Positions 1 through 64,000 of a DNA stretch of 64,000 bases are shown here, in pieces; position 1 is the stretch's first letter; each line of letters begins with the position of its first letter. The notes under the pieces were generated by a model that saw nothing but the letters and a program-made list of their open reading frames with translations, did not search any database and was not told the DNA's origin. The position numbers were made by a program, and so were the translations under genes. Origin of the DNA: Rhodopirellula sp. P2 (GTDB taxonomy: Bacteria; Planctomycetota; Planctomycetia; Pirellulales; Pirellulaceae); contig NZ_CP118225.1 in the NCBI RefSeq assembly GCF_028768465.1, positions 6,553,001 to 6,617,000 on the forward strand, in the 5' to 3' direction.

Positions 1-3000
1 GGGATTGGCGAGAATCGCGGTCTGTTGTTTCCCCTGCAAATAGGCGATCAGCGAACGCACTTCCAACGGATGGAATTGTTTCAATTGGTCGTCGGGCATC
101 ATTGACTTCTCACTCTCCCGACGAACCTCGACTTCCTCCTTCGGAATGACGATCAACGCATCCGAAGTTTGCAACGTGATGCTGTTGCGATCCTCCGCTT
201 GGACCAAACCGTTCACCACTCTGCCGTCATCGGTGAGAATGATCGTCGGCATGTACTCTTTGGCCATCACCGCACTGGGGTCGACAATGTTGCTGAGCAA
301 GTAATCGATGTTGGATCGGTTCGATCCAGTCAGATCAGGGCCCACTTTTTGACCGACGCCGTACAGCACGTGACACTTCATGCATGTCTTTGCAAAGATC
401 GCTCGGCCGAGTTCCGGATCCGCTGGTGGATGTGCTTCGGACGCGACCAGCGTTTTCATCTCTGCGATCAGTTTCAATTTGTCTCCCGCGGACTCGCGGA
501 CTGTCCCCCAAACACTCTCCAGCAACGAATTGATTTCCTCGTTCTTCAAGAACTGCAACTGGCGAACAAGATCCGCTGTCAAATCGGAACTGGCGACCTG
601 CTTGGCATCGATCGCCTTCAGCAACGCGATTCCCGATGACGCCCGTCCACAGAGAGTCCCCAGTGCCATGCGTCGCTCGCTGGGCGTGAAATCGGCGTAC
701 GCGTTCAACAACGCGGCGGCGACGGCAGGATCGCCATATTGGGCAAGTCCACGGATGGATGCCTCACGCAGCGGACCTTCGCTCGCCAGCAACGAAGACA
801 GGGTTGGCACCAATCCTGGGTCGCCAGCGTCGAGCAATGAACGCAGGGCAACCAGTCGAGCCTTGGCTTCGCCAGCGTTGTCCTCGATTTGCGAACGCAT
901 CGCAGCAAAGGCAGCGGAATCACCAAAGGTCACACCAAGCGCCGTGACTTGGAGACGCACGGCGGCATCATCGCTCGAAAGCAGCCCCGCCGAGACCGTT
1001 GCCCATTGCGGGGGTGCAACAACCTGCCGACGGCCTACAAGTGCAGAACGAATTGCGTTTAAAAACGTGAGTTGCATCTCGGGTGACTTCGCCTTGCCAA
1101 GTCCTTCGACCAAGACGGCCAAGGACGAATCCGCTCCGCCACTTCCGATGCGACGCAACATGAACTCGCGCAGCAGTGGGATGTTGTTACCGGCCGACAT
1201 CGCCAACGCGAGCGCTCGTCCAGTGTCTTCCTCCGCCAACGGCTCAGCGGCGTACCAGTACATCAACGGGAGATTGTGGTCATCGCGATCTTCTGCGTGC
1301 CCAGTGAGAGCGGTGAGCAGATCCCAACGCTGTTCCAGCGGCAGTTTTTGAGCAGCTGAGGCGAGATACAACCGAACGACTTGGGATTCGTCGGTGCGCG
1401 CAAGACTCACCAACCGAGCGAGCAGCTTCGAGTCTGCTTTTGTGTTCTCAAGTGCGAGCTGAATAGCCCAACCCCGAACATACGGACTGGCATCAGAAAG
1501 CATCGAGTGCAGGTTGCTCTGCGTGAAACTGCCCGTGACGTGCAACGCCCAAGCGGCTCGCAATCGACGGGTGTCGTGCTGGTTCTCGGCCAACACTTCA
1601 TTCAAGTAGGCCACCGCCGAACCGTCGATCGAACGCGAGGTCGCCCGTTCCTGCAAATTGCGTCGTGAATGACGGACGTACCAATCGTTTTCATCCAGCA
1701 CAAGCTGTGCGAGTTCAAGGTCGCTCATCGAGTCCAGCGCCGTGGGCGGAGTCGAAGTCTCTGACTTGCCATAGTTGATCTTGTAGATCCGCCCATTGGT
1801 TCGGTCGTGGATATCCGCTTCGCGTCGGTGGCAGGCTTGCATGTCGTACCAATCAATCATCCATGCGTTGCCATCGGGTCCATAACGGAAATTCAGAACC
1901 TGAGACGCTTGGTCGCCTGTCAGCAAGAAGTCCGGTCCGTGACTGCCCACAAAGCCGGAACCGTTCGGATGCAGCACATCCATGTTCAGACGCTGCCCGT
2001 GAATGTTGTTCATGAACAACTGGTTGTGATATTGCTGGGGCCACTTGCCGCCGAGATAGATCATCGCTCCGGCATGAGCATGGCCTCCACCGGCTGCATC
2101 CGATTTGCTGTTGCCACTGTGCGGCGTGGCCCCCAGGTAGTGCAAGTGATCGGCAATTGTGGGGATGTCACGGTAGGTGTATGGATTGAAGTGACGTCCA
2201 CCCTGCCTTTGATAGCGGGCCCCTTGAATGATGTGATACAGGTGCGGAATCACACAGGCGGTGATGAATGCCTGCCCATGATCGTCGAAATCGACTCCCC
2301 ACGGGTTGCTGGTTCCGTTTGCAAACACATCGAACTCGTGCCGCACCGGGTGGTAACGCCACACCGCGCAGTTCAGCGGTGTGCGTTCTGCAGCGGGTGT
2401 CCCTGGCTTGCCAACGTTTGAATGCGTGAACACGCCGTGGCAACCGTACAGCCAACCGTCCGGCCCCCACACAAACGTGTTGAGCGTCTCGTGTGTGTCC
2501 TGGTATCCAAAACCATCCAGCAAAATCTGCGGCGCTGAATCCGGCTTGTCGTCACCGTCGCGATCAGGAATGAACATCAAGTACGGAGCCGCTCCGACCC
2601 ACACGCCACCGAAGCCAACCTCCAGCCCGCTCACAAGATTCAATCCTTCCATGAACACTTTGCGGCTGTCCAGCGAACCGTCGCCATCCGTGTCTTCAAA
2701 AATCAAGATGCGGTCACGGCCCTGGTCACCCTTTGCCCGAATCGGATACTCGTACGCTTCCGCGATCCAAACGCGGCCGCGATCATCAATGGCCATCGCG
2801 ATGGGTTGCTGCACCTGAGGTTCAGCTGCCCCCACGGTGACGGAGAACCCTTTGGGTAACTTCATCGCATCAGCGGCTTGCTGGGCAGAAAGGCCAGCGT
2901 GTGGGTACTCATCTGCCGCCAGAGCAATCATCTGCGGCGTCACTTTCCCCGGCTTGGATGGGTGCAGGCGAAAATGGTCAAAATTCAGATGCCCCCAAGC

Positions 3001-5250
3001 TCCACGGTGCTCATCAACGATCCGAATCATGATTTCTTGACCGATGAGCGGACTCAAGTCGACGGTGATCCGCCGCATTGTTTCCTTCTTGGTCCCAAAG
3101 ATTTGATAGAACGCTTTGCCGGTGTCTTTTCTGACCAGCTCAACACGAGTCTTTTCGCCATCACCTCCGTTGGTGAGAAAAGTGGCGTATCGATGAGCCA
3201 CCACAAAAGGCGCGGACGTCAGCGAACCCGTTCTGTCGTCACCAAACTTTTCGAAGCCGCCAACCCAATATTCACCCTGATGGTTGCTCTTCATCCCCGC
3301 TCGACGACCAACCACCGTGTCCCCTTTGATCGGCTGACCTTCCCAGGCGTTTCCCTCTGCGGTCCAGTCGGCCAGCGTGCCGGTTTCAAAGTCGAGGTTC
3401 AACTCGCGTCCATCGATTGACTTCGGCTTGATTCCCACGGGAACCACGCCGATCGATTTCGTTTCCACCGCTTTTCCAGCCACAAAACTGCCATCGGATT
3501 GTTTGATCCGCAGGTAATCCAACGCGAACATGTATGCCTTCTTGGCCTTGGGATTCGCTCCCACCATTTGCACGTTCAACGCGTGTTGCTTTCCCTCCAC
3601 CGCGATCTTGGGAAACGACAGAACTCCCGTCGTCACCACGTTGCCGCTGTACAGATCGATCGGCGGACCAAGTGGTTTGTCATCCAGCGTCAGCTGCACG
3701 ATGCCATAGTCGCCAGCACATGTGAGCACGACATCGAGGTCGACAGTTCCGGTGAACTCTGGCAGCGGAAGCTTCAACGTGTCAGCCGGTTTGGCCCCCG
3801 TCCACCAAAGTTGCGTCTGGTTGCTCCACTGGTCCGCGCTGAAACCAGACATATCCTGAACCTTTGCCGATCCACCAGTCGTCTCGCCCAGCAGCGTCTC
3901 GCCCTCGATCGCGCCCAGCACCTGCCCCGTGTCGCTGTTGATCTTCGATTTCGGACCACGCAATGCCTCGGCACCTTCCACCCGCGGAAGCTTCGGGCCG
4001 GTGTAGACCTTTGGCTGCGCCGCCTTGAACTCCGCCTCACTGACCGACTTCGCCTGCTGAATCAAAACGTGAGCACCAAGCATTCCCCCGACAACGATGT
4101 CAGGACGTTGGTCTTGGTTGACGTCGACAATCGAGATCTGCCGACCGATGCCCGCCTCACCGTCAGCCTGGTACGGAATCCAATCCACACCGTCTGGTCC
4201 GCGTTTCAGTTTGAACCAATGAACCACCGCCCCGGCATCCCACTGAGGGCTTTGACGGTGATGCGACCAATAGGTCTTGCCGGTGACGATGTCTTTCAAA
4301 CCGTCACCGTCCAGGTCGGCCAAGGCCACCGAATGCAATTCGCTGAACGCGATGCCGTATTTGTTCTCGGAGGGATGTTCCCCCATGATCAAGTGATGCT
4401 TGAAGGTGGGCTCGTTCTTGTCGCTGCCTGGGATTTGTTCGTACCAAGCCAACCCAAAATCATGCGCTCGATGACCTGTGATGACGTCGTTGTCGCCGTC
4501 GCCGTCGACATCGTAGGCGTACATTTCCGCGCCGCCATAGCCCTCGCTGAAGGAAACCGGATGATGAAACCAACGAGATGTCAGCTGGTGCGTCAACGGT
4601 TGTTCGAACCACCCCTGGGAATGGATCAAATCCTGCCGACCATCTCCGTTGACGTCTCCGATCCCTAACCCGTGACCAAATTTCTTGGGTGCCACCTGTT
4701 CCGAAATCGGATGAAACTCCCACGCCTCAAAGGGATGGTCCCAATCAATGGTCGCAAAACCAAAGAACCCGTCTCGGGTGCAGACCAGCTCCGGTTTCTC
4801 ATCGCCCACGATGTCAATCCATTGCGGCGACTCATTGGAAACCCAATCAAACACCGGATGCTTCGCCCAGTGCTTGTCGAAACCATCCTTCCCAGGGTTT
4901 TCGTAGACGTAGGCGGGAGTCCCGGGGAATCCCACGACGAAGACATCGTTGAGTCCGTCGCCGTTGAAGTCATGCAGCCAACTGAAGAAGTTGTCCGCGT
5001 AGCGATCCATGTTCTGCGGAACTGGTTGATAGATTTCGTGCTTTGCGGTGAACGCAGGCCCTTCAAACCAATGCGGGCCATAGACCACGTCCAACTCGCC
5101 ATCGCCGTTGATGTCAGCCGCATCGGCACCTTCGGAGAAATACGTGTTCGTCAATTGCTGTCGTTCAAACGAGTGAACGGTGTGCTCCTCGGCTTCGGCC
5201 AACACGGACACCATGATGCCGACCAACAAGAGAATTCGAGACGCAATCAT
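1..5250 (-). CDS. FG-GAP / PVC-type haem-binding propeller / HEAT / cytochrome c protein (3' end outside window)
   Basis: The frame is open from an ATG at 5250 to the left edge (1750 codons). A hydrophobic signal-like start (MIASRILLLVGIMVSVLAEA) implies export. Residues about 35-430 hold FG-GAP-like repeats with calcium-loop motifs such as DINGDGELD, DFNGDG and DVDGDGDND. About 450-760 hold beta-sandwich segments, including one beginning DFETGTLADW. From about 785 comes a planctomycete PVC-type haem-binding (membrane-bound dehydrogenase) propeller: MKLPKGFSV, then GRVWIAEAYEYP and WGPDGWLYG. A helical HEAT-like part follows, and a class I cytochrome haem motif CMKCH lies at 384-370. The edge reads SLIAYLQG, typical of the end of a cytochrome c domain, so little is missing. 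It is probably an extracytoplasmic redox or sugar-oxidising protein; the substrate is unknown. The FG-GAP plus PVC-propeller fusion is longer than the similar protein at 13231-16287. Confidence 0.88.
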   Translation of the reverse strand, partial: MIASRILLLVGIMVSVLAEAEEHTVHSFERQQLTNTYFSEGADAADINGDGELDVVYGPHWFEGPAFTAKHEIYQPVPQNMDRYADNFFSWLHDFNGDGLNDVFVVGFPGTPAYVYENPGKDGFDKHWAKHPVFDWVSNESPQWIDIVGDEKPELVCTRDGFFGFATIDWDHPFEAWEFHPISEQVAPKKFGHGLGIGDVNGDGRQDLIHSQGWFEQPLTHQLTSRWFHHPVSFSEGYGGAEMYAYDVDGDGDNDVITGHRAHDFGLAWYEQIPGSDKNEPTFKHHLIMGEHPSENKYGIAFSELHSVALADLDGDGLKDIVTGKTYWSHHRQSPQWDAGAVVHWFKLKRGPDGVDWIPYQADGEAGIGRQISIVDVNQDQRPDIVVGGMLGAHVLIQQAKSVSEAEFKAAQPKVYTGPKLPRVEGAEALRGPKSKINSDTGQVLGAIEGETLLGETTGGSAKVQDMSGFSADQWSNQTQLWWTGAKPADTLKLPLPEFTGTVDLDVVLTCAGDYGIVQLTLDDKPLGPPIDLYSGNVVTTGVLSFPKIAVEGKQHALNVQMVGANPKAKKAYMFALDYLRIKQSDGSFVAGKAVETKSIGVVPVGIKPKSIDGRELNLDFETGTLADWTAEGNAWEGQPIKGDTVVGRRAGMKSNHQGEYWVGGFEKFGDDRTGSLTSAPFVVAHRYATFLTNGGDGEKTRVELVRKDTGKAFYQIFGTKKETMRRITVDLSPLIGQEIMIRIVDEHRGAWGHLNFDHFRLHPSKPGKVTPQMIALAADEYPHAGLSAQQAADAMKLPKGFSVTVGAAEPQVQQPIAMAIDDRGRVWIAEAYEYPIRAKGDQGRDRILIFEDTDGDGSLDSRKVFMEGLNLVSGLEVGFGGVWVGAAPYLMFIPDRDGDDKPDSAPQILLDGFGYQDTHETLNTFVWGPDGWLYGCHGVFTHSNVGKPGTPAAERTPLNCAVWRYHPVRHEFDVFANGTSNPWGVDFDDHGQAFITACVIPHLYHIIQGARYQRQGGRHFNPYTYRDIPTIADHLHYLGATPHSGNSKSDAAGGGHAHAGAMIYLGGKWPQQYHNQLFMNNIHGQRLNMDVLHPNGSGFVGSHGPDFLLTGDQASQVLNFRYGPDGNAWMIDWYDMQACHRREADIHDRTNGRIYKINYGKSETSTPPTALDSMSDLELAQLVLDENDWYVRHSRRNLQERATSRSIDGSAVAYLNEVLAENQHDTRRLRAAWALHVTGSFTQSNLHSMLSDASPYVRGWAIQLALENTKADSKLLARLVSLARTDESQVVRLYLASAAQKLPLEQRWDLLTALTGHAEDRDDHNLPLMYWYAAEPLAEEDTGRALALAMSAGNNIPLLREFMLRRIGSGGADSSLAVLVEGLGKAKSPEMQLTFLNAIRSALVGRRQVVAPPQWATVSAGLLSSDDAAVRLQVTALGVTFGDSAAFAAMRSQIEDNAGEAKARLVALRSLLDAGDPGLVPTLSSLLASEGPLREASIRGLAQYGDPAVAAALLNAYADFTPSERRMALGTLCGRASSGIALLKAIDAKQVASSDLTADLVRQLQFLKNEEINSLLESVWGTVRESAGDKLKLIAEMKTLVASEAHPPADPELGRAIFAKTCMKCHVLYGVGQKVGPDLTGSNRSNIDYLLSNIVDPSAVMAKEYMPTIILTDDGRVVNGLVQAEDRNSITLQTSDALIVIPKEEVEVRRESEKSMMPDDQLKQFHPLEVRSLIAYLQGKQQTAILANP

Positions 5251-5759
5251 TTTGAGAGACTCAGAAGGGAAGGTTGTCATGCACATCGACGTTGTGCTGA
5301 CGGCGGGACGAAGCCCGTGCTGAATTCAACGACTCAATGAGCCGCATTCTGGATCCGCAATGGACTTCAAAAACGTTCGGGGACCACTTCGGCATCTCAA
5401 ACATGTCACCGACATGGTTCCTTACGATCGCCATATGATCGCATAAAACCTACCGTGCTGCTGAACTGAAATCATTGAACCGTGGATGCCCCCAAAACTC
5501 CTTCCATCCAACAACAGAAACGCCGGTCCGGGCAGGCTTGTGGCAGCGGCGATTGCAGCACGCGTGAAATCTCACACTTTACCCGTGATCATGCGAGAAA
5601 GACTCCAATGCAGTGCATTGCCTGTTGATGAGCCCTCCTCGTTTGCTCCGCCATGACGCCGCAACTTCGTTATAGTAGGCCTTGTCACATTCAGAGTGAC
5701 GTTGTTCGGGGGGAAACTTCGGAGCATCCACAGGGCCCCTTCGACTGCTCAACGCGGCC
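5251..5759. other. Divergent intergenic region
   Basis: About 510 bp separate two divergently transcribed genes, so it should hold both promoters. An AT-rich TTATAGT lies about 90 bp before the DUF1501 start and could be a -10 box, but no good -35 at proper spacing was found. No RNA gene or convincing ORF is seen. Confidence 0.5.
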
Positions 5760-7169
5760 ATGCAAATGCAACCCACGCATCCGTCCCCGACACAATCGCG
5801 ACGCAACTTCCTCGCCAACGCGGGTGGCGGAATGGGAATGCTCGCCTACGCCTCGCTTGCACAAGCCAATGCGGGTGCGGATGTACATCCACCGCATTTC
5901 CCGCCGCGTGCCAAGCGAGTGATCTGGCTTTTCATGCACGGCGGCCCCAGTCACGTGGATCTGTTGGACCCCAAACCCGTGCTGACCAAGTACAGTGGCC
6001 AGACGTTGCCGGAAAGTTTTGGCAACGTGATGACGCGTCGCAACGTCAAGAAGAATCCTCTGCTGGCTCCCATTCGAAGCTTTCGTCCGCGAGGCCAGTC
6101 GGGATTGGAAATCAGCGATTTCCTTCCGAACATCGCAGAACACGCCGACGACCTCTGTGTGATTCGTTCCATGCATGGCGACAGCGTGAACCATCCGCAG
6201 TCCGTCTATCAAATGAACACGGGCAGCACCCTGATGGGCAGTCCCAGCGTGGGCAGTTGGGTTGCCTATGGATTGGGTTCAGAAAACCAGAACATGCCCG
6301 CCTTTGTCGTGTTGCCCGATCCTGGCGGAGGCCTGAAGGGTGGACCACCGGCATGGGGAAACGGCTATCTGCCCGCCTCCTATCAGGGTGTCACCATGCG
6401 CCCTGGAGCTTCGCCGATCCTTGATTTGCAACCACAACCGGGTGTCTCTGCACAACAGCAACAGCATGACCTTTCGCTGATTCATCAGCTGAACCGAAGG
6501 CACCTGGAACAACGGGATTCGGACGATCGCCTGACCGCACGCGTGAAAGCCTATGAGTTGGCGTTTCGGATGCAATCCGAAGCACCGGAGCTGGTCGACA
6601 TTCAAAAAGAGACCCTGCAAACCAAACAGATGTACGGCATCGACCAAACAGAAACACGTGAATTTGGCGAGCGATGCTTGCTGGCCCGCCGGATGCTCGA
6701 AAGCGGCGTGCGGTTTGTCCAGTTGTATTCCGGCGACACCAATGGCTGGGACGCCCATGCGAACGTCGAAAAGAATCACACCGAGTATTGTCGGCGCACC
6801 GACAAACCGGTCGCCGGTCTTCTGCAAGATCTCAAGCAACGGGGGTTGCTGGATGACACGTTGGTGATCTGGGGCGGCGAATTCGGGCGGATGCCCATGA
6901 GCGAACAGGGTCTGGGTCGCGATCACAACCCTTGGGGCTACAGCGTCTGGCTCGCAGGTGCCGGCATTCGCGGCGGCCGGGCGTTCGGGGCAACGGACGA
7001 AATCGGACTGCGAGCGGTCACGGACAAAGTCTCTGTCAATGATTTTCACGCGACCCTGCTGCAACTGCTGGGAATGAATCACTACGACCTGACGTACTTC
7101 CACAATGGGCTGGACAAACGTTTGACCGGTCCCGATGAAGCGGAAGCCGTCGAAGGGATCCTGCTTTGA
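5760..7169 (+). CDS. DUF1501 family protein with Tat signal
   Basis: The 469-residue product begins with a twin-arginine signal (SRRNFLANAGGG, then an Ala-rich stretch), so it is exported folded. The body is DUF1501, a sulfatase/alkaline-phosphatase-superfamily relative abundant in planctomycetes: FMHGGPSHVDLLDPKP near residue 60, a long central part, VIWGGEFGRMP and a late GRDHNPWGYSVWLAG metal-site-like motif. The exact reaction is unknown. Its stop overlaps the start of the downstream DUF1549/DUF1553 gene by one base (TGATG), so the two are translationally coupled. This pairing is a planctomycete hallmark, with DUF1501 partnering a cytochrome-like surface protein. The start follows the Tat signal; no strong Shine-Dalgarno is visible. 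Confidence 0.92.
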   Translation: MQMQPTHPSPTQSRRNFLANAGGGMGMLAYASLAQANAGADVHPPHFPPRAKRVIWLFMHGGPSHVDLLDPKPVLTKYSGQTLPESFGNVMTRRNVKKNPLLAPIRSFRPRGQSGLEISDFLPNIAEHADDLCVIRSMHGDSVNHPQSVYQMNTGSTLMGSPSVGSWVAYGLGSENQNMPAFVVLPDPGGGLKGGPPAWGNGYLPASYQGVTMRPGASPILDLQPQPGVSAQQQQHDLSLIHQLNRRHLEQRDSDDRLTARVKAYELAFRMQSEAPELVDIQKETLQTKQMYGIDQTETREFGERCLLARRMLESGVRFVQLYSGDTNGWDAHANVEKNHTEYCRRTDKPVAGLLQDLKQRGLLDDTLVIWGGEFGRMPMSEQGLGRDHNPWGYSVWLAGAGIRGGRAFGATDEIGLRAVTDKVSVNDFHATLLQLLGMNHYDLTYFHNGLDKRLTGPDEAEAVEGILL

Positions 7170-9103
7170 TGCGTGCACAACAACGAACGTCGTGGCCGAT
7201 TTCAAACGCAGCTTGCCTGCCTCTGTTGACGATTCTGTGCCCCTTTGTGATCGGCACGTTGATCACCATGCGTTGCACCACCGCCGACGAAGATGCCGCT
7301 GACTACGTCGAGCTGCCAATCGACGACTACGATCGCGATCACTGGGCGTTTCTACCACTCGAAACCGTGGAGGTGCCGCAGCCTCCCAACACGGGATGGC
7401 GTCGCAATCCAATCGACGACTTCATCCAATTCGAACTGAGCCAACGCGGCCTGCAACCACAACCTCCCGCTTCACGTCAAACGCTGATTCGGCGATTGAG
7501 CTTTGACCTGACCGGGTTGCCGCCGACACCATCGCAAATCGCTGCATTTGAATCCGACGCCAGTGAAGACGCCTACGAACGGCTTGTCGATCGCTTGCTC
7601 GACTCGCCGCGATACGGCGAACGTTGGGCACAGCACTGGCTCGACTTGGCTCGGTTTGCAGAGACGGACGGGTTCGAGCATGACAAGCTCCGACCGGATG
7701 CTTGGAAGTATCGCGATTGGGTCATCGCGGCTCTCAACGAAGACCTGCCTTATGACGAGTTCATTCGACGCCAGATCGCTGGCGATGAAATGCATCCGAA
7801 TGACAAGTCCGCTTTGACGGCGACGCGGTTTTGCCTGTCGGGACCTGACATGCCGGACATCAATCTGACCGACGAGCGTCGACACACGGTCTTGAACGAA
7901 TTGACATCGACCATCGGCGAAGTCTTCCTCGGCTTGCAAGTCGGCTGTGCCCAGTGTCATGACCACAAGTACGACCCGATCAGCCAAGCGGACTTCTATC
8001 GCTTGCGAGCCATCTTTGAACCATCGGTTCCACTTCAAAAGAACCACTCACTCTCCACTCTGAAAGAATCGTTCCCATCGGAGCGTCCAAGCCATCTGAT
8101 GCTGCGTGGGGACTTCCGCAGTCCTGGGCCCGAACTGAAACCCGGTGTCATTCGGGTCGTTTCGTCGACGACCAATGCCTTCTCCCCAAGGCAATCCGAA
8201 AGATCAGCCGGACTTCGAACGGCCCTGGCTGATTGGTTGGTCGCGGCCGAGAATCCAATGACAGCGAGAGTCATGGTCAACCGCGTTTGGCAACATCATT
8301 TTGGTGCTGGACTATCCAGTACGCCCAGCGATTTCGGTGTGATGGGATCCGAGCCCAGCCATCCCGAGTTGCTGGATTGGCTTGCGTTGTCATTCGTCCA
8401 GACGGGCTGGAGCCTGAAGTCGCTGCATCGGATGATCGTCACGTCGGCCACCTATCGTCAACGAAGCCGACTCGCGGACGACGCGACCGAATCCGAAACG
8501 CTTGCCTGGGGCGAAGCACAAAAGGCAGACCCGCAGGCTCAGTTGCTGTCCCGCTACCCACGTTGGCGACTCGAGGGCGAAGCGATTCGGGATGCGATGC
8601 TGGTGGCGTCGGGGCAAATCAACTGGAAGTCCGGTGGCCCGGGTGTCCGTCCGCCGCTGCCCCAAGAACTGGTCGGTACCTTGCTCAAGAACCAATGGGA
8701 CGTCACGCAGGATCGGTCCGAGCACAATCGACGCAGCATCTACGTCTTCGCTCGCCGAAACCTGCGATACCCGATCTTTGAAGTTTTCGATCGCCCCAGT
8801 GCGAACACCAGCTGTTCCCGTCGGGACATTTCAACCACGGCCCCTCAGTCGCTGCATCTACTCAACTCCGAGTTCTCCCTGAACCTGGCACGATCAATGG
8901 CCTCGTCGATCGCGAACGAGCATCCCACCGAAGCACGACGCATCCAGGCCACATTCCAACGCGTGCTCGGACGATCACCGACCCCAGAAGAACAACTCGA
9001 AGTCCAGGACTTCCTGAGTGCCAGCACCTCGGCCGAGGCAGAGAAGCAAACTCACCTATGCTTGGCGTTGTTCAACTGCAACGAGTTCATCACCGTCGAT
9101 TGA
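7169..9103 (+). CDS. DUF1549/DUF1553 (PSCyt2/PSD1) protein without N-terminal cytochrome domain
   Basis: A protein of about 644 residues. DUF1549 (PSCyt2) occupies roughly residues 75-290, with the typical LIRRLSFDLTGLPPTP, RYGERWAQHWLDLARFAETDG and a CxxCH-like CAQCHDHKYDPI near residue 261. DUF1553 (PSD1) fills the second half (WQHHFGAGLSSTPSDFG, LHRMIVTSATYRQ, RRSIYVFARRN, APQSLHLLNS). Many paralogues carry an extra N-terminal cytochrome c domain and run near 1000 residues; this one lacks it. It probably acts outside the cytoplasm together with the coupled DUF1501 protein. An in-frame TTG sits one codon upstream, but the ATG forming TGATG with the DUF1501 stop is the natural start. Biochemical function is not established. 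Confidence 0.9.
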   Translation: MRAQQRTSWPISNAACLPLLTILCPFVIGTLITMRCTTADEDAADYVELPIDDYDRDHWAFLPLETVEVPQPPNTGWRRNPIDDFIQFELSQRGLQPQPPASRQTLIRRLSFDLTGLPPTPSQIAAFESDASEDAYERLVDRLLDSPRYGERWAQHWLDLARFAETDGFEHDKLRPDAWKYRDWVIAALNEDLPYDEFIRRQIAGDEMHPNDKSALTATRFCLSGPDMPDINLTDERRHTVLNELTSTIGEVFLGLQVGCAQCHDHKYDPISQADFYRLRAIFEPSVPLQKNHSLSTLKESFPSERPSHLMLRGDFRSPGPELKPGVIRVVSSTTNAFSPRQSERSAGLRTALADWLVAAENPMTARVMVNRVWQHHFGAGLSSTPSDFGVMGSEPSHPELLDWLALSFVQTGWSLKSLHRMIVTSATYRQRSRLADDATESETLAWGEAQKADPQAQLLSRYPRWRLEGEAIRDAMLVASGQINWKSGGPGVRPPLPQELVGTLLKNQWDVTQDRSEHNRRSIYVFARRNLRYPIFEVFDRPSANTSCSRRDISTTAPQSLHLLNSEFSLNLARSMASSIANEHPTEARRIQATFQRVLGRSPTPEEQLEVQDFLSASTSAEAEKQTHLCLALFNCNEFITVD

Positions 9104-9225
9104 TCGGTTTCCTTCTCGGACGCGTCGCCAAGCAACCGTCGCCTCGGTTTCTTTGGCTCCCACACTCGCCTGCTTACCTGCATCCACGGCCAACTCGAAG
9201 AGTCGCGGTGGCTGCCCCGTTTGGC

Positions 9226-10461
9226 TCAATCGCTCGGTGCGTCCGTCGCTTTCATCGAGTCGATGTCATCAAATACCTGGTCGAGTTCCGGTTTGAAAAG
9301 ATCGCCAATGAGCAGGTCGGTCACGCTGCCTTCGTGCTGGGGAAAACGGCGAATGAACTCTCCAAAGCTGAACCCGTCGTAGTACTCACAGACCAATCGG
9401 CGCATCCGATTCATTCCCTCGACAAACCCCGCCTCCCACTTTCCGATCTGTGCTCGAGAGGTATCGCCATTTCGCAATCCCTCAACGATCGCATCGGCAG
9501 CCTGCTCTCCCGACTTCAACGCCAACATCACACCCGATGAATAAAGCGGATCGAGAAATCCAAACGCATCGCCGACCAGCACCCAACCGTCGCCCGCAGC
9601 TTGACTTGCCCGGTAGGTGTAATCTTTCGTTGCTTTCACAGGGGCAACCTGCTCTGCCTTGGAAATCCGCTCTTTGACTGTGAGGCATTTTTCCAGTTCC
9701 TCGGCATAGGTCGCTTCGTTTCCCGCACGCCCTTTGAACAGGTAGTCAAAGTCCGCCACCACACCGACGCTGACCAAGTCATCGTCCATCGGGATGTACC
9801 AAAACCACCCCTGCTTGTCTCGCAGGCTTAGAACAACAGTGGCTCCCTCGTCTTTACCTTGATCTCGATAGGCGCCTTTGAAGTACGTCCAAATTGCTCC
9901 CTTGTTCAGTTCGGCGTCGGGGACCCGAAGTTTAAACTTGTTGATGAGCATGGAACTTTGCCCGCTGGCATCCACAACCACATCGGCGCGAACTTCTGTT
10001 TGCTTCCCCGTCTCATCCACCACCCGAACGCCAACCGCCCGGTCGCCCTCGAAAAGCACATCCAGCACCCGCATCCCTTCGTAAACGCTGACACCTTGGT
10101 CTGCCGCATTCTTCAGCATCATCATGTCAAATTCGCTCCGGCGAATCTGCCAAGTCTGCGAGCATTCGTGCGGCTTGTTGTCGTGGAAGTAAAAGGGAGC
10201 GGAATGTTTGCCCGAAGGACTCACGAATTGAACGCTGTACTTCTTGATGAATTGACTCGACTTCATCTTGTCGAGCATCCCCAATCGCTCCAGCACCCAA
10301 TAGGTTTCAGGAATCAGTGACTCACCAATGTGATAGCGAGGGAAGCGTTCACGCTCGAACAATTCAACTCGATAACCTTGCTGGGCAATCAAGGTGGAAA
10401 CGGTCGCTCCGGCGGGACCGCCGCCAATCACGACCACCTGAGCAGATTGTTGACCTGACAT
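9226..10461 (-). CDS. FAD-dependent oxidoreductase, flavin halogenase-like
   Basis: A 411-residue flavoprotein of the tryptophan-halogenase/geranylgeranyl-reductase group. It has an N-terminal dinucleotide fold (VVIGGGPAGATVS), a second FAD motif (GDAFGFLDPLYSSGV) and, near residue 210, WFWYIP. That matches the WxWxIP signature of flavin-dependent halogenases. A lysine pair in FIKKYSVQF lies where phenolic halogenases keep their catalytic Lys. It lies 44 bp downstream of the marR-type gene on the same strand, so the two probably form an operon. Halogenation of a phenolic compound is possible, but a plain oxidase or reductase of the same fold cannot be excluded. No reductase partner is nearby. 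It converges with the DUF1549/1553 gene. Confidence 0.85.
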   Translation of the reverse strand: MSGQQSAQVVVIGGGPAGATVSTLIAQQGYRVELFERERFPRYHIGESLIPETYWVLERLGMLDKMKSSQFIKKYSVQFVSPSGKHSAPFYFHDNKPHECSQTWQIRRSEFDMMMLKNAADQGVSVYEGMRVLDVLFEGDRAVGVRVVDETGKQTEVRADVVVDASGQSSMLINKFKLRVPDAELNKGAIWTYFKGAYRDQGKDEGATVVLSLRDKQGWFWYIPMDDDLVSVGVVADFDYLFKGRAGNEATYAEELEKCLTVKERISKAEQVAPVKATKDYTYRASQAAGDGWVLVGDAFGFLDPLYSSGVMLALKSGEQAADAIVEGLRNGDTSRAQIGKWEAGFVEGMNRMRRLVCEYYDGFSFGEFIRRFPQHEGSVTDLLIGDLFKPELDQVFDDIDSMKATDAPSD

Positions 10462-10505
10462 ACGGAAACACTTTCTTGGATGGACGATTGACGAACGCTA
10501 CCCTG

Positions 10506-11009
10506 TCACTCATCAATGAATGACAGGTTGGCGGCATCTTCATGTGGCTGCCGGGCTTGCCGGAGCAAGTCCGCCAATTGCCGCAGAACTTTCTTGTTCA
10601 GGTGTCCCAACTGCCGTCGATGACTTTCCTGGACCGCCTCGTGGATCTCGTCAAGCAATTGCATCCCTTCCTTCGTGATGCGGACTTCGACGACACGACG
10701 GTTTTCAGGTTTCCTCTCCCGCAACAACCATCCACGCCGTTCCAGACGATCCAGGAGGCGGGTCATGTCAGGGGCTCGAGAAATCAATCGCCCCCCCAGC
10801 ACCAAGGTCGGCATCGTCTTCGGGTGAACCGATTGCAACAGGCGCAGAGCGTTGTATTGCTGGGCGGACAAGCCGACCTGTCCGAAGACCTCATCTTCCA
10901 TCGCTTTCAGCCGGTCATAAGTCCGCCAGAGATTCAAAAAGACCTCTTGCTCCAACGAGTCAAACGATTGCTTCGCCGGAGAGGCAGCATGGGACGATGA
11001 TTTAGCCAT
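10506..11009 (-). CDS. MarR family transcriptional regulator
   Basis: A 167-residue winged-helix regulator. Helical dimerisation ends flank a wHTH at about residues 55-120 (QQYNALRLLQS, GGRLISRAPDMTRLLDRLERRGWL), and the wing reads RKPENRRVVEVRIT. It is the first gene of a probable two-gene operon with the flavin oxidoreductase. MarR proteins normally repress their own operon and are released by small, often phenolic, ligands. The sequence just upstream holds a good sigma70-like promoter overlapping a palindrome (see separate entries), which fits autoregulation. Confidence 0.9.
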   Translation of the reverse strand: MAKSSSHAASPAKQSFDSLEQEVFLNLWRTYDRLKAMEDEVFGQVGLSAQQYNALRLLQSVHPKTMPTLVLGGRLISRAPDMTRLLDRLERRGWLLRERKPENRRVVEVRITKEGMQLLDEIHEAVQESHRRQLGHLNKKVLRQLADLLRQARQPHEDAANLSFIDE

Positions 11010-11015
11010 GTTGCG

Positions 11016-11044
11016 ACATTACTTGTTGAGACAACTGTCGTCAA
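11016..11044 (-). promoter_or_regulatory. Promoter of marR-oxidoreductase operon
   Basis: Reverse strand reads TTGACG (11044-11039), a 17-base spacer and TAATGT (11021-11016). The predicted start of transcription falls at or next to the A of the marR ATG (11009), suggesting a leaderless mRNA. This is inference from spacing. Confidence 0.5.
11023..11034. promoter_or_regulatory. Candidate MarR operator
   Basis: The palindrome TTGT-TGAG-ACAA lies inside the spacer between the -35 and -10 boxes of the operon promoter, where a bound MarR dimer would block RNA polymerase. A related half-site (TCAAGACA) overlaps the -35 box. Confidence 0.45.
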
Positions 11045-11512
11045 GACATTGTTTAAGAACGGCAACCACCGCATGACCGAGCGACCGCGATCAGATCGCA
11101 AGACGGGCTTCAATTTCCCAAGCGTCGCCGCAACGCCCGAAGAGCGACCTCCGCCAATCGATCGCGAATCGACTTCCAGCAACCTTCAAACGACGGACCG
11201 ATGGACGCGTCTTTGCCGGGCAAGCCCTTTGGACGCACCGCCGGTGCGGCGTGAAAAAATGGTGTTCGGCAGAACAGCCCCTTCGTGATCTTCGTGGTTC
11301 CCCAAAACCAAGCCCGATCACCGCCACCATTCAGCGCACGCACGAAGCGACAACAGAGTAGAACACTTGTCCCCCAATGTTTGCGGACCAGGGTGATACC
11401 GTCGAGCAACGTGACGCGAACGCGTGACAGTGAGCCTCGGAAAGCAACAAGCCCTCAGCAGTTCCAGATTCCTCGACCAAACCGTCGGTGGACAACCAGC
11501 TTCCTTCGCTCA
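11045..11512. other. Intergenic region with repeat fragment
   Basis: No convincing gene. It contains the left end of the hairpin-ended repeat (11357 onward) and otherwise only short out-of-context ORFs. Confidence 0.5.
11357..11430 (+). repeat. Hairpin-ended repeat, left-end fragment
   Basis: AGTAGAACACTTG followed by a C-rich loop, AATGTTTGCG and the family body (CAGGGTG, CGTCGAGCAACGTGACGCG). The copy is degenerate and the right hairpin is missing. Related to 16283-16427, 36700-36846 and 59222-59368. Confidence 0.7.
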
Positions 11513-12745
11513 TCAAGAAGCATCCTCGACCAACAGAGCTGACAGCACCTGTGCGTAAACCCGATGTCCAAAATCGTTGGGATGATTGACTCCGTTGCCT
11601 GTCAGGTCGTGATCCTTCTTTCTCAGCAAAAACTCCTGCCATACCGAAGTCATATCGGCGAGCGCAATCCCAGGTTCACAGAGTGCTGCCAGTTGATCAC
11701 GGTACTTCGGAAACACGTCGTGGTTCAGCGTTGTCCAGTCCCGGTTCCCGAGCATGGTCGCAACGAGGATGAATTCGACATCGGGCAGCGTCTCGCGTGC
11801 GGTGGAAATCATCTGGGCAATACTCTTTCCGTAATCCTCCGGTGAACGACTGGCTGAATCGTTCATCCCAAATGCCAGCAAAATCAGATCGGGCTTTGAT
11901 TCCACAACCTTCGGGATCTGCAAGACTCCCCATGGCGTCGACGTCCCACCAACGGACAGATTGGTGAGTTCAATGGTTGTCTTGTAATGCGACTCGAGAT
12001 GCTGCTTCAACAAGTCTTGATAGGCGGGCTGGAAAGGTGCCGCGCCGCCCCAGGCGGATGCATTGCATCCCGTTGAGATGCTGTCTCCGAGCAGGACAAT
12101 CGAAACCGGCTGCCCTTTCTGTAGCTGACGAATCGTGAGAGGCAGGGCCGACGGATCGAAGGCTGGCATCGCGACCGGCCAATCGTCTGCTGCTTTGGAG
12201 TAAGTGACCCACGACTGCATGCTGTGGTACTCCAACTTGCCGCCAAACAGTATCTCACCGTTGCCGTCGCGATGAGTGAGTTTGTGTTTCTGAGAATCAT
12301 CCGGTCGCCGCAGGTCCGCGGCGGACTTCGTTCCGATTCGCGATGTGGAGGGAACGGAGATTTCGCGTGAACCGCTGACGTGATGAAAGTCAACTTCCGG
12401 TTCGTACGTGATGGCTCCCGTTGAATCCTGGATCGAGATGATCTTCTGAATTGGAAACAGCAGCGACGCCCGTGCTTCCCCGGTTGCCGGATCGCGAATG
12501 AACAGCACCGATTCACGTTCAATCACATCCGCCTTCCAAAAAGGCTGCAGTTGTTCAGACGAGTATTCCCAGCGAGCGGGTTCCGTTGCCAGCGATGACG
12601 CCGATGATCCGATCATCCCACCGGCGACCGTGAGCGCGGCCAACACTGCCAGCATGAGACGCAGGCCACGATCCTGTCCACGCCGAGTCTGTCCCAGACA
12701 GAAACGCGGGTGGCTGTCCTCTAGAATCATCCTGTCTCTCGCCAT
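11513..12745 (-). CDS. SGNH/GDSL-type hydrolase, secreted
   Basis: A 410-residue protein with an N-terminal hydrophobic segment (about 31-50, LMLAVLAALTVAGGMIG), probably a signal peptide or anchor. Residues 60-200 form an N-terminal beta-rich domain. The SGNH hydrolase domain follows with all four blocks: block I GDSIS (Ser near 222), block II SVGG, block III GMND (Asn near 295) and block V NHPNDFGH near 390. Such enzymes deacetylate or de-esterify carbohydrates and lipids, and carbohydrate esterase activity is plausible. Other starts (ATG at 12730 or nearer the hydrophobic segment) are possible. It is monocistronic by spacing. Confidence 0.87.
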   Translation of the reverse strand: MARDRMILEDSHPRFCLGQTRRGQDRGLRLMLAVLAALTVAGGMIGSSASSLATEPARWEYSSEQLQPFWKADVIERESVLFIRDPATGEARASLLFPIQKIISIQDSTGAITYEPEVDFHHVSGSREISVPSTSRIGTKSAADLRRPDDSQKHKLTHRDGNGEILFGGKLEYHSMQSWVTYSKAADDWPVAMPAFDPSALPLTIRQLQKGQPVSIVLLGDSISTGCNASAWGGAAPFQPAYQDLLKQHLESHYKTTIELTNLSVGGTSTPWGVLQIPKVVESKPDLILLAFGMNDSASRSPEDYGKSIAQMISTARETLPDVEFILVATMLGNRDWTTLNHDVFPKYRDQLAALCEPGIALADMTSVWQEFLLRKKDHDLTGNGVNHPNDFGHRVYAQVLSALLVEDAS

Positions 12746-13230
12746 CGTTTCAACCTTTTTGGCAACGGCCTGTCATTTGACACCCTTCCCAAATGCATTC
12801 GAGCGAAGCATTTTGAGGAACGGTCCGGAAATCACTGCGAAGTGCATGCATTTTAGCAGGAGCAAAGACGACCAGGCGAAGGCCTGCTCATGATTGGCTG
12901 GGCTGCCCTGAGTTCACGCCCCGACAACTTCCCCCCGAGACAATCTCACCCCGAACTCAAATTCGGGCCCAGCCTCCTCGAACCAGGCAAAGCGTGCGGC
13001 GGCAAGATATGCTGTGCCTTCGATCTCAAGGAACGCTCGCGTTTGGACGCGAACCCCACCTGTTCCTGCGCCCGCCTAAGCAGGTAAGCAGGAATGATCA
13101 AGCACAACCAGGTGAGCCGTTTGGGCGTTCGCCCCGGTTGTGCGTGAAAACCGTGGCGAACGCCAACGGCTCACATACCCGATGACACATGCGTACCCGC
13201 CTAGCTCCCTCCCCACCTCATTGCCCCACG
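12746..13230. other. Divergent intergenic region with palindromic repeat
   Basis: About 485 bp between divergent genes. The only clear structure is the large inverted repeat at 13112-13174. No convincing coding sequence. Confidence 0.5.
13112..13174. repeat. REP-like palindrome (GAGCCGTT class)
   Basis: Arms GTGAGCCGTTTGGGCGTTCG (13112-13131) and CGAACGCCAACGGCTCAC (13157-13174) pair with few mismatches around a GC-rich loop. A single arm of the same family (CGCCCAAACGGCTCA) is at 33883-33897. Confidence 0.7.
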
Positions 13231-16200
13231 ATGAAATACAGTCTTGCCTGGGTCATGGTTTGCCTTGCCCTGACCTCCCCGCTCAACCTGTGGGCGGACG
13301 ACTTTCCGAAACCGTTGAACACCGAGAAGTCGGAAACCAACCAAACCTCTCCAGAGGACGCTCTCAAAGGGATCAGCGTCCCCGATGGTTTTCAGGTGAC
13401 TCTGTTCGCGTCCGAGCCTGAGATCAATCAGCCGATCGCCTTGGCAACCGATGATCGCGGTCGACTGTGGGTCGCCGAAAACTACACCTACTCGGATCGG
13501 GCCACTAATTTCGACGATTCCATGCGCGACCGCATTGTGATTCTGGAAGATGTCGACGGTGACGGCAGTTTCGATCAACGGACGGTGTTTTGGGATCAAG
13601 GCAGACGACTGACCAGCGTTGAAATCGGGTATGGCGGTGTCTGGGTTCTGGACGCGCCCAACCTGCTGTTCATTCCCGATGCTGACCAAGACGACGTGCC
13701 CGACGGGGAACCAATCGTCATGCTCGATGGCTGGGACGACGACGCCGCTCGGCACACGATTGTCAACGGACTGCGTTGGGGACCGGACGGTTGGCTGTAC
13801 GGTCGCAACGGCATCATGGCCATTTCGAACGTCGGGATCCCCGGCGCGACGCCCGACCAAAGGGTGCCAATGGACTGCGGGATCTGGCGGTTCCATCCGA
13901 CACGTCATCAATTCGAAGTGGTTGCCATGGGCACGACCAATCCGTGGGGCATGGATTGGGACGAACACGGGCAGATGTTCTTTATCAACACGGTCATCGG
14001 ACATCTCTGGCACGTGGTTCCGGGAGCTCGATTCCGCCGCATGTACGGGGAACACTTCAACCCGCACACCTACGGCGTGATCGAACAGACGGCGGATCAC
14101 TTCCATTGGGACACCAACGAACTGTGGCATGACATCCGCAAAGATGGCGTCACGGTCATGACCCAAACCACCGACCAGGCAGGAGGCGGGCACGCCCATT
14201 GCGGAATGACCATCCTGCAAGGCCAGCCGTTCCCGCAAACGCTGCAGGGTTCCGTGCTGGCTCTGAATTTCCACGGTCGCCGAATCAATCGAGACACGCT
14301 GCATCGTCATGGCGCGACGTACACGGCGCGGCATGCACCGGACTTTTTGAAAGTCGCGGATCCGTGGTTCCGAGGTGTTGAGATTCTGACGGGGAAGGCC
14401 GGCGAGTTATTCATCGCCGACTGGTCCGACGTTGGCGAATGCCACGAAAACGACGGGATTCACCGGACTTCCGGACGCATCTATCGCCTCGCTTTGGAAG
14501 AGAATCCCCCAGCCGCCCGCCCAGCGATTGGTCCCGCAAGTGAACTCAGCACCCAACAGTTGGCCGAGCACGTGGCCTCCCCGTGGGAATGGCTGTCGCG
14601 AAAGTGTCTGCTGGAACTGGGCGAACGTGCGGCGCGGTCCGCGATCGATCCAGAGATTCACCAGCACCTGCTCGCAAAATTTCACTCGGACGAATCGGAG
14701 ACGCAGCGGCTGCGGCGACTGTGGGCACTGCACATCACCGGCGGTGCGAGTGACGACTTCCTTGCCCGCTGCCTGGATGACCCGAGCGAACACGTGCGTT
14801 GCTGGGCGATTCAGTTCCTCACCGAAGACGCCCCACCCTCACCAACCGTCCTCGCCAAGTTTCAGTCCATGGCGCAAAGCGATGACTCCGGCTTGGTGCT
14901 GACATGGTTGGCATCCGCGCTGCAGCGTCTGCGAGTCGAGGACCGCTGGCCGGTGGCTTTGGCGTTGGGCAGCCACAAAAAATATGCCGATGACCGCGTG
15001 TTGCCGCTGATGGTCTGGTACGGAGTCGAACCCGCTGTCCTGGCCAACCCCGAACAAGCGATTGAGATGGTGGTGTCGTGCCAACTGCCGATCGTTCGCG
15101 AGTACATCACCCGGCGGGTGACGCTGGAAATGGAACGACAACCGGAAGTCATCGAGCAGCTCCTGAAACGAACGGCAGCCCCCACGACCGACTCATTGGT
15201 CATCGTGGATGTCCTGCGTGGAATGGCGGAAGCACTGCGAGGTTGGCGCAAGGCAACGCCGGTGGCAGGCTGGGATTCATTCTCGGCTGACAACGCCGAC
15301 AGCGACAATCCAGAAGTTCAGAGACTGACTCGTGAGCTGTCCCTGGTCTTTGGCGACGGCCGTGCTCTTGATGAACTTCGCAAGATCGCACTCGACAGTG
15401 GATCAGCCTTGTCGGAACGCCGCGCTGCGATCCGTGCCCTGGTGCTCGCACGCGACGCGGAAGTCGTGCCGTTGCTCCAGAGCCTGCTGAGGGATCGCGA
15501 CCTGTCACGCGACGCGATCAATGGGCTGGCGGCGTTCGGCCACGAAGAAACACCCCAGCTGTTGGTTTCCAACTTCAGCGGATTCACCTTGCCCGCCCAA
15601 CGAGCGGCGATCGCCACGCTGGTTTCGCGTCCGCCGTTTGCCAGCGTCTTGCTGGACGCGGTCTCAGCCGGAAGCATCGATCGATCCCTCGTTTCCGCGT
15701 TCCAGCTTCGGCAGATGCAAAACTCGGGCGACGCCGGACTGAGTCAGCGAGTGGCCGACCTGTGGCCCGAACTGGCCGCACAATCACAGAAGAAGACAAC
15801 TCGCATCGCAGCACTCCGAGCCATGCTGACGCCGGAAACGCTCGCCAAAGCCGACACGTCCGCCGGCCGACTGCTGTTCAATCAGTCCTGTGCGAATTGC
15901 CACACGTTGTTTGGCGAAGGAGCCAAAATCGCTCCCGATTTGACCGGGGCACAACGCAGCAATCTGAACTATCTGCTCGAGAACATTGTCGATCCCAGCG
16001 CCACGGTCTCTGAGAACTTCAAGTTGTCAGTCGTGCTGTTGGATGACGGCCGAGTGCTCAACGGTGTCTTCATCGGACGCACCGAGAAAACTCTGACGCT
16101 GCAGACAGCACTGGATCAAATCGTGATCCAGCGAGAGGAAGTGGAAGAGATGCACGAGTCACCGGTGTCCATGATGCCCGACGAACTTCTCAGCTCACTC

Positions 16201-16287
16201 AGCGATCAACAGATTCAGAACATGATCGCCTATTTGATGTCACCCGCCCAAGTGCCTTTGTCCCCAAGGCGAACTTCAGCTGAGTAG
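13231..16287 (+). CDS. PVC-type haem-binding propeller / HEAT / cytochrome c protein
   Basis: About 1018 residues. The start at 13231 gives a clean signal peptide (MKYSLAWVMVCLALTS, then LWA); an upstream in-frame ATG at 13189 would add 14 polar residues. Residues about 45-420 form the planctomycete PVC-type haem-binding propeller (GISVPDGFQVTLFASEPEI, GRLWVAENYTYSDRA, WGPDGWLYGRNG, PWGMDWDEHGQMFF). HEAT-like helices span about 450-850. A C-terminal cytochrome c domain has CANCH at residues 887-891 (NQSCANCHTLFGEGAKIAPDL), followed by the usual EDHxSP-like motif (EMHESPVSMMPDELL). It is a probable periplasmic redox enzyme of unknown substrate and resembles the C-terminal two thirds of the 1-5250 protein. 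Its TAG stop is supplied by the left end of a dispersed repeat. Confidence 0.93.
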   Translation: MKYSLAWVMVCLALTSPLNLWADDFPKPLNTEKSETNQTSPEDALKGISVPDGFQVTLFASEPEINQPIALATDDRGRLWVAENYTYSDRATNFDDSMRDRIVILEDVDGDGSFDQRTVFWDQGRRLTSVEIGYGGVWVLDAPNLLFIPDADQDDVPDGEPIVMLDGWDDDAARHTIVNGLRWGPDGWLYGRNGIMAISNVGIPGATPDQRVPMDCGIWRFHPTRHQFEVVAMGTTNPWGMDWDEHGQMFFINTVIGHLWHVVPGARFRRMYGEHFNPHTYGVIEQTADHFHWDTNELWHDIRKDGVTVMTQTTDQAGGGHAHCGMTILQGQPFPQTLQGSVLALNFHGRRINRDTLHRHGATYTARHAPDFLKVADPWFRGVEILTGKAGELFIADWSDVGECHENDGIHRTSGRIYRLALEENPPAARPAIGPASELSTQQLAEHVASPWEWLSRKCLLELGERAARSAIDPEIHQHLLAKFHSDESETQRLRRLWALHITGGASDDFLARCLDDPSEHVRCWAIQFLTEDAPPSPTVLAKFQSMAQSDDSGLVLTWLASALQRLRVEDRWPVALALGSHKKYADDRVLPLMVWYGVEPAVLANPEQAIEMVVSCQLPIVREYITRRVTLEMERQPEVIEQLLKRTAAPTTDSLVIVDVLRGMAEALRGWRKATPVAGWDSFSADNADSDNPEVQRLTRELSLVFGDGRALDELRKIALDSGSALSERRAAIRALVLARDAEVVPLLQSLLRDRDLSRDAINGLAAFGHEETPQLLVSNFSGFTLPAQRAAIATLVSRPPFASVLLDAVSAGSIDRSLVSAFQLRQMQNSGDAGLSQRVADLWPELAAQSQKKTTRIAALRAMLTPETLAKADTSAGRLLFNQSCANCHTLFGEGAKIAPDLTGAQRSNLNYLLENIVDPSATVSENFKLSVVLLDDGRVLNGVFIGRTEKTLTLQTALDQIVIQREEVEEMHESPVSMMPDELLSSLSDQQIQNMIAYLMSPAQVPLSPRRTSAE

Positions 16288-16427
16288 AACATTTGTCTCC
16301 AAATGTTTGCGTGACAGGGTGGAGTCGTCGAGCGGCTTGACGCAGACGGTTGGCAAAGTGATTGGCGATGCGACAAGGCTTGGTAAAGAGAATGGCTCGA
16401 CGGAACAGTTGAGACAACTGTTCTACT
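16283..16427 (+). repeat. Hairpin-ended dispersed repeat, complete copy
   Basis: The left end carries AACATTTG-TCTC-CAAATGTT and the right end AACAGTTGAGACAACTGTT, bounded by AGTAGAAC and GTTCTACT. The two ends form terminal inverted repeats and each is itself a hairpin. The loops co-vary: TCTC/GAGA here, TCCC/GGGA in other copies. The left end overlaps the stop codon of the preceding gene. Confidence 0.8.
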
Positions 16428-16526
16428 CTGGCGTGGCGTGCCACCGGCGCATCCTTCGACTTCCGCGAGTTGCCATCATCAGGCAGCCCCCTGCGGCACG
16501 CACCGAGCCTCATTGGGGCTTCCGCT

Positions 16527-16835
16527 GGGCTGTTCAATCTTTGGTGTTGACACAGCGTTTTCGTGGACAGTTTCTTGCCTGTTACCTCTCCCCCGACGAA
16601 GTTGGGGGAGAGGTCGGAGCGAGCGTTCAGCGAGATCCGGGTGAGGGGGCACGCGATGTGTGAAATGAGGCCAAAAAGCCGGTTTGCTGTGAATTGCCCC
16701 CTCACCCGAACAGGGCCTCCATCGGCCTGTTCGACCTCTCCCCCAGCAAAGCTGAGGGAGAGGTGACTTGTTGAGGCGAGGCAGATACTTGCCCACACCA
16801 GAAACGCTGCAACCCCAAAGATTGAACAGCCCAGG
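16527..16835. mobile_element. MITE-like element with 8-bp target duplication (copy 1)
   Basis: Terminal inverted repeats GGGCTGTTCAATCTTTGG (16527-16544) and its complement (16815-16832) enclose about 300 bp with internal CCTCTCCC...GGGAGAGG hairpins. Direct repeats CTTCCGCT flank it at 16519-16526 and 16836-16843. It is too short for a transposase, so it would need one in trans. It lies inverted relative to the copy at 60871-61180. Confidence 0.85.
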
Positions 16836-16909
16836 CTTCCGCTGTCCTGCGTCAAGCATTTGTCCAAGCGTCCTCATTCCCTCGCGTTCGCAAAGCAAAA
16901 TGGGGGGCG

Positions 16910-17782
16910 TCAATCCAGCTCCTGCAACCATTCCAACGATGCGGTTTGCCAAGCATCCCACATCGGGCCTTGGTAACCGTTCAATCCATGTCCTCCTGAG
17001 GGGAGCTCTAGCAGATGTGACGCGATACCGTGCTGTTTCAATGCTGCGTGCAGTTGGCGACTGTTGACGATTGGAACGGGAGTGTCGTCGACGGCGTGGG
17101 CCAGGAACATCGGCGGAGTGTCGTCGGTGACCTGCAGCTCATTGGAGTACAGGTTCACCCGATCCGGCGAAGGGTCTTTGCCCAGCAGGTTGTTCCGCGA
17201 CCCAGCGTGTGTGTGCTCTCCCATTGTGACGACGGGGTAAACCAGGATTGCAAAATCGGGACGAGAACTGAGGCGATCAACCATGTTGTCCGCGGCTTGA
17301 TCCCCCGCATCAAAATGGGTTGCGGCGGTGGAGGCCAGGTGCCCACCGGCCGAGAACCCCATGATGCCGATCCGGTCAGGTCTGATCTGCCAATCCTTCG
17401 CGTTGGCCCGTACCGTACGAATGGCCCGCTGAGCATCGATCAGCGGAACGGCGTGACGACCGCCAGGCAATCGGTACTCCAACACCACGCCCGTGATCCC
17501 ATGTTGATTCAACCAAGCGGCGATCTTGTGCCCTTCACCGCCAAGGACCAGCCTCCCGTATCCGCCACCAGGGCAAATCACGATGGCCGTGCCGTTGGCT
17601 TTCTCCGGTCGGTGCACCGTGATCCAGGCATTGCCTGATTCCGTCTCACCACCACCGACTGGGGCAGGCCCTTCCCAAAGCGGCGTTCGCACTGGGGCGG
17701 CCGACTGATTCGTTGTCGCAACCTCCTCCGCCAAACAAGGGACCGTCAACAACAAAAGACAAAGCGGCGAGAGCAATTTCAT
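16910..17782 (-). CDS. Alpha/beta hydrolase, secreted esterase (acetylxylan esterase-like)
   Basis: About 290 residues. The start at 17782 gives a signal peptide (MKLLSPLCLLLLTVPCLA); an in-frame ATG at 17884 would add 34 unlike residues. The oxyanion region is VICPGGGYGRL near 70. The nucleophile Ser144 lies in GFSAGGH, the acid is Asp232/233 in HAVDDTPV and the His is 265 in PSGGHGL. This layout matches the BD-FAE/acetylxylan-esterase-like hydrolases common in polysaccharide-degrading planctomycetes. The acyl substrate cannot be read from the sequence. The gene stands alone between a MITE and a palindromic repeat. Confidence 0.88.
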   Translation of the reverse strand: MKLLSPLCLLLLTVPCLAEEVATTNQSAAPVRTPLWEGPAPVGGGETESGNAWITVHRPEKANGTAIVICPGGGYGRLVLGGEGHKIAAWLNQHGITGVVLEYRLPGGRHAVPLIDAQRAIRTVRANAKDWQIRPDRIGIMGFSAGGHLASTAATHFDAGDQAADNMVDRLSSRPDFAILVYPVVTMGEHTHAGSRNNLLGKDPSPDRVNLYSNELQVTDDTPPMFLAHAVDDTPVPIVNSRQLHAALKQHGIASHLLELPSGGHGLNGYQGPMWDAWQTASLEWLQELD

Positions 17783-18216
17783 CAGTGGATTCCAGGTGGG
17801 ATAAATGAGGCGGGAGGTCGAACGACAATGAGATGCGTCTCTTGGCAACCGAATCGTCACAGAGAAACGAACCAGCTCCATCATATCTGGTAACCCGAAG
17901 CGTCACGAAGTGTCGATTGAATCCTAACCCGAAGTGAGAGCGAGGGAATCGCGTGGCATTGCAACGACCCTGTGAGTCTCTCGCTCACGCGTCGGGTTAG
18001 GATTGAGAGCGAGTTGGCGCTGTCCAGTTCGGCACTGAACAGCCCCCATCTGGCCGCCGGCTCCCACGGCCCCATTCGCAATGCCGAGGCGTGACCTCCT
18101 GGGCAAAAAAAGTCTTGCTCGAGGGCATTTGGAAAGCACTTAAGTTTGAAAGAGTGAACGTGCCACGTCGAATCACGGTTGAAACCATGGAAACGTGAAG
18201 AGTCCAGTGAGCAACA
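17783..18216. other. Intergenic region with palindromic repeat
   Basis: Contains the promoter side of the esterase gene and the large inverted repeat at 17920-18004. No convincing gene. Confidence 0.5.
17920..18004. repeat. REP-like palindrome (CTAACCCG class)
   Basis: AATCCTAACCCGAAGTGAGA (17920-17939) pairs with TCTCGCTCACGCGTCGGGTT (17979-17998) and the following AGGATT across a loop of about 33 bases. An extra arm (TAACCCGAAGCG) is at 17891-17902. Confidence 0.7.
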
Positions 18217-18464
18217 GCAGGAGCTCGACGATTTCCAGGAGATGACGTTCGCCGGGTATCGGCATGTCAGCATGCAACGCTGGCACGCTGACAAAATTGT
18301 TTTCCAGGGCGATGCAGCTCACCCGTCGAGTCCCCATTTAGGCCAGGGCGTCAACTTGGCCCTGGAGGACGCCGCCTGTTTTGCAGATGCACTCACTGAA
18401 ACCGGAACCTTCCCGCAAGCAGCCGTCCGCTATCAGCGACTCCGACAACGAAAGGTCCGCTACA
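18217..18464 (+). pseudogene. FAD-dependent monooxygenase, C-terminal remnant
   Basis: An internal open stretch encodes the second FAD-binding motif of UbiH/PHBH-type monooxygenases: the GD motif in VFQGDAAHPSSPHLGQG, followed by VNLALEDAACFADAL and YQRLRQRKVR. The N-terminal Rossmann fold is absent, and the frame runs into the 3' end of the NUDIX-like gene on the other strand. It is a truncated relic of about 80 codons, probably not expressed. Confidence 0.7.
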
Positions 18465-18990
18465 GTTCCTTCCCCACCAGCTTTGCGAACAACACTCGCA
18501 ACAACTCGCGTTTGCGATCGGAATTCTCCAGCATCCGGTCGCGAATTTCGTCGAGGGTCATCCAGTCATGCCCCGAGACCTCTGCAGGATTGAGCGTGAT
18601 CGGCGAGTCCTCGGCGACCTTGCTCAGCGATCCATAATAGGCCTTGCCCTGCATCGGACGTATTGAAAACTCGACGTCGCGACTGCCTTGCCGTTCGGGG
18701 ATTGCTTTGCGTCCCAACCAAACCGAACGTCGAAAATGCATCTGCTTTCGACTGCCCCCCAGCTCGACGTCCAAGCATTGGGACGTCGCTTCTTCGACCG
18801 ACATGTTGGGTGGGATCCCTTCTTGCGGCGGCATCCAAGCTCCGCGCCCTGCGGCGGGTTGAACAAAGAGAAATGCATCCCGTTCGAGCGACTGGATCAA
18901 GCAAATCACCACCGGCCGATACCCCAGCAACCGTTCACGTGTCGGACGGTCATACGCCAATTTCCCGGCCACTTTGATCCAATCCAACAT
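18460..18990 (-). CDS. NUDIX-like domain protein
   Basis: A 176-residue protein with a NUDIX-type beta start (YRPVVICLIQ, FLFVQPAAGRGAWMPPQEGI). The following helix (SVEEATSQCLDVELGG) corresponds to the Nudix box GX5EX7REUXEEXGU but is degenerate: the REUxEE glutamates are mostly lost. A late WMTLDEIRDRM is usual near the end of NUDIX proteins. The fold is likely, while catalysis is doubtful. Its 3' end overlaps the flavin monooxygenase relic. No operon partner. Confidence 0.7.
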   Translation of the reverse strand: MLDWIKVAGKLAYDRPTRERLLGYRPVVICLIQSLERDAFLFVQPAAGRGAWMPPQEGIPPNMSVEEATSQCLDVELGGSRKQMHFRRSVWLGRKAIPERQGSRDVEFSIRPMQGKAYYGSLSKVAEDSPITLNPAEVSGHDWMTLDEIRDRMLENSDRKRELLRVLFAKLVGKEL

Positions 18991-19550
18991 CGGTCATCCC
19001 TTTCCAACCCAACAAAATTTCCATGCGGACAAAACGCTCGCTCTGCCCCAATCCAACAAAACGAACTCGCCGTTCTTAGACAAGCTGCAAATCAACTTGG
19101 CCGCCAACAGAACAGGTGGGCTCGTCCACCAGCCCTGGCGTTCTGCGAACCACAAGAGCCGATCATTCAGGTGCTGACGAAGCGTTTCCCCGCCCGGAAG
19201 TCATCATAGCGACCGAAGCCATCCAAGATGTTTCCTGGCCTGAACCCGGATTTGCTCTCGGGAACGCGCGTCTTCGGACGGCTCGATTTCCGCCCATTTT
19301 TGACGTCGATCCGCAAAATTCCATTAATTTCGACAGGTCCAACAACACCAAGTGGGTGGTTTTGTGTAGTGTCCGGGGGGTGGGGTAGCTGCGTTAATTT
19401 GCAGGTGAGGCGGAGATGGCTGGTGTCAGGTTGACTCCGGCCTGAATCACCGCTGCATTCTGGGGGGCGGCAATTCAGCAACCTTCGCAAACCTGTTTGA
19501 GTAAGAGCGGTATGGAGCCGCGTTTGTTCTCGCTTTGTTTTGGGTGTGTC
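18991..19550. other. Intergenic region upstream of the giant RHS gene
   Basis: About 560 bp between divergent genes. It holds short ORFs on both strands without recognisable domains and a G-rich run (19372-19385). No clear promoter was identified. Confidence 0.4.
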
Positions 19551-22500
19551 ATGTCCATTCCCCTTCGCCAATTCGCTAAGAAACTAAAACGCTCGCATCC
19601 CAAGCAGAAGCGGAAGATGAGGGTCTCGAGGCTGGAAACCTTGGAAGCGAGACGAGTCCTCGCCGCAGCTATTTGGAACAACGTCACCGAACCAGCCGAC
19701 GTGAGTGGTGAAGCGGTCCCGCACGTCAGCGCGTTGGATGCGCTGTTGATCATCAACGAACTGAACGCTCGAGGATACAGTGATCCCGAGGACGGCGAGT
19801 TGCCCAAGCAATTGGATGTTGCATCGCCCGGACTTTACTACGACGTCAGTTGCGACAATCGCGTGAGCGCGCTGGATGCACTGATGGTGATCAATCATCT
19901 GAACGGAATTCGCAACGAAGGCAACGGCGTCTTTCCATCGCTGGCCTGTTCTCCAGTGATTGCAGAGGGAACGGATTTTCACAACAGCCTGGATTCCCCA
20001 TGGCTAACGCTGCCGGATGATTCCTCCGCCATCAAGGTCTACTTTCGAACGCCTGAATTTGATCGCACAAGTCAAAACCAAATTTTGGATGCGTTTGAAA
20101 TTGAACTGACGGACGAACAAGGCAATCCGGTGACGCTTCCGTACGCCGCTGGTCGTGACGCAGCATTCAACTGGAGTGAGTCTTATCAGCCAACTTACGG
20201 TGCCGCCGCTGAAATGGATGCAGCGACCAGCGAAGAAGATTCCAGTGTAACCTTCAACCTCAGTGGGCTCGCAGAAGGCACACGCGTTCAGATCACAACG
20301 AGGTTGGTGAACAACGATAGCGATGACTCGTCTCAAATCATCATTCGTGGCTACGAGGTGGTCGAAGCGAATGGGGCACCCCCGTCGGGAAGCCGATTTG
20401 AGTCGAGAACCCCGGTTGGCTCATCCGTTGATTTCAGTCAGCTAGAAGATGTCAGCGGTAGCTTTGTTGCAAGCTACGGTCGCACGTCCCTTGCCGGTGA
20501 AGACAACGAACTCTTGACCGAATTGGTCGTCACGAATCAAGGCAACCAAACGGTCACCGGTCAATTGGTCGTGGTCGTCGATGACTTGAGCGAATTGGAT
20601 GCCGCGATGATGCATCCCGATGGACGATTGCCAGACGGGAGGTCTTATTGGGATTTGACTTCAGAGATGGAGGGCAATCCGCTCGCGCCGGGACAAAGCA
20701 TTCGTTCGCGTCAAATTGCGTTCAAGAATGACAGCGGAAAACGGTTCTCCTATCGGCTCGAAACTCTCGGAAAATTGAACGCCGCGCCGAATGCGTTTGA
20801 GTCCATCCCGGTCGATGCGATCGAAGCGGGGATGACGTACTCGTATGCTGCTTCGGCTTCGGACCCTGAGGGCCAATCATTGACTTACAGCAAAGTCGCC
20901 GGCCCCGAGGCGATGTTGATCGATGCCGAGACCGGTGAAGTGACTTGGGCGACGGATGCTCCAGACATTGGCTCGCATCGTGTGACCTTGCGCGCGACCG
21001 ATCCGTACGGATTGTCTGTCGAGCAAAGGTTTGCATTGGAAGTGCTTGCATCGCTGCAAAACCGCCCGCCGATTTTCACCAGTGATCCGGTCACCGATGC
21101 GATCGCGTCCAGCGGTTTTGAAGTCACCACCGTTGGCGTTGGTGACTCGCCCGCCGGAGTCGCGGTGATCGATGGCTTCCGCGGCCCGCGGCTTGTCACA
21201 GCGAATGCCGGTGATCAAACCATTGGAGTGTACGCGGGTCAGAACAACGATCGTTTCGACGATACGACGAACTATTCGACGGGGTTTCCCACTGCGGACG
21301 GTCAACTGTTTGATGTTGGCTACAACGTCGACATTGGTCTGCCCGATTTCGTCAGAAGCGGTGACCGCAACGATATCGATGGATTGGCGCAAGGCGACTT
21401 CAATGGCGACGGAACCATCGACCTGGCCGTTGCGTTCAATTTCCTGGAATCGGGCACGCCGAGCACCGGGACGTTCCAGGTGTCTGTGGTCCTGAATGAC
21501 GGCGACGGCACGTTTGCTTCTCCGGTTCTCGCCTACGAGCGTGAAATTGGCTTCATCTATGAAACGGATGTCGAGTCGCTGAGCGTCCGTGATCTGAACG
21601 GCGATGGTTTTGACGACATCATTTTCGCTGAGACCTTTGCTGAGGGGCGGTTGGTGACGGTGTTTTCCAATGGCGACGGAACCTTCGCCCAGCCCGTCGA
21701 AACGACTTACGAAGATCACTTGATTGGGGATTTCAAGTTTGCAGACATCGACTCGGACGGCATCCCGGATCTGTTCGGCCGCACCATCACTTCATCCGCA
21801 TTGGGCGGGCGAAGCCGGATGTTGTTCTGGAGTAAAGGAAACAGCGATGGATCGTTCGATGGTCCGAATGCATTTGCAGCGACGCGTAACAGCGGCAGCA
21901 GCGAAACGACCATGCCCTATGACCTCGCCGACATGGACGGAGACGGCGACATCGACTTTGCCGTTTCGGGCGACAACTCTCTCATCCAAGTGTTTCACAA
22001 CGACGGAATCGGTAACTTCACGCTGGTCACTGAGTTGGATCCTCCCAGCGCACAAGCCTATTACGATCCGGACTGGCTCAATGTTGCCGACTTCACTGGC
22101 GATGGACATGCTGACATCTTGTATTACCACGTGTGGGAGAAGCGACTTGACCTCTATATGGGCGACGAAACTGGCATCGATTTCGTTTTCCAAGAAGGCA
22201 GCGAGGTTTTCTCTCGAACTGATAACTGGGCCACCGATCATGAACCGATCGACTTGGATGGAGACGGCGATCTCGACCTTGTCATGGGGCAAGAGTACAG
22301 CAGCCAGGCTTCGCCACGTGTGGCTCTGAACAACGGCGACGGCACTTTTAAATTCGTCGAATACCCGATGATCGATTTCTCGGGCGACATCAATCCCTAC
22401 CACTTCGACGACATTGCCCGTGGTGCTTTGGTTGGCGACTACAACTCAGACGGTGTGCTGGACTTCTCGTACTTCACCACTGGGAACGACTTCAATGGAG

Positions 22501-25500
22501 TCGGAATTCGCTTGGGAATTCGTCCGGGTGAATTCGGTGGTACAGGCTCGTTTCCGATTTTCTATGGCACCAACGGCAACTTGGTCATTGGCGATTTTAA
22601 CGGTGACCAAGTCTACGATCTGATGGAAAATCGCTTGGGAGAAACGGCTCTCGGCAATGGCGACGGGACCTACTCCGATCCGATCCCAGCAGTTGGGTTC
22701 GTCAATGCATACACAGGTTCAGCGGCCGACTTCAATTTGGATGGCCTGGACGACATCGTTTGGGCACGCAGCAATCACTACACCGTTGGACTTTCCAATG
22801 GAGATGGCACGTTTACGATCAGCGATGACCAATTGGCCGAAGGAAGCTTTTATGGTTACAGCTCTATCCTCACGAAGGACATCAACAACGATGGCTATCC
22901 AGACTTCGTTGCCAAGACAGCAGTCGAAAGGCAAATCGATGTTCATTTGAATGACCCTGCCAACCCTGGCGTCTTCAGCCGATCGTTCCGCTACGTTCTG
23001 CCCGATGGCTCGCAGGGCATCAACGTTTCGAACTGGCAAGAATCATTCGACGTCGCGGATTTCAATGGCGACGGAACCCTGGACTTGGCATTCGCGGAGC
23101 GAGAACAGTACTCCACTGGTTCGACCGCTTACACCGTCGTCATGGCGGGCGACGGTGCTGGCAACTTCACAGAGATCAGTCGCTCTCCGGTGCTCGGCGA
23201 GGAAACCATGACTGCGGCTGCCATTGGCAACTACTACGCCCCCGGCGACTACAATTCGGGCGATCTCGACGGTGACGGAGATGTCGACTTAATCGCCGCA
23301 ACGAGTTACGGTCCTCGCGTGTTCCTCAATGACGGCAGTGGATCTTTCGAGTTCCATTCTTGGCTGGAATACAGTGGGGCAAATCAGCGCGGCCGAGATT
23401 CATGGCTCGTCGATTTTGACGAAGATGGCATCCTGGATCTGGTTTACCTTGGAAGTTACGGATATTCACAACTCTCCGTTCGACTCGGCAACGGTGACGC
23501 CACCTTCCAAACAGCCCAAACCATTGGAATGGTTGGCGGCACCGGTGGTGGCATCTCGCGCATGCCTTTTACCGATCTCAATGGCGACGGCCACATCGAC
23601 TTTGTGCACGGTGTGAACTCTACCGGCAACTACAACGCTGACGCCACCTCTTTCTACGCGGGACGTCGCGAAGACCTCGTCGACATGGTGGCCGTTGATC
23701 TGAATGGAGATGGCAACGAAGAAATCCTCGCAGTTCAGGAACAAATGGACCGCCTGCAGATTTTCGTAGGCGACAACCTCGGCGGTCTGACTCGCATCGA
23801 TGACTTGCTCACCGGTCGAGCCCCGAAAGCAGTCACGACAGCAGACCTGGACGGTGATAGTCAAGTCGAATTGATCACCGCGAACCGAGCGAGCCGTGAT
23901 TTGGCTGTCTTCGTTGGTGACCTTGAATCCGGATTCACCGCGTCAAGCGTTCCGCTTGATGGAGCGCCGATTGATGTGGAAGCGGCCGACTTGGACGGCG
24001 ATGGCAACATGGATCTCGTGGCACTCGACGATCAATCCAATGCTCTCTGGGTCTATGCAGGCGACGGAACGACCACCCTGCCCGAACCCACGGTGGTTGC
24101 ACTCGGCGAAACCCCATCGCGACTGAGCCTGGCCGACGCGACCGGAGATGGTGTCATCGACGCGTTGGTCACTCTGCCAGAATCACAGCGAGTGATGATA
24201 CTCAGTGGGATAGGCTTCCAGCCTGTCGAGGCTCCCCTCTACATCAACACAGCCTCTTCTCCCAGCGACGTTGCCGCAGTCGATCTCAACGACGACGGCA
24301 ACCCCGACTTGGCGATTGCTCTACCCGACTCAAACGTGCTCAGCATTGTCTACGGACGCGGCAACAACCAATTCGCCCGTCCACAGGAACTCACCGTCGG
24401 GGAATCACCCACACGAGTGACGCTCACTGACGCGGACGAGGACGGCCGCATGGATCTGGTCGTCGCGAATTCCGGCGATGGTACCGCGAGTGTTGTTTAC
24501 AACCGCTTTGATCCAAACGAAGTGTACAAGTATGACAGTGACGCGATCGATCCAGACGGAGATACGATTGCGTATTCGATCCAAAGCGGCCCAGGCGGAC
24601 TGATCATCAACAGTGAGACCGGCGAACTGCTATGGGCAGCCTCTCCGGATCAGGTCGGTGTTCATGACGTGACGGTGGCCGCCGATGACGGTCGCGGTGG
24701 AGTTGCGACGCAAAGTTTCAAGATTGAAGTCGAACCCGCTCGAGAAAACGCCGCGCCCATCATCGCGTCGATGCCAACGACTGAAATCGGAGCCAACGAG
24801 GGATTCACCTATCAAGTCCAAGCCCTCGACAACGACGGCCACCCGTTGCGATACCGATTGATCAATGGCCCAGAAGGCAGCACGATCGATCCGGTCACTG
24901 GGGAACTGGCTTGGGACACCCGTGAAGATGGTGCACTCAATACACACGTTCCCTGGGGCACCACCGGATACGTCCGCACTCCGGCCGACGAATCATTGCA
25001 ACCCGCTTCGGTGACCGTGGAGGGATGGTTCAACTGGACTCAATTGCCTGCAGGAAACGGGGCGGACTATCTAATCAATCAAGTCAGCGACTTGGGCGCG
25101 GCCTACACGCTCTACAACCGCTTCAACGATCGCTTGCGTTTTGAAGCCAATCTCCCTGGTGGCCTGGAGTGGTTCGAAGTTCCTTTTACATTTGAAGCCG
25201 ATCGTTGGTACCACTTCGCACTGACGATCGACGACGCAACCCATGAAGTTGCGGTGTACGCGGACGGACAACAATTGGCGACCTTCACGCTGTCGGAGTC
25301 CATTCACTACACCGACCGAATCCACTCGATACACGATGGCTCTTTCCAGTTCCAAGGGGCCACCGACAACTATCGCATCTGGAATGTCGCACGTCATCCC
25401 GAAGAAATCGTCGAAGGAATGACAACTCAATACGAGAACGAACCGGCTCTCGTTTTGGACTACCGGTTTGGTGAAGAAGAATCCAAGTCCGTCCATGACT

Positions 25501-28500
25501 ACAGCGGAAAAGGAAACCATGGCTATCGCGTCACCAATGGCAACCCGCCGGGAGCCGTGGCCGGACTGGTGGACACGGGACCCCAGGAGTTCACCCTATC
25601 GGTGGAAGACGGTCGCGGTGGCTACGACGAGCAGAGTTTCATTCTCAATGTGTTGCCGGAACTTCGCGGATCCATCACAGGCCAATTGTTTGACGACTTC
25701 AATGGAGACGGCGATCGCGATGACGGCAGTGAAGCCGGTGTGACGGAAGAACCATGGATCGAAAACTGGCACTTGTTCATCGACACCAACGGCAATTCGT
25801 ATCCCGATCCAGACGAACCACAAGCCACAACGGACCCCGAGGGCAAGTACGAATTCGCAGGATTGCTGCCCAACGACTACCCCGTCAAAGTCTCACCCGT
25901 AGCCGGTTATCAGACGCCTGCCGAGTTCAACGCCACGGTCGAACCCGACACGAAGCGTGAGTTGGATCCAGTCAGTGTCGCAAACTATGACCTGGCCATC
26001 GAAGCACTTTCACTCAGTCAAATTCGTGGTCAACTTCAAACCGAAGATGGCGACGCGATCGCTTACTGGAAAGCCTACGCCGATCTCGATGGCGACGGCA
26101 GGCGCGGCGACGACGAGCCCATGGCCATGTCGGATCGCAATGGGCACTTCGCGTTGAGCGGACTCGACGCAGGAACTTACAACATCAAGCCAGACGTACC
26201 AGCGGGTTGGGCCGATTCGGCGGGACGCGATGGCCTTGATGTCGTGCTTGCTGCCGACGCAATTGCAACGGACAACGATTTCGTGCTGGAACCCACGAAC
26301 ACGTCGGTCATAGGCGGCGTGCACTTTGTCACCATGCCCTCGACCGAGATCGAGGCCCGCCAAACGTTCCGCTACGCGGCAATTGCCATGGGAATTGGCC
26401 AGCCTGCGATCACCTACGATCTATCTCTTGCACCCGAGGGCATGGCGGTCGATCCACACACAGGCTTCACCGCTTGGCGTCCGACGATCGATCAAGTTGG
26501 CGAGCACCTCGTCATCCTACGCGCCACCGATGCCTCGGGCTCAATCTCCCTGCATGACTTCTATCTGAATGTCACCGCCCCCAACACTCCACCAGCAATC
26601 CGTGGGATAGGCATCTTGCCTGTCTCTGAAAATCAGCCGCAGGACGATCGCCCCCGGTTCCCTGCACCTACGACCGCCTACGTCGACGTCAACTACTCCT
26701 ATGACGTCATCGCGCAGGACGCCGAATCAACCGAACTGACATTCACACTGACGCAATCCCCCACCAGCGCAACCATCGCCCCAATGACCGGGCGCATCGA
26801 ATGGCCCCCCTCGGGCAGTGACGTTGGCTCTCACGACTTCACCGTCGAGGTCATGGATGCAGCCGGCGCGACAACTTCGGCAACTTGGACGGTCGCTGTC
26901 GAGAACACTTCGCCTGCAACCTTCCCGCTCGAAGTCACTTTGCCGCGCTCCACCGCAGCCGTCACCACCAATTACTTCAGCCGCATTTCCGCACGAGACG
27001 CGATCGGTCGCCCAGTTACGTGGGCTCTGGCGACGGGGCCTGCCGAACTGACCGTTTCCTCGGATGGAACCATCGAGTGGACACCATCCAACTCGCAGCT
27101 TGGTGAACATGCTGTTGAGCTCGAGGCGACGACGGCCGACGGTGATACGGAAACCGTGAGCTTCACCGTGAATGTCCTCGGTCGCCTCCAAAACGCAGCG
27201 CCCGTCATCCAGTCGCAGCCGCATCTTTCTGCCACAATCGACCAGACGTTCCAGTACGACATCCTGGTCAGCGATGCGGATCGCGACATCCATGCGTTCA
27301 CACTGCTGGAAGGTCCAATCGGCATGAGCGTTCATCCGTCGTTGGGTTCTGTTGTTTGGAATCCGGCTGCAGACCAAATGGGCGAACACGATGTGCTGCT
27401 GCAAGTCAGCGATCCATCGGGCGCGACCGCCGAGCAATCCTTCACCCTGAAGGTCAGTCGCTTTGGCGGTCCGCCTCGTATCACCAGCGTTCCACCGACC
27501 GAAGCCTACGTGGGCAGCGGCTTTCTCTATTCGGTGCAATCCATTGATAGAGAAGGTGATCCGCTCAGCTACTCGCTGCTTTCTGCTCCAGCGGGCATGT
27601 CCATCGTCGAAAACACGGGCGAAATCGCTTGGACACCCGAGGCCGGTCAAGTCGGCACGCAAGATGTGGTCATCCAAGTCAGCGATGGTATTGGCGGCGC
27701 GGCAACGCAGGCCTTCGTCGTCAACGTCAACGCGGGAGCCGCGAATCTTCCGCCGGCAATCACTTCTGTCGCCCCACGTTTCGGCGCGGTGGGAACGGAC
27801 TTCGACTACACGCTGAGCGCGTCCGATCCGGAAGGAACCACCATCACCTATTCGCTCGGCCAAGGCCCCGCGGGCATGTCGGTCGACGCCTCCACGGGAC
27901 AAGTCACCTGGATTCCTGCAGCGGGTGACGAAGGCAAACACATCGTGACCTTCCTTGCTACCGATGAAGGCGGCGCGGCTGCGATTGAGTCCTTTGAGCT
28001 GGACGTCCTGGACCAGAACACCGCTCCCAGCATCGACAGCACCGCTCCAAGTCAATCCACGGCAGGTGCGTTGTTCACCTATCAAGTGCTTGCCAGCGAT
28101 GCCGACCTCGATGCCTTGAAGTTTGAACTGACCGAAGCACCCGAGGGCGCGGAGATCGATGCCTTCGGTCGAATCCAGTGGCCAACCGAATTGGGCGACG
28201 AAGGAACTTACTCCTTTGAGGTCATCGTTCGTGATCCACGCGGCGGCGAAGCAACGCAGACATTCGACCTGGAACTCGTGACCGATACCGAAGGCCCCAA
28301 GCTCAGTTTGATCGAGCGACCGAACGAAGCCAGTCGCAATGTGCTTCCTTGGCAAGGCCCGTTCGTCGTCTACGTTCGAGCCATCGACAACGTGGAAATC
28401 GCCTCACTGACACTGACCGCCAACGGGCAAGACATCCCGCTCGACGCTGCGGGGACCGCGACCTTCACGTTTGAAGATTGGACCTTCCAATCCATCAACG

Positions 28501-31500
28501 CCACCGCCACCGCGATCGACACCAGTGGCAATGTCACGACCAAGACGATCAGCTTTGATTACGACATCCCCGAAGGATGGTCGGGCGTGGGTGGCGACGA
28601 GATCCCCACCGCAATCATCACCAGCCCAACGGACGCCGAGTCCGTGACCGGCATGGTGTCGATCTCTGGCACCGCCGCACACGAAGACTTTGACATCTAC
28701 CGCTTGTCCTATCGTCGCGTCGACGAAACGACTTACACCGAGTTCCACTCCAGCCGTACGGCTGTCGAAAACGGTGAGCTTGGAGTCTGGGACACCAGCC
28801 TGCTGCTCAACGACGAATACGTGATTCGTCTCGAAGTTGCGACCAGCGAAGGCATCGCCAACGTGGTTGAGCGGTACGTCGGGTTGGCCGGCGAGTTGAA
28901 GCTTGGCAACTTCCAGCTCAGCTTCACTGACATGGTGATTCCGGTCGCGGGCATTCCCATTGAGATCACGCGAATTTACGACACGCTGCAAGCCGACCGC
29001 GAAGGCGACTTCGGCTACGGATGGCGACTCGAGTACCGCAACACGGACTTGCGAGTGGGCTTGCCGTCGTCTGGCCTGGAAGACGTCGGCATTTACAGTG
29101 CTCTGCGTCAGGGCGTGAAGGTGTATCTCAATGTTCCGGGCCAAGGCCGCCAAGGTTTCACCTTCGACCCCGACATCCGTGTGCTCCCTGGCTGGGGTGG
29201 CAACAATCTGGTCCTCGCCCGTCCTAGATTCACTCCTGATCCCGGCGTCACCAGCACCCTCGGTACCGGCACCAGCAGTTACCTCCACGTCAACGACCAA
29301 GGCGAGCTCTATGCCCCCGGCGGCATCCCCTACAACCCGTCGTCACCCAGCTTCGGCGGAGCCTATGTACTGACGACGCGAGAAGGGATCAGCTATCGAA
29401 TCAACGGCGCAACTGGGAAACTCGCGAGTGCAACAGACAGAAACGGTCAATCGATTATGTTTTCAGATTCGGGAGTAACCAGCACGCAAGCGGAATCGGC
29501 GATCGCAATTTCGCGGGACGCTCAGGGGAGGATCCAGGCGATCACCGATCCTCTGAACCATTCCATTCAATACTCGTACTCCACCGCCGGTGACCTAGCT
29601 AGCGTAGAAGATCGTCTGGGCAATCTGACTCGGTTCAACTACAACGATGAGAAACAACACTACTTGAAATCAGTCATCGACCCTCTTGGGCGCACTCCAG
29701 TTCGAACGGAGTATGGTGAAGATGGCCGGCTCGAAGAACTGGTGAACCTCAATGGAAGTTCGATTCGGGTGCAGTACGACCCCAACAACTCCCTCGAAGT
29801 CATTGAAGATCCGAATGGCAATGAGACGTTTGTTGAGTACAACTCATTTGGCAAAGCTGTCTCTCTAACGAACGCGCTCGGCGAGCGGCAAATCTATGAG
29901 TATGATCGCAATGGTTTCTTGACCTCGAGTACTAATGCGCTTGGGCAACGAACCACTCTGGCTAACAACGCGGATGGTTGGTTGATCTCGGCGACGGATC
30001 CACTCGGGGCGACCACACAGTATTCCCGTGATGAGAATGGTGATCTCATTGCGATTGTTTCTCCCTCGGGACAAAGCACGACTTTCGAGTATGACGCCAG
30101 TGGTAACCTACTGGCTGAATCAGGCCTTGACGGCTCGTTTGTGCGTTATGAATACAATTCCGCGGGCCACTTGATCGGATTGACTGACCAGGCGGGCGTC
30201 CGGACTTCGATAGAGCCCAATCCAAGTGGATTGCCTACCACGACACGTTATGCCAACGGTGCTGTTGAGAAGCGGATTTATGATGCGAATGGCAACCTAA
30301 CCGAATCGTCGGTCGAGTTCGAAGGCGAAGTGCTGGCATCCACAGTCCATGAGTACGACGAGGCTGGCAGGGTGGTCGCAACCGAATATGCCGACGGCAC
30401 TAGGACGACGTCGGAATACAACGCCATCGGAGAAATCACTCTCCAGTCCGATCGTCTAGGCCGTCTCAATGAACGCGTAAAATCGGCCGACGGCACCACG
30501 GTAACAACCGTGTTCGCGGGAGAGACGATCCTGGAATCAGAGACTTCGGAAGAGCAGACCGTAACACAGGTTTATGGTGGCGTGACGCAGACCGTGGAAC
30601 TGGATGCCCTCGGACGTCCAAGCGGCGTCGTGCAATCCAATGCTGACTCCGACCTCGGGGATGCCATCTCGATTCAATATGACGCCGCTGGCAGAGTGAT
30701 CGGACTGGAAGGAGATCGCGACAGTCAATCCGTCTACGATGCTGCTGGTCGAGAAATCCACACGACTGTTGATGGGGTCATGATCGAGCGAGAGTATGAC
30801 AGCGACGGGCAACTTATCAAAGAAACAGTCGAGGGACAGACAACGCAATATAAATACGACGAAGTTGGCAACGTTACCGAGATAGCTTATCCCTCCGGTT
30901 TGGTTGAAGGTTTTGACTACGACAGACGCGAGAACCTGATCGCGTACCGACAGAATGGCGTGGTCATCCGCCGTTATCAATACGACGAAGTCGGTCGACT
31001 CCAGGCAGTGATTGACAGGAATCAGAACAAGACCCTTTACACCTACGATGGTCTCGACCGTCTAGTTGAAGTCACTCACAACGGCCAGACACTTCGTCAA
31101 TACGACTACGACTTAGCAGGCAACCGCACACTTATCAAACGGGAGGACGGATCCACCGTCGTCCGAGCATACGATGAAGCCAATCGAATCACGCAAGAAA
31201 CCAATCCGGATGGTACTGTCTTGACCTATGCGTACGACGACTTTGACAGAGTGGTTTCGAGATCCACTGACCAAGGCGTCGCAAGGTTCTCTTACGATGA
31301 TGCTGGATACTTGGTTTCCTACTCGAATGACGACACGGATATTGCAGTAGCACGTGACGAGCAAGGCCGCGAGACCCGAGTCACCCAAGAGAAAGGGTTT
31401 GTCGGATATGAGTACGACCCAAATGGTCGGCTTGAGATCATTGAGACGCCAGCGGGGAGTCGATTGTACGAATACGATTCAACTGGACTGTTGACGTCTG

Positions 31501-33338
31501 TAGCGGACCCTTTCGGGAACAAGACGAGTTACCTCTATGATGCTGAAGAGCGAGTAACAGAAGTCACAAGACCGGATGGAACCATCGAGAAACTTTCGTA
31601 CACTCCAGACTCGGACATCGAGTCAGTGGTGCTGCTACGAGCCGATTCTGAAGTTGAATTTAGCTGGGAGTATTCGTACGACAGTTTTGGAAGGCTGAGC
31701 ATGATCAGCACTTCGGATGGGGCTCAGCGCACTTTTCACTATTCTGATGACGGGTTCTTGATCGCCGAACGAACCTTCGATGCTTCAGGCATGCATGAGG
31801 TTGCCTACGATTACGATTCATTCGGAAACCGAATTCGAATGGTCGATTCGAAGTTGGGGGAAACCGTTTACGAATACAATCTCGCTGGCCAGTTGGTCCG
31901 CGAGGCCTTCGAGGGCGCCGAAGTCCGGTACACCTACGACGCCAACGGAAATTTGATCAAAAAAAGCAGCTTGGCAGAAACCGTAACGTACGAGTGGGAC
32001 GTGTCAGGTCGTTTAACGAGCATCACGACGGTGGATGGCGACGGCACCAAGGTAACGGAATATATCTACGACGCCTTCGGGAAAAGGACTGCTGTCATTC
32101 GAGACGGAGTGACGACCTACACCATTTACGAAACGATTGACGGCGTTGCGAGATTGCTTGAGGAGCTGGATGAGAACGGTGAGGTAATCCGCTCTTACAC
32201 CTACGGAAATGAGTTGACTTCGATTCACGAGGGCGCGTCATCGAGCTTCCCCGTGATCGGAGGCCGTGGGGATGCAGTCGCGTATTCCGGGCAAAGTGGT
32301 TTCAGGCTGGCTGCGCCAATCGATGCGTTCGGACGAGTGCGAACCCCCGCTACCAATGTCGGTGACCTGGTTATCTATCGCGGGCAGCTTCTGGACCAGG
32401 ACCTCCAGATGTACACGATGGGGGCACGTCACTACGACGGTAACACCGGTCGATTTGTTTCACGCGATCCGCTCGAGGGAGAGCCTGGCGAACCAATGTC
32501 GTATGCTTCCTACATATACGGTCTGAACGACCCGGTGAACAATGTCGATCCGACCGGATTGACGTCACTGATGGAGCAACTTGTGACCAACGTCCTTAAG
32601 AATCGGCTTTTCCAGTTCGGAATTGCTCAGTTCTTGGTCGGTGCTGTGCTGCGCCACAAATTTGGGTCCACGACTTGGTCAGGCCCCACACTGAATGTTG
32701 AGTCTCAATACACCGGCGATTTTAGCCTTGGCTATTCCCAATTCACGAGCGAGACGCGATTGACCGCGGACGGGTATCAAACAGCAGACGTGGGGGTTAT
32801 CACGCTTTCCAAGGAGATCTTTGGAAAAGATACTTCACTTGAAAAGCAAAGGAACAATGCGAAAGCGGAGCGTCTCAAGAAGAGAGCCAATAGCATAAAT
32901 ACGAGGAAAGGCACGAGTGCTAAGCAGCAAAAATCGAAAGCGAAAAAGCAAGATTTGCTTGCACAGGCGGAGTCTTTGCAAGGCAATGGATTGTTTGGGT
33001 CAAAGATTAGCTTTACTGGGGGGGACGCAGAGGTTTATTCGCCTGGACTGTTCGGCCTCTCCTTTGGAAGCTTCGTAGGGACGTTCACTTCTGCCGGTGC
33101 TGGACTCGATGCATCAGCAGGTAGCGGAAGCATGAGCGCCGATGCGAGCTATGGTGGATCCGTGGTGAACTACGGATTCTCGGCGGGATATTCTATTCCG
33201 GACTCGTCGGCTGGTTTGTCTGCCGCTTCAAAGCGAGGACAGGGAGTTGCGGATGCGGGATTCTCATTTGGAATTTCGGTTGGTGTTAGCATCCCCTTCG
33301 AAATTGGTCGTTACCCGGCTCCAAAACCAAGTGCTTGA
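19551..33338 (+). CDS. Giant secreted dockerin / FG-GAP / LamG / cadherin-like / RHS-repeat protein
   Basis: About 4595 residues in one frame. The chosen start (MSIPLRQFAKKLKR) precedes the planctomycete export signature SRLETLEARRVLAA; an ATG at 19512 and a TTG at 19497 are alternatives. Two dockerin-like segments (SALDALLIINELNARG, SALDALMVINHLNG) lie near 60-125. FG-GAP/VCBS repeats with DxNGDG loops run about 520-1660. Next come a LamG-like domain near 1820-1955, SdrD-B-like modules near 2045-2240 and several putative-Ig/cadherin-like repeats to about 2910. The RHS portion begins near 3120 (IPVAGIPIEITRIYDT) with many YD repeats, and its core ends with GARHYDGNTGRFVSRDPL and NNVDPTGL near 4337. 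A tip of about 260 residues follows, with a Lys-rich coil and a Gly/Ser/Ala-rich end. This is polymorphic-toxin or adhesin architecture, but no downstream immunity gene is visible. Confidence 0.93.
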   Translation: MSIPLRQFAKKLKRSHPKQKRKMRVSRLETLEARRVLAAAIWNNVTEPADVSGEAVPHVSALDALLIINELNARGYSDPEDGELPKQLDVASPGLYYDVSCDNRVSALDALMVINHLNGIRNEGNGVFPSLACSPVIAEGTDFHNSLDSPWLTLPDDSSAIKVYFRTPEFDRTSQNQILDAFEIELTDEQGNPVTLPYAAGRDAAFNWSESYQPTYGAAAEMDAATSEEDSSVTFNLSGLAEGTRVQITTRLVNNDSDDSSQIIIRGYEVVEANGAPPSGSRFESRTPVGSSVDFSQLEDVSGSFVASYGRTSLAGEDNELLTELVVTNQGNQTVTGQLVVVVDDLSELDAAMMHPDGRLPDGRSYWDLTSEMEGNPLAPGQSIRSRQIAFKNDSGKRFSYRLETLGKLNAAPNAFESIPVDAIEAGMTYSYAASASDPEGQSLTYSKVAGPEAMLIDAETGEVTWATDAPDIGSHRVTLRATDPYGLSVEQRFALEVLASLQNRPPIFTSDPVTDAIASSGFEVTTVGVGDSPAGVAVIDGFRGPRLVTANAGDQTIGVYAGQNNDRFDDTTNYSTGFPTADGQLFDVGYNVDIGLPDFVRSGDRNDIDGLAQGDFNGDGTIDLAVAFNFLESGTPSTGTFQVSVVLNDGDGTFASPVLAYEREIGFIYETDVESLSVRDLNGDGFDDIIFAETFAEGRLVTVFSNGDGTFAQPVETTYEDHLIGDFKFADIDSDGIPDLFGRTITSSALGGRSRMLFWSKGNSDGSFDGPNAFAATRNSGSSETTMPYDLADMDGDGDIDFAVSGDNSLIQVFHNDGIGNFTLVTELDPPSAQAYYDPDWLNVADFTGDGHADILYYHVWEKRLDLYMGDETGIDFVFQEGSEVFSRTDNWATDHEPIDLDGDGDLDLVMGQEYSSQASPRVALNNGDGTFKFVEYPMIDFSGDINPYHFDDIARGALVGDYNSDGVLDFSYFTTGNDFNGVGIRLGIRPGEFGGTGSFPIFYGTNGNLVIGDFNGDQVYDLMENRLGETALGNGDGTYSDPIPAVGFVNAYTGSAADFNLDGLDDIVWARSNHYTVGLSNGDGTFTISDDQLAEGSFYGYSSILTKDINNDGYPDFVAKTAVERQIDVHLNDPANPGVFSRSFRYVLPDGSQGINVSNWQESFDVADFNGDGTLDLAFAEREQYSTGSTAYTVVMAGDGAGNFTEISRSPVLGEETMTAAAIGNYYAPGDYNSGDLDGDGDVDLIAATSYGPRVFLNDGSGSFEFHSWLEYSGANQRGRDSWLVDFDEDGILDLVYLGSYGYSQLSVRLGNGDATFQTAQTIGMVGGTGGGISRMPFTDLNGDGHIDFVHGVNSTGNYNADATSFYAGRREDLVDMVAVDLNGDGNEEILAVQEQMDRLQIFVGDNLGGLTRIDDLLTGRAPKAVTTADLDGDSQVELITANRASRDLAVFVGDLESGFTASSVPLDGAPIDVEAADLDGDGNMDLVALDDQSNALWVYAGDGTTTLPEPTVVALGETPSRLSLADATGDGVIDALVTLPESQRVMILSGIGFQPVEAPLYINTASSPSDVAAVDLNDDGNPDLAIALPDSNVLSIVYGRGNNQFARPQELTVGESPTRVTLTDADEDGRMDLVVANSGDGTASVVYNRFDPNEVYKYDSDAIDPDGDTIAYSIQSGPGGLIINSETGELLWAASPDQVGVHDVTVAADDGRGGVATQSFKIEVEPARENAAPIIASMPTTEIGANEGFTYQVQALDNDGHPLRYRLINGPEGSTIDPVTGELAWDTREDGALNTHVPWGTTGYVRTPADESLQPASVTVEGWFNWTQLPAGNGADYLINQVSDLGAAYTLYNRFNDRLRFEANLPGGLEWFEVPFTFEADRWYHFALTIDDATHEVAVYADGQQLATFTLSESIHYTDRIHSIHDGSFQFQGATDNYRIWNVARHPEEIVEGMTTQYENEPALVLDYRFGEEESKSVHDYSGKGNHGYRVTNGNPPGAVAGLVDTGPQEFTLSVEDGRGGYDEQSFILNVLPELRGSITGQLFDDFNGDGDRDDGSEAGVTEEPWIENWHLFIDTNGNSYPDPDEPQATTDPEGKYEFAGLLPNDYPVKVSPVAGYQTPAEFNATVEPDTKRELDPVSVANYDLAIEALSLSQIRGQLQTEDGDAIAYWKAYADLDGDGRRGDDEPMAMSDRNGHFALSGLDAGTYNIKPDVPAGWADSAGRDGLDVVLAADAIATDNDFVLEPTNTSVIGGVHFVTMPSTEIEARQTFRYAAIAMGIGQPAITYDLSLAPEGMAVDPHTGFTAWRPTIDQVGEHLVILRATDASGSISLHDFYLNVTAPNTPPAIRGIGILPVSENQPQDDRPRFPAPTTAYVDVNYSYDVIAQDAESTELTFTLTQSPTSATIAPMTGRIEWPPSGSDVGSHDFTVEVMDAAGATTSATWTVAVENTSPATFPLEVTLPRSTAAVTTNYFSRISARDAIGRPVTWALATGPAELTVSSDGTIEWTPSNSQLGEHAVELEATTADGDTETVSFTVNVLGRLQNAAPVIQSQPHLSATIDQTFQYDILVSDADRDIHAFTLLEGPIGMSVHPSLGSVVWNPAADQMGEHDVLLQVSDPSGATAEQSFTLKVSRFGGPPRITSVPPTEAYVGSGFLYSVQSIDREGDPLSYSLLSAPAGMSIVENTGEIAWTPEAGQVGTQDVVIQVSDGIGGAATQAFVVNVNAGAANLPPAITSVAPRFGAVGTDFDYTLSASDPEGTTITYSLGQGPAGMSVDASTGQVTWIPAAGDEGKHIVTFLATDEGGAAAIESFELDVLDQNTAPSIDSTAPSQSTAGALFTYQVLASDADLDALKFELTEAPEGAEIDAFGRIQWPTELGDEGTYSFEVIVRDPRGGEATQTFDLELVTDTEGPKLSLIERPNEASRNVLPWQGPFVVYVRAIDNVEIASLTLTANGQDIPLDAAGTATFTFEDWTFQSINATATAIDTSGNVTTKTISFDYDIPEGWSGVGGDEIPTAIITSPTDAESVTGMVSISGTAAHEDFDIYRLSYRRVDETTYTEFHSSRTAVENGELGVWDTSLLLNDEYVIRLEVATSEGIANVVERYVGLAGELKLGNFQLSFTDMVIPVAGIPIEITRIYDTLQADREGDFGYGWRLEYRNTDLRVGLPSSGLEDVGIYSALRQGVKVYLNVPGQGRQGFTFDPDIRVLPGWGGNNLVLARPRFTPDPGVTSTLGTGTSSYLHVNDQGELYAPGGIPYNPSSPSFGGAYVLTTREGISYRINGATGKLASATDRNGQSIMFSDSGVTSTQAESAIAISRDAQGRIQAITDPLNHSIQYSYSTAGDLASVEDRLGNLTRFNYNDEKQHYLKSVIDPLGRTPVRTEYGEDGRLEELVNLNGSSIRVQYDPNNSLEVIEDPNGNETFVEYNSFGKAVSLTNALGERQIYEYDRNGFLTSSTNALGQRTTLANNADGWLISATDPLGATTQYSRDENGDLIAIVSPSGQSTTFEYDASGNLLAESGLDGSFVRYEYNSAGHLIGLTDQAGVRTSIEPNPSGLPTTTRYANGAVEKRIYDANGNLTESSVEFEGEVLASTVHEYDEAGRVVATEYADGTRTTSEYNAIGEITLQSDRLGRLNERVKSADGTTVTTVFAGETILESETSEEQTVTQVYGGVTQTVELDALGRPSGVVQSNADSDLGDAISIQYDAAGRVIGLEGDRDSQSVYDAAGREIHTTVDGVMIEREYDSDGQLIKETVEGQTTQYKYDEVGNVTEIAYPSGLVEGFDYDRRENLIAYRQNGVVIRRYQYDEVGRLQAVIDRNQNKTLYTYDGLDRLVEVTHNGQTLRQYDYDLAGNRTLIKREDGSTVVRAYDEANRITQETNPDGTVLTYAYDDFDRVVSRSTDQGVARFSYDDAGYLVSYSNDDTDIAVARDEQGRETRVTQEKGFVGYEYDPNGRLEIIETPAGSRLYEYDSTGLLTSVADPFGNKTSYLYDAEERVTEVTRPDGTIEKLSYTPDSDIESVVLLRADSEVEFSWEYSYDSFGRLSMISTSDGAQRTFHYSDDGFLIAERTFDASGMHEVAYDYDSFGNRIRMVDSKLGETVYEYNLAGQLVREAFEGAEVRYTYDANGNLIKKSSLAETVTYEWDVSGRLTSITTVDGDGTKVTEYIYDAFGKRTAVIRDGVTTYTIYETIDGVARLLEELDENGEVIRSYTYGNELTSIHEGASSSFPVIGGRGDAVAYSGQSGFRLAAPIDAFGRVRTPATNVGDLVIYRGQLLDQDLQMYTMGARHYDGNTGRFVSRDPLEGEPGEPMSYASYIYGLNDPVNNVDPTGLTSLMEQLVTNVLKNRLFQFGIAQFLVGAVLRHKFGSTTWSGPTLNVESQYTGDFSLGYSQFTSETRLTADGYQTADVGVITLSKEIFGKDTSLEKQRNNAKAERLKKRANSINTRKGTSAKQQKSKAKKQDLLAQAESLQGNGLFGSKISFTGGDAEVYSPGLFGLSFGSFVGTFTSAGAGLDASAGSGSMSADASYGGSVVNYGFSAGYSIPDSSAGLSAASKRGQGVADAGFSFGISVGVSIPFEIGRYPAPKPSA
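24206..24227 (+). repeat. Short insert read as GIGFQPV
   Basis: GGGATAGGCTTCCAGCCTGT, an imperfect palindrome (AGGCTTCCAGCCT), interrupts an FG-GAP repeat in frame. A sister insert (GGGATAGGCATCTTGCCTGT) is at 26603-26624. Confidence 0.55.
26603..26624 (+). repeat. Short insert read as GIGILPV
   Basis: Same element type as 24206-24227, in frame between two cadherin-like repeats of the giant protein; outer bases conserved, centre different. Confidence 0.55.
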
Positions 33339-33540
33339 TTGAACAACTCGAACTTGTAGGGATTGCAGACGCGCGGCGTCATCGGTTGCCAGACCGTGTC
33401 GCCGGTGAACAAATGGCATTGGACATCACCCAAGTACGCTCGCACGTCCAATTCGTTGCAGATCGTGCCGCCATTGATTGTCAGTCGGTTGGCCGCTCGT
33501 TCGCCCGCGGTCATCACTCCTTTGAAGATCCAGTTCTTGC
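33311..33540 (-). pseudogene. IS66-type transposase, C-terminal remnant
   Basis: Reverse-strand codons read RKNWIFKGVMTAGERAANRL, then a further stretch ending NELDVRAYLGDV. This resembles the IS66 C-terminal domain (KNWLFxGSxxGGERAA...YLRDVL). Everything upstream is missing, and the frame ends inside the last codons of the giant gene. It is a decayed insertion-sequence relic of about 75 codons; family assignment rests on this motif only. Confidence 0.55.
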
Positions 33541-33950
33541 GTCCCGGCGCCCCAGCCTACGGGTGCAAAAGGGGGCGGGGGGCCCCAACGCAGTGCTCCG
33601 TCTGTCGCAGTCTTGGTGGACGGCGACCTTGTTTCTACCCGTTGTCCGCTCGCCAATGAAGGCTTGCAAAGGGGGCGTGGCTCACCGTGAAAATGCTCCA
33701 ACGTGCTGGTGAGTTCCTTCAGAATGATTCCGGTCGTCGCGACGCAGAATGACGAGCGACTGGCTTTTTCAGCTATTAAACTGCTTGACCTTGAACGCTC
33801 GGTGCCAAGCATGGCGATCCGTTTTCTCCAGCATTTAAGCTGTTTCAGTAAGCGGTTCCGTCCCCCCTCCAACCGGGACTCACGCCCAAACGGCTCACTG
33901 GTTGGTGCCCGATCCTTCCTTCCTTTCACTTCAACTCGCTTCGATCCAAC
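33541..33950. other. Intergenic region before S9 peptidase
   Basis: Mostly unassigned sequence: a G-rich run (33571-33583) and a single arm of the GAGCCGTT palindrome family (33883-33897). No gene encoding an immunity-like protein for the giant RHS product was found here. Confidence 0.45.
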
Positions 33951-36563
33951 ATGCTTCGATTCTCAGTTGCTCTGACCATCGCTCTTGTCACCACTTCCTT
34001 TTTCCCTGCGATGATCTTTGCGCAAAAGAACAAAAAGAACAACGCCAAGGACGAATTGAAACTGGAGGACCTCTTCCCCGAGAAAAGCATCTTTGGCCCC
34101 TCCGCCCGACGACCAGAATTTTCTGCCGACGGACGCTACGCCGCCTACCTTTATCGCCCCTACAACGAACGCCGTCATGGCAATGACCTTTGGGTCTACG
34201 ACTTCAAGACAGGAAAAGCGAAACGGATCACAGACATCGGGATGATGTCCGAGTTCCAGCGATCATCGCGGATTGTGATCGAAGACCGACTAAAGAAGCA
34301 CAAGGATGACTCGGATCAAGACGACGAGAAGTCGGACAAGCCAACCAGCTCCGACGACGAGGAAGACGGAACGAAGGACGACGAAGAAGATGCCGAAGAG
34401 GATGTAGCTGAAAAGACCGAAGAGGAATTGGAATCCGAGCGAGAGATCTATTTGAACGTGTCGGACAAAGACGCCGACGATGAGTACGCGCCGGTCTACT
34501 CTGGCATCGCTTCGTTTCAATGGCACCCGACGGAGAATCGCATGCTGCTGATCTCTGAGGGCGATGTTTACCTCATCAAGGATCTCGATAGCCCCGAACC
34601 CGTTCGGTTGACCAAAACCGACGAACGTGAGTCCCAGGTCGCCTTTCTACCGGACGGTTCCGGCTACACCGTGCGGCGCGACAACGCAGTCCTACGGTTC
34701 ACCTTCGGCGAACACCTCGTCGAACAGCTCAGCCCCAAATTGCCCTCGGGCGAAAACCTGAGTCGATACGAGATCAGCCCAGACGGTAAACGCATGGTCC
34801 TGGTCAGCCGAACGAAAGATTCATCCGCCGGCCGCACCGTGGACATCATTCGCTATCGCGATCGATTTGCCAAATCGGACCGTGTGTCGCGAACGGTTTC
34901 CGACGACGAAGTCAAACCGCAAACCATCAAGGTCTACCTATTCGAGTTCGACGTCGCGGAAACCGAGCAAGCCGATTTGATTCAGATCTTCGAAGAGACT
35001 ATCGACGAACCAAGGGACATCATCAGTTCTCCCCGTTGGTCGCTGGACAACGAACAAGTGACGTTCTGTTTCTTCGACCAAGAAAACGCCGAGGTCCAGA
35101 TCCTGCTCTCGAAGTGGCCCTCCGGTGAGGAACTGGCCGAGGCGACCAAGAAAGCGAAACGCGAGCGTCAAAAAGAATTCCAGAAGGACATGTCCGAAGC
35201 GAAGGAGAAGGACAAAGAAGACCAGACCCCTGGTCGCCGTGGCCCCCGCGGCGGTTCCACTGCCGCACCGGAACGACTGAAAATCGAAGCGAAAACCGTT
35301 TACCTCTTCAAGCACTACGGCGGCCCTAACACGCCGTCAATGGTATCTCCCGATTTCGCTGGCGATAACAAGTCGATTGTGTTCATCAGCGAACAGAGCG
35401 GTTTCCGACATGTTCATCTTCTCGATCCGCTTTACGAAAGCGTTCGACAGCTCACCAGCGGACGCTTTGAAGTTTATCCGATTCGATTGTCCGATGATCA
35501 CACCCAACTATTCGTCACCGCGACCAAAGAATCGGCAGCCCAACAGATGGTTTACGTCCTGGATCTCGAAGACGGCGAACTGACTCGCCTGAATAAACAA
35601 GACGGCAATTTCTCCGACGTGGCGATTAGCAATGACGGAAAACGCATGATCGGGAACCACGTCACCTATGGCGAATTGACCGAACTGGTCGCCCAGAATG
35701 AAAAGAAAAAGGTCACCCGAATCACGGACTCGCATCCGGAGAAGACAAAATCGCTCATCGCGATCGAGCCAGAGTTCTTCGATTACGAGAACCGACTTGG
35801 ACACACCATCTCCGGCATGATGTTTAAACCGAAGGGGTGGAAAAAGCGTGACAAACACCCGCTGCTGATCTATGTCTACGGCGGCCCTCTCGGCAATCGT
35901 CACAGTGTCCACGACGGCAGCTACAGCGCCGACGGTTATTTCTTCCAAATGTACATGGCCCAGAAGCACGGCTATGTCACGATTGTCGTGGATCCCCGTG
36001 GACAATCCGGCTACGGCGGGCTGTTTGAGAAATCAAACTATGAGCAAGTTGGCAAGCCGCAGGTAGAGGATCTCGTCGACGGCGTCAAATTCATGACCGA
36101 GAATTTCAATACCGACGACCAACGAGTTGCAATCTATGGTTGGAGTTTCGGCGGCTTTCAAACCCAGATGTGCCTGTACACCGAGCCCGATGTGTTCCAA
36201 GTCGGCATGGCCGGTGCCGGACCAACGCAGTGGGAAAACTACAACTCCTGGTACACAACCGGCACGGTCGGCCCGTCGCGAAAAGGCACCCCGGATCAAG
36301 AGAAATACTCCTTGGTGCCGCTGGCCAAAAATCTGGAGGGCAAGCTCCTGTTGGTTCACGGCATGGAAGACACCAACGTCCTCTTCCAGGACACCATGGC
36401 GGTCTATCGGGCACTTCTGAAAGCTGGCAAGGAAACCAACGTCGAGTTGTTCTTGGACCCCACCGGCGGCCACGGTCTCGGCGGCGATGTCAAACGACTG
36501 GGCCGCATGCGGAAGTACGAAGAGTTCCTCCTCCGCACCATCGGCCCTGGCGAGAGCAACTGA
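33951..36563 (+). CDS. S9 family peptidase (prolyl oligopeptidase/DPP-like), secreted
   Basis: An 870-residue protein with signal peptide MLRFSVALTIALVTTSFFPA ending near Ala-Gln 25. Residues about 40-600 form the WD40-like propeller, interrupted near 115-165 by a very acidic low-complexity insert (Asp/Glu-rich) and near 400-440 by a charged Lys/Glu-Arg insert. The alpha/beta-hydrolase peptidase domain follows, with nucleophile Ser732 in YGWSFGGF, Asp807 in HGMEDTNV and His841 in TGGHGLGG, so the S9 triad is complete. It should cleave oligopeptides in the periplasm or outside the cell. The acidic insert is unusual and may be a surface loop. It is the last chromosomal gene before the genomic island. 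Confidence 0.93.
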   Translation: MLRFSVALTIALVTTSFFPAMIFAQKNKKNNAKDELKLEDLFPEKSIFGPSARRPEFSADGRYAAYLYRPYNERRHGNDLWVYDFKTGKAKRITDIGMMSEFQRSSRIVIEDRLKKHKDDSDQDDEKSDKPTSSDDEEDGTKDDEEDAEEDVAEKTEEELESEREIYLNVSDKDADDEYAPVYSGIASFQWHPTENRMLLISEGDVYLIKDLDSPEPVRLTKTDERESQVAFLPDGSGYTVRRDNAVLRFTFGEHLVEQLSPKLPSGENLSRYEISPDGKRMVLVSRTKDSSAGRTVDIIRYRDRFAKSDRVSRTVSDDEVKPQTIKVYLFEFDVAETEQADLIQIFEETIDEPRDIISSPRWSLDNEQVTFCFFDQENAEVQILLSKWPSGEELAEATKKAKRERQKEFQKDMSEAKEKDKEDQTPGRRGPRGGSTAAPERLKIEAKTVYLFKHYGGPNTPSMVSPDFAGDNKSIVFISEQSGFRHVHLLDPLYESVRQLTSGRFEVYPIRLSDDHTQLFVTATKESAAQQMVYVLDLEDGELTRLNKQDGNFSDVAISNDGKRMIGNHVTYGELTELVAQNEKKKVTRITDSHPEKTKSLIAIEPEFFDYENRLGHTISGMMFKPKGWKKRDKHPLLIYVYGGPLGNRHSVHDGSYSADGYFFQMYMAQKHGYVTIVVDPRGQSGYGGLFEKSNYEQVGKPQVEDLVDGVKFMTENFNTDDQRVAIYGWSFGGFQTQMCLYTEPDVFQVGMAGAGPTQWENYNSWYTTGTVGPSRKGTPDQEKYSLVPLAKNLEGKLLLVHGMEDTNVLFQDTMAVYRALLKAGKETNVELFLDPTGGHGLGGDVKRLGRMRKYEEFLLRTIGPGESN

Positions 36564-36699
36564 ATCGGGTGAAGACCGTTCCAGGTGTGAAGAAAGCGAG
36601 GAGCTAGAAGGAGCACGTCAGCTCTGCCTTGCCGTGGGGTTGCTACGCAGAACTCACTGATCGCTGGCCCCCTGTATCCCACCAGCGAAGCTCGAAAAG

Positions 36700-36846
36700 A
36701 GTAGAACATTTGTCCCTAAATGTTTGCGTGACAGGGTGGAGCCGTCGAGCAGCGTGACGCGAACGGTTCGCAGTGGACTTGGTAAAGCAACGAAGCTTGG
36801 CGGCGGAGGACTGCCCGACGGAACAGTTGGGGATAACTGTTCTACT
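36700..36846 (+). repeat. Hairpin-ended dispersed repeat, complete copy
   Basis: Ends AACATTTGTCCCTAAATGTT and AACAGTTGGGGATAACTGTT. One Watson-Crick pair of each hairpin is replaced by a G-T (G-U in RNA) pair, so both stems remain foldable. It sits about 90 bp from the tRNA-Pro remnant. Confidence 0.8.
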
Positions 36847-36932
36847 CTGATGCCATGGATTGCCAGGCCCCAAGTGGAGCCGGAGGCAGGATTGCCTCGG
36901 TAGGGGGCGGTGTGCGACACCGCGAAAGAAAG

Positions 36933-36972
36933 TCGGGATGACAAGATTCGAACTTGCGACCTCTGCACCCCC
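36933..36972 (-). other. att site: tRNA-Pro 3'-half remnant (outer island boundary)
   Basis: 40 bp identical to the 3' half of the tRNA-Pro gene at 59453-59527, from the discriminator base to the anticodon loop. Identity stops in the anticodon loop, a common crossover point for tyrosine recombinases. It lacks the 5' half, so it is not a tRNA gene. Confidence 0.8.
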
Positions 36973-37104
36973 GGGGTCACATTGAATTCTCCCTAACTCG
37001 TTTGCACTCCTTTGCCTACCTTTGCACACTCGCAAAAAGGGCAGACCAGAGGGCAGAGATCTCCGTGTATCGGATGGCTTTCCATTCCATTTCAGGAGAA
37101 AGCC

Positions 37105-38046
37105 ATGCGTCAGCCACACCCCTTCTATCGCAAATCCAAGCAAGCTTGGAAACGCTATCACCAAGTGATGGCCGAGAACGAACCGATCAAAGACACAACC
37201 ACAGCAGAAACCATCTTTGAACGGTACTTGGATTGGGTTCAGGAGAATCGCAAACCCGGCACCTACGCGAAGTTTCGGCATTTGCTTTCGCGTCTTGCGA
37301 AGTTCATCGGCAAGCGGACGAAAGTTGCCAAGCTGAGCGGGGTCGATCTTTCTCATTGGGTTGAAAGTGAATCCACCTGGAACTGTACCACTCGACATAA
37401 TGGAATCGGGGCGGTTTCGCGATGCTTCAATTGGGCGGTAGGGATGGGACTCCTGTCCTCTAATCCAGTATCTCGTGTTCCCGAAAAACCGACTCCAAAA
37501 CGCCGCGAAGTTGTTTACAGTCACCAAGACTGGAAAGAATTGAGGGCTCTGGTGAAAGATAACGCGTTTGGCGATCTCCTGGACTTCATGTGGGAGACCG
37601 GCTGTCGTCCGCTCGAAGCCCGGACCATGGAATCCCGGCACATCAATTTGCAATCGGGAGTCGTGGTCTTTCCACCATCGGAAGCGAAGGGTGCCAAGCG
37701 AGAACGAGTAATCTACCTTACCGAGAAAGCAATCGAGATTTGCCGAGACCGCGTCGACAAATTCCCCGAGGGCCCCGTTATGCGAAACCGTAGGAGACGC
37801 CTATGGACCAAGGATGCGATCAACTGCCGCTTTCGTCGACTTCGCAAGAAGCTCGGCCGGAAGGCAAACGCCTACGCGATCCGACACAGCTACGCGAACA
37901 ATGGTTTGATTGACGGGATGGACTCCCTGACGCTGTCCCAGCTCATGGGACACGCCGACATCAGCACGCTTGCCAAAAACTACGCTCACTTGGCAAGCAA
38001 CCCCCAATATCTGCGGGAACAGGCTCGCAAATTGCGAGACTCTTGA
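37105..38046 (+). CDS. Tyrosine recombinase/integrase
   Basis: 313 residues. ATG 37105 has a good Shine-Dalgarno (AGGAG at 37094-37098); an ORF start at 37012 would run through the att-flanking repeats. The N-terminal SAM-like core-binding domain (about 30-120) precedes the catalytic domain. Arg168 lies in TGCRPLEAR, Arg260-His261 in AIRHSYAN, His283 in LMGHADIS and Tyr293 in NYAHL. The first His of the usual HxxR box is Tyr here, a variant tolerated in this superfamily. Lying beside a tRNA-Pro 3'-half remnant, it is the likely enzyme for integration of the island's first element. Confidence 0.92.
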   Translation: MRQPHPFYRKSKQAWKRYHQVMAENEPIKDTTTAETIFERYLDWVQENRKPGTYAKFRHLLSRLAKFIGKRTKVAKLSGVDLSHWVESESTWNCTTRHNGIGAVSRCFNWAVGMGLLSSNPVSRVPEKPTPKRREVVYSHQDWKELRALVKDNAFGDLLDFMWETGCRPLEARTMESRHINLQSGVVVFPPSEAKGAKRERVIYLTEKAIEICRDRVDKFPEGPVMRNRRRRLWTKDAINCRFRRLRKKLGRKANAYAIRHSYANNGLIDGMDSLTLSQLMGHADISTLAKNYAHLASNPQYLREQARKLRDS

Positions 38047-38378
38047 GACAACAAATATTGGGATAGGTATGGGTTTCAGGTGAACGTCGGTCCGAGCTCC
38101 GTTGTCTTCCCAAGATCATTTCCATATTTTTTCCTTCGCGGATATTGCGTCGTAACGTTGGAAGGCTTGTGTTTTTCTTCGCTTGTCTATCTACGGTGCT
38201 CCTCCATTGCAGAATATTTGTAGTTTAGAATGGGCAAGACCATTTACATCTTGCATCGCCATATTCGCTAGTTTCACCGCGGCCGATACAAACGGATGCC
38301 TAGAGAATCCGCGAGCAGTCAATCAGTATCTCGAGCCTCCCTCCGCTTCTTCTCGCTTGCCCAGTTATCTGATCTCCA
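38047..38378. other. AT-richer intergenic region
   Basis: About 330 bp between the integrase and zinc-ribbon/HEPN genes. It is noticeably more AT-rich than the chromosomal part and probably holds the promoter of the latter. No gene was recognised. Confidence 0.45.
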
Positions 38379-40343
38379 GTGAAAACGATAAACCAAACCG
38401 GAATTGTCGTGCCGTTGCTTGTGGCCCACAACTTGGAACTCGCTAAGGAATGGCATCCATCGAAAAACGCCGATGTGGATCGCGATGCAGTTCCTCACAA
38501 CAGTAGCCGGACAGTTTGGTGGCGTTGCAGAAAAGATAAACGCCATGAATGGCGTGCCCAGGTCGCAGCACGTGCGATCCGCGGAAACGGTTGCCCGTAT
38601 TGCTCGGGCCGACGGGTATTGCCAGAAGACTCATTGCAATGCCTCTTTCCTGAAATCGCAGCCGAACTGCACCCAACCCGCAACGGCGATGTCGATGCGA
38701 GGGAACTCGCGCCACAATCGAATCGCAAAGTTTGGTGGCAATGCTCGAAGGACCGTTCCCACGAATGGCAATCCTGGGTGCAGCATCGCACCTCTGGGAC
38801 GAGCAACTGCCCGAAGTGCCGCAAAATCACGAACTCTATTTCGGTTACCGCACCTGCACTAGCGACCGAATTTCATCCTACCAAAAACGCCCCCAAAACT
38901 TCCGAAAACGTTACCCTCAGCAGTACGTTTCGAGCGTGGTGGCGTTGTTCGAAGGACCCAACTCACGAGTGGCAGGCCCAAGTAGCAACTCGTGCACGTG
39001 GGTTAGGGAATTGCCCAGACTGCAGAGCCAAACATCCCAACCACCGCCAAACCAAAAAGCGAACTAAGACACTGGGCAGACGAACCGTCGCGGACGATTC
39101 AGAACTGATGAAATACTGGCATGCTGAACGAAACTCAGAAGTCAACCCCTCAGAACTAACGTGCAGTTCATCGAAGGTCGTCTGGTGGAATTGTCCAAAG
39201 GGTCATGAGTGGGAAGCTTCCATCTCCCGCATGAATGACCGCGCTCATAAATGTAAAGAATGCCGCCCTGTAAATCGCGGATCCGTTCCGGAGCGAGATT
39301 CCATTTTCACCCTTCATCCCGAGCTTATAGATGAATGGCACCCTACAAAAAACGCAGACTTAGACCCGCGGCAAATCGGACCGGGAAGCCGACGCCGACC
39401 GGTTTGGCAATGCAAAGAGAACGCATCCCACGTCTGGGAAGCTTACGTATTCCAGCGAACCAAAGGATCACAATGCCCATACTGTGCTGGCACGAAGGTT
39501 GACTCTGACACTTGCTTGTCAGTAGTGGATCCTGAAACCGCGGCTCTTTGGCATCCTTCCTTGAATGCCTCGCTAAGCCCCGATAGCGTCAGCCGTCAAA
39601 GCGCGAGATCAGTCTGGTGGCAATGTGATGTGGATTCAACTCATCAGTGGAAACGCTCAATTCAGAACCAGGTGAATCTTCGCAGTTGCCCTGAGTGTGC
39701 AAAACGCGATCGCAACCATCTGCTCGACCAGTCGCTTGGGCGTGCCGTATCAGAAAATGTCGCGTTCTACGAGACCTTTGAAGTTTCACTTGGAAACCTA
39801 TCAAGGCTCGCGTTGATGGATATTTCGGATCCGGTCCTTCAACAGGTGCTGTTTCGGCAGGTGTACGCGGGTGTTGTAGCATCAATGGAAACGTACCTAT
39901 CTGACGCGTTCATCAATACCGTCGTACCTTCGACCGAATTACGACATCGCCTCATGAGGAGCACGCCCGAATTCACGGATAAACGCTACGGCCTAGATGA
40001 AATCATCGAGTGGGTAGCAAACTCCGAATCTCGTGTTAAAAAACACTTGCTCAGCCAAATCTATCACAACCTTTTTAAGGTTGAAAAGATGTTTTCAAGC
40101 GTCTTGCAGGTCGAGTTTCCCGCGAAGGAAAAGGTCGCACAGCTGACCCAAATCGTCAACCAACGCCATAACATTGTCCATCGAAACGGTCGTTCCAAGG
40201 ACGGTTCAACACGGGTCCTTACGCTTGGAGAAGTGAACGACACCATAAGACTAGTGCGAGATTTCATCGTCGGCATCGATAGCCAAATCGCTGCTCGCGC
40301 GTGGACAACACAAAAAACTGCTCACCAACCCTCGGCCGACTGA
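38379..40343 (+). CDS. Six zinc-ribbon repeats fused to a HEPN-like domain (candidate defence protein)
   Basis: A 654-residue cytoplasmic protein starting at GTG 38379 without a clear Shine-Dalgarno. Residues about 15-445 hold six repeats of one pattern: (L)WHPxKN, then WWxC..DxxHEWxA..., then CPxC. These match the treble-clef/DUF4379-type zinc ribbon often fused to nucleases. The remaining 210 residues are helical and contain QRHNIVHRNGRSKDG with Arg596 and His601, the Rx4H signature of HEPN ribonucleases (RiboL-PSP/MAE_28990-like). The gene sits just behind the integrase of a mobile island, a usual place for anti-phage cargo. It may be a nucleic-acid-sensing zinc array with an RNase effector; function is inferred. 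No partner gene is adjacent. Confidence 0.75.
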   Translation: MKTINQTGIVVPLLVAHNLELAKEWHPSKNADVDRDAVPHNSSRTVWWRCRKDKRHEWRAQVAARAIRGNGCPYCSGRRVLPEDSLQCLFPEIAAELHPTRNGDVDARELAPQSNRKVWWQCSKDRSHEWQSWVQHRTSGTSNCPKCRKITNSISVTAPALATEFHPTKNAPKTSENVTLSSTFRAWWRCSKDPTHEWQAQVATRARGLGNCPDCRAKHPNHRQTKKRTKTLGRRTVADDSELMKYWHAERNSEVNPSELTCSSSKVVWWNCPKGHEWEASISRMNDRAHKCKECRPVNRGSVPERDSIFTLHPELIDEWHPTKNADLDPRQIGPGSRRRPVWQCKENASHVWEAYVFQRTKGSQCPYCAGTKVDSDTCLSVVDPETAALWHPSLNASLSPDSVSRQSARSVWWQCDVDSTHQWKRSIQNQVNLRSCPECAKRDRNHLLDQSLGRAVSENVAFYETFEVSLGNLSRLALMDISDPVLQQVLFRQVYAGVVASMETYLSDAFINTVVPSTELRHRLMRSTPEFTDKRYGLDEIIEWVANSESRVKKHLLSQIYHNLFKVEKMFSSVLQVEFPAKEKVAQLTQIVNQRHNIVHRNGRSKDGSTRVLTLGEVNDTIRLVRDFIVGIDSQIAARAWTTQKTAHQPSAD

Positions 40344-40432
40344 CGCCAATTTCGGTTGCTCACGATCGACATCGTTTTCGTTTGTCTTGTTGTCGTGCCT
40401 GCGCGACGGCAACAAACTTTTGAGTCAGTCAT

Positions 40433-40642
40433 CTACAGAAGGTGCTTCGGCGGTCGCTCTTTATGTGCTCTCGTCCCTTTCTTTGTAAACCGTAACGCCC
40501 GCTTCACCTCGTCAAAGTCGAATCGAAGAGTGCCGCGGCCTGTTCCAATGCGATAGCATGGAATCTCACCTCGTTCGCGAAGTGCATAGATCGTTTTTCT
40601 ACTCACGCCGAGGCTGTTAGCAAGCTCTTTTACGCTGATCAT
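40433..40642 (-). CDS. Excisionase/AlpA-like helix-turn-helix protein
   Basis: 69 residues. MerR/excisionase-type HTH: ISVKELANSLGVSRKTIYAL, then RGEIPCYRIGTGRGTLRF and DFDEVKRAL. Such proteins act as recombination directionality factors or regulators. Its ATG overlaps the stop of the rep pseudogene by one base (TAATG), so rep and this gene form a coupled unit. With the integrase it completes the int-xis-rep set of an integrative plasmid. Confidence 0.82.
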   Translation of the reverse strand: MISVKELANSLGVSRKTIYALRERGEIPCYRIGTGRGTLRFDFDEVKRALRFTKKGTRAHKERPPKHLL

Positions 40643-41479
40643 TAGGCTGCTCTCCTTTCTTGGTTTGTTTCGTCGTCCGCTTGGCTGTCCAGACCGCTGA
40701 GGATGAAGGCCTTTTGGTAGCTGGCGAGAAAGTCTTCCTGATCGATTCGTATCTCGGCGTCGGAATTGCCTGCTTCCTGCAGCAATCGGTTGGCGTGGTC
40801 CAGAATAGCTTCGTAGGTCTCAAGCGGGACTGCCTGATCGAGCAACACCGCCTTCAGATGGTCGCGAGCTGTCTTGATAGCCCGCACGGGCAAAACGGAT
40901 TCCCGATCAATTGGCGTCAGATCTTCTTCGGTTCCCTGTAGCACCCGATCGGCCGCGTCGGCGATCGCTTGCCATAGCGGCAACACTTGCGAACGCGACT
41001 GATTTTTGTTGTCACGGTCGATTTCTGCTGTGGTTAGACGGAACTGGTTGTGCATTAACGTCTTGTAGATCGTTGCTGCCCTCTCGAAGAGATGCTCCGG
41101 TGTATCAACACTGTATTCCCGAAACTTGGCCCGACGTAGCTGCCATTCGACTCTTGTCGCCGCTTCCGGCATCTCCCCACCCCACCGCCTCGCGATCATT
41201 GCGTTCAGGTATTCCGTTTGTTGTTTTTGGCTCGCTTCGAACAGCTTGTCATAGACAATCAGATAACAGGGGGCTTTCCCGGCAGAGCCCCCCCGTCTTC
41301 CGCCTGGTCACGATGTTTTCGTGCAGTTGGCATGCACGAGTTCGAGTGATGAACTGATTGTTTGCAACAAGATCTTGCAGCTCCGTTACCGGCAGCCCGG
41401 CAACATCAATCGCGAGGTCCACTCGGTTGAGCTTCTTCCAGCGAACACGCCCGCCCAGTGCTTCGATAGAGAGGAGCAA
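40642..41479 (-). pseudogene. Rep_trans-like replication initiation protein, frameshifted
   Basis: The upstream part (41479-41285) reads WKKLNRVDLAIDVAG, then NNQFITRTRACQLHENIVTRRKTG; the downstream part (from about 41285) reads YDKLFEASQKQQTEYLNAM, ATRVEWQLRRAKFREY and a C-terminal helical region. These match the replication initiation factor (Rep_trans) pattern: RxDLAxD, YDKxxE, RxEwqLrR. A run of seven C at 41287-41294 is one base longer than the matching stretch in the copy at 57749 and breaks the frame. The N-terminal end also lacks a good start. The original initiator probably drove rolling-circle-type replication of the excised element. Confidence 0.75.
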
Positions 41480-41513
41480 ATAGCTGAGATCGGATTAGTG
41501 TATTCACCTCAAA

Positions 41514-41906
41514 TTACCCGGCCAGGCGCCTTATCGACTGCAGCCCAGGTACCTGCGAAAAGTCGCGTACATTGTGTGTGGCAAGCGGCACGCTCAATGC
41601 GATGGCGGTTGCGGCGATCCAGGCATCCGCAACATGGAGAACCCGCCCCGCTTTTTGGACGTCCGAGCGCAGCCGAGCCCAGGTTCGGCAGAGATGCTCG
41701 TCGACGGGGAAAACGAGGTACTGCTGAGCGATTAAGTTTTCGACTCGTTCGCGGCGTGCCTCACCCCAATGATGGAGTTCCTGCCACAACATCAACTCGG
41801 CCTGCGTTTGGAACGAGATGACAAGCTGCTTGCCATCCAGGGCCTGAGCGTAGCTTGCAAAGCGAGAGTCGTTCTTCAGATAAAACGAGAGGACGTCAGT
41901 GTCCAC
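41514..41906 (-). CDS. VapC-like PIN-domain toxin (copy 1)
   Basis: 130 residues with PIN acidic residues Asp4 (DTDVLSFYL), Glu37 (QTQAELML), Asp94 (HVADAWIAAT) and Asp115 (HNVRDF). It is a Mg-dependent RNase toxin, paired with the antitoxin upstream. The GTG at 41906 is used here. An ATG at 41922 overlaps the antitoxin stop (TGATG) but is out of frame: it reads MDRIVCGH then stop. Adding one GT unit to the GTGTG run would join it to the toxin as MDRIVC-VDTDVLSF. So either GTG is the real start or both copies carry an ancestral 2-base loss. The protein is identical to the copy at 57979-58371. Confidence 0.87.
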   Translation of the reverse strand: MDTDVLSFYLKNDSRFASYAQALDGKQLVISFQTQAELMLWQELHHWGEARRERVENLIAQQYLVFPVDEHLCRTWARLRSDVQKAGRVLHVADAWIAATAIALSVPLATHNVRDFSQVPGLQSIRRLAG

Positions 41907-41921
41907 ACACGATGCGGTCCA

Positions 41922-42257
41922 TCAGCGGCTGATTCCCCGCGTTGAAGCATCTTGGCGAGACTCGCCGACAAACCGAATAAAATCATCGACCGATTGATCT
42001 TCAGGCCAGATACCGGCAGGGCTCGATTTGCCAGCTTCGAAGGGAGCCACGCCTTGCTGCTTGGCAAGCAACTCAATGTCTACTCGTTCGGGCATCGCTT
42101 CGATAGCTTCTTCGCCATTGCTCGCGTGGCTTGCTGCTTGCTGTCTGGCGAGCAGCTCAAGAGCTCGCATCAATGCGGATTCGGTATTGGGAAACGCTCC
42201 GCTCGCGACGAGACCGTTTAGAACGCTCTCGTATTCCTGGGGGATGTCGATCGTCAT
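41922..42257 (-). CDS. VapB-like antitoxin (copy 1)
   Basis: 111 residues. The start at 42257 has a good Shine-Dalgarno (GGGAGG) and gives MTIDIPQEYESVLNGLVASG, with TESALMRALELL; this is a short DNA-binding, ribbon-helix-helix-like N-terminus. The C-terminal half (QQGVAPFEAGK, GIWPEDQSVDDFIRFV) is the likely toxin-binding tail. It lies directly upstream of the toxin gene and probably autoregulates the pair. It differs from copy 2 by Glu versus Val after QEY. Confidence 0.82.
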   Translation of the reverse strand: MTIDIPQEYESVLNGLVASGAFPNTESALMRALELLARQQAASHASNGEEAIEAMPERVDIELLAKQQGVAPFEAGKSSPAGIWPEDQSVDDFIRFVGESRQDASTRGISR

Positions 42258-42516
42258 GGCGGCCGCCTCCCTTGTTTCTCGCTGCATTCACTCAAGCAAT
42301 CATCACACGAATCTTTATTTTAGTCAATGAATTTGAAGCCGCTCGCTACGGGGGTTCCTCCATCATTCGCTTGAAACCAGGGCTTTTCTCGCGTTTTTGT
42401 TCGATAGCAGCTCGGTCACCACTGGCTCGTCATCAGAAATCAATGCGGCGGTCGATCGATCGGCATGAAACCTGGGTGACACCAGCTTTCCCCGCTTTGC
42501 ACTTGTGTGCAGGGTG

Positions 42517-42624
42517 GAGACATCGAAAAGCGTGACGCGGACGATTGGCGGTGGACTTGGCGAGACAACGACACTTGGCGACTGAGAATTGCCCGACGGA
42601 ACAGTTGGGGACAACTGTTCTACT
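42517..42624 (+). repeat. Hairpin-ended repeat, right part
   Basis: The body and right hairpin AACAGTTGGGGACAACTGTT are conserved, but the left hairpin is replaced by TTTGCACTTGTGTGCAGGG. The same replacement occurs at 58981-59089 as part of the duplication. Confidence 0.75.
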
Positions 42625-42708
42625 CTGATGCCATGGATTGCCAGGCTCCAATGGAGCTGGAGGCAGGATTGCCTCGGCAGAGACGGTGTGCGACACCGTG
42701 AAAGAAAA

Positions 42709-42751
42709 TCGGGATGACAAGATTCGAACTTGCGACCTCTGCACCCCCAGT
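42709..42751 (-). other. att site: tRNA-Pro 3'-half remnant (internal junction)
   Basis: 43 bp identical to the tRNA-Pro 3' half up to the anticodon loop. Beyond it the sequence changes to a short palindrome (TCGAGCCGCTCGA, 42751-42763). It marks the junction between the two stacked elements and is not a functional tRNA gene. Confidence 0.8.
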
Positions 42752-42806
42752 CGAGCCGCTCGACTCGAAAACCCTCGTATTCACTAGGTTTTAGGCGAAT
42801 TCGGAT

Positions 42807-42884
42807 TCCAGGAAGTGCACGATATAGGCCTGTTTCCCATGGGAAACGTGCACATATCGTGCACAAATTACCTTTCTTCCTGGA
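42807..42884. repeat. Nested inverted repeats, candidate origin or control site
   Basis: Three symmetric layers: TCCAGGAA (42807) with TTCCTGGA (42877-42884); GTGCACGATAT (42815-42825) with ATATCGTGCAC (42854-42864); and a perfect 16-bp palindrome GTTTCCCATGGGAAAC (42832-42847). It lies about 55 bp inside the second element next to its att site. Confidence 0.7.
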
Positions 42885-43219
42885 GGGGGACACTCTGCGA
42901 AGCTAGGTTTTGAAAACTTAGGCAGGCATCCGATAAACCACGCACTTCGTGTGCGTCGCCTCCTCGCCTGCGGCTCCCTTGGTTCAATGCTCGATCCAGC
43001 ATAGGCGGCTTCGTGCCGCAAAGGTGGCGGACCTCGTGTCCGCCACGCGTTCACTCCGGTGCATCCGTTGGCAAACCAATGTCCGACACCTTTGATCGCG
43101 TCCGTTGCCCGGCGGCTTATCGCGAGAAAGTGTCCGGCGATGGCAAGGCTCTTTTGGAAGGACCGTCGCAAGGTTTTTAGCTAGAAATGAAGCCGCGGAA
43201 GAAAAAAGAGACCACAATC

Positions 43220-44813
43220 GAATGGCACGGGCGTAAGCCTCGTCGATCAACATGTCGTTGGTGTAGTGCCCTGAGCACCCAACCCGTAGTGCTAGCAAAT
43301 AGGTCGGTCACCTGTCTAGCATTTCAGGTGCCAATTTTGATTTGAAATCACGGTGAAACCTCGCTGAAATGGTGTTAGTTGAATCCACTAATCCCAGGAG
43401 GCTCCGCCGTGAACTCGTATTCTAACGACACTCCCGCAGACGTTCAAAGCAAATTGAAATCCGCTTCATCTCTATGCCTGGACTTTCTGCTGCCCAAGCC
43501 CGAGATCATTCAAATTTGTGAAGAGATCGGACACAAGTTTCGTGATCGCACGTACAACCCGATGATCGTCGTTTGGATGTTCATCAACCAGGTCCTCTCA
43601 GCCGACCACAGTTGCCAACAAGCGGTCACGCGATTCAATGCTTGGCGAGTCGCTCGCGGTCTTCGTAAGGTCAGCAGCGAAACCACATCTTACTGCAAAG
43701 CCAGATGCCGACTCCCTGAGGCCCTCTTTGAGCGATTGCTTAGCCAGACCGCCAAACGCTGCGAAGAAGCTACCAATGAGGCGTGGTTGTTTCACGACCG
43801 GATCGTTGAGATGGTTGATGGATGGACACTCACCATGGCCGACACAAAGGAGAACCAAGAGGAGTATCCGCAGATGAAATCGCAGAAGCCAGGCTGTGGA
43901 TTCCCAATGGCTCGAATGATCGGTCTCTTCTCACTCGCGACCGGCGCGATCAACCACTTTGCGATTGGCCCTTACACGGGAAAACAAACCGGGGAGACCT
44001 CGCTGCTTCGATCCATCTTTGACCGGCTTTTGCGGGGCAGAATCTTGCTTGCGGATCGCTACTACGCAAGTTTCTGGCTGCTTGCCGAAGGCCAGAGGCG
44101 TGGCATCGATTTGGTTGCCCGAGCGCATCATCTTCGCAAGAACGACTTTCGTCGCGGACTCAAACTGGGCTATCTCGATCAATTGGTCCTATACCAAAAA
44201 CCGCAACGTCCGAAGTGGATGAGCGAAGACGAGTACGCTCAGTATCCCGATTCGATTTTCGTTCGACACTTGAAGTACAAGGTGACTCAAAAGGGGTTTC
44301 GCACACGTGAGATCACGCTGGCAACGACGCTGCTTGATGCGGATATCTACACAGCGGAAGAACTTGCAGAGCTTTACTCTCGACGGTGGTTAGTTGAGTT
44401 ACACATCCGCAGTTTGAAAACTCAAATGCAAATGGATCACTTGCGATGCAAGAGTCCTCAGATGGTGCGTAAGGAGATCCACTGTCACATGATCGGTTAC
44501 AACTTGGTTCGCTGTGCGATGTTGGCCTCCGCGTTGAAGTTCGGCTTGTGCCCAACCCGACTCAGCTTCACTGGCGCCATGCGGGCAATCGAAGAGTTCG
44601 CTTCGTCGCTTCGCTTGGGCTCGATCCGCCCCCAGCAGCAATGGGCGAACTTACTTGAAGTGATTTCCGAATTGACCGTTGGCAACCGACCGGGCAGGCA
44701 AGAAAAAAGAGAAATCAAACGGCGAGCGAAGAACTACAAGCTGATGCAATGCCCATGCAATCCGAACCGAAACCGTTACGCCACAGCAGCTTAGGCTTAC
44801 GCCCGTGCCATTC
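43220..44813 (+). mobile_element. IS4-family insertion sequence
   Basis: Perfect inverted repeats (AATGGCACGGGCGTAAGCCT at 43221-43240 and its complement at 44793-44812, plus one flanking G/C pair) enclose a single transposase gene. No target-site duplication was found, so one flank may be rearranged. Confidence 0.85.
43409..44794 (+). CDS. IS4-family transposase
   Basis: About 461 residues. GTG 43409 follows a perfect AGGAGG at 43396-43401; a TTG at 43379 is less likely. DDE residues: first Asp in EMVDGWTLTMADTKE, second in LLADRYYASFWLLA and the Glu in RRWLVELHIRSLKTQM, the IS4-type Y-(2)-R-(3)-E-(6)-K-like block. Full length and uninterrupted, lying within matched inverted repeats, so it is probably functional. 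Confidence 0.92.
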   Translation: MNSYSNDTPADVQSKLKSASSLCLDFLLPKPEIIQICEEIGHKFRDRTYNPMIVVWMFINQVLSADHSCQQAVTRFNAWRVARGLRKVSSETTSYCKARCRLPEALFERLLSQTAKRCEEATNEAWLFHDRIVEMVDGWTLTMADTKENQEEYPQMKSQKPGCGFPMARMIGLFSLATGAINHFAIGPYTGKQTGETSLLRSIFDRLLRGRILLADRYYASFWLLAEGQRRGIDLVARAHHLRKNDFRRGLKLGYLDQLVLYQKPQRPKWMSEDEYAQYPDSIFVRHLKYKVTQKGFRTREITLATTLLDADIYTAEELAELYSRRWLVELHIRSLKTQMQMDHLRCKSPQMVRKEIHCHMIGYNLVRCAMLASALKFGLCPTRLSFTGAMRAIEEFASSLRLGSIRPQQQWANLLEVISELTVGNRPGRQEKREIKRRAKNYKLMQCPCNPNRNRYATAA

Positions 44814-44841
44814 CCGCCTGGCCCCTTTTAATGCAAAACAA

Positions 44842-45876
44842 CTACTCTTTCGAACGAATCATTTTGATCTTATCACCCATTGACTTCGCGATTTCATCAT
44901 GAGACAGATCCCATTGCGAGTTAAGGCGGTCGTCAAAATACATTCTCCAAGGCTTGTCCAATGTTTCTAAGTCCTCAATGCTCCGGCTCGAACCATCCAA
45001 CGGAAAATCCGCAAGTGATCCCCAGTCCATGAGCAGGGACGCTTCGGATTCTACGTTTTGCCGTAAATCGAAAGCCTGAACGACGAGTCGTTGCGGGACA
45101 TGCACACCGTTGATCTTGTCCGAGGACCATTCTACCTCGGAGAGAGAGAAAATTCGCTCGTCTCTGGAATTTGCGAACGTTGTCTGCCGGTTTGCTGTTC
45201 GCCATATACATCTCACCGGCCGAACAGGATTTGACTTCGCAAACACAAGTTCAACTGATGTTGCTTTCCTTTCGCCCACATGCCAGATTCCGAACTTGTG
45301 ACCGTCCGAACTGACACCTTCACCGAGCAGAGTCGAGTTGCTGATCAGTACCAAAACGCCATAGTTTTCATCAACAATTTCAGACCCGCTCAGATCGAAA
45401 AAAGGAGCAAGACATGCAAAGTAGGGGTCAAAGCGTGGGCCTCGCTGAGGCAAACTTATCTTGCCGACTTCGCCAATCTCAAGACTGTCACGCGCCGTTC
45501 CGGAGCCAAATCTTCGGCAAACTCTACCCGGAAAATCAAATCGCTCCACGCAAAAACGAGCTCTCTCGTTTTCCAGATTCTGTGGCGAGCAACTAGACGA
45601 CCAGAAACGCATGCGATCTGAACGACAGTCGAGGATTGAAAATTCTGAATCCTTAGATCCAGATAGAAGTCGGTCGATCTGCCAGGTCTTGGAATGGATC
45701 ATCACGGCACGCCTCACGCATGCGTCCTCCCCGCCAAGAACAAACTCTATTGCCAAATCTTCCACAGAAGTTGGAGCTGTTTCCAGCACCCCTTGGGCAG
45801 ATACTGTATTTAGCAACGCTAATTGAGGCACTGCCATCGTCATCCATGACAGAACGACACACACACGCAAGATCAT
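44842..45876 (-). CDS. Hypothetical secreted protein
   Basis: 344 residues beginning MILRVCVVLSWMTMAVPQLA, a likely signal peptide cleaved after an Ala-Gln near residue 27. No recognisable domain. Seven or so Cys and many beta-like stretches suggest an extracytoplasmic fold. It is the third of three same-strand genes encoding exported proteins (with 45925-46347 and 46404-47479), possibly one operon transcribed from the ISL3 side. The region has AT-richer codon use than the flanking chromosome, fitting an island origin. I do not recognise a function. Confidence 0.7.
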   Translation of the reverse strand: MILRVCVVLSWMTMAVPQLALLNTVSAQGVLETAPTSVEDLAIEFVLGGEDACVRRAVMIHSKTWQIDRLLSGSKDSEFSILDCRSDRMRFWSSSCSPQNLENERARFCVERFDFPGRVCRRFGSGTARDSLEIGEVGKISLPQRGPRFDPYFACLAPFFDLSGSEIVDENYGVLVLISNSTLLGEGVSSDGHKFGIWHVGERKATSVELVFAKSNPVRPVRCIWRTANRQTTFANSRDERIFSLSEVEWSSDKINGVHVPQRLVVQAFDLRQNVESEASLLMDWGSLADFPLDGSSRSIEDLETLDKPWRMYFDDRLNSQWDLSHDEIAKSMGDKIKMIRSKE

Positions 45877-45924
45877 GATCCACCTTGTGTAGAAGAGAGG
45901 TTATATAAAACTATATGGAAACTA

Positions 45925-46347
45925 CTACGGAGGCCCAGGGTCAGACGGGTCGCCATCACATGGAAGCCCGGTAACGTGAGCATCTTCTGCCGTTATTGCG
46001 TACTCTGGCCCTAGCAACTCCGAAGGGTAGCAGTCCTTTCCGAACGTGCCAAGCCGACACTGGCATGTATGAGTATGGGCGCAATAGACCAAGGAGACCG
46101 AGAGCTGGACACCATTTTCCATATCCTCTACCGGTGGCGTGTAACTAATGTCGTTTGGAGCTGGAGACAGTATAAACGGGCATAAACCAGCTCCAATTTC
46201 GCATTCCGGATCGAAGCAATTTTGAGTGGGCGGAGGCGGACCGCCAAAACAACTGTCTTCAACCCCTAGTATTCCGCAAGTCGTGTACTGCGAATAAGCG
46301 TGAGACGTCCAGAACACCGAAAAGAGACAAACCGTCAAATACCGCAT
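45925..46347 (-). CDS. Small cysteine-rich secreted protein
   Basis: 140 residues from ATG 46347 (Shine-Dalgarno AAGGAG, 7 bases upstream). Signal peptide MRYLTVCLFSVFWTSHAYS, then a Cys-rich body (TCGILGVEDSCFGGPPPPTQ, CFDPEC, CAHTHTCQCRLG) and a Pro/Asp end. About ten Cys suggest disulfide bonding outside the cytoplasm. No known family recognised. It sits between a DUF1573 gene and another exported protein on the same strand. Confidence 0.72.
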   Translation of the reverse strand: MRYLTVCLFSVFWTSHAYSQYTTCGILGVEDSCFGGPPPPTQNCFDPECEIGAGLCPFILSPAPNDISYTPPVEDMENGVQLSVSLVYCAHTHTCQCRLGTFGKDCYPSELLGPEYAITAEDAHVTGLPCDGDPSDPGPP

Positions 46348-46403
46348 CGAATTCTCCTTATCTGAAACAACCAATTCAACATGACTTTCGCTTGAACACG
46401 TTT

Positions 46404-47479
46404 TTATCTATTAGCAAAAAGAATTTTTGACTCTCCTAACTTCGACTTCCCGTTCCACCAAGCCAACTTTACATCACTGCTTTCGTAAACGTCGACACTG
46501 ACTTGAAATGAAACCGTTAAAATAATGGCTCCAGCCAGCTTTCGTTCCACCGAAACAACTACAGGCAAGTTGCTTCTGATGTCGTCTGCAAAGATACAGC
46601 ATCGGACATCGTCGTCTTGCCTCTTCAGTTCCTCACCCTTCAGAATGACGCGAAAACGGACTTCCTCTCCAACCTTCGCCTGTACAGTTGACACACGCGG
46701 GCGGATTTCGGTGCGGCTGGCATTTACAAGTCTGACCGAGTGCTCAAGTTCATCGCCAGATCGAGACCGGCTCACTAAAACTAAGGCGGCCTCAGAGTTA
46801 GGTAGTTTTTCCCAGAAAGTTTCTGGAAGAACAATATCAAGACAATGCCCAGACGGTGAGTCACACGCAGAGTTGAGCCTAACGTCGATAGATTGGTTCG
46901 GGGAGAGAAAATTCACAGAAGGTGTTTGGCCCTCTAACTCCGCGAGCGGATACGATACGTCGAGTGAGAAAATCCGCTCTGATTCTGACAGAACTACGCG
47001 ATCCTGGTCGATTTCAACTCTTCTGAAAGCTGCTCCAGAAACAATGAAACTGCAGGTTTTCTCCGCATTCAAACCATCATCGCTATAAGTTATCGATATC
47101 CTTGAGACAAAGTTCCCCAGCGACTTCGGCCTAATTGCAACAACACACGTAACGCTTTCGCCTGGAGGAATATTGTGATTTGGTGGAGTCGCGACGGCAC
47201 AGCCGCAACTGTTAGATGTTCGAGTGATTCGAACGGCTTTTTCAGTTTCGTTTACCATCGGCAAGGCGTAAAGAAGCAGCAAATTTTTTTGGACCGTGCC
47301 GATCTTGTACGACGTTACGGCGTCGGGATTGCTACTCAGCGAAAGCGGCGATAAGACCGGGAGTTCTTTATGATCTCGCCGTCGTGCAACAAATCGACGG
47401 TTTCGTTCCCCTTGCCCTTCCGCGGACTAAATAGACCAATCGCAAGTAGCGTCAGAAACAGGCATAAGATTCGTTTCAT
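46404..47479 (-). pseudogene. DUF1573 protein, probable frameshift near the N-terminus
   Basis: From 47479 the frame encodes a signal peptide (MKRILCLFLTLLAIGLFSPR) but stops at 47336 after about 47 codons. Another frame, open over the same bases, continues as LPVLSPLSLSSNPDAVTSYK and into the DUF1573 core (NETEKAVRITRTSNSCGCAV, PPGESVTCVVAIRP), running to 46404. Joining the frames around 47380 gives a normal exported DUF1573 protein of about 355 residues, so a single frameshift is likely. If expression starts at the internal TTG 47282, a protein of about 292 residues without signal would result. DUF1573 forms Ig-like beta domains with a conserved CGC. Function unknown. Confidence 0.65.
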
Positions 47480-47618
47480 AAGACTGATCTCATTCGTGGC
47501 AAACGATCCTCTTTCCGCAGTAAACCAAGCCACACACGGACTGTCAAACAGGAAGTCACGAACGTCGCCACAACGGAAGTCAGCTTAACCTTACCCCTTT
47601 TTAACGGTCTATCTGGGT

Positions 47619-48848
47619 TTAGTGTGGGTAGAGATTGAGTCCACCGCAGTAGAAATAGACGGCGGTCTTGAAGTTCTCTCGGTTTCGGTAGCCGCCGACG
47701 CGACGTTTGATCGACATGATCTTGCTGTTCATGCCATCGGCCACCGCGTTTGTGATTCGGTGGGTACAGTAGCTGACGACATTGGCTAATCGCTCGGCGA
47801 TCGTTTTGGCGACCTTCTTCAATGGCGTCAGCTTGGTGTGGATCACTCTCTTGCACCAGTCGCGGAAGTACACCGTTGCCGACGCCGAATCGTCGTGGTG
47901 CCAGAGGTCTCGGAGCTTCTCTTTGTAGGCCCATGCTTTGCCGGTTTCGAGTTGTTGCGTGTAAACCGCATCGAAACGTTCTCGTTGATGCTCGCTGAGG
48001 TTCTCTTGGCTACTGAGCCATAGATTGCGAGTCCGTGACAAGCGTTTGTCGCCCTCCGTATCCAGCTTGCGGTGTTCGCCGCGTCGAACCTTGTCGACCG
48101 CTTCGGTGGCAAGCTTCATCACATGAGAGCGGTCATGAACGATTTTCGTTTCGGCCAGTGGGATGCTTGCGTTGGCGGCCTTCACGTAGGCAGCGCTCAT
48201 GTCCATCGCGATTGCCTCGACACCATCGCGTTGAGACTGTGAAAGCTGTGAAAAACAAGCGTTTCCGGCTTCTGTGTCGTTGCCATCAGAGATCACTTCG
48301 ACGGTGCTGCGGTCCAAGTCGTAGATCAGCGTGATGTAGTTCTGTCCCTTGCGAAAGGCTTTCTTATCGATACCGATTCGTTGCACGACAGTGTCCGTCT
48401 TTCGAGCATTGCCACGGGCGACTGCCTTCTTCACGATGTGCCAAGTCTCATCCCAGCTGGTTCGCAAAATACCTGCCGCTCCCTGGACGGTCTGCGTTGC
48501 CAGCAAGACGTCGATCGCGAACCGCTCAAAGAACACTGTAAAGCGACTGTTCTTCTCGGCCCAGGGCAAGTTCACTTGCTTGACGCCGTGCTCGGGACAC
48601 TTCACACGTGGTGGTTTCGCATGAAGGATCGTGCGGTACTGCATCGTGTCGAGGTGTCGCCAACGTCGTTCTGAGACATGGTCGTAGCAGGCAAGTTGGC
48701 GGTCGCATTCGGGACAGCAAAACTTCTCGCCATCAGCGTGCTCGACATGGATATCAAGCTGCCCGGCTTCGAGATCAAGCTTCACCTCAGCAACCGTCCA
48801 GGGCGACCGTAGACCAAGAATCTGCTGAAATACTTCGGTGTCGTGCAT
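47619..48848 (-). CDS. ISL3-family transposase
   Basis: About 409 residues from ATG 48848 (MHDTEVFQQILGL); an ORF start at 48881 adds 11 unlikely residues. N-terminal zinc-ribbon (CPECDRQLACYDH, KCPEHG), helix-turn-helix part and DDE domain (IGIDKKAFRKGQNYITLIYD, EAIAMDMSAAYVKA, DRSHVMK), ending in NGMNSKIMSIKRRV-type ISL3 motifs. Only weakly similar ends were noticed (around 47610 and 48865), so element borders are uncertain. It lies directly upstream of the DUF1573 pseudogene and may have disturbed its promoter. Confidence 0.9.
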   Translation of the reverse strand: MHDTEVFQQILGLRSPWTVAEVKLDLEAGQLDIHVEHADGEKFCCPECDRQLACYDHVSERRWRHLDTMQYRTILHAKPPRVKCPEHGVKQVNLPWAEKNSRFTVFFERFAIDVLLATQTVQGAAGILRTSWDETWHIVKKAVARGNARKTDTVVQRIGIDKKAFRKGQNYITLIYDLDRSTVEVISDGNDTEAGNACFSQLSQSQRDGVEAIAMDMSAAYVKAANASIPLAETKIVHDRSHVMKLATEAVDKVRRGEHRKLDTEGDKRLSRTRNLWLSSQENLSEHQRERFDAVYTQQLETGKAWAYKEKLRDLWHHDDSASATVYFRDWCKRVIHTKLTPLKKVAKTIAERLANVVSYCTHRITNAVADGMNSKIMSIKRRVGGYRNRENFKTAVYFYCGGLNLYPH

Positions 48849-48896
48849 GGGGGTTATCCTTAGCCAGATGGTGCCACCCAACGCTGATAATGATTT

Positions 48897-49503
48897 TCAG
48901 ATCGCTTCGATTGCGAGGGTCCGAAGCGTCTTGCTGATCGGCTTCACATTGGGCTCCCCAGTCAGCCGCTTTCGTTTCTTGCGGGGATAGTCTTTGCTGT
49001 TCTTTTCGCTTTGACGAGAGGATTCATCGGCCAGCACGCACTGCGATAGCTCGCCATGAAGGTTCAGATTCTGATGACTATGCCGAGAGACGGCAAGTAA
49101 AAGCCTGCAAATCACGCGAAGCACACGAACTGGACTTAGACGCTCGCCACTCGGGATCGATTGAGCCCCTTCGGTTAATGCCATCCAGATACCGATTAGC
49201 GTCCACTGAATTTCCTGCTTCGCGTTTTCCGGTGTACGCGAACGCAACTTGGCTCGCTGGTAGCTTTGCTTGACCGTTCTGAAGAAGACTTCCACTGCCC
49301 ATCTCTTCGCGTAAAGTTTGGCAAGCTGGTCTTCATCGAGAGTCAGCTCGTTGGTGAGCAAGAACATTTTCTTGCGTCCGACCATCACCGTCACAAGACT
49401 CAGGACGATGGGAGGGCTTCCCGCATCGATCGCGTTTTGTGGCCAATAGAGCACAAGGGTGCCGCGGCATTTTACCTTGCCTTGAAGCTTTAGCTGGCCC
49501 AGC
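48897..49503 (-). pseudogene. IS4-like transposase, C-terminal fragment
   Basis: The open stretch QLKLQGKVKCRGTLVLYW continues through VMVGRKKMFLLTNE and ends with the catalytic-Glu block LYAKRWAVEVFFRTVKQSYQ plus the C-terminal tail. The N-terminal half with the first two Asp residues is missing. Homology stops at about 49504, exactly where the adjacent four-gene transposon seems to begin (TGTTAC). The rest of the gene is not found on the other side of that transposon, so a deletion or rearrangement followed. Confidence 0.75.
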
Positions 49504-49777
49504 TGTTACTGGCCCCGCTCTGATCGCAGATCCCGCGTGTTTTCGAGCAAATTGAGGTCGCAGGTTGGCGATGTATTTACGCCGATAACTTGATCGCCCT
49601 GAGCCCGCCCCGCGTTGGGGCGGAATCCCCTGCCAGCTCGCCAATCCCCCCGCCCTCTGGAAAACATCTCGTACCTCGCCGTGACCTCGCCCCCCCCCAT
49701 TTTCAAACTCATGTTCCGGCGGCACCAAGTTCATGGACTAGACTGGCTAGCTTTCCAGCTGCAACCAGCCAGCCAGC

Positions 49778-50362
49778 ATGTGCGTCCGAATCTGTGGCTC
49801 CAAGAATGACGCCAAAGCGTTCTTGCAGAAACTGAAACTCACCGCCTGCCCTCACTGCCACTGCGTCGGCAACCTCAATCGGCATGGAACACTCCAGGGA
49901 TACCAGCGTGGAATCCATACCCACAAAACCGCAAGAGCAACCCGGGTCTTTTGCAGCAATCGAAATCAAAACAATGGCTGCGGTCGCACCTTCAGTGTCT
50001 GGATCGCGGGGCAAATCAAGCGTCTCTCCATCAACGCCAACGAGCTTTGGAAATTCCTTGACCTCGTTGACAAAGGTGCCAGCAAGCGACAGGCCTTTGC
50101 CAAACTCAACTGCGACTTAAGCACCTCGGCTCCCTATCGAATCTGGAAGCGATTCCGCGAAGCTCAGCCCACTATCCGCACCGCACTATCAATGGTTCTC
50201 GCATCGCCGCAGGTGAATCAACCCCAGCCCAACATTGGCAACGCACCCAGCGGCACATGGGCGCATCTGCGAAAAGCATTCAAGGCCTCTCTGGCCAATC
50301 CGATCACTCACGACAACCCGATCGCTGCTTTTCAAATCAAGTTCCAAACCTTCTTGCTCTGA
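49778..50362 (+). CDS. Zinc-ribbon / helix-turn-helix protein of the transposon
   Basis: 194 residues. N-terminal zinc ribbon: Cys24-Pro-His-Cys27, Cys59 and Cys68 in CGRTFSVW, resembling the InsA-type transposase helper ribbon. A helical DNA-binding part follows (SINANELWKFLDLVDKGASK, TSAPYRIWKRFREAQP). It precedes the transposase gene by about 290 bp on the same strand and probably helps in end or target recognition. The start is uncertain. No known full-length family recognised. Confidence 0.65.
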   Translation: MCVRICGSKNDAKAFLQKLKLTACPHCHCVGNLNRHGTLQGYQRGIHTHKTARATRVFCSNRNQNNGCGRTFSVWIAGQIKRLSINANELWKFLDLVDKGASKRQAFAKLNCDLSTSAPYRIWKRFREAQPTIRTALSMVLASPQVNQPQPNIGNAPSGTWAHLRKAFKASLANPITHDNPIAAFQIKFQTFLL

Positions 50363-50655
50363 AGCGTGATTGCGACGTGATTGCCCGGTGGTTCACACGG
50401 CAACTGGTTCATACCGGCAGCTGAAGTGGCAGGAAACTCGACAACCACCGTCCACCTCGCCAAGCCGGCACGCGCTGGTTGACCGATTTGCCGTCGCACC
50501 TGACCGCAGGGAATTTCGGTTTTCTGCTCAGCAACGCAACACGACGATCGACCCACCAACGACCGCACCTAGACTCTGCTGGATTGTCCCCAATCGCCGC
50601 CTCACTTGGCCAAGCGATTGGGATACCACCCCCAACGAAGCAGGAGCCTTCGCCG

Positions 50656-51873
50656 ATGAAACGGCCCTCGGTCTACGTCAAAATGAGAGTCCTCGGAGCG
50701 ATCGATGTCGCACCGGGAAGAACACGCCACGAGCGAATCCATCAAGTCGCCCAAATGACGTTCTTGGATGAGCAGGGTGACCCCCACCAGTTCACCTGGC
50801 GGACCATTCAAACCTGGTATTACCGCTACAAGAACCACGGCGTCACCGCCATGGACGGTTCCCCGCGGGCCGACAAGGGCAAGCCTCGAAAGGTCACTCC
50901 TGAGGAAGTCCTTGAAGCGATCAACGCGGCCCTGCCGCACTTTCACCAAAGCGGGTCGGCACGCACCAGAACGCCGACCAAGACCGCGATCTATCGGTTG
51001 TGCATCGAGAAAGGGCTGCTCAATCCCAACCAAATCGCGCGGACCACGTTCTGCCGCTTCGTCCGTGAACATGAACTGCTCAAGGACCACCCCAGCGAGA
51101 CCCGACGCCGACTCGCCTTCAGCATGCAGTACGCCAATCAACTTTGGCAGGCCGACACGATGTTCGGTCCGCACATTGGTGGCCGCCAGGCCAAACTGAT
51201 CGGGCTGATCGATGACGCCAGCCGCGTACTGTGTCACGGTGAATTCTTCTTTGAAGAAAACACCGATGCGATGATCAAAGCCCTGCGAAGTGCGTTTTAC
51301 AAACGAGGTGTTCCCGAGCAGCTCTACGTCGACAACGGATCGATCTACTGCAGCCAAGAGATCACGCTGATCTGTGCCCGGGTGGGCTGTGTCCTGCGTC
51401 ATACCGCCGTGCGTGACGCAGCGGCCAAGGGAAAAATCGAACGCTTCTTTCGCCGCGTTCGCGATCAGTTCCTGATTCGCCGGCTCGATTTGTCTTCGAT
51501 CGAAACCCTCAACCGTCAGTTCACCCACTGGGCTGAACAGGACTACAACGCGACCGTCCACTCCACGCTGGGGATGAAACCGATCGACCGCTTCGGCGTG
51601 GATCTTTCGCGAATCCAGTTCCTCTCTCCGAGTGAAGACACCGACGAGCTGTTCTACGCCGAGGCGACTCGCAGCGTCAAAAAAGACAACACGTTCAGCT
51701 TCCGCGGCCAGCGTTACGAAACCCCAATCGACCTGCGTGGCCGCAAAATCACGCTGCGTTATGAGCGTCACCGAAAGGGTGCCGTGATCGTCTACGAGAA
51801 AGATCGCCGCATCGGCAGGGCCCGACTGCTCGACGCCGTCGCCAACGGCATGAGGAGAGCGGCTCGCGACTAG
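50656..51873 (+). CDS. DD(35)E transposase (rve integrase core, TniA-like)
   Basis: 405 residues from ATG 50656, preceded by AGGAG; an upstream ORF start at 50479 adds 59 residues of non-conserved character. The N-terminal HTH region (TWRTIQTWYYRYKNHGVTAM, Arg-rich) is followed by the rve core: Asp167 in WQADTMFG, Asp226 in YVDNGSIY and Glu262 in GKIERFF, exactly 35 residues between the last two. A C-terminal beta-barrel (QRYETPIDLRGRKITLRYER) is typical of Mu/Tn7-TniA relatives. The following gene is an AAA ATPase, as in TniA-TniB, TnsB-TnsC and IS21 systems. Confidence 0.88.
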   Translation: MKRPSVYVKMRVLGAIDVAPGRTRHERIHQVAQMTFLDEQGDPHQFTWRTIQTWYYRYKNHGVTAMDGSPRADKGKPRKVTPEEVLEAINAALPHFHQSGSARTRTPTKTAIYRLCIEKGLLNPNQIARTTFCRFVREHELLKDHPSETRRRLAFSMQYANQLWQADTMFGPHIGGRQAKLIGLIDDASRVLCHGEFFFEENTDAMIKALRSAFYKRGVPEQLYVDNGSIYCSQEITLICARVGCVLRHTAVRDAAAKGKIERFFRRVRDQFLIRRLDLSSIETLNRQFTHWAEQDYNATVHSTLGMKPIDRFGVDLSRIQFLSPSEDTDELFYAEATRSVKKDNTFSFRGQRYETPIDLRGRKITLRYERHRKGAVIVYEKDRRIGRARLLDAVANGMRRAARD

Positions 51874-51926
51874 CGAGCCGCAGTTAGCCAATCAACTCAC
51901 TTCCATCTTCTTTCAGACTTCCCAAC

Positions 51927-52730
51927 ATGATTCGTTCCTACTTCGGTCTTTCCCAAGACCCGTTCGCCCTGCGCGACATTCAGCTTTTACCGCCTCAACA
52001 AGAGATCCACGACACCCTGCGAGTTCACTGCCAACAAGGCGGTCTGTGCCTGATCGTCGGTCGTCCGGGCACCGGCAAATCGGTCATCAAGGAGTCGCTC
52101 AAATGCCTGCCCGAAAAAGAGTACTTGATCGCCACGGTCGCCCGCACGCTGCACACTTACACCAACACGGTGAAGATCCTCTGCGAAGCGTTTCGCATTG
52201 AACACGAAAGTTCCGCGTTCAAATGCGAACGCAAACTGATCGCCGAGGCGTTCGCCCTGAATCGCAGCGGAAAGATGCTGGTGAGCGTGATCGATGACGC
52301 CCACCTGATGAGCATGGACAACCTCCGCAAACTGCGCCTGCTTCTGGAAGACTTTCCCAAGAACCACAACCTGATCCTGGTCGGCCAAGTCGAACTGCTG
52401 GCCGAACTGGACTTGTCGGTGAATCTGGATCTGAAGAGCCGGGTGACGTACTCGGTGGTCACCAAACGTCTTACCGATGACGCAATGAAAGCGTTCATCG
52501 AGCGAGAACTCGATCGGATCGGTTTAGCCCACAGCACGTTCAGTGCCAGCCTAACCGAGCTGATCGTTCGCTCGGCCGATGGGGTGCTTCGCAAGTGCCG
52601 CAATCTGTGTCTGGCATCGATGCTTCAGTCCGTCCGATCGTCCTCGGGAACCACGATCGATACCGATGTGGTCAACCGCGTGCTGCTTCAGCCTCACTGG
52701 CAAACCGAAGTCGACCTGACCGACTTTTAA
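51927..52730 (+). CDS. AAA ATPase, TniB/ExeA-like transposition partner
   Basis: 267 residues. Starts MIRSYFGLSQDPFALRD, the usual beginning of ExeA/TniB-like ATPases. Walker A is at 45-52 (GRPGTGKS), Walker B near 119-126 (VSVIDDAH), and a sensor-like DLKSRVTYSV plus the C-terminal lid (LTDDAMKAFIERELDRIG) follow. It lies 53 bp after the transposase and probably selects targets and activates it. Such genes are often mis-annotated as general secretion pathway protein A. Confidence 0.87.
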   Translation: MIRSYFGLSQDPFALRDIQLLPPQQEIHDTLRVHCQQGGLCLIVGRPGTGKSVIKESLKCLPEKEYLIATVARTLHTYTNTVKILCEAFRIEHESSAFKCERKLIAEAFALNRSGKMLVSVIDDAHLMSMDNLRKLRLLLEDFPKNHNLILVGQVELLAELDLSVNLDLKSRVTYSVVTKRLTDDAMKAFIERELDRIGLAHSTFSASLTELIVRSADGVLRKCRNLCLASMLQSVRSSSGTTIDTDVVNRVLLQPHWQTEVDLTDF

Positions 52731-52777
52731 GATCCAAAATTCGCTCTCACCCCTGCACCCAAGAATCCCCTTCCACT

Positions 52778-53098
52778 ATGAAAGTCACTCGAGAACTACT
52801 TCGCGAGATTCGCAACGACTTGCCGATGAAACTGACGATCACTCGTCTCGGCCAGCACGGTCCGATCGGCAAACACAGCGACGGTTTCTTCCGGTTCCAA
52901 TGCCCGTTCTGCAAAGAACTGCGAGCCACAGTGAACCCCAAGAACAACCTGGCTCATTGTTTTAGTTGTGGCGAGAACGTCAACAACATCGATCTGATGA
53001 TGCTGCAAGGCCACGACTTTCTGCCAGCGGTCAAGATCCTGGGCAACTGGCTCGATCAGTACCGTCGGGACCTGAGTGATGGGAGGTCCACTGCCTAA
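52778..53098 (+). CDS. CHC2-type zinc finger protein (DnaG primase-like finger only)
   Basis: 106 residues from ATG 52778; a longer frame from 52595 overlaps the ATPase gene and is not needed. A zinc finger with Cys42-x2-Cys45, x15, Cys61-x2-Cys64 (FQCPFCKELRA, LAHCFSCGENVNN) followed by NIDLMMLQGHDFLPAVKILG matches the CHC2 finger of bacterial primases, with no catalytic Toprim domain. As the last gene of the transposon module it may bind single-stranded DNA or a replication fork for targeting; this is inference. Confidence 0.8.
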   Translation: MKVTRELLREIRNDLPMKLTITRLGQHGPIGKHSDGFFRFQCPFCKELRATVNPKNNLAHCFSCGENVNNIDLMMLQGHDFLPAVKILGNWLDQYRRDLSDGRSTA

Positions 53099-53771
53099 CC
53101 GGCCCATCACGTCCCAACGCAATCATCTTCTCTCTCAAGTGCGTTCGCTTCTCCAAAGGGGTCGCACTTTCTTCATGCGCTGGCTTCATGCGCCGATGCG
53201 TTGGCTGAAATCGCTGCCATCACCCCACCAGGCGGCCCGTGTCATCGCACTGCCCCAAGGAACCTTCTCCAAAGTTCACAATAATTCGGTCAAACATCCC
53301 GAAAAGACCCGAAACCCATCCAGTCACAATTCGGTCAAAAGTGCGACCGCAATTAAGTCCGTAACACCTCGTCGCCGCGCCTTCCCTACGCTTGGTCGCT
53401 ACGACCCGGCTACACGCGACGTTGGGCGATTGATCGGTGATTCAACCATCTTCGCATTGGTCGAATCCATCGGAGTTTCAACCGTTTTTTCTTTAGCTGC
53501 CCTTCGTGTCGCGTTCCTCCGGGCGGCATCGTGCCGCCGCGCCACGTCATTGGCGGGCCATCCGGGCCCGCCTGCCTTCGGCGAGTGCGCTCTAAGCCCA
53601 AAGCGGCGGGCATCGTGCCAGAAGACCCGCGACGACATCCTGTCGTCGCTGTCGCTACCGCTCCGGTGCGTTCGGGGTGTGCGCGGTCGTCCAGCGTGGC
53701 GGGCTTCCGGCCCGATCGTTGCGATGGCTTCCTGCCATCGCCGCGGTCGCTTCCGATCGTGTTGGCTACCC
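53099..53771. other. Transposon right end and diverged repeat after immunity gene
   Basis: Contains the candidate right transposon end (to 53366) and, at about 53510-53765, a GC-rich repetitive stretch (GGCGGGCTTCCGGCCCGATC, then TGCGATGGCTTCCTGCCATC) that resembles 56570-56810 behind the second immunity gene. No gene recognised. Confidence 0.5.
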
Positions 53772-54212
53772 TTAAACGATTTCTGTTGAATCTAACTCAG
53801 TTAGATACCTGGCGAACTCTGACGACGCATTACGCATGTCATCCCTCTTTGCAGTGGCGGCGGTCCAATCAGATTCAGAAACAGCGATGTCGCCCCAATC
53901 AGGCCAAATCTCTCTTTGAATTTGAATCGTGTCTCCATTAGACACGATTTCAAAGGATGCACCGTCAAGACATTCTGTAGTTGACAACCGTTGGAGACGC
54001 GTGGCTCCATCGGGCGAAGCCTCCGGTGCGTTTGCTAGTTCGTTTAATACATCGAGTATCGACTCGAAGTAAAACGGATGATTGCTAGGCCAACGAAACA
54101 GATTCTTTCCACCAACCAGAAGAAGGACGGAACCATAGGGCACCTTGCTTTCCGCTCTTGGAGAAGCGTTAACAGTGACTGTCGGAGTCGTGAATTTGAA
54201 ATCCTGAATCAT
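53772..54212 (-). CDS. Putative immunity protein of the RHS toxin
   Basis: 146 residues, no signal peptide, acidic (DLDSTEIV-like end, many Asp/Glu). Its ATG overlaps the stop of the RHS gene (ATGA at 54209-54212), the usual toxin-immunity layout. I recognise no known Imm family. The small acidic cytoplasmic character and tight coupling support the role. Confidence 0.7.
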   Translation of the reverse strand: MIQDFKFTTPTVTVNASPRAESKVPYGSVLLLVGGKNLFRWPSNHPFYFESILDVLNELANAPEASPDGATRLQRLSTTECLDGASFEIVSNGDTIQIQREIWPDWGDIAVSESDWTAATAKRDDMRNASSEFARYLTELDSTEIV

Positions 54213-56497
54213 TCTTGAATCGCCCAGCCTCCGTTTGGTGTTTGACGTCCAATTTCCCGAACGGGAACATCGCGTAAGGCGATTGCTCGGTTCGTTCCTC
54301 GGCTATCGACACCGCAAGTTGAACCGCTCCAGTGATACTCACCGCTCGAGTGTGGTTCAAAACGATGATAGATCGTCTGGTTACCGCGTTGCTCTCGGGC
54401 CCAACGAAGAATCTTACCTTGCTGGTTTCGGACCCCGACACTTCGAGCGAATAACTGGACGTGATTTGTTGGCAATACGCTCTTGCCCGCAACGTACGTT
54501 GGAGTTCCTGGAACGTGATGCCCTGGGTTGACGTAGGTGTGCGGAACTGCGGTAACTCTTTGCGATGGTTTGCCAGATGCAACGTGGGTTCCAAGATTAT
54601 CCAGTTCATCTAGATGATCGACCTGGGCAAGAATTCGGTGGCTTGTTCGCCTGGAAACAGAACCAACAAGACCACCTCCCAACATCGCCGCATTTCCTTC
54701 GATGGCTGACTCAGCCAACGTTTTCACTCGAGCTGACTCTGCCGCCGAAAGTCGTTTGCTTCGGTTCAAGCGATCAAGACTGTCGAGTCTTTCCAATGGA
54801 TCGATGACACCATTGCCATTTGTGTCACAACCGTTAACGCCCGCGACGCGATCATTCGCCCGCAGTTGGCGATCGAGTTCTATTGCGAGGTTTTCCGCCG
54901 AATGGTATCCCGTTACTCTGTTAATCGCCCAGCGGTGAGGCCCCCACCAACCCCATACTTGAAACCAATACGTGTCACCCCACCATCTTGGGTCATCCTC
55001 GGCTAGACCACTCGGGTCAATTGCATTGGTTGGCCCGTTCCCAACATACCGATACAGATTCGCATCCCCCGCCGCGAAGCCGATAGGGTCATTGCTGAGC
55101 CAACGGCCTGTGGCCGGGTCGTACCAACGGGCTCGGTTGTTCTGCAAGCCCGCGTCGGCGTCCCAGTCGCGGCCCGTGTAGCCGAACAGCGCGTCGATCG
55201 CATCGGGATGACTGCTGGAGATTGCAGTGCCTGAAGCGTCATAATTCTGCTCAACAATTCGATTGCCGAAGCTGTCGTAGGCGACGTGCTGGCGAATCTC
55301 GCCGTTGTTGTCCATCAAGTCACGTACGCTGCCCAAATGATCGGTCAATGCCCAGAAGGTCTCACCGGACGTAGCAGCCGCGGTCGTCGTTGAGATCTCG
55401 GGGCCAGCTCCATCGTCATACTGCTCGTCAGCCAGCAACTGGTCCACCATCTCGCCGTACAGGTAGCGGCTGGAAAGCGTGAACGTCTCGCTCGCCGCCT
55501 CGCCATCAGAGTCGACCGCACGCAGCACCGTCTGTCCTTCCGTCCAGACAAATGCTTCGTCACGATCAAAATCGCCATCCCCGTCGCTGTCCAGGCGTTT
55601 GCCAACGCGATTGTCAAAGGCATCGTAAACGTACTCGATCTTCTGCGTCACGCTGCCCACGGACGATGTCTTCTCGGTGATCGATGCCAAGCGATTGCGG
55701 TGGTCCCATTCGTACAGGGTCACCTCGCCCGTGCTGATCAACGTTCGACTGAGCGTGTTGCCCTCATCGTCGTAGGTGTAGTTGTATGTTCCGTCGCTCT
55801 GCAGTTGATTGTGCGAGTTGGCAGCCGACTGCGACGCGCCGCCACTGGATTTGCGGTTCCCACCAGCATCGAAGTCATAGGACTCTGCACTCGCAAGCCC
55901 AAACGGCTGAGACAGCCCGCTGATCGCCGTGCTTGAAGCCGAGGTCAACTGATCACGCACGTCGTAGCCGTAAGCGGTCGAGGTGCCATCACGATAAGAA
56001 GAGAACTGCGTCAAGCGATTGTCCGCGTCATACTGGAACGTGTAAGCGGCCAGCAAATCAGAACTGCCAAGCGAGGAGGGGAGTGTCGACGTCCCGCCCC
56101 AGTTCTCACCGGAGGAGATCGCTGACGATCCATGAGTCAAACTGCTGAGCCGACCAGCTTCATCATACGCCATCCGGCTGTGCACTTCCAAATCCGATGA
56201 GCCAGCAGTCGTTGCGGAGTAGCGGTGCAAGTCCGTCAATTGAGACGCGCGGTTGTAGTCGAACTCGGCCAGTTTGGGAGCAACAGCATGCCCGCTGGAC
56301 TGCGATTGCTGAACGATCGACGTCAAACGATTCAGGTAATCGTATTCATAGCCATTTTCGAAGTCGTCCACGCCACCGGAGATCACGCCGCCTGAAAGCG
56401 TTCCCCCAAAATTGGCCCCCAGTTCAATGCGGTTGCCTCGATTGTCAAACTCACGAGTGAAGTTGATCGCAATCAAACGTTGGTTGGCATCAACCAA
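54209..56497 (-). CDS. RHS-repeat polymorphic toxin, 5'-truncated, with C-terminal tip
   Basis: 762 residues open from 56497. YD/RHS repeats run from residue 1 (YDYLNRLTSI, YDADNRLTQF, YDVRDQLTSAS) to the core end (ALTDHLGSVRDLMDNNGEIR, NRARWYDPATGRWLSNDPIG) and NAIDPSGL near residue 503. A tip of about 255 residues follows, with a Ca-loop-like DTNGNGVIDPLERL and a late NQTIYHRFEPHSSGEYHWSG, which I cannot assign to a toxin family. N-terminal export and most of the core are absent; a stop codon occurs upstream of 56497. The gene is therefore a displaced RHS-CT cassette rather than a full toxin. The next gene overlaps it (immunity). Confidence 0.8.
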   Translation of the reverse strand: MVDANQRLIAINFTREFDNRGNRIELGANFGGTLSGGVISGGVDDFENGYEYDYLNRLTSIVQQSQSSGHAVAPKLAEFDYNRASQLTDLHRYSATTAGSSDLEVHSRMAYDEAGRLSSLTHGSSAISSGENWGGTSTLPSSLGSSDLLAAYTFQYDADNRLTQFSSYRDGTSTAYGYDVRDQLTSASSTAISGLSQPFGLASAESYDFDAGGNRKSSGGASQSAANSHNQLQSDGTYNYTYDDEGNTLSRTLISTGEVTLYEWDHRNRLASITEKTSSVGSVTQKIEYVYDAFDNRVGKRLDSDGDGDFDRDEAFVWTEGQTVLRAVDSDGEAASETFTLSSRYLYGEMVDQLLADEQYDDGAGPEISTTTAAATSGETFWALTDHLGSVRDLMDNNGEIRQHVAYDSFGNRIVEQNYDASGTAISSSHPDAIDALFGYTGRDWDADAGLQNNRARWYDPATGRWLSNDPIGFAAGDANLYRYVGNGPTNAIDPSGLAEDDPRWWGDTYWFQVWGWWGPHRWAINRVTGYHSAENLAIELDRQLRANDRVAGVNGCDTNGNGVIDPLERLDSLDRLNRSKRLSAAESARVKTLAESAIEGNAAMLGGGLVGSVSRRTSHRILAQVDHLDELDNLGTHVASGKPSQRVTAVPHTYVNPGHHVPGTPTYVAGKSVLPTNHVQLFARSVGVRNQQGKILRWAREQRGNQTIYHRFEPHSSGEYHWSGSTCGVDSRGTNRAIALRDVPVREIGRQTPNGGWAIQE

Positions 56498-56813
56498 CCT
56501 TCGCCAAGAAGAACACCACTTTCTGCTTGTCTATCTAGGCACTTCCTTCTCCGACACATTTTCCTGCTCCGTGTCTCTTTCCGCCGTGCGGCATCCTGCG
56601 ACCGGGCTAGCTCATCGGTAAGCCAACTGAGGTCGCCTGTCTTCGGCGTGTGTGTTCTAGGTTACGCGTGGCGGATTTCTACTGAATATTGCGATGCAGC
56701 TCGTGTGTCGCTTGGCTCACTACGTTTTCCAAAGGTGTGCAGTCGTCCCGTGTGGCCGGCATCCAGCCGGATGCTGCAATGGCATCCGGCCATCGTCGGA
56801 ACGACATCGCGAT
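56498..56813. other. Diverged repeat after second immunity gene
   Basis: About 315 bp without a gene. The pattern GTGTGGCCGGCATCCAGCCG ... TGCAATGGCATCCGGCCATC mirrors the stretch at about 53690-53765. Probably recombination-prone spacer DNA of the RHS locus. Confidence 0.45.
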
Positions 56814-57068
56814 CTACAATCGTACGTGTTTGACATAATCGCCGTCAGAATTGAATATCATTGCTTCGATGTCACTGGATCTCGCAAGCAAAGACTTGGC
56901 GATTTCAACTGCAGCCTCGTAAGACTGAGCGACTACAAAATCTGATTTGCCGTCCCTGCACCGTTCGAGGGTGTCCGTATTCAGAACGATTCCTGTACTA
57001 ATTTCATCGATAACGACAGCAAACTGCCCTGTTCTCAAGCTACCTAGATCAAGACTTTCATTCATCAT
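56814..57068 (-). CDS. Putative immunity protein of the ART-like toxin tip
   Basis: 84 residues (MMNESLDLGSLRTGQFAVVI start). Its ATG overlaps the stop of the toxin tip (ATGA at 57065-57068). Acidic, no signal peptide, no known family recognised. The layout repeats that of the other toxin-immunity pair in this locus. Confidence 0.68.
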   Translation of the reverse strand: MMNESLDLGSLRTGQFAVVIDEISTGIVLNTDTLERCRDGKSDFVVAQSYEAAVEIAKSLLARSSDIEAMIFNSDGDYVKHVRL

Positions 57069-57642
57069 CTGGTTCCAATTTGAAGTCGTTTCGGCTCCGG
57101 AGTTCCACGAACCGTTCCAATAACCAAAACTTCACCTTCCTGGACAATCACACCGGGCTTTTGGATCAAAGCAATAGGATGAAGATCAGGGCTAGAAACG
57201 ATTCTCCACTGATGAACCTTTGCGGTAACTACGATCCCTTCTCCACTCGGACGCAAAGCAAAGTTTTCCGAAACATCGCAGTTGCGAGTCCATGATGTGA
57301 ATATTGATCTTTCCGTCGCACCGGCTGCATTGTTGTGCTCCCACGGCGTCGCGCTCTGCCAGAAACGCCAGAACGGAAGCGAAGGTTTGACGATACCGTC
57401 TTCGGCTAAATCAGCAGCAACATGCGTCGAGTTAACACCTCTGGTCAACGAAATTCTCTCAGCTGATGCAACGCCTGCTGCATTTCCCGAAAGGCCAAGC
57501 GTGCCAAGCCCCGCTTGAAGCGGATTTCCGTTGTAAATCCCTTGTCCGGTCATCGAGAGATTTTGTGTTGTGTCAAAAACGAACAGAGCTTTGCCGACGC
57601 GCCCCGGTGCAGTCGCAGCCTTCCCGATACCAAATCCGGTTT
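57065..57642 (-). pseudogene. Orphan RHS C-terminal tip, ADP-ribosyltransferase-like
   Basis: The open frame (to 57661) enters the duplicated segment at 57643, so the N-terminus is cut off there. The remaining 190 or so residues begin with RHS-tip-like sequence (LFVFDTTQNLSMTGQGIYNG). They then show an R-S-E ART pattern: Arg in ISLTRGVN (about 74), Ser-Thr-Ser-like FTSWT (about 121-125) and Glu-x-Glu in VIVQEGEVLV (175-177). This matches many bacterial mono-ADP-ribosyltransferase toxins. The fold assignment is by motif spacing only. Without the RHS carrier it cannot be exported alone, but recombination could graft it onto a core. It is coupled to its own immunity gene. Confidence 0.6.
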
Positions 57643-57944
57643 CCACCCCACCGCCTCGCAATCATTGCGTTCAGGTATTCGGTTTGCTGTTTTCGGCTCG
57701 CTTCGAACAGCTTGTCATAGACAGTCAGATAACAGGGAGCTTTCCCGGCAGAGAACCCCGTCTTCCGCCTGGTCACGATGTTTTCGTGCAGTTGGCATGC
57801 ACGAGTTCGAGTGATGAACTGATTGTTTGCAACAAGATCTTGCAGCTCCGTTACCGGCAGCCCGGCAACATCAATCGCGAGGTCCACTCGGTTGAGCTTC
57901 TTCCAGCGAACACGCCCGCCCAGTGCTTCGATAGAGAGGAGCAA
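57643..57944 (-). pseudogene. Rep_trans-like initiator fragment (copy 2)
   Basis: The intact-frame equivalent of the rep N-terminal part at 41480-41190, reading through LNRVDLAIDVAG, RKTGFSAGKAPCYLTVYDKL and ending at the duplication border after MIARRWGG. The C-terminal half is absent. It shows the ancestral frame that copy 1 has lost. Confidence 0.75.
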
Positions 57945-57978
57945 ATAGCTGAGATCGGATTAGTGTATTCACCTCAAA

Positions 57979-58371
57979 TTACCCGGCCAGGCGCCTTATC
58001 GACTGCAGCCCAGGTACCTGCGAAAAGTCGCGTACATTGTGTGTGGCAAGCGGCACGCTCAATGCGATGGCGGTTGCGGCGATCCAGGCATCCGCAACAT
58101 GGAGAACCCGCCCCGCTTTTTGGACGTCCGAGCGCAGCCGAGCCCAGGTTCGGCAGAGATGCTCGTCGACGGGGAAAACGAGGTACTGCTGAGCGATTAA
58201 GTTTTCGACTCGTTCGCGGCGTGCCTCACCCCAATGATGGAGTTCCTGCCACAACATCAACTCGGCCTGCGTTTGGAACGAGATGACAAGCTGCTTGCCA
58301 TCCAGGGCCTGAGCGTAGCTTGCAAAGCGAGAGTCGTTCTTCAGATAAAACGAGAGGACGTCAGTGTCCAC
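57979..58371 (-). CDS. VapC-like PIN-domain toxin (copy 2)
   Basis: 130 residues, identical to copy 1 (41514-41906), with PIN Asp4, Glu37, Asp94 and Asp115. It has the same TGATG/GTG start ambiguity. Two identical toxins mean the two antitoxins can probably cross-protect. Confidence 0.87.
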   Translation of the reverse strand: MDTDVLSFYLKNDSRFASYAQALDGKQLVISFQTQAELMLWQELHHWGEARRERVENLIAQQYLVFPVDEHLCRTWARLRSDVQKAGRVLHVADAWIAATAIALSVPLATHNVRDFSQVPGLQSIRRLAG

Positions 58372-58386
58372 ACACGATGCGGTCCA

Positions 58387-58722
58387 TCAGCGGCTGATTC
58401 CCCGCGTTGAAGCATCTTGGCGAGACTCGCCGACAAACCGAATAAAATCATCGACCGATTGATCTTCAGGCCAGATACCGGCAGGGCTCGATTTGCCAGC
58501 TTCGAAGGGAGCCACGCCTTGCTGCTTGGCAAGCAACTCAATGTCTACTCGTTCGGGCATCGCTTCGATAGCTTCTTCGCCATTGCTCGCGTGGCTTGCT
58601 GCTTGCTGTCTGGCGAGCAGCTCAAGAGCTCGCATCAATGCGGATTCGGTATTGGGAAACGCTCCGCTCGCGACGAGACCGTTTAGAACGCTCACGTATT
58701 CCTGGGGTATGTCGATCGTCAT
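58387..58722 (-). CDS. VapB-like antitoxin (copy 2)
   Basis: 111 residues, identical to copy 1 except Val for Glu after QEY. The Shine-Dalgarno GGGAGG precedes ATG 58722. Directly upstream of the toxin gene. Confidence 0.82.
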   Translation of the reverse strand: MTIDIPQEYVSVLNGLVASGAFPNTESALMRALELLARQQAASHASNGEEAIEAMPERVDIELLAKQQGVAPFEAGKSSPAGIWPEDQSVDDFIRFVGESRQDASTRGISR

Positions 58723-58980
58723 GGCGGCCGCCTCCCTTGTTTCTCGCTGCATTCACTCAAGCAATCATCACACGAATCCTTATTTTAGTCAATGAATTTG
58801 AAGCCGCTCGCTACGGGGTTTCCTCCATCATTCGCTTGAAACCAGGGCTTTTCTCGCGTTTTTGCTCGGTAGCAGCTCGGTCACCACTGGCTCGTCATCA
58901 GGAATCAATGCGGCGGTCGATCGATCGGCATGAAACCTGGGTGACACCAGCTTTCCCCGCTTTGCACTCGTGTGCAGGGT

Positions 58981-59089
58981 GGAGACATCGAACAGCGTAA
59001 CGCGGACGGTTGGCAGTGGACTTGGTGAGAAGACGGGGCTTGGCGGCTGAGAATTGCCCGACGGAACAGCTGGGGACAACTGTTCTACT
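58981..59089 (+). repeat. Hairpin-ended repeat, right part
   Basis: Duplicate of 42517-42624; right hairpin AACAGCTGGGGACAACTGTT carries one mismatch relative to the standard stem. Confidence 0.7.
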
Positions 59090-59221
59090 CTGATGCCATG
59101 GATTGCCGGAACGGCGTCTCGCGGGGGCCGGCCTCCTTTGCGACCGCATCACCCCTTCGTGGTTCACGGAAATCAAGGCTGCTCGCTGGCGTCCTGTAGC
59201 CCACAAGCGAAGCTCGAACAG

Positions 59222-59368
59222 AGTAGAACATTTGTCCCCAAATGTTTGCGTGCCAGGGTGGAGTCGTCGAACAGCGTGACGCGGACGGTTGGCGGTGGGC
59301 TTGGCGAGCCGACGGGGCATGGCGGCTGAGAATTACCCGACGGAACAGTTGGGGACAACTGTTCTACT
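59222..59368 (+). repeat. Hairpin-ended dispersed repeat, complete copy
   Basis: Left hairpin AACATTTGTCCCCAAATGTT and right hairpin AACAGTTGGGGACAACTGTT, with AGTAGAAC and GTTCTACT termini; 147 bp. It lies about 85 bp from the tRNA-Pro gene. Confidence 0.82.
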
Positions 59369-59452
59369 CTGGTGCCATGGATTGCCAGGCTCCAATGGAG
59401 CTGGAGGCAGGATTGCCTCGGCAGAGACGGTGTGCGACACCGTGAAAGAAAA

Positions 59453-59527
59453 TCGGGATGACAAGATTCGAACTTGCGACCTCTGCACCCCCAGTGCAGC
59501 GCTCTAACCAGGCTGAGCCACATCCCG
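59453..59527 (-). tRNA. tRNA-Pro (anticodon GGG)
   Basis: 75 nt fold into a full cloverleaf. Acceptor CGGGATG/CATCCCG has the C1-G72 pair typical of bacterial tRNA-Pro. The anticodon stem CTGCA/TGCAG carries loop CTGGGGG, giving anticodon GGG. T arm GCAAG-TTCGAAT-CTTGT; discriminator A; CCA not encoded. It is the insertion target of the island, whose element supplies the 3' half downstream of the crossover. Confidence 0.95.
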
Positions 59528-59585
59528 TGAAGGCCAAAACTCTACCGAACTTCGCTCGAGTTCGCTAGGGTGAACAGCCACTTTC

Positions 59586-60755
59586 ATGAACTCCCTTTTT
59601 GAGCGGCTTCCGCAGGACGTTTCGGCGATGGATCTGGCTATGCAGGCGGCAACCCAACCCACGGATTTCCCACCCAGTCTCGCGCGTTCCACGCCCGAGA
59701 ATTCGCCCCCAAACACGCCCCACACGGACTCGCCCTATGCGTCCACCAGCGGGAATTGGCCCCGGTATTTGCTGACGTTGGCGGTTCTGGCCTTCTTGGC
59801 CTTCGTCGGGATCGCGATGTGGAAGACACTGCGAGCCCCCGATTCGACCTCCGTGGTCCCCGCCACGCTTGGGCCCGTCCCCGAACAATACGACGCGGAC
59901 CGAGCGATGGGATACTTGGTCGAAATCTGTGATTTGGGTCCGCGGCCCTCCGGTAGCCCGGCGATGCTGCAGCAACAGAAAATGTTGACCGAATTTTTTG
60001 AAGCTCGAGGCGGCCAGGTCCGCTTGCAACGCGGTGACATTCGGCATCCCCAAACGGGCGAGAACGTTCCGATCGCGAACCTGATCGCGGGCTGGAACCC
60101 CACCGCACCGATTCGGTTCCTGCTGTGCGCCCACTACGACACTCGGCCGTACCCCGATCGTGATCGTCGCGATCCCCAAGGGATCTTCGTCGGCGCCAAC
60201 GACGGGGCCAGCGGTGCAGCCGCTCTGATGGAACTGAGTCACCAATTTGCGAACTTGCCCGAGAACATCGGGGTCGACGTGGTGCTGTTTGACGCCGAGG
60301 AGTTTGTGTTCGGCGAACAGAGCGGCGAGTACTTCTTGGGGTCAACCTTGTTCGCGCAGCAGTACCTGATCGAACCGCCCCCGGTGCCCTACCGCAGCGG
60401 CGTGTTGCTGGACATGATCGGCGACAAGGAATTGCAGTTGCTCTACGAACGCAACAGCTTGCGTTATGCCCGCGACGTGACGAAGTCGATCTGGAAGACG
60501 GCCAAGCGATTGGGCGTGAAAGCGTTTGTCACTCGGACTCGCAGCCAAGCGATCCGCGATGACCACTTGCCGCTGAACCAGATCGCCAAGATCCCCACCA
60601 CGGACTTGATCGATTTTGATTACCCACGACCAGGATTCCGCGCTCCTCAGTACTGGCACACAACCCAAGACATCCCGGAACACTGCAGCGGCGAAAGCCT
60701 CGTCGCCGTGATTTGGGTGGTCCATGAATGGATGCTGGAACAGAGGGGGGAGTAG
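59586..60755 (+). CDS. M28-type glutaminyl-peptide cyclotransferase-like protein
   Basis: 389 residues. One transmembrane helix at about 60-79 (YLLTLAVLAFLAFVGIAMWK) anchors a large domain, probably periplasmic. M28/QPCT metal ligands: His183 in CAHYDTRPY, Asp206 in GANDGASG, Glu238-239 in DAEEFV and a late His in QYWHTTQD. The DMIGD motif is also present. Family members cyclise N-terminal Gln to pyroglutamate or act as aminopeptidases; the QC reading comes from overall resemblance. An in-frame ATG at 59628 is an alternative start. It flanks the intact tRNA-Pro on the chromosomal side. Confidence 0.87.
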   Translation: MNSLFERLPQDVSAMDLAMQAATQPTDFPPSLARSTPENSPPNTPHTDSPYASTSGNWPRYLLTLAVLAFLAFVGIAMWKTLRAPDSTSVVPATLGPVPEQYDADRAMGYLVEICDLGPRPSGSPAMLQQQKMLTEFFEARGGQVRLQRGDIRHPQTGENVPIANLIAGWNPTAPIRFLLCAHYDTRPYPDRDRRDPQGIFVGANDGASGAAALMELSHQFANLPENIGVDVVLFDAEEFVFGEQSGEYFLGSTLFAQQYLIEPPPVPYRSGVLLDMIGDKELQLLYERNSLRYARDVTKSIWKTAKRLGVKAFVTRTRSQAIRDDHLPLNQIAKIPTTDLIDFDYPRPGFRAPQYWHTTQDIPEHCSGESLVAVIWVVHEWMLEQRGE

Positions 60756-60870
60756 AAGTGGGAAAGGGGCTCAGGGGGTGGATTGCAAATTGCAGAGTGG
60801 ACATTGCAAATTGGGAATGGGGGGGGTGATTGGGGACGGTTGTGGTTTGTTTGGGAGGTGCGACTGTGCA

Positions 60871-61180
60871 GGGCTGTTCAATCTTTGGGGTTGCAGCGTT
60901 TCTGGTGTGCGCAAGTATCTGCCTCGCATCAACAAGTCACCTCTCCCTCAGCTTTGCTGGGGGAGAGGTCGAACAGGCCGATGGAGGCCCTGTTCGGGTG
61001 AGGGGGCGATTCACAGCAAACCGGCTTTTTGGCCTCATTTCACACATCGCGTTCCCCCTCACCCGGATCTCGCTGTACGCTCGCTCCGACCTCTCCCCCA
61101 ACTTCGTCGGGGGAGAGGTAACAGGCAAGAAACTGTCCACGAAAACGCTGTGTTAAACACCAAAGATTGAACAGCCCAGG
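60871..61180. mobile_element. MITE-like element with 8-bp target duplication (copy 2)
   Basis: Inverted ends GGGCTGTTCAATCTTTGG (60871-60888) and complement (61160-61177), followed by AGG. Flanking direct repeats ACTGTGCA at 60863-60870 and 61181-61188. Internal sequence matches copy 1 in opposite orientation. Confidence 0.85.
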
Positions 61181-61460
61181 ACTGTGCAGGGCGACTCGTT
61201 TTCGATTCCATTGAAAAAGTGAAATTGGAAATTTGAAATTGTAAAATCAGGGGCGTGGACTCGGACGCCGCAATCCGCTGCAGTGCAAACCGGCGACTTG
61301 CTTGGATCCATGGAATCGGCAGTTGGGAAATCGGCTGATGACTTGATTGCTGGCGGTACGTTGCGTTTGCAAGTCGCGTTTCAGGGCTCGGCCCTCCCCT
61401 CGCTTCGCTCGACCCTCCCAGGGGGAGGGTGAAAGAAAAGAAGGGAGTGGGAAAAGAGCT

Positions 61461-61629
<169 letters not shown>

Positions 61630-61673
61630 TAGAAGCTAGAAGCTAGAAGCTCCCCATCCATGGACGTGATAAG

Positions 61674-62090
61674 ATGGAGCCCACTGACTTGGTGGGGATC
61701 ACCGGTTGGCTCGCTTCTCTTTGCAAGGTTCCTTTCATGTTCGCCGGTGGTTTGGTCCTGGCCAGCACGCTGATCTTCTTCGCTGTTTGGTTGCAGCGGT
61801 CGGAGCAGATGGGTTGGTCGCAGGAACGGTTCGATGATGACATCGACCAGATCTACATGCAGCGCCGACGTCGCTCTCGTCGACGAGTGAATTTTTTGTT
61901 CTTGGTGTGCGGCATTCTGGTGCTGGTCGCGACGCTGGCCTCGCCCAAGAACCATGCCGTGTGGCTGAGCTGTTGGTTCTCGGTGATGTTGTCATTGATG
62001 ACCATTTTGATGCTGGCGGGACTGGACGCTTTGCGAACCATGCGGCACGTTCGGCATCGCCTGGATCACCTGCGTCAGAAGCGTCCCTGA
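61674..62090 (+). CDS. Small integral membrane protein
   Basis: 138 residues with two or three membrane spans: about 18-39 (VPFMFAGGLVLASTLIFFAV), 73-90 (FLFLVCGILVLVATLA) and 97-118 (WLSCWFSVMLSLMTILMLAG). A charged, Arg-rich loop (YMQRRRRSRRRV) follows the first span, and the C-terminus is positively charged. No named family recognised. About 190 bp upstream of the cyclic-nucleotide/ferredoxin gene on the same strand, so the two may be linked. Confidence 0.75.
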   Translation: MEPTDLVGITGWLASLCKVPFMFAGGLVLASTLIFFAVWLQRSEQMGWSQERFDDDIDQIYMQRRRRSRRRVNFLFLVCGILVLVATLASPKNHAVWLSCWFSVMLSLMTILMLAGLDALRTMRHVRHRLDHLRQKRP

Positions 62091-62279
62091 GGATTTCTAC
62101 CGGAGGGCTCGCGCGCTACCGCTTCGAAAAGAGGTTCCAAGAGAGCTCGCTTCGTTGCGTTATGAAGTGGAGGTGTTACCGGAGGGCTCACGAGTTTCCG
62201 CTGCGACCGGGAATGTGAAACTTGTCCAGGGCGAGTTGTGTCTTGACTTTGGATCACGGCGGTGGCTATCGAGGCAGAC
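62091..62279. other. Spacer with short direct repeat
   Basis: ACCGGAGGGCTC occurs twice, near 62099 and 62178, about 78 bp apart, before the start of the next gene. Confidence 0.5.
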
Positions 62280-64000
62280 ATGATCACCGACGATTCCGTT
62301 GCCGTGCGTCGTCCCCGACGATGGGACGAACCGATGGACCCGCATATGACCGATGCGGATGTGGGATGGCTGCGCGAACAATCGCCTTTTTCAGGCTTGG
62401 ATCCGGCCGCGTTCCCCAAGTCGATTCCGCTGGACGGGATCCTCCGCAATGATTGCCGACTGCACCGTTTCGCTCACGGTGAAGTGATCGCTCGCGAAGG
62501 GGACTACGCCAACAGTGCTTTCTTGGTCGTTGATGGTCACGCGGAACTTTTGACTCGCGAGTTGCCACCAGAACGATTGGGGCGGCGTGAAACCGAAAAA
62601 GTGTCTTGGCCCAAAGCGGTCTGGCAACTGCTGCGTCCATCCGGCGTCCGGGAAGCTCGACGTCCCGAGGAAGTGGTCCCAAACGTCGAACTGCATTCCT
62701 CCTCGCATCACGCGGAAGATCGTCCCCCTGTCCTGCAGCTGCAAGATTTTGATGGGCTAGTGCAGGCCGGCCAAAGCGTGCGGTTGGGGCCGGGCGAATT
62801 GTTCGGCGAAGTCGCGGCGATGTACCGAGCCCCTCGCTCCGCGACCGTTGTTTCGCAAGGCGACAGCACGTTGCTGGAGATTCGACTGCAGGGCCTGAAG
62901 ATGCTGCGTCGCGATCCCGCGTTCTCGCAGCGCATGGACGATCACTATCGCGAGAATTGGTTGCCGATTCACCTGCGTGAAATTCCCTTGCTGCGGTTTC
63001 TTCCCGAGCAGAACTTGCAACGAGTGGTTGCGGCGACGGTCCAACGTTCATTCGGTCGATTGGAATGGAACGCGGACTACAAGAAGACTCGCAAGCTGTC
63101 TCCGGCCGAGCAGATTGAAAGCGAACCGGTGGTGGCCACCGAAGGGCACCATGTCACCGATTTGATCATCGTTCGCAGCGGATTCGGCCGGGTATGCCAG
63201 AGCTACGGCGTGGCTCAACGGACCACCGCTTACCTCGGCAAAGGCCACCTGTTCGGGCTGGAAGAGATCGCGTTGGGAGTGACCAACGAAGACGGCCCCA
63301 TCAACTTGCCGCTGCAACATTCGCTTCGCGCGGTTGGGTTCCTGGACACGCTGCACATTCCAGTTGAGTGTTTCGCGACCGAGATCCTGCCGCACGTTCG
63401 CCGTAGCGAGCTGCCTGCTCCGGCCGCGAAAGCGTTGCTGCGAATGCCGGCGACGGAAGAAGCTCGCGAACGTCGCAGTGAAGAGCGCCCCAAGGTCGAA
63501 CTCCCGATCGTTTCGACTCCCTCGTCACACCACAACAGCGAAGACACCTGGCAGGATTTGCCCAGCCCCACGGGGACCTCGTTCGAACCCACGGGGTTGC
63601 TCGAGTTCATCGTTCAAAATCGTTTCAACAACGGTCGCGAAGCGATGATCATTGATTTACATCGCTGCACCCGTTGCGATGATTGCGTCAAAGCCTGCGC
63701 GAGCGTGCACGACGGAAATCCCCGCTTTGCTCGCGTCGGCGTGAATCACGATCGACTGCAATTCGTTCAAGCCTGCATGCACTGCACCGATCCCGTTTGC
63801 ATGATCGGTTGCCCGACAGGCGCTCTGCACCGCGAAGAATCCACCGGTCACGTTCGAGTTTCCGAATCGATTTGCATCGGCTGTGGAACGTGCGCCAAAG
63901 GGTGCCCGTACGGAAACATTGAAATGGAAGCGGTGAACGATCCGCAGGGTCGGCCCTACACCGACGAAGCCAGCAACCGCCCGATCACCAAAGCGACCAA
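62280..64000 (+). CDS. Cyclic-nucleotide-binding / 4Fe-4S ferredoxin protein (3' end outside window)
   Basis: Starts at ATG 62280 after GAGG and is open to the right edge (573 codons). Cyclic-nucleotide-binding-like domain near 60-220 (LHRFAHGEVIAREGDYANSA, then VRLGPGELFGEVAAMYRAPR) and a second such region near 290-370. A ferredoxin domain starts near 460: Cys463-x2-Cys466-x2-Cys469-x3-Cys473, then CMHCTDPVCMIGCP and ICIGCGTCAKGCPYG, together two [4Fe-4S] clusters or more. This is the layout of electron-transfer subunits with regulatory sensor domains. The continuation beyond the edge, possibly an oxidoreductase part, is unknown. Confidence 0.88.
   Translation, partial: MITDDSVAVRRPRRWDEPMDPHMTDADVGWLREQSPFSGLDPAAFPKSIPLDGILRNDCRLHRFAHGEVIAREGDYANSAFLVVDGHAELLTRELPPERLGRRETEKVSWPKAVWQLLRPSGVREARRPEEVVPNVELHSSSHHAEDRPPVLQLQDFDGLVQAGQSVRLGPGELFGEVAAMYRAPRSATVVSQGDSTLLEIRLQGLKMLRRDPAFSQRMDDHYRENWLPIHLREIPLLRFLPEQNLQRVVAATVQRSFGRLEWNADYKKTRKLSPAEQIESEPVVATEGHHVTDLIIVRSGFGRVCQSYGVAQRTTAYLGKGHLFGLEEIALGVTNEDGPINLPLQHSLRAVGFLDTLHIPVECFATEILPHVRRSELPAPAAKALLRMPATEEARERRSEERPKVELPIVSTPSSHHNSEDTWQDLPSPTGTSFEPTGLLEFIVQNRFNNGREAMIIDLHRCTRCDDCVKACASVHDGNPRFARVGVNHDRLQFVQACMHCTDPVCMIGCPTGALHREESTGHVRVSESICIGCGTCAKGCPYGNIEMEAVNDPQGRPYTDEASNRPITKAT

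Follow-up and report, generated by a model that had tools for sequence, protein, structure and literature searches.

A mobile-element gene joining six DUF4379 ribbons to a HEPN-like domain, a candidate one-gene defence system

The fused gene and its tandem tRNA-Pro elements

The 64,000-nt window (the whole stretch of DNA analysed, in whose coordinates all positions are given) carries a gene with a GTG start whose 654-amino-acid product, hereafter the window protein, joins six DUF4379 ribbons to a C-terminal HEPN domain (Table 1). In an hmmscan search of Pfam, six stretches of the protein match DUF4379 (PF14311) with E = 3.3e-100, above the Pfam cut-off, and residues 480–638 match HEPN_RiboL-PSP (PF18735) with E = 1.4e-7 and 32.1 bits (cut-off 28.4); the latter score rises to 36.3 bits with the HEPN domain alone as query. 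The initial annotation had described six DUF4379-like treble-clef ribbons, and the profiles agree with it. All six DUF4379 matches of the genome fall inside this one gene. A chance domain match is ruled out by the E-values, the residue conservation and the dN/dS ratios. Pfam gave no REase- or Vsr-like C-terminal domain in the protein at E ≤ 10, NCBIfam gave a single match far under its cut-off, and PADLOC gave no family at E ≤ 10, which counts against a defence reading.

The gene sits as element cargo between a tyrosine-type integrase gene and a small, putatively excisionase-like HTH_17 gene. Exact copies of a 28-base stretch from the tRNA-Pro 3′ end lie at 36934, 42710 and 59454 (0 in 100 shuffles), so that this sequence bounds both a 5.8-kb element and a neighbouring 16.7-kb interval. 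A 1,466-bp end segment common to the two intervals (41177–42642 and 57643–59107, 98% identity), which holds the PIN gene, marks them as two tandem elements at one tRNA-Pro. The presumed partner of the PIN gene, at 41922–42287, has no Pfam or PADLOC match. The mobile island posited in the initial annotation is thus borne out by the exact repeats and by the phage-type integrase beside the first of them. Of its integrase and xis/rep flanks, the integrase and the small HTH gene are confirmed; for the putative ‘rep’ fragment, Pfam gave no match at E ≤ 0.001.

Two further features were seen nearby. A dispersed repeat occupies 36700–36850: with 36700–37000 as query, most of the 60 own-genome matches listed lie within the first ~150 bases. 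In the neighbouring tandem interval, 54209–56497 encodes what looks by eye like an RHS-like-repeat protein with a different C-terminus.

Table 1 The fused gene, its domains and the surrounding element, in window coordinates
Feature	Position	Strand	Evidence
Copy of tRNA-Pro 3′ end, att-like, left element end	36934..36961	.	Exact 28-mer
Tyrosine-type (Phage_integrase) integrase; an internal ATG may be the true start	37012..38046	+	Phage_integrase, E 1.5e-15
DUF4379(x6)-HEPN gene, 654 aa	38379..40343	+	GTG start; ORF and Pfam
Ribbon 1, residues 18–76	38430..38606	+	Profile envelope and Pfam
Ribbon 2, residues 90–148	38646..38822	+	Profile envelope
Ribbon 3, residues 158–216	38850..39026	+	Profile envelope
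Ribbon 4, residues 240–296; most divergent ribbon between orthologues	39096..39266	+	Profile envelope
Ribbon 5, residues 313–369	39315..39485	+	Profile envelope
Ribbon 6, residues 384–440	39528..39698	+	Profile envelope
C-terminal HEPN (RiboL-PSP-type), residues 445–654	39711..40340	+	Pfam 480–638; model pLDDT 90 over residues 440–648
RHNIVHR, residues 596–602, predicted RNase active site (R596, H601)	40164..40184	+	Residues 596, 597, 599, 601 and 602 invariant in 27/27
HTH_17 gene, putatively excisionase-like	40433..40642	-	E 2.5e-11
PIN-domain gene, probably the toxin in a VapBC-like pair with 41922–42287	41514..41906	-	PIN, E 1.4e-11
Copy of tRNA-Pro 3′ end, att-like, right element end	42710..42737	.	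Exact 28-mer
Intact tRNA-Pro (GGG), from which the att sequence derives	59453..59527	-	Exact 28-mer copy begins at 59454

Conserved features of the HEPN half and the ribbon array

Alignment of the window’s HEPN domain with 26 domains from viral contigs, which are 16–29% identical to it (n = 27; window position = alignment position + 439), leaves E504, L507, H563, R596, H597, I599, H601, R602 and G604 invariant in all 27. Every domain has the Rx4-6H motif in which a polar residue follows the arginine (R596-H597...H601 in the window protein), and R596-x4-H601 of RHNIVHR lies exactly where the initial annotation had read the HEPN signature. Homologues lacking Rx4H were also looked for, and all seven intact ones keep it. 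PF18735 is matched at E ≤ 0.01 by 26 of the 27 domains; the orthologue L019, at 26.6 bits, falls slightly under the cut-off of 28.4, which counts against the defence RNase that we favour below.

A model built from the 27-domain alignment (mean pLDDT 90, pTM 0.84) puts the Rx4H motif at the C-terminal end of helix 583–602 (helix 3) and E504, the helix 2 acid, within helix 485–515. The predicted positions of R596/H601 and E504 agree with the layout given in passages of PMC3710099, in which HEPN RNases have their catalytic motif and supporting acid at those helix sites. Among the 50 PDB matches listed by Foldseek for this model, the most probable is the HEPN toxin 7ae6 (probability 0.97; E 0.26; TM 0.40/0.52). 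None of the 50 reaches E ≤ 0.001, designed helical bundles stand above 7ae6 in order of E-value, which again counts against the favoured account, and a PDB sequence search with the HEPN domain gave nothing convincing. The initial annotation had proposed a HEPN fold of residues 445–654 as its test; the fold predicted there is HEPN-like, with good support, and we infer that the window protein has HEPN RNase activity.

The same type of HEPN domain is found behind other N-terminal partners: among the 26 viral-contig proteins, 10 carry HEPN/Toprim-NTD1 and 6 carry HEPN/RES-NTD1, and DUF4379 is absent from all 26 scanned. At E ≤ 0.1, sequences resembling this HEPN domain were matched in 801 plasmid records and 7 phage records. 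One viral-contig relative (L146:148–1065) has a short N-terminal part in which paired CxxC motifs form a possible single zinc ribbon.

Each ribbon of the window protein has the putative zinc ligands C..H..CxxC, by our own assignment, present at 24 of 24 positions. Among the seven intact orthologues, 23 of the 24 ligand columns are invariant; the exception, L167, in which ribbon 4 has one putative ligand missing, weighs against the favoured account. The ribbon number is six in every intact copy (7/7), with 87 DUF4379 ORFs from other loci having 1 to 12 repeats each. Ribbons at the same position are 52–66% identical across the seven orthologues, above the 38–42% between ribbons inside one protein. 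This fixed count and the higher same-position identity suggest six individually specialised positions, which could be read as an address.

The array was modelled separately from the HEPN half. Its model has a pLDDT of 86.7 and a pTM of 0.39, so that the single ribbons are trusted and the superstructure is not. All seven PDB chains that it matches at E ≤ 0.001, including 6yxx_E2, 6sga_Fd (mt-SAF33), 7pub_DS, 7aor_at and 6hiw_DS, come from mitoribosome entries. Six of the seven entry titles name Trypanosoma, and the seventh entry, 9hny, has the same sequence as 6sga. The match of mt-SAF33 to the array extends to sequence (E 4e-6).

Distribution, selection and genomic contexts

The fusion is sparsely distributed. 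In 60 relatives, the own genome included, it is complete in G000, G001, G003 and G025 and truncated in G004, and G027 holds a different DUF4379 protein. HEPN was found in 8 of the 241 genomes of the family, again counting the own genome, and every time in the fused gene, which in G571 is split in two frames. Beyond the family, the other four matches in a phylum draw of 392 genomes are a HEPN protein without ribbons in G227, with a weak HEPN/RES-NTD1 match, and DUF4379 proteins without HEPN; a class draw of 397 genomes returned the own genome, G624 and a HEPN-like ORF without ribbons in G738. Over 173 loci, both domains share one ORF solely at the fused-gene loci and at none of the 130 others (of which L022 belongs to the same family). 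Candidate fusions elsewhere fell away on inspection: H3 and H15, the two of 195 matched plasmid DUF4379 records whose alignments run past residue 443, have no HEPN match, and L171, a weak class-level HEPN match, has no DUF4379. Two copies are broken, L168:7454–9393 being split between two frames and L026:8050–9216 stopping behind ribbon 5, close to the end of a contig; such broken or truncated copies (G571, G004) count against the favoured account.

Judged by substitution ratios, the fused gene is under purifying selection, with dN/dS of 0.08–0.13 over the array (four close pairs) and 0.03–0.08 over the HEPN domain (three close pairs; the fourth saturated). Silent sites are saturated in pairs that include the window copy. 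The GC content of the gene lies under that of its surroundings in all seven loci compared, with differences running from 0.005 (L165) to 0.054.

DNA similarity between comparable copies (L023, L024/L026, L165 and L168) starts −86 to −10 bp from the gene and ends ~10 bp past the stop. L024 and L026 have 0.8 kb upstream in common, and L166 and L167 are alike on both sides of the gene. No flank similarity was found for the window and L025 copies, which are too diverged for testing their own gene ends. The nine loci thus make up seven contexts; no partner gene common to all of them was seen by eye, and the tRNA-Pro att sequence was beside none of the four other copies tested.

The initial annotation had looked to homologues near mobile or defence genes, and several do lie near mobile, TA-like or defence genes (by eye, and by profile in G624). 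The G624 copy (L165, L169 and L170) has a DUF4238 gene (DUF4238-Pers) 8 bp 5′ of the fused gene; PLD_Helicase, DUF1156_MTase, DUF3780 and DUF499 genes upstream on the same strand; and, downstream past a plus-strand ORF, a DruE1-type helicase, a NERD-helicase and a weak DruD1 match. By PADLOC models, this locus is a defence island. An obvious island of this kind is present at one of the nine loci, the others lying near mixed genes in a comparison with no background control, which counts against the favoured account. A tmRNA gene lies 2.5 kb from the fused gene in L023, a tRNA-Met gene lies near that of L024, and sulfatase-like genes (by eye) are near those of L025 and L168.

Rfam gave no family at its gathering score in 36700–42900; the sole row is a microRNA family far under that score, and the AbiF/AbiD RNA (RF03085) is unmatched at E ≤ 0.1. 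A conserved upstream RNA as in AbiF was considered and rejected: the nine upstream regions are unalignable as a whole, with a short common stretch in the closer copies only.

Candidate roles of the fused protein

The account that we favour, and consider probable, is that of a one-gene HEPN RNase, probably of the abortive-infection type, addressed or triggered by its six-ribbon array. The array would act as an address or sensor that binds one particular nucleic-acid or ribonucleoprotein target (ribosome or other RNA, or DNA) and, through autoinhibition, may keep the HEPN domain off until the target or an infection-linked change engages it. A HEPN homodimer, formed in the usual HEPN manner, would then cleave RNA via Arg596 and His601, probably metal-independently, and this cleavage would arrest phage or host growth. 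N-terminal domains of RiboL-PSP-HEPN proteins are proposed, in passages of PMC3710099, to sense infection and to restrain a suicidal RNase. Since HEPN relatives swap their N-terminal domains, a sensor role for the DUF4379 array is the simplest account here. A role in defence is favoured because of this sensor-HEPN precedent, the G624 island and mobility without a partner gene.

We assign a small chance to a protein-only address, in which the six specialised ribbons would dock the RNase on a specific ribosomal or structured-RNA site, where infection would trigger cleavage. Such a protein would be a guide-RNA-free counterpart of Cas13-like RNases, in which a HEPN toxin had taken the place of a mobile endonuclease’s DNase.

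The array may instead read DNA. It could have been inherited from homing or Vsr-type endonucleases and act at R-loops, at nascent transcripts of a fixed site or at invading DNA, with the HEPN domain cutting the transcript; we regard this as a serious but doubtful alternative. Bacteria, viral contigs and plasmids all carry DUF4379 arrays, with matches in 195 plasmid records. When 82 of the 87 ORFs from other loci (five short ones left out) were scanned against Pfam at E ≤ 0.01, a threshold laxer than the Pfam cut-offs, DUF4379 was found with the endonuclease-type families MTES_1575 (9 members), DUF2726 (8), DUF559 (3) and Mrr (1), and helicase and NUMOD families also recur; HEPN is not among the 25 of 46 families listed, and most C-terminal tails in that scan have no assignment. 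Related repeats are read, in parts of PMC12350094, as NUMOD-like modules with which EDxHD/Vsr homing endonucleases bind DNA, in a mobile context, and mobility close to the gene ends resembles that of free-standing homing genes. Against DNA reading stand the description of HEPN domains with the Rx4H motif as RNases in passages of PMC3710099 and the array model’s PDB matches at E ≤ 0.001, all of them mitoribosome proteins. The open-licence literature searched yielded no paper that shows the ligand of DUF4379 arrays. Because this alternative concerns the target and is compatible with defence, its odds overlap with those of the favoured account.

An addiction or toxin module, in which the HEPN toxin would stabilise its islands and have no anti-phage role, being held in check either by its own array or by an antitoxin that is unlinked or an RNA, is rather unlikely. 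It draws on the PIN- or TA-like genes near the fused gene in the window (by profile), and in L024, L166 and L167 (by eye), and on HEPN-MNT toxins, the 7ae6 family, being the most probable solved folds for the HEPN model among the 50 listed. Against it, inspection by eye showed no partner gene that all contexts share, comparable copies have almost no flank in common, the nine upstream regions cannot be aligned as a whole, and Rfam gave no family at its gathering score in 36700–42900. The PIN gene of the window belongs to the 1.47-kb island end duplicated at 57.6–59.1 kb, and by eye it does not resemble those of L166 and L167. No nucleotidyltransferase antitoxin (HEPN-MNT, type VII) was found among the five window neighbours scanned by profile; L024 6713–7315 is nucleotidyltransferase-like by eye. 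An ordinary host RNA-processing gene with no role in conflict would fit the strong purifying selection and is very improbable given the patchy distribution, the mobile island, the changing contexts and the lowered GC content (by 0.005 only in L165).

Both parts of the window protein, and the plan of a sensor joined to HEPN, are already known; we found no paper describing a DUF4379-HEPN fusion in the open-licence literature searched, in keeping with the initial annotation, which knew of no such system. RiboL-PSP-HEPN proteins with HEPN/Toprim-NTD1 or HEPN/RES-NTD1 (PF18735, PF18870 and PF18871; Anantharaman et al. 2013, PMC3710099, in the passages available) resemble it in the HEPN domain, the invariant residues and a sensor-like N-terminus, but the N-terminal part of the window protein is a six-repeat DUF4379 array. 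DUF4379/CapR-like arrays with an EDxHD/Vsr, MTES_1575 or DUF559-type endonuclease, as covered in parts of PMC12350094, have the same or a related tandem repeat and a mobile context, whereas the window protein has HEPN in place of the endonuclease and six repeats against their 1–12. The mitoribosome proteins have DUF4379-like folds and, unlike the window protein, are eukaryotic ribosome subunits or assembly factors with no nuclease. AbiF/AbiD and Cas13-type HEPN RNases, described in excerpts of PMC12165695, are linked to defence and have the Rx4H motif; excerpts of PMC3710099 make AbiF and AbiD distant relatives of RiboL-PSP-HEPN, and RF03085 is given in PMC12165695, as far as excerpted, as the non-coding RNA associated with them. 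Unlike these, the window protein has a single HEPN domain and, in place of a guide or regulatory RNA, a protein zinc array; no associated RNA was found.

If the favoured account holds, the window fusion would extend the abortive-infection repertoire of HEPN proteins by one more type of sensor. Joining the array to an RNase-type domain makes the question of its ligand testable, as the target of the array would set the cut site. The array would be a modular, swappable address should its ribbons recognise a sequence or a site on the ribosome.

An independent DUF4379/HEPN neighbourhood was seen in a groundwater planctomycete MAG (L003:303–4557), where a 172-aa HEPN-like ORF (RRNKIVH; PF18735 E 0.007, below the cut-off) lies directly 5′ of a DUF4379(x5)-helicase-methyltransferase gene.
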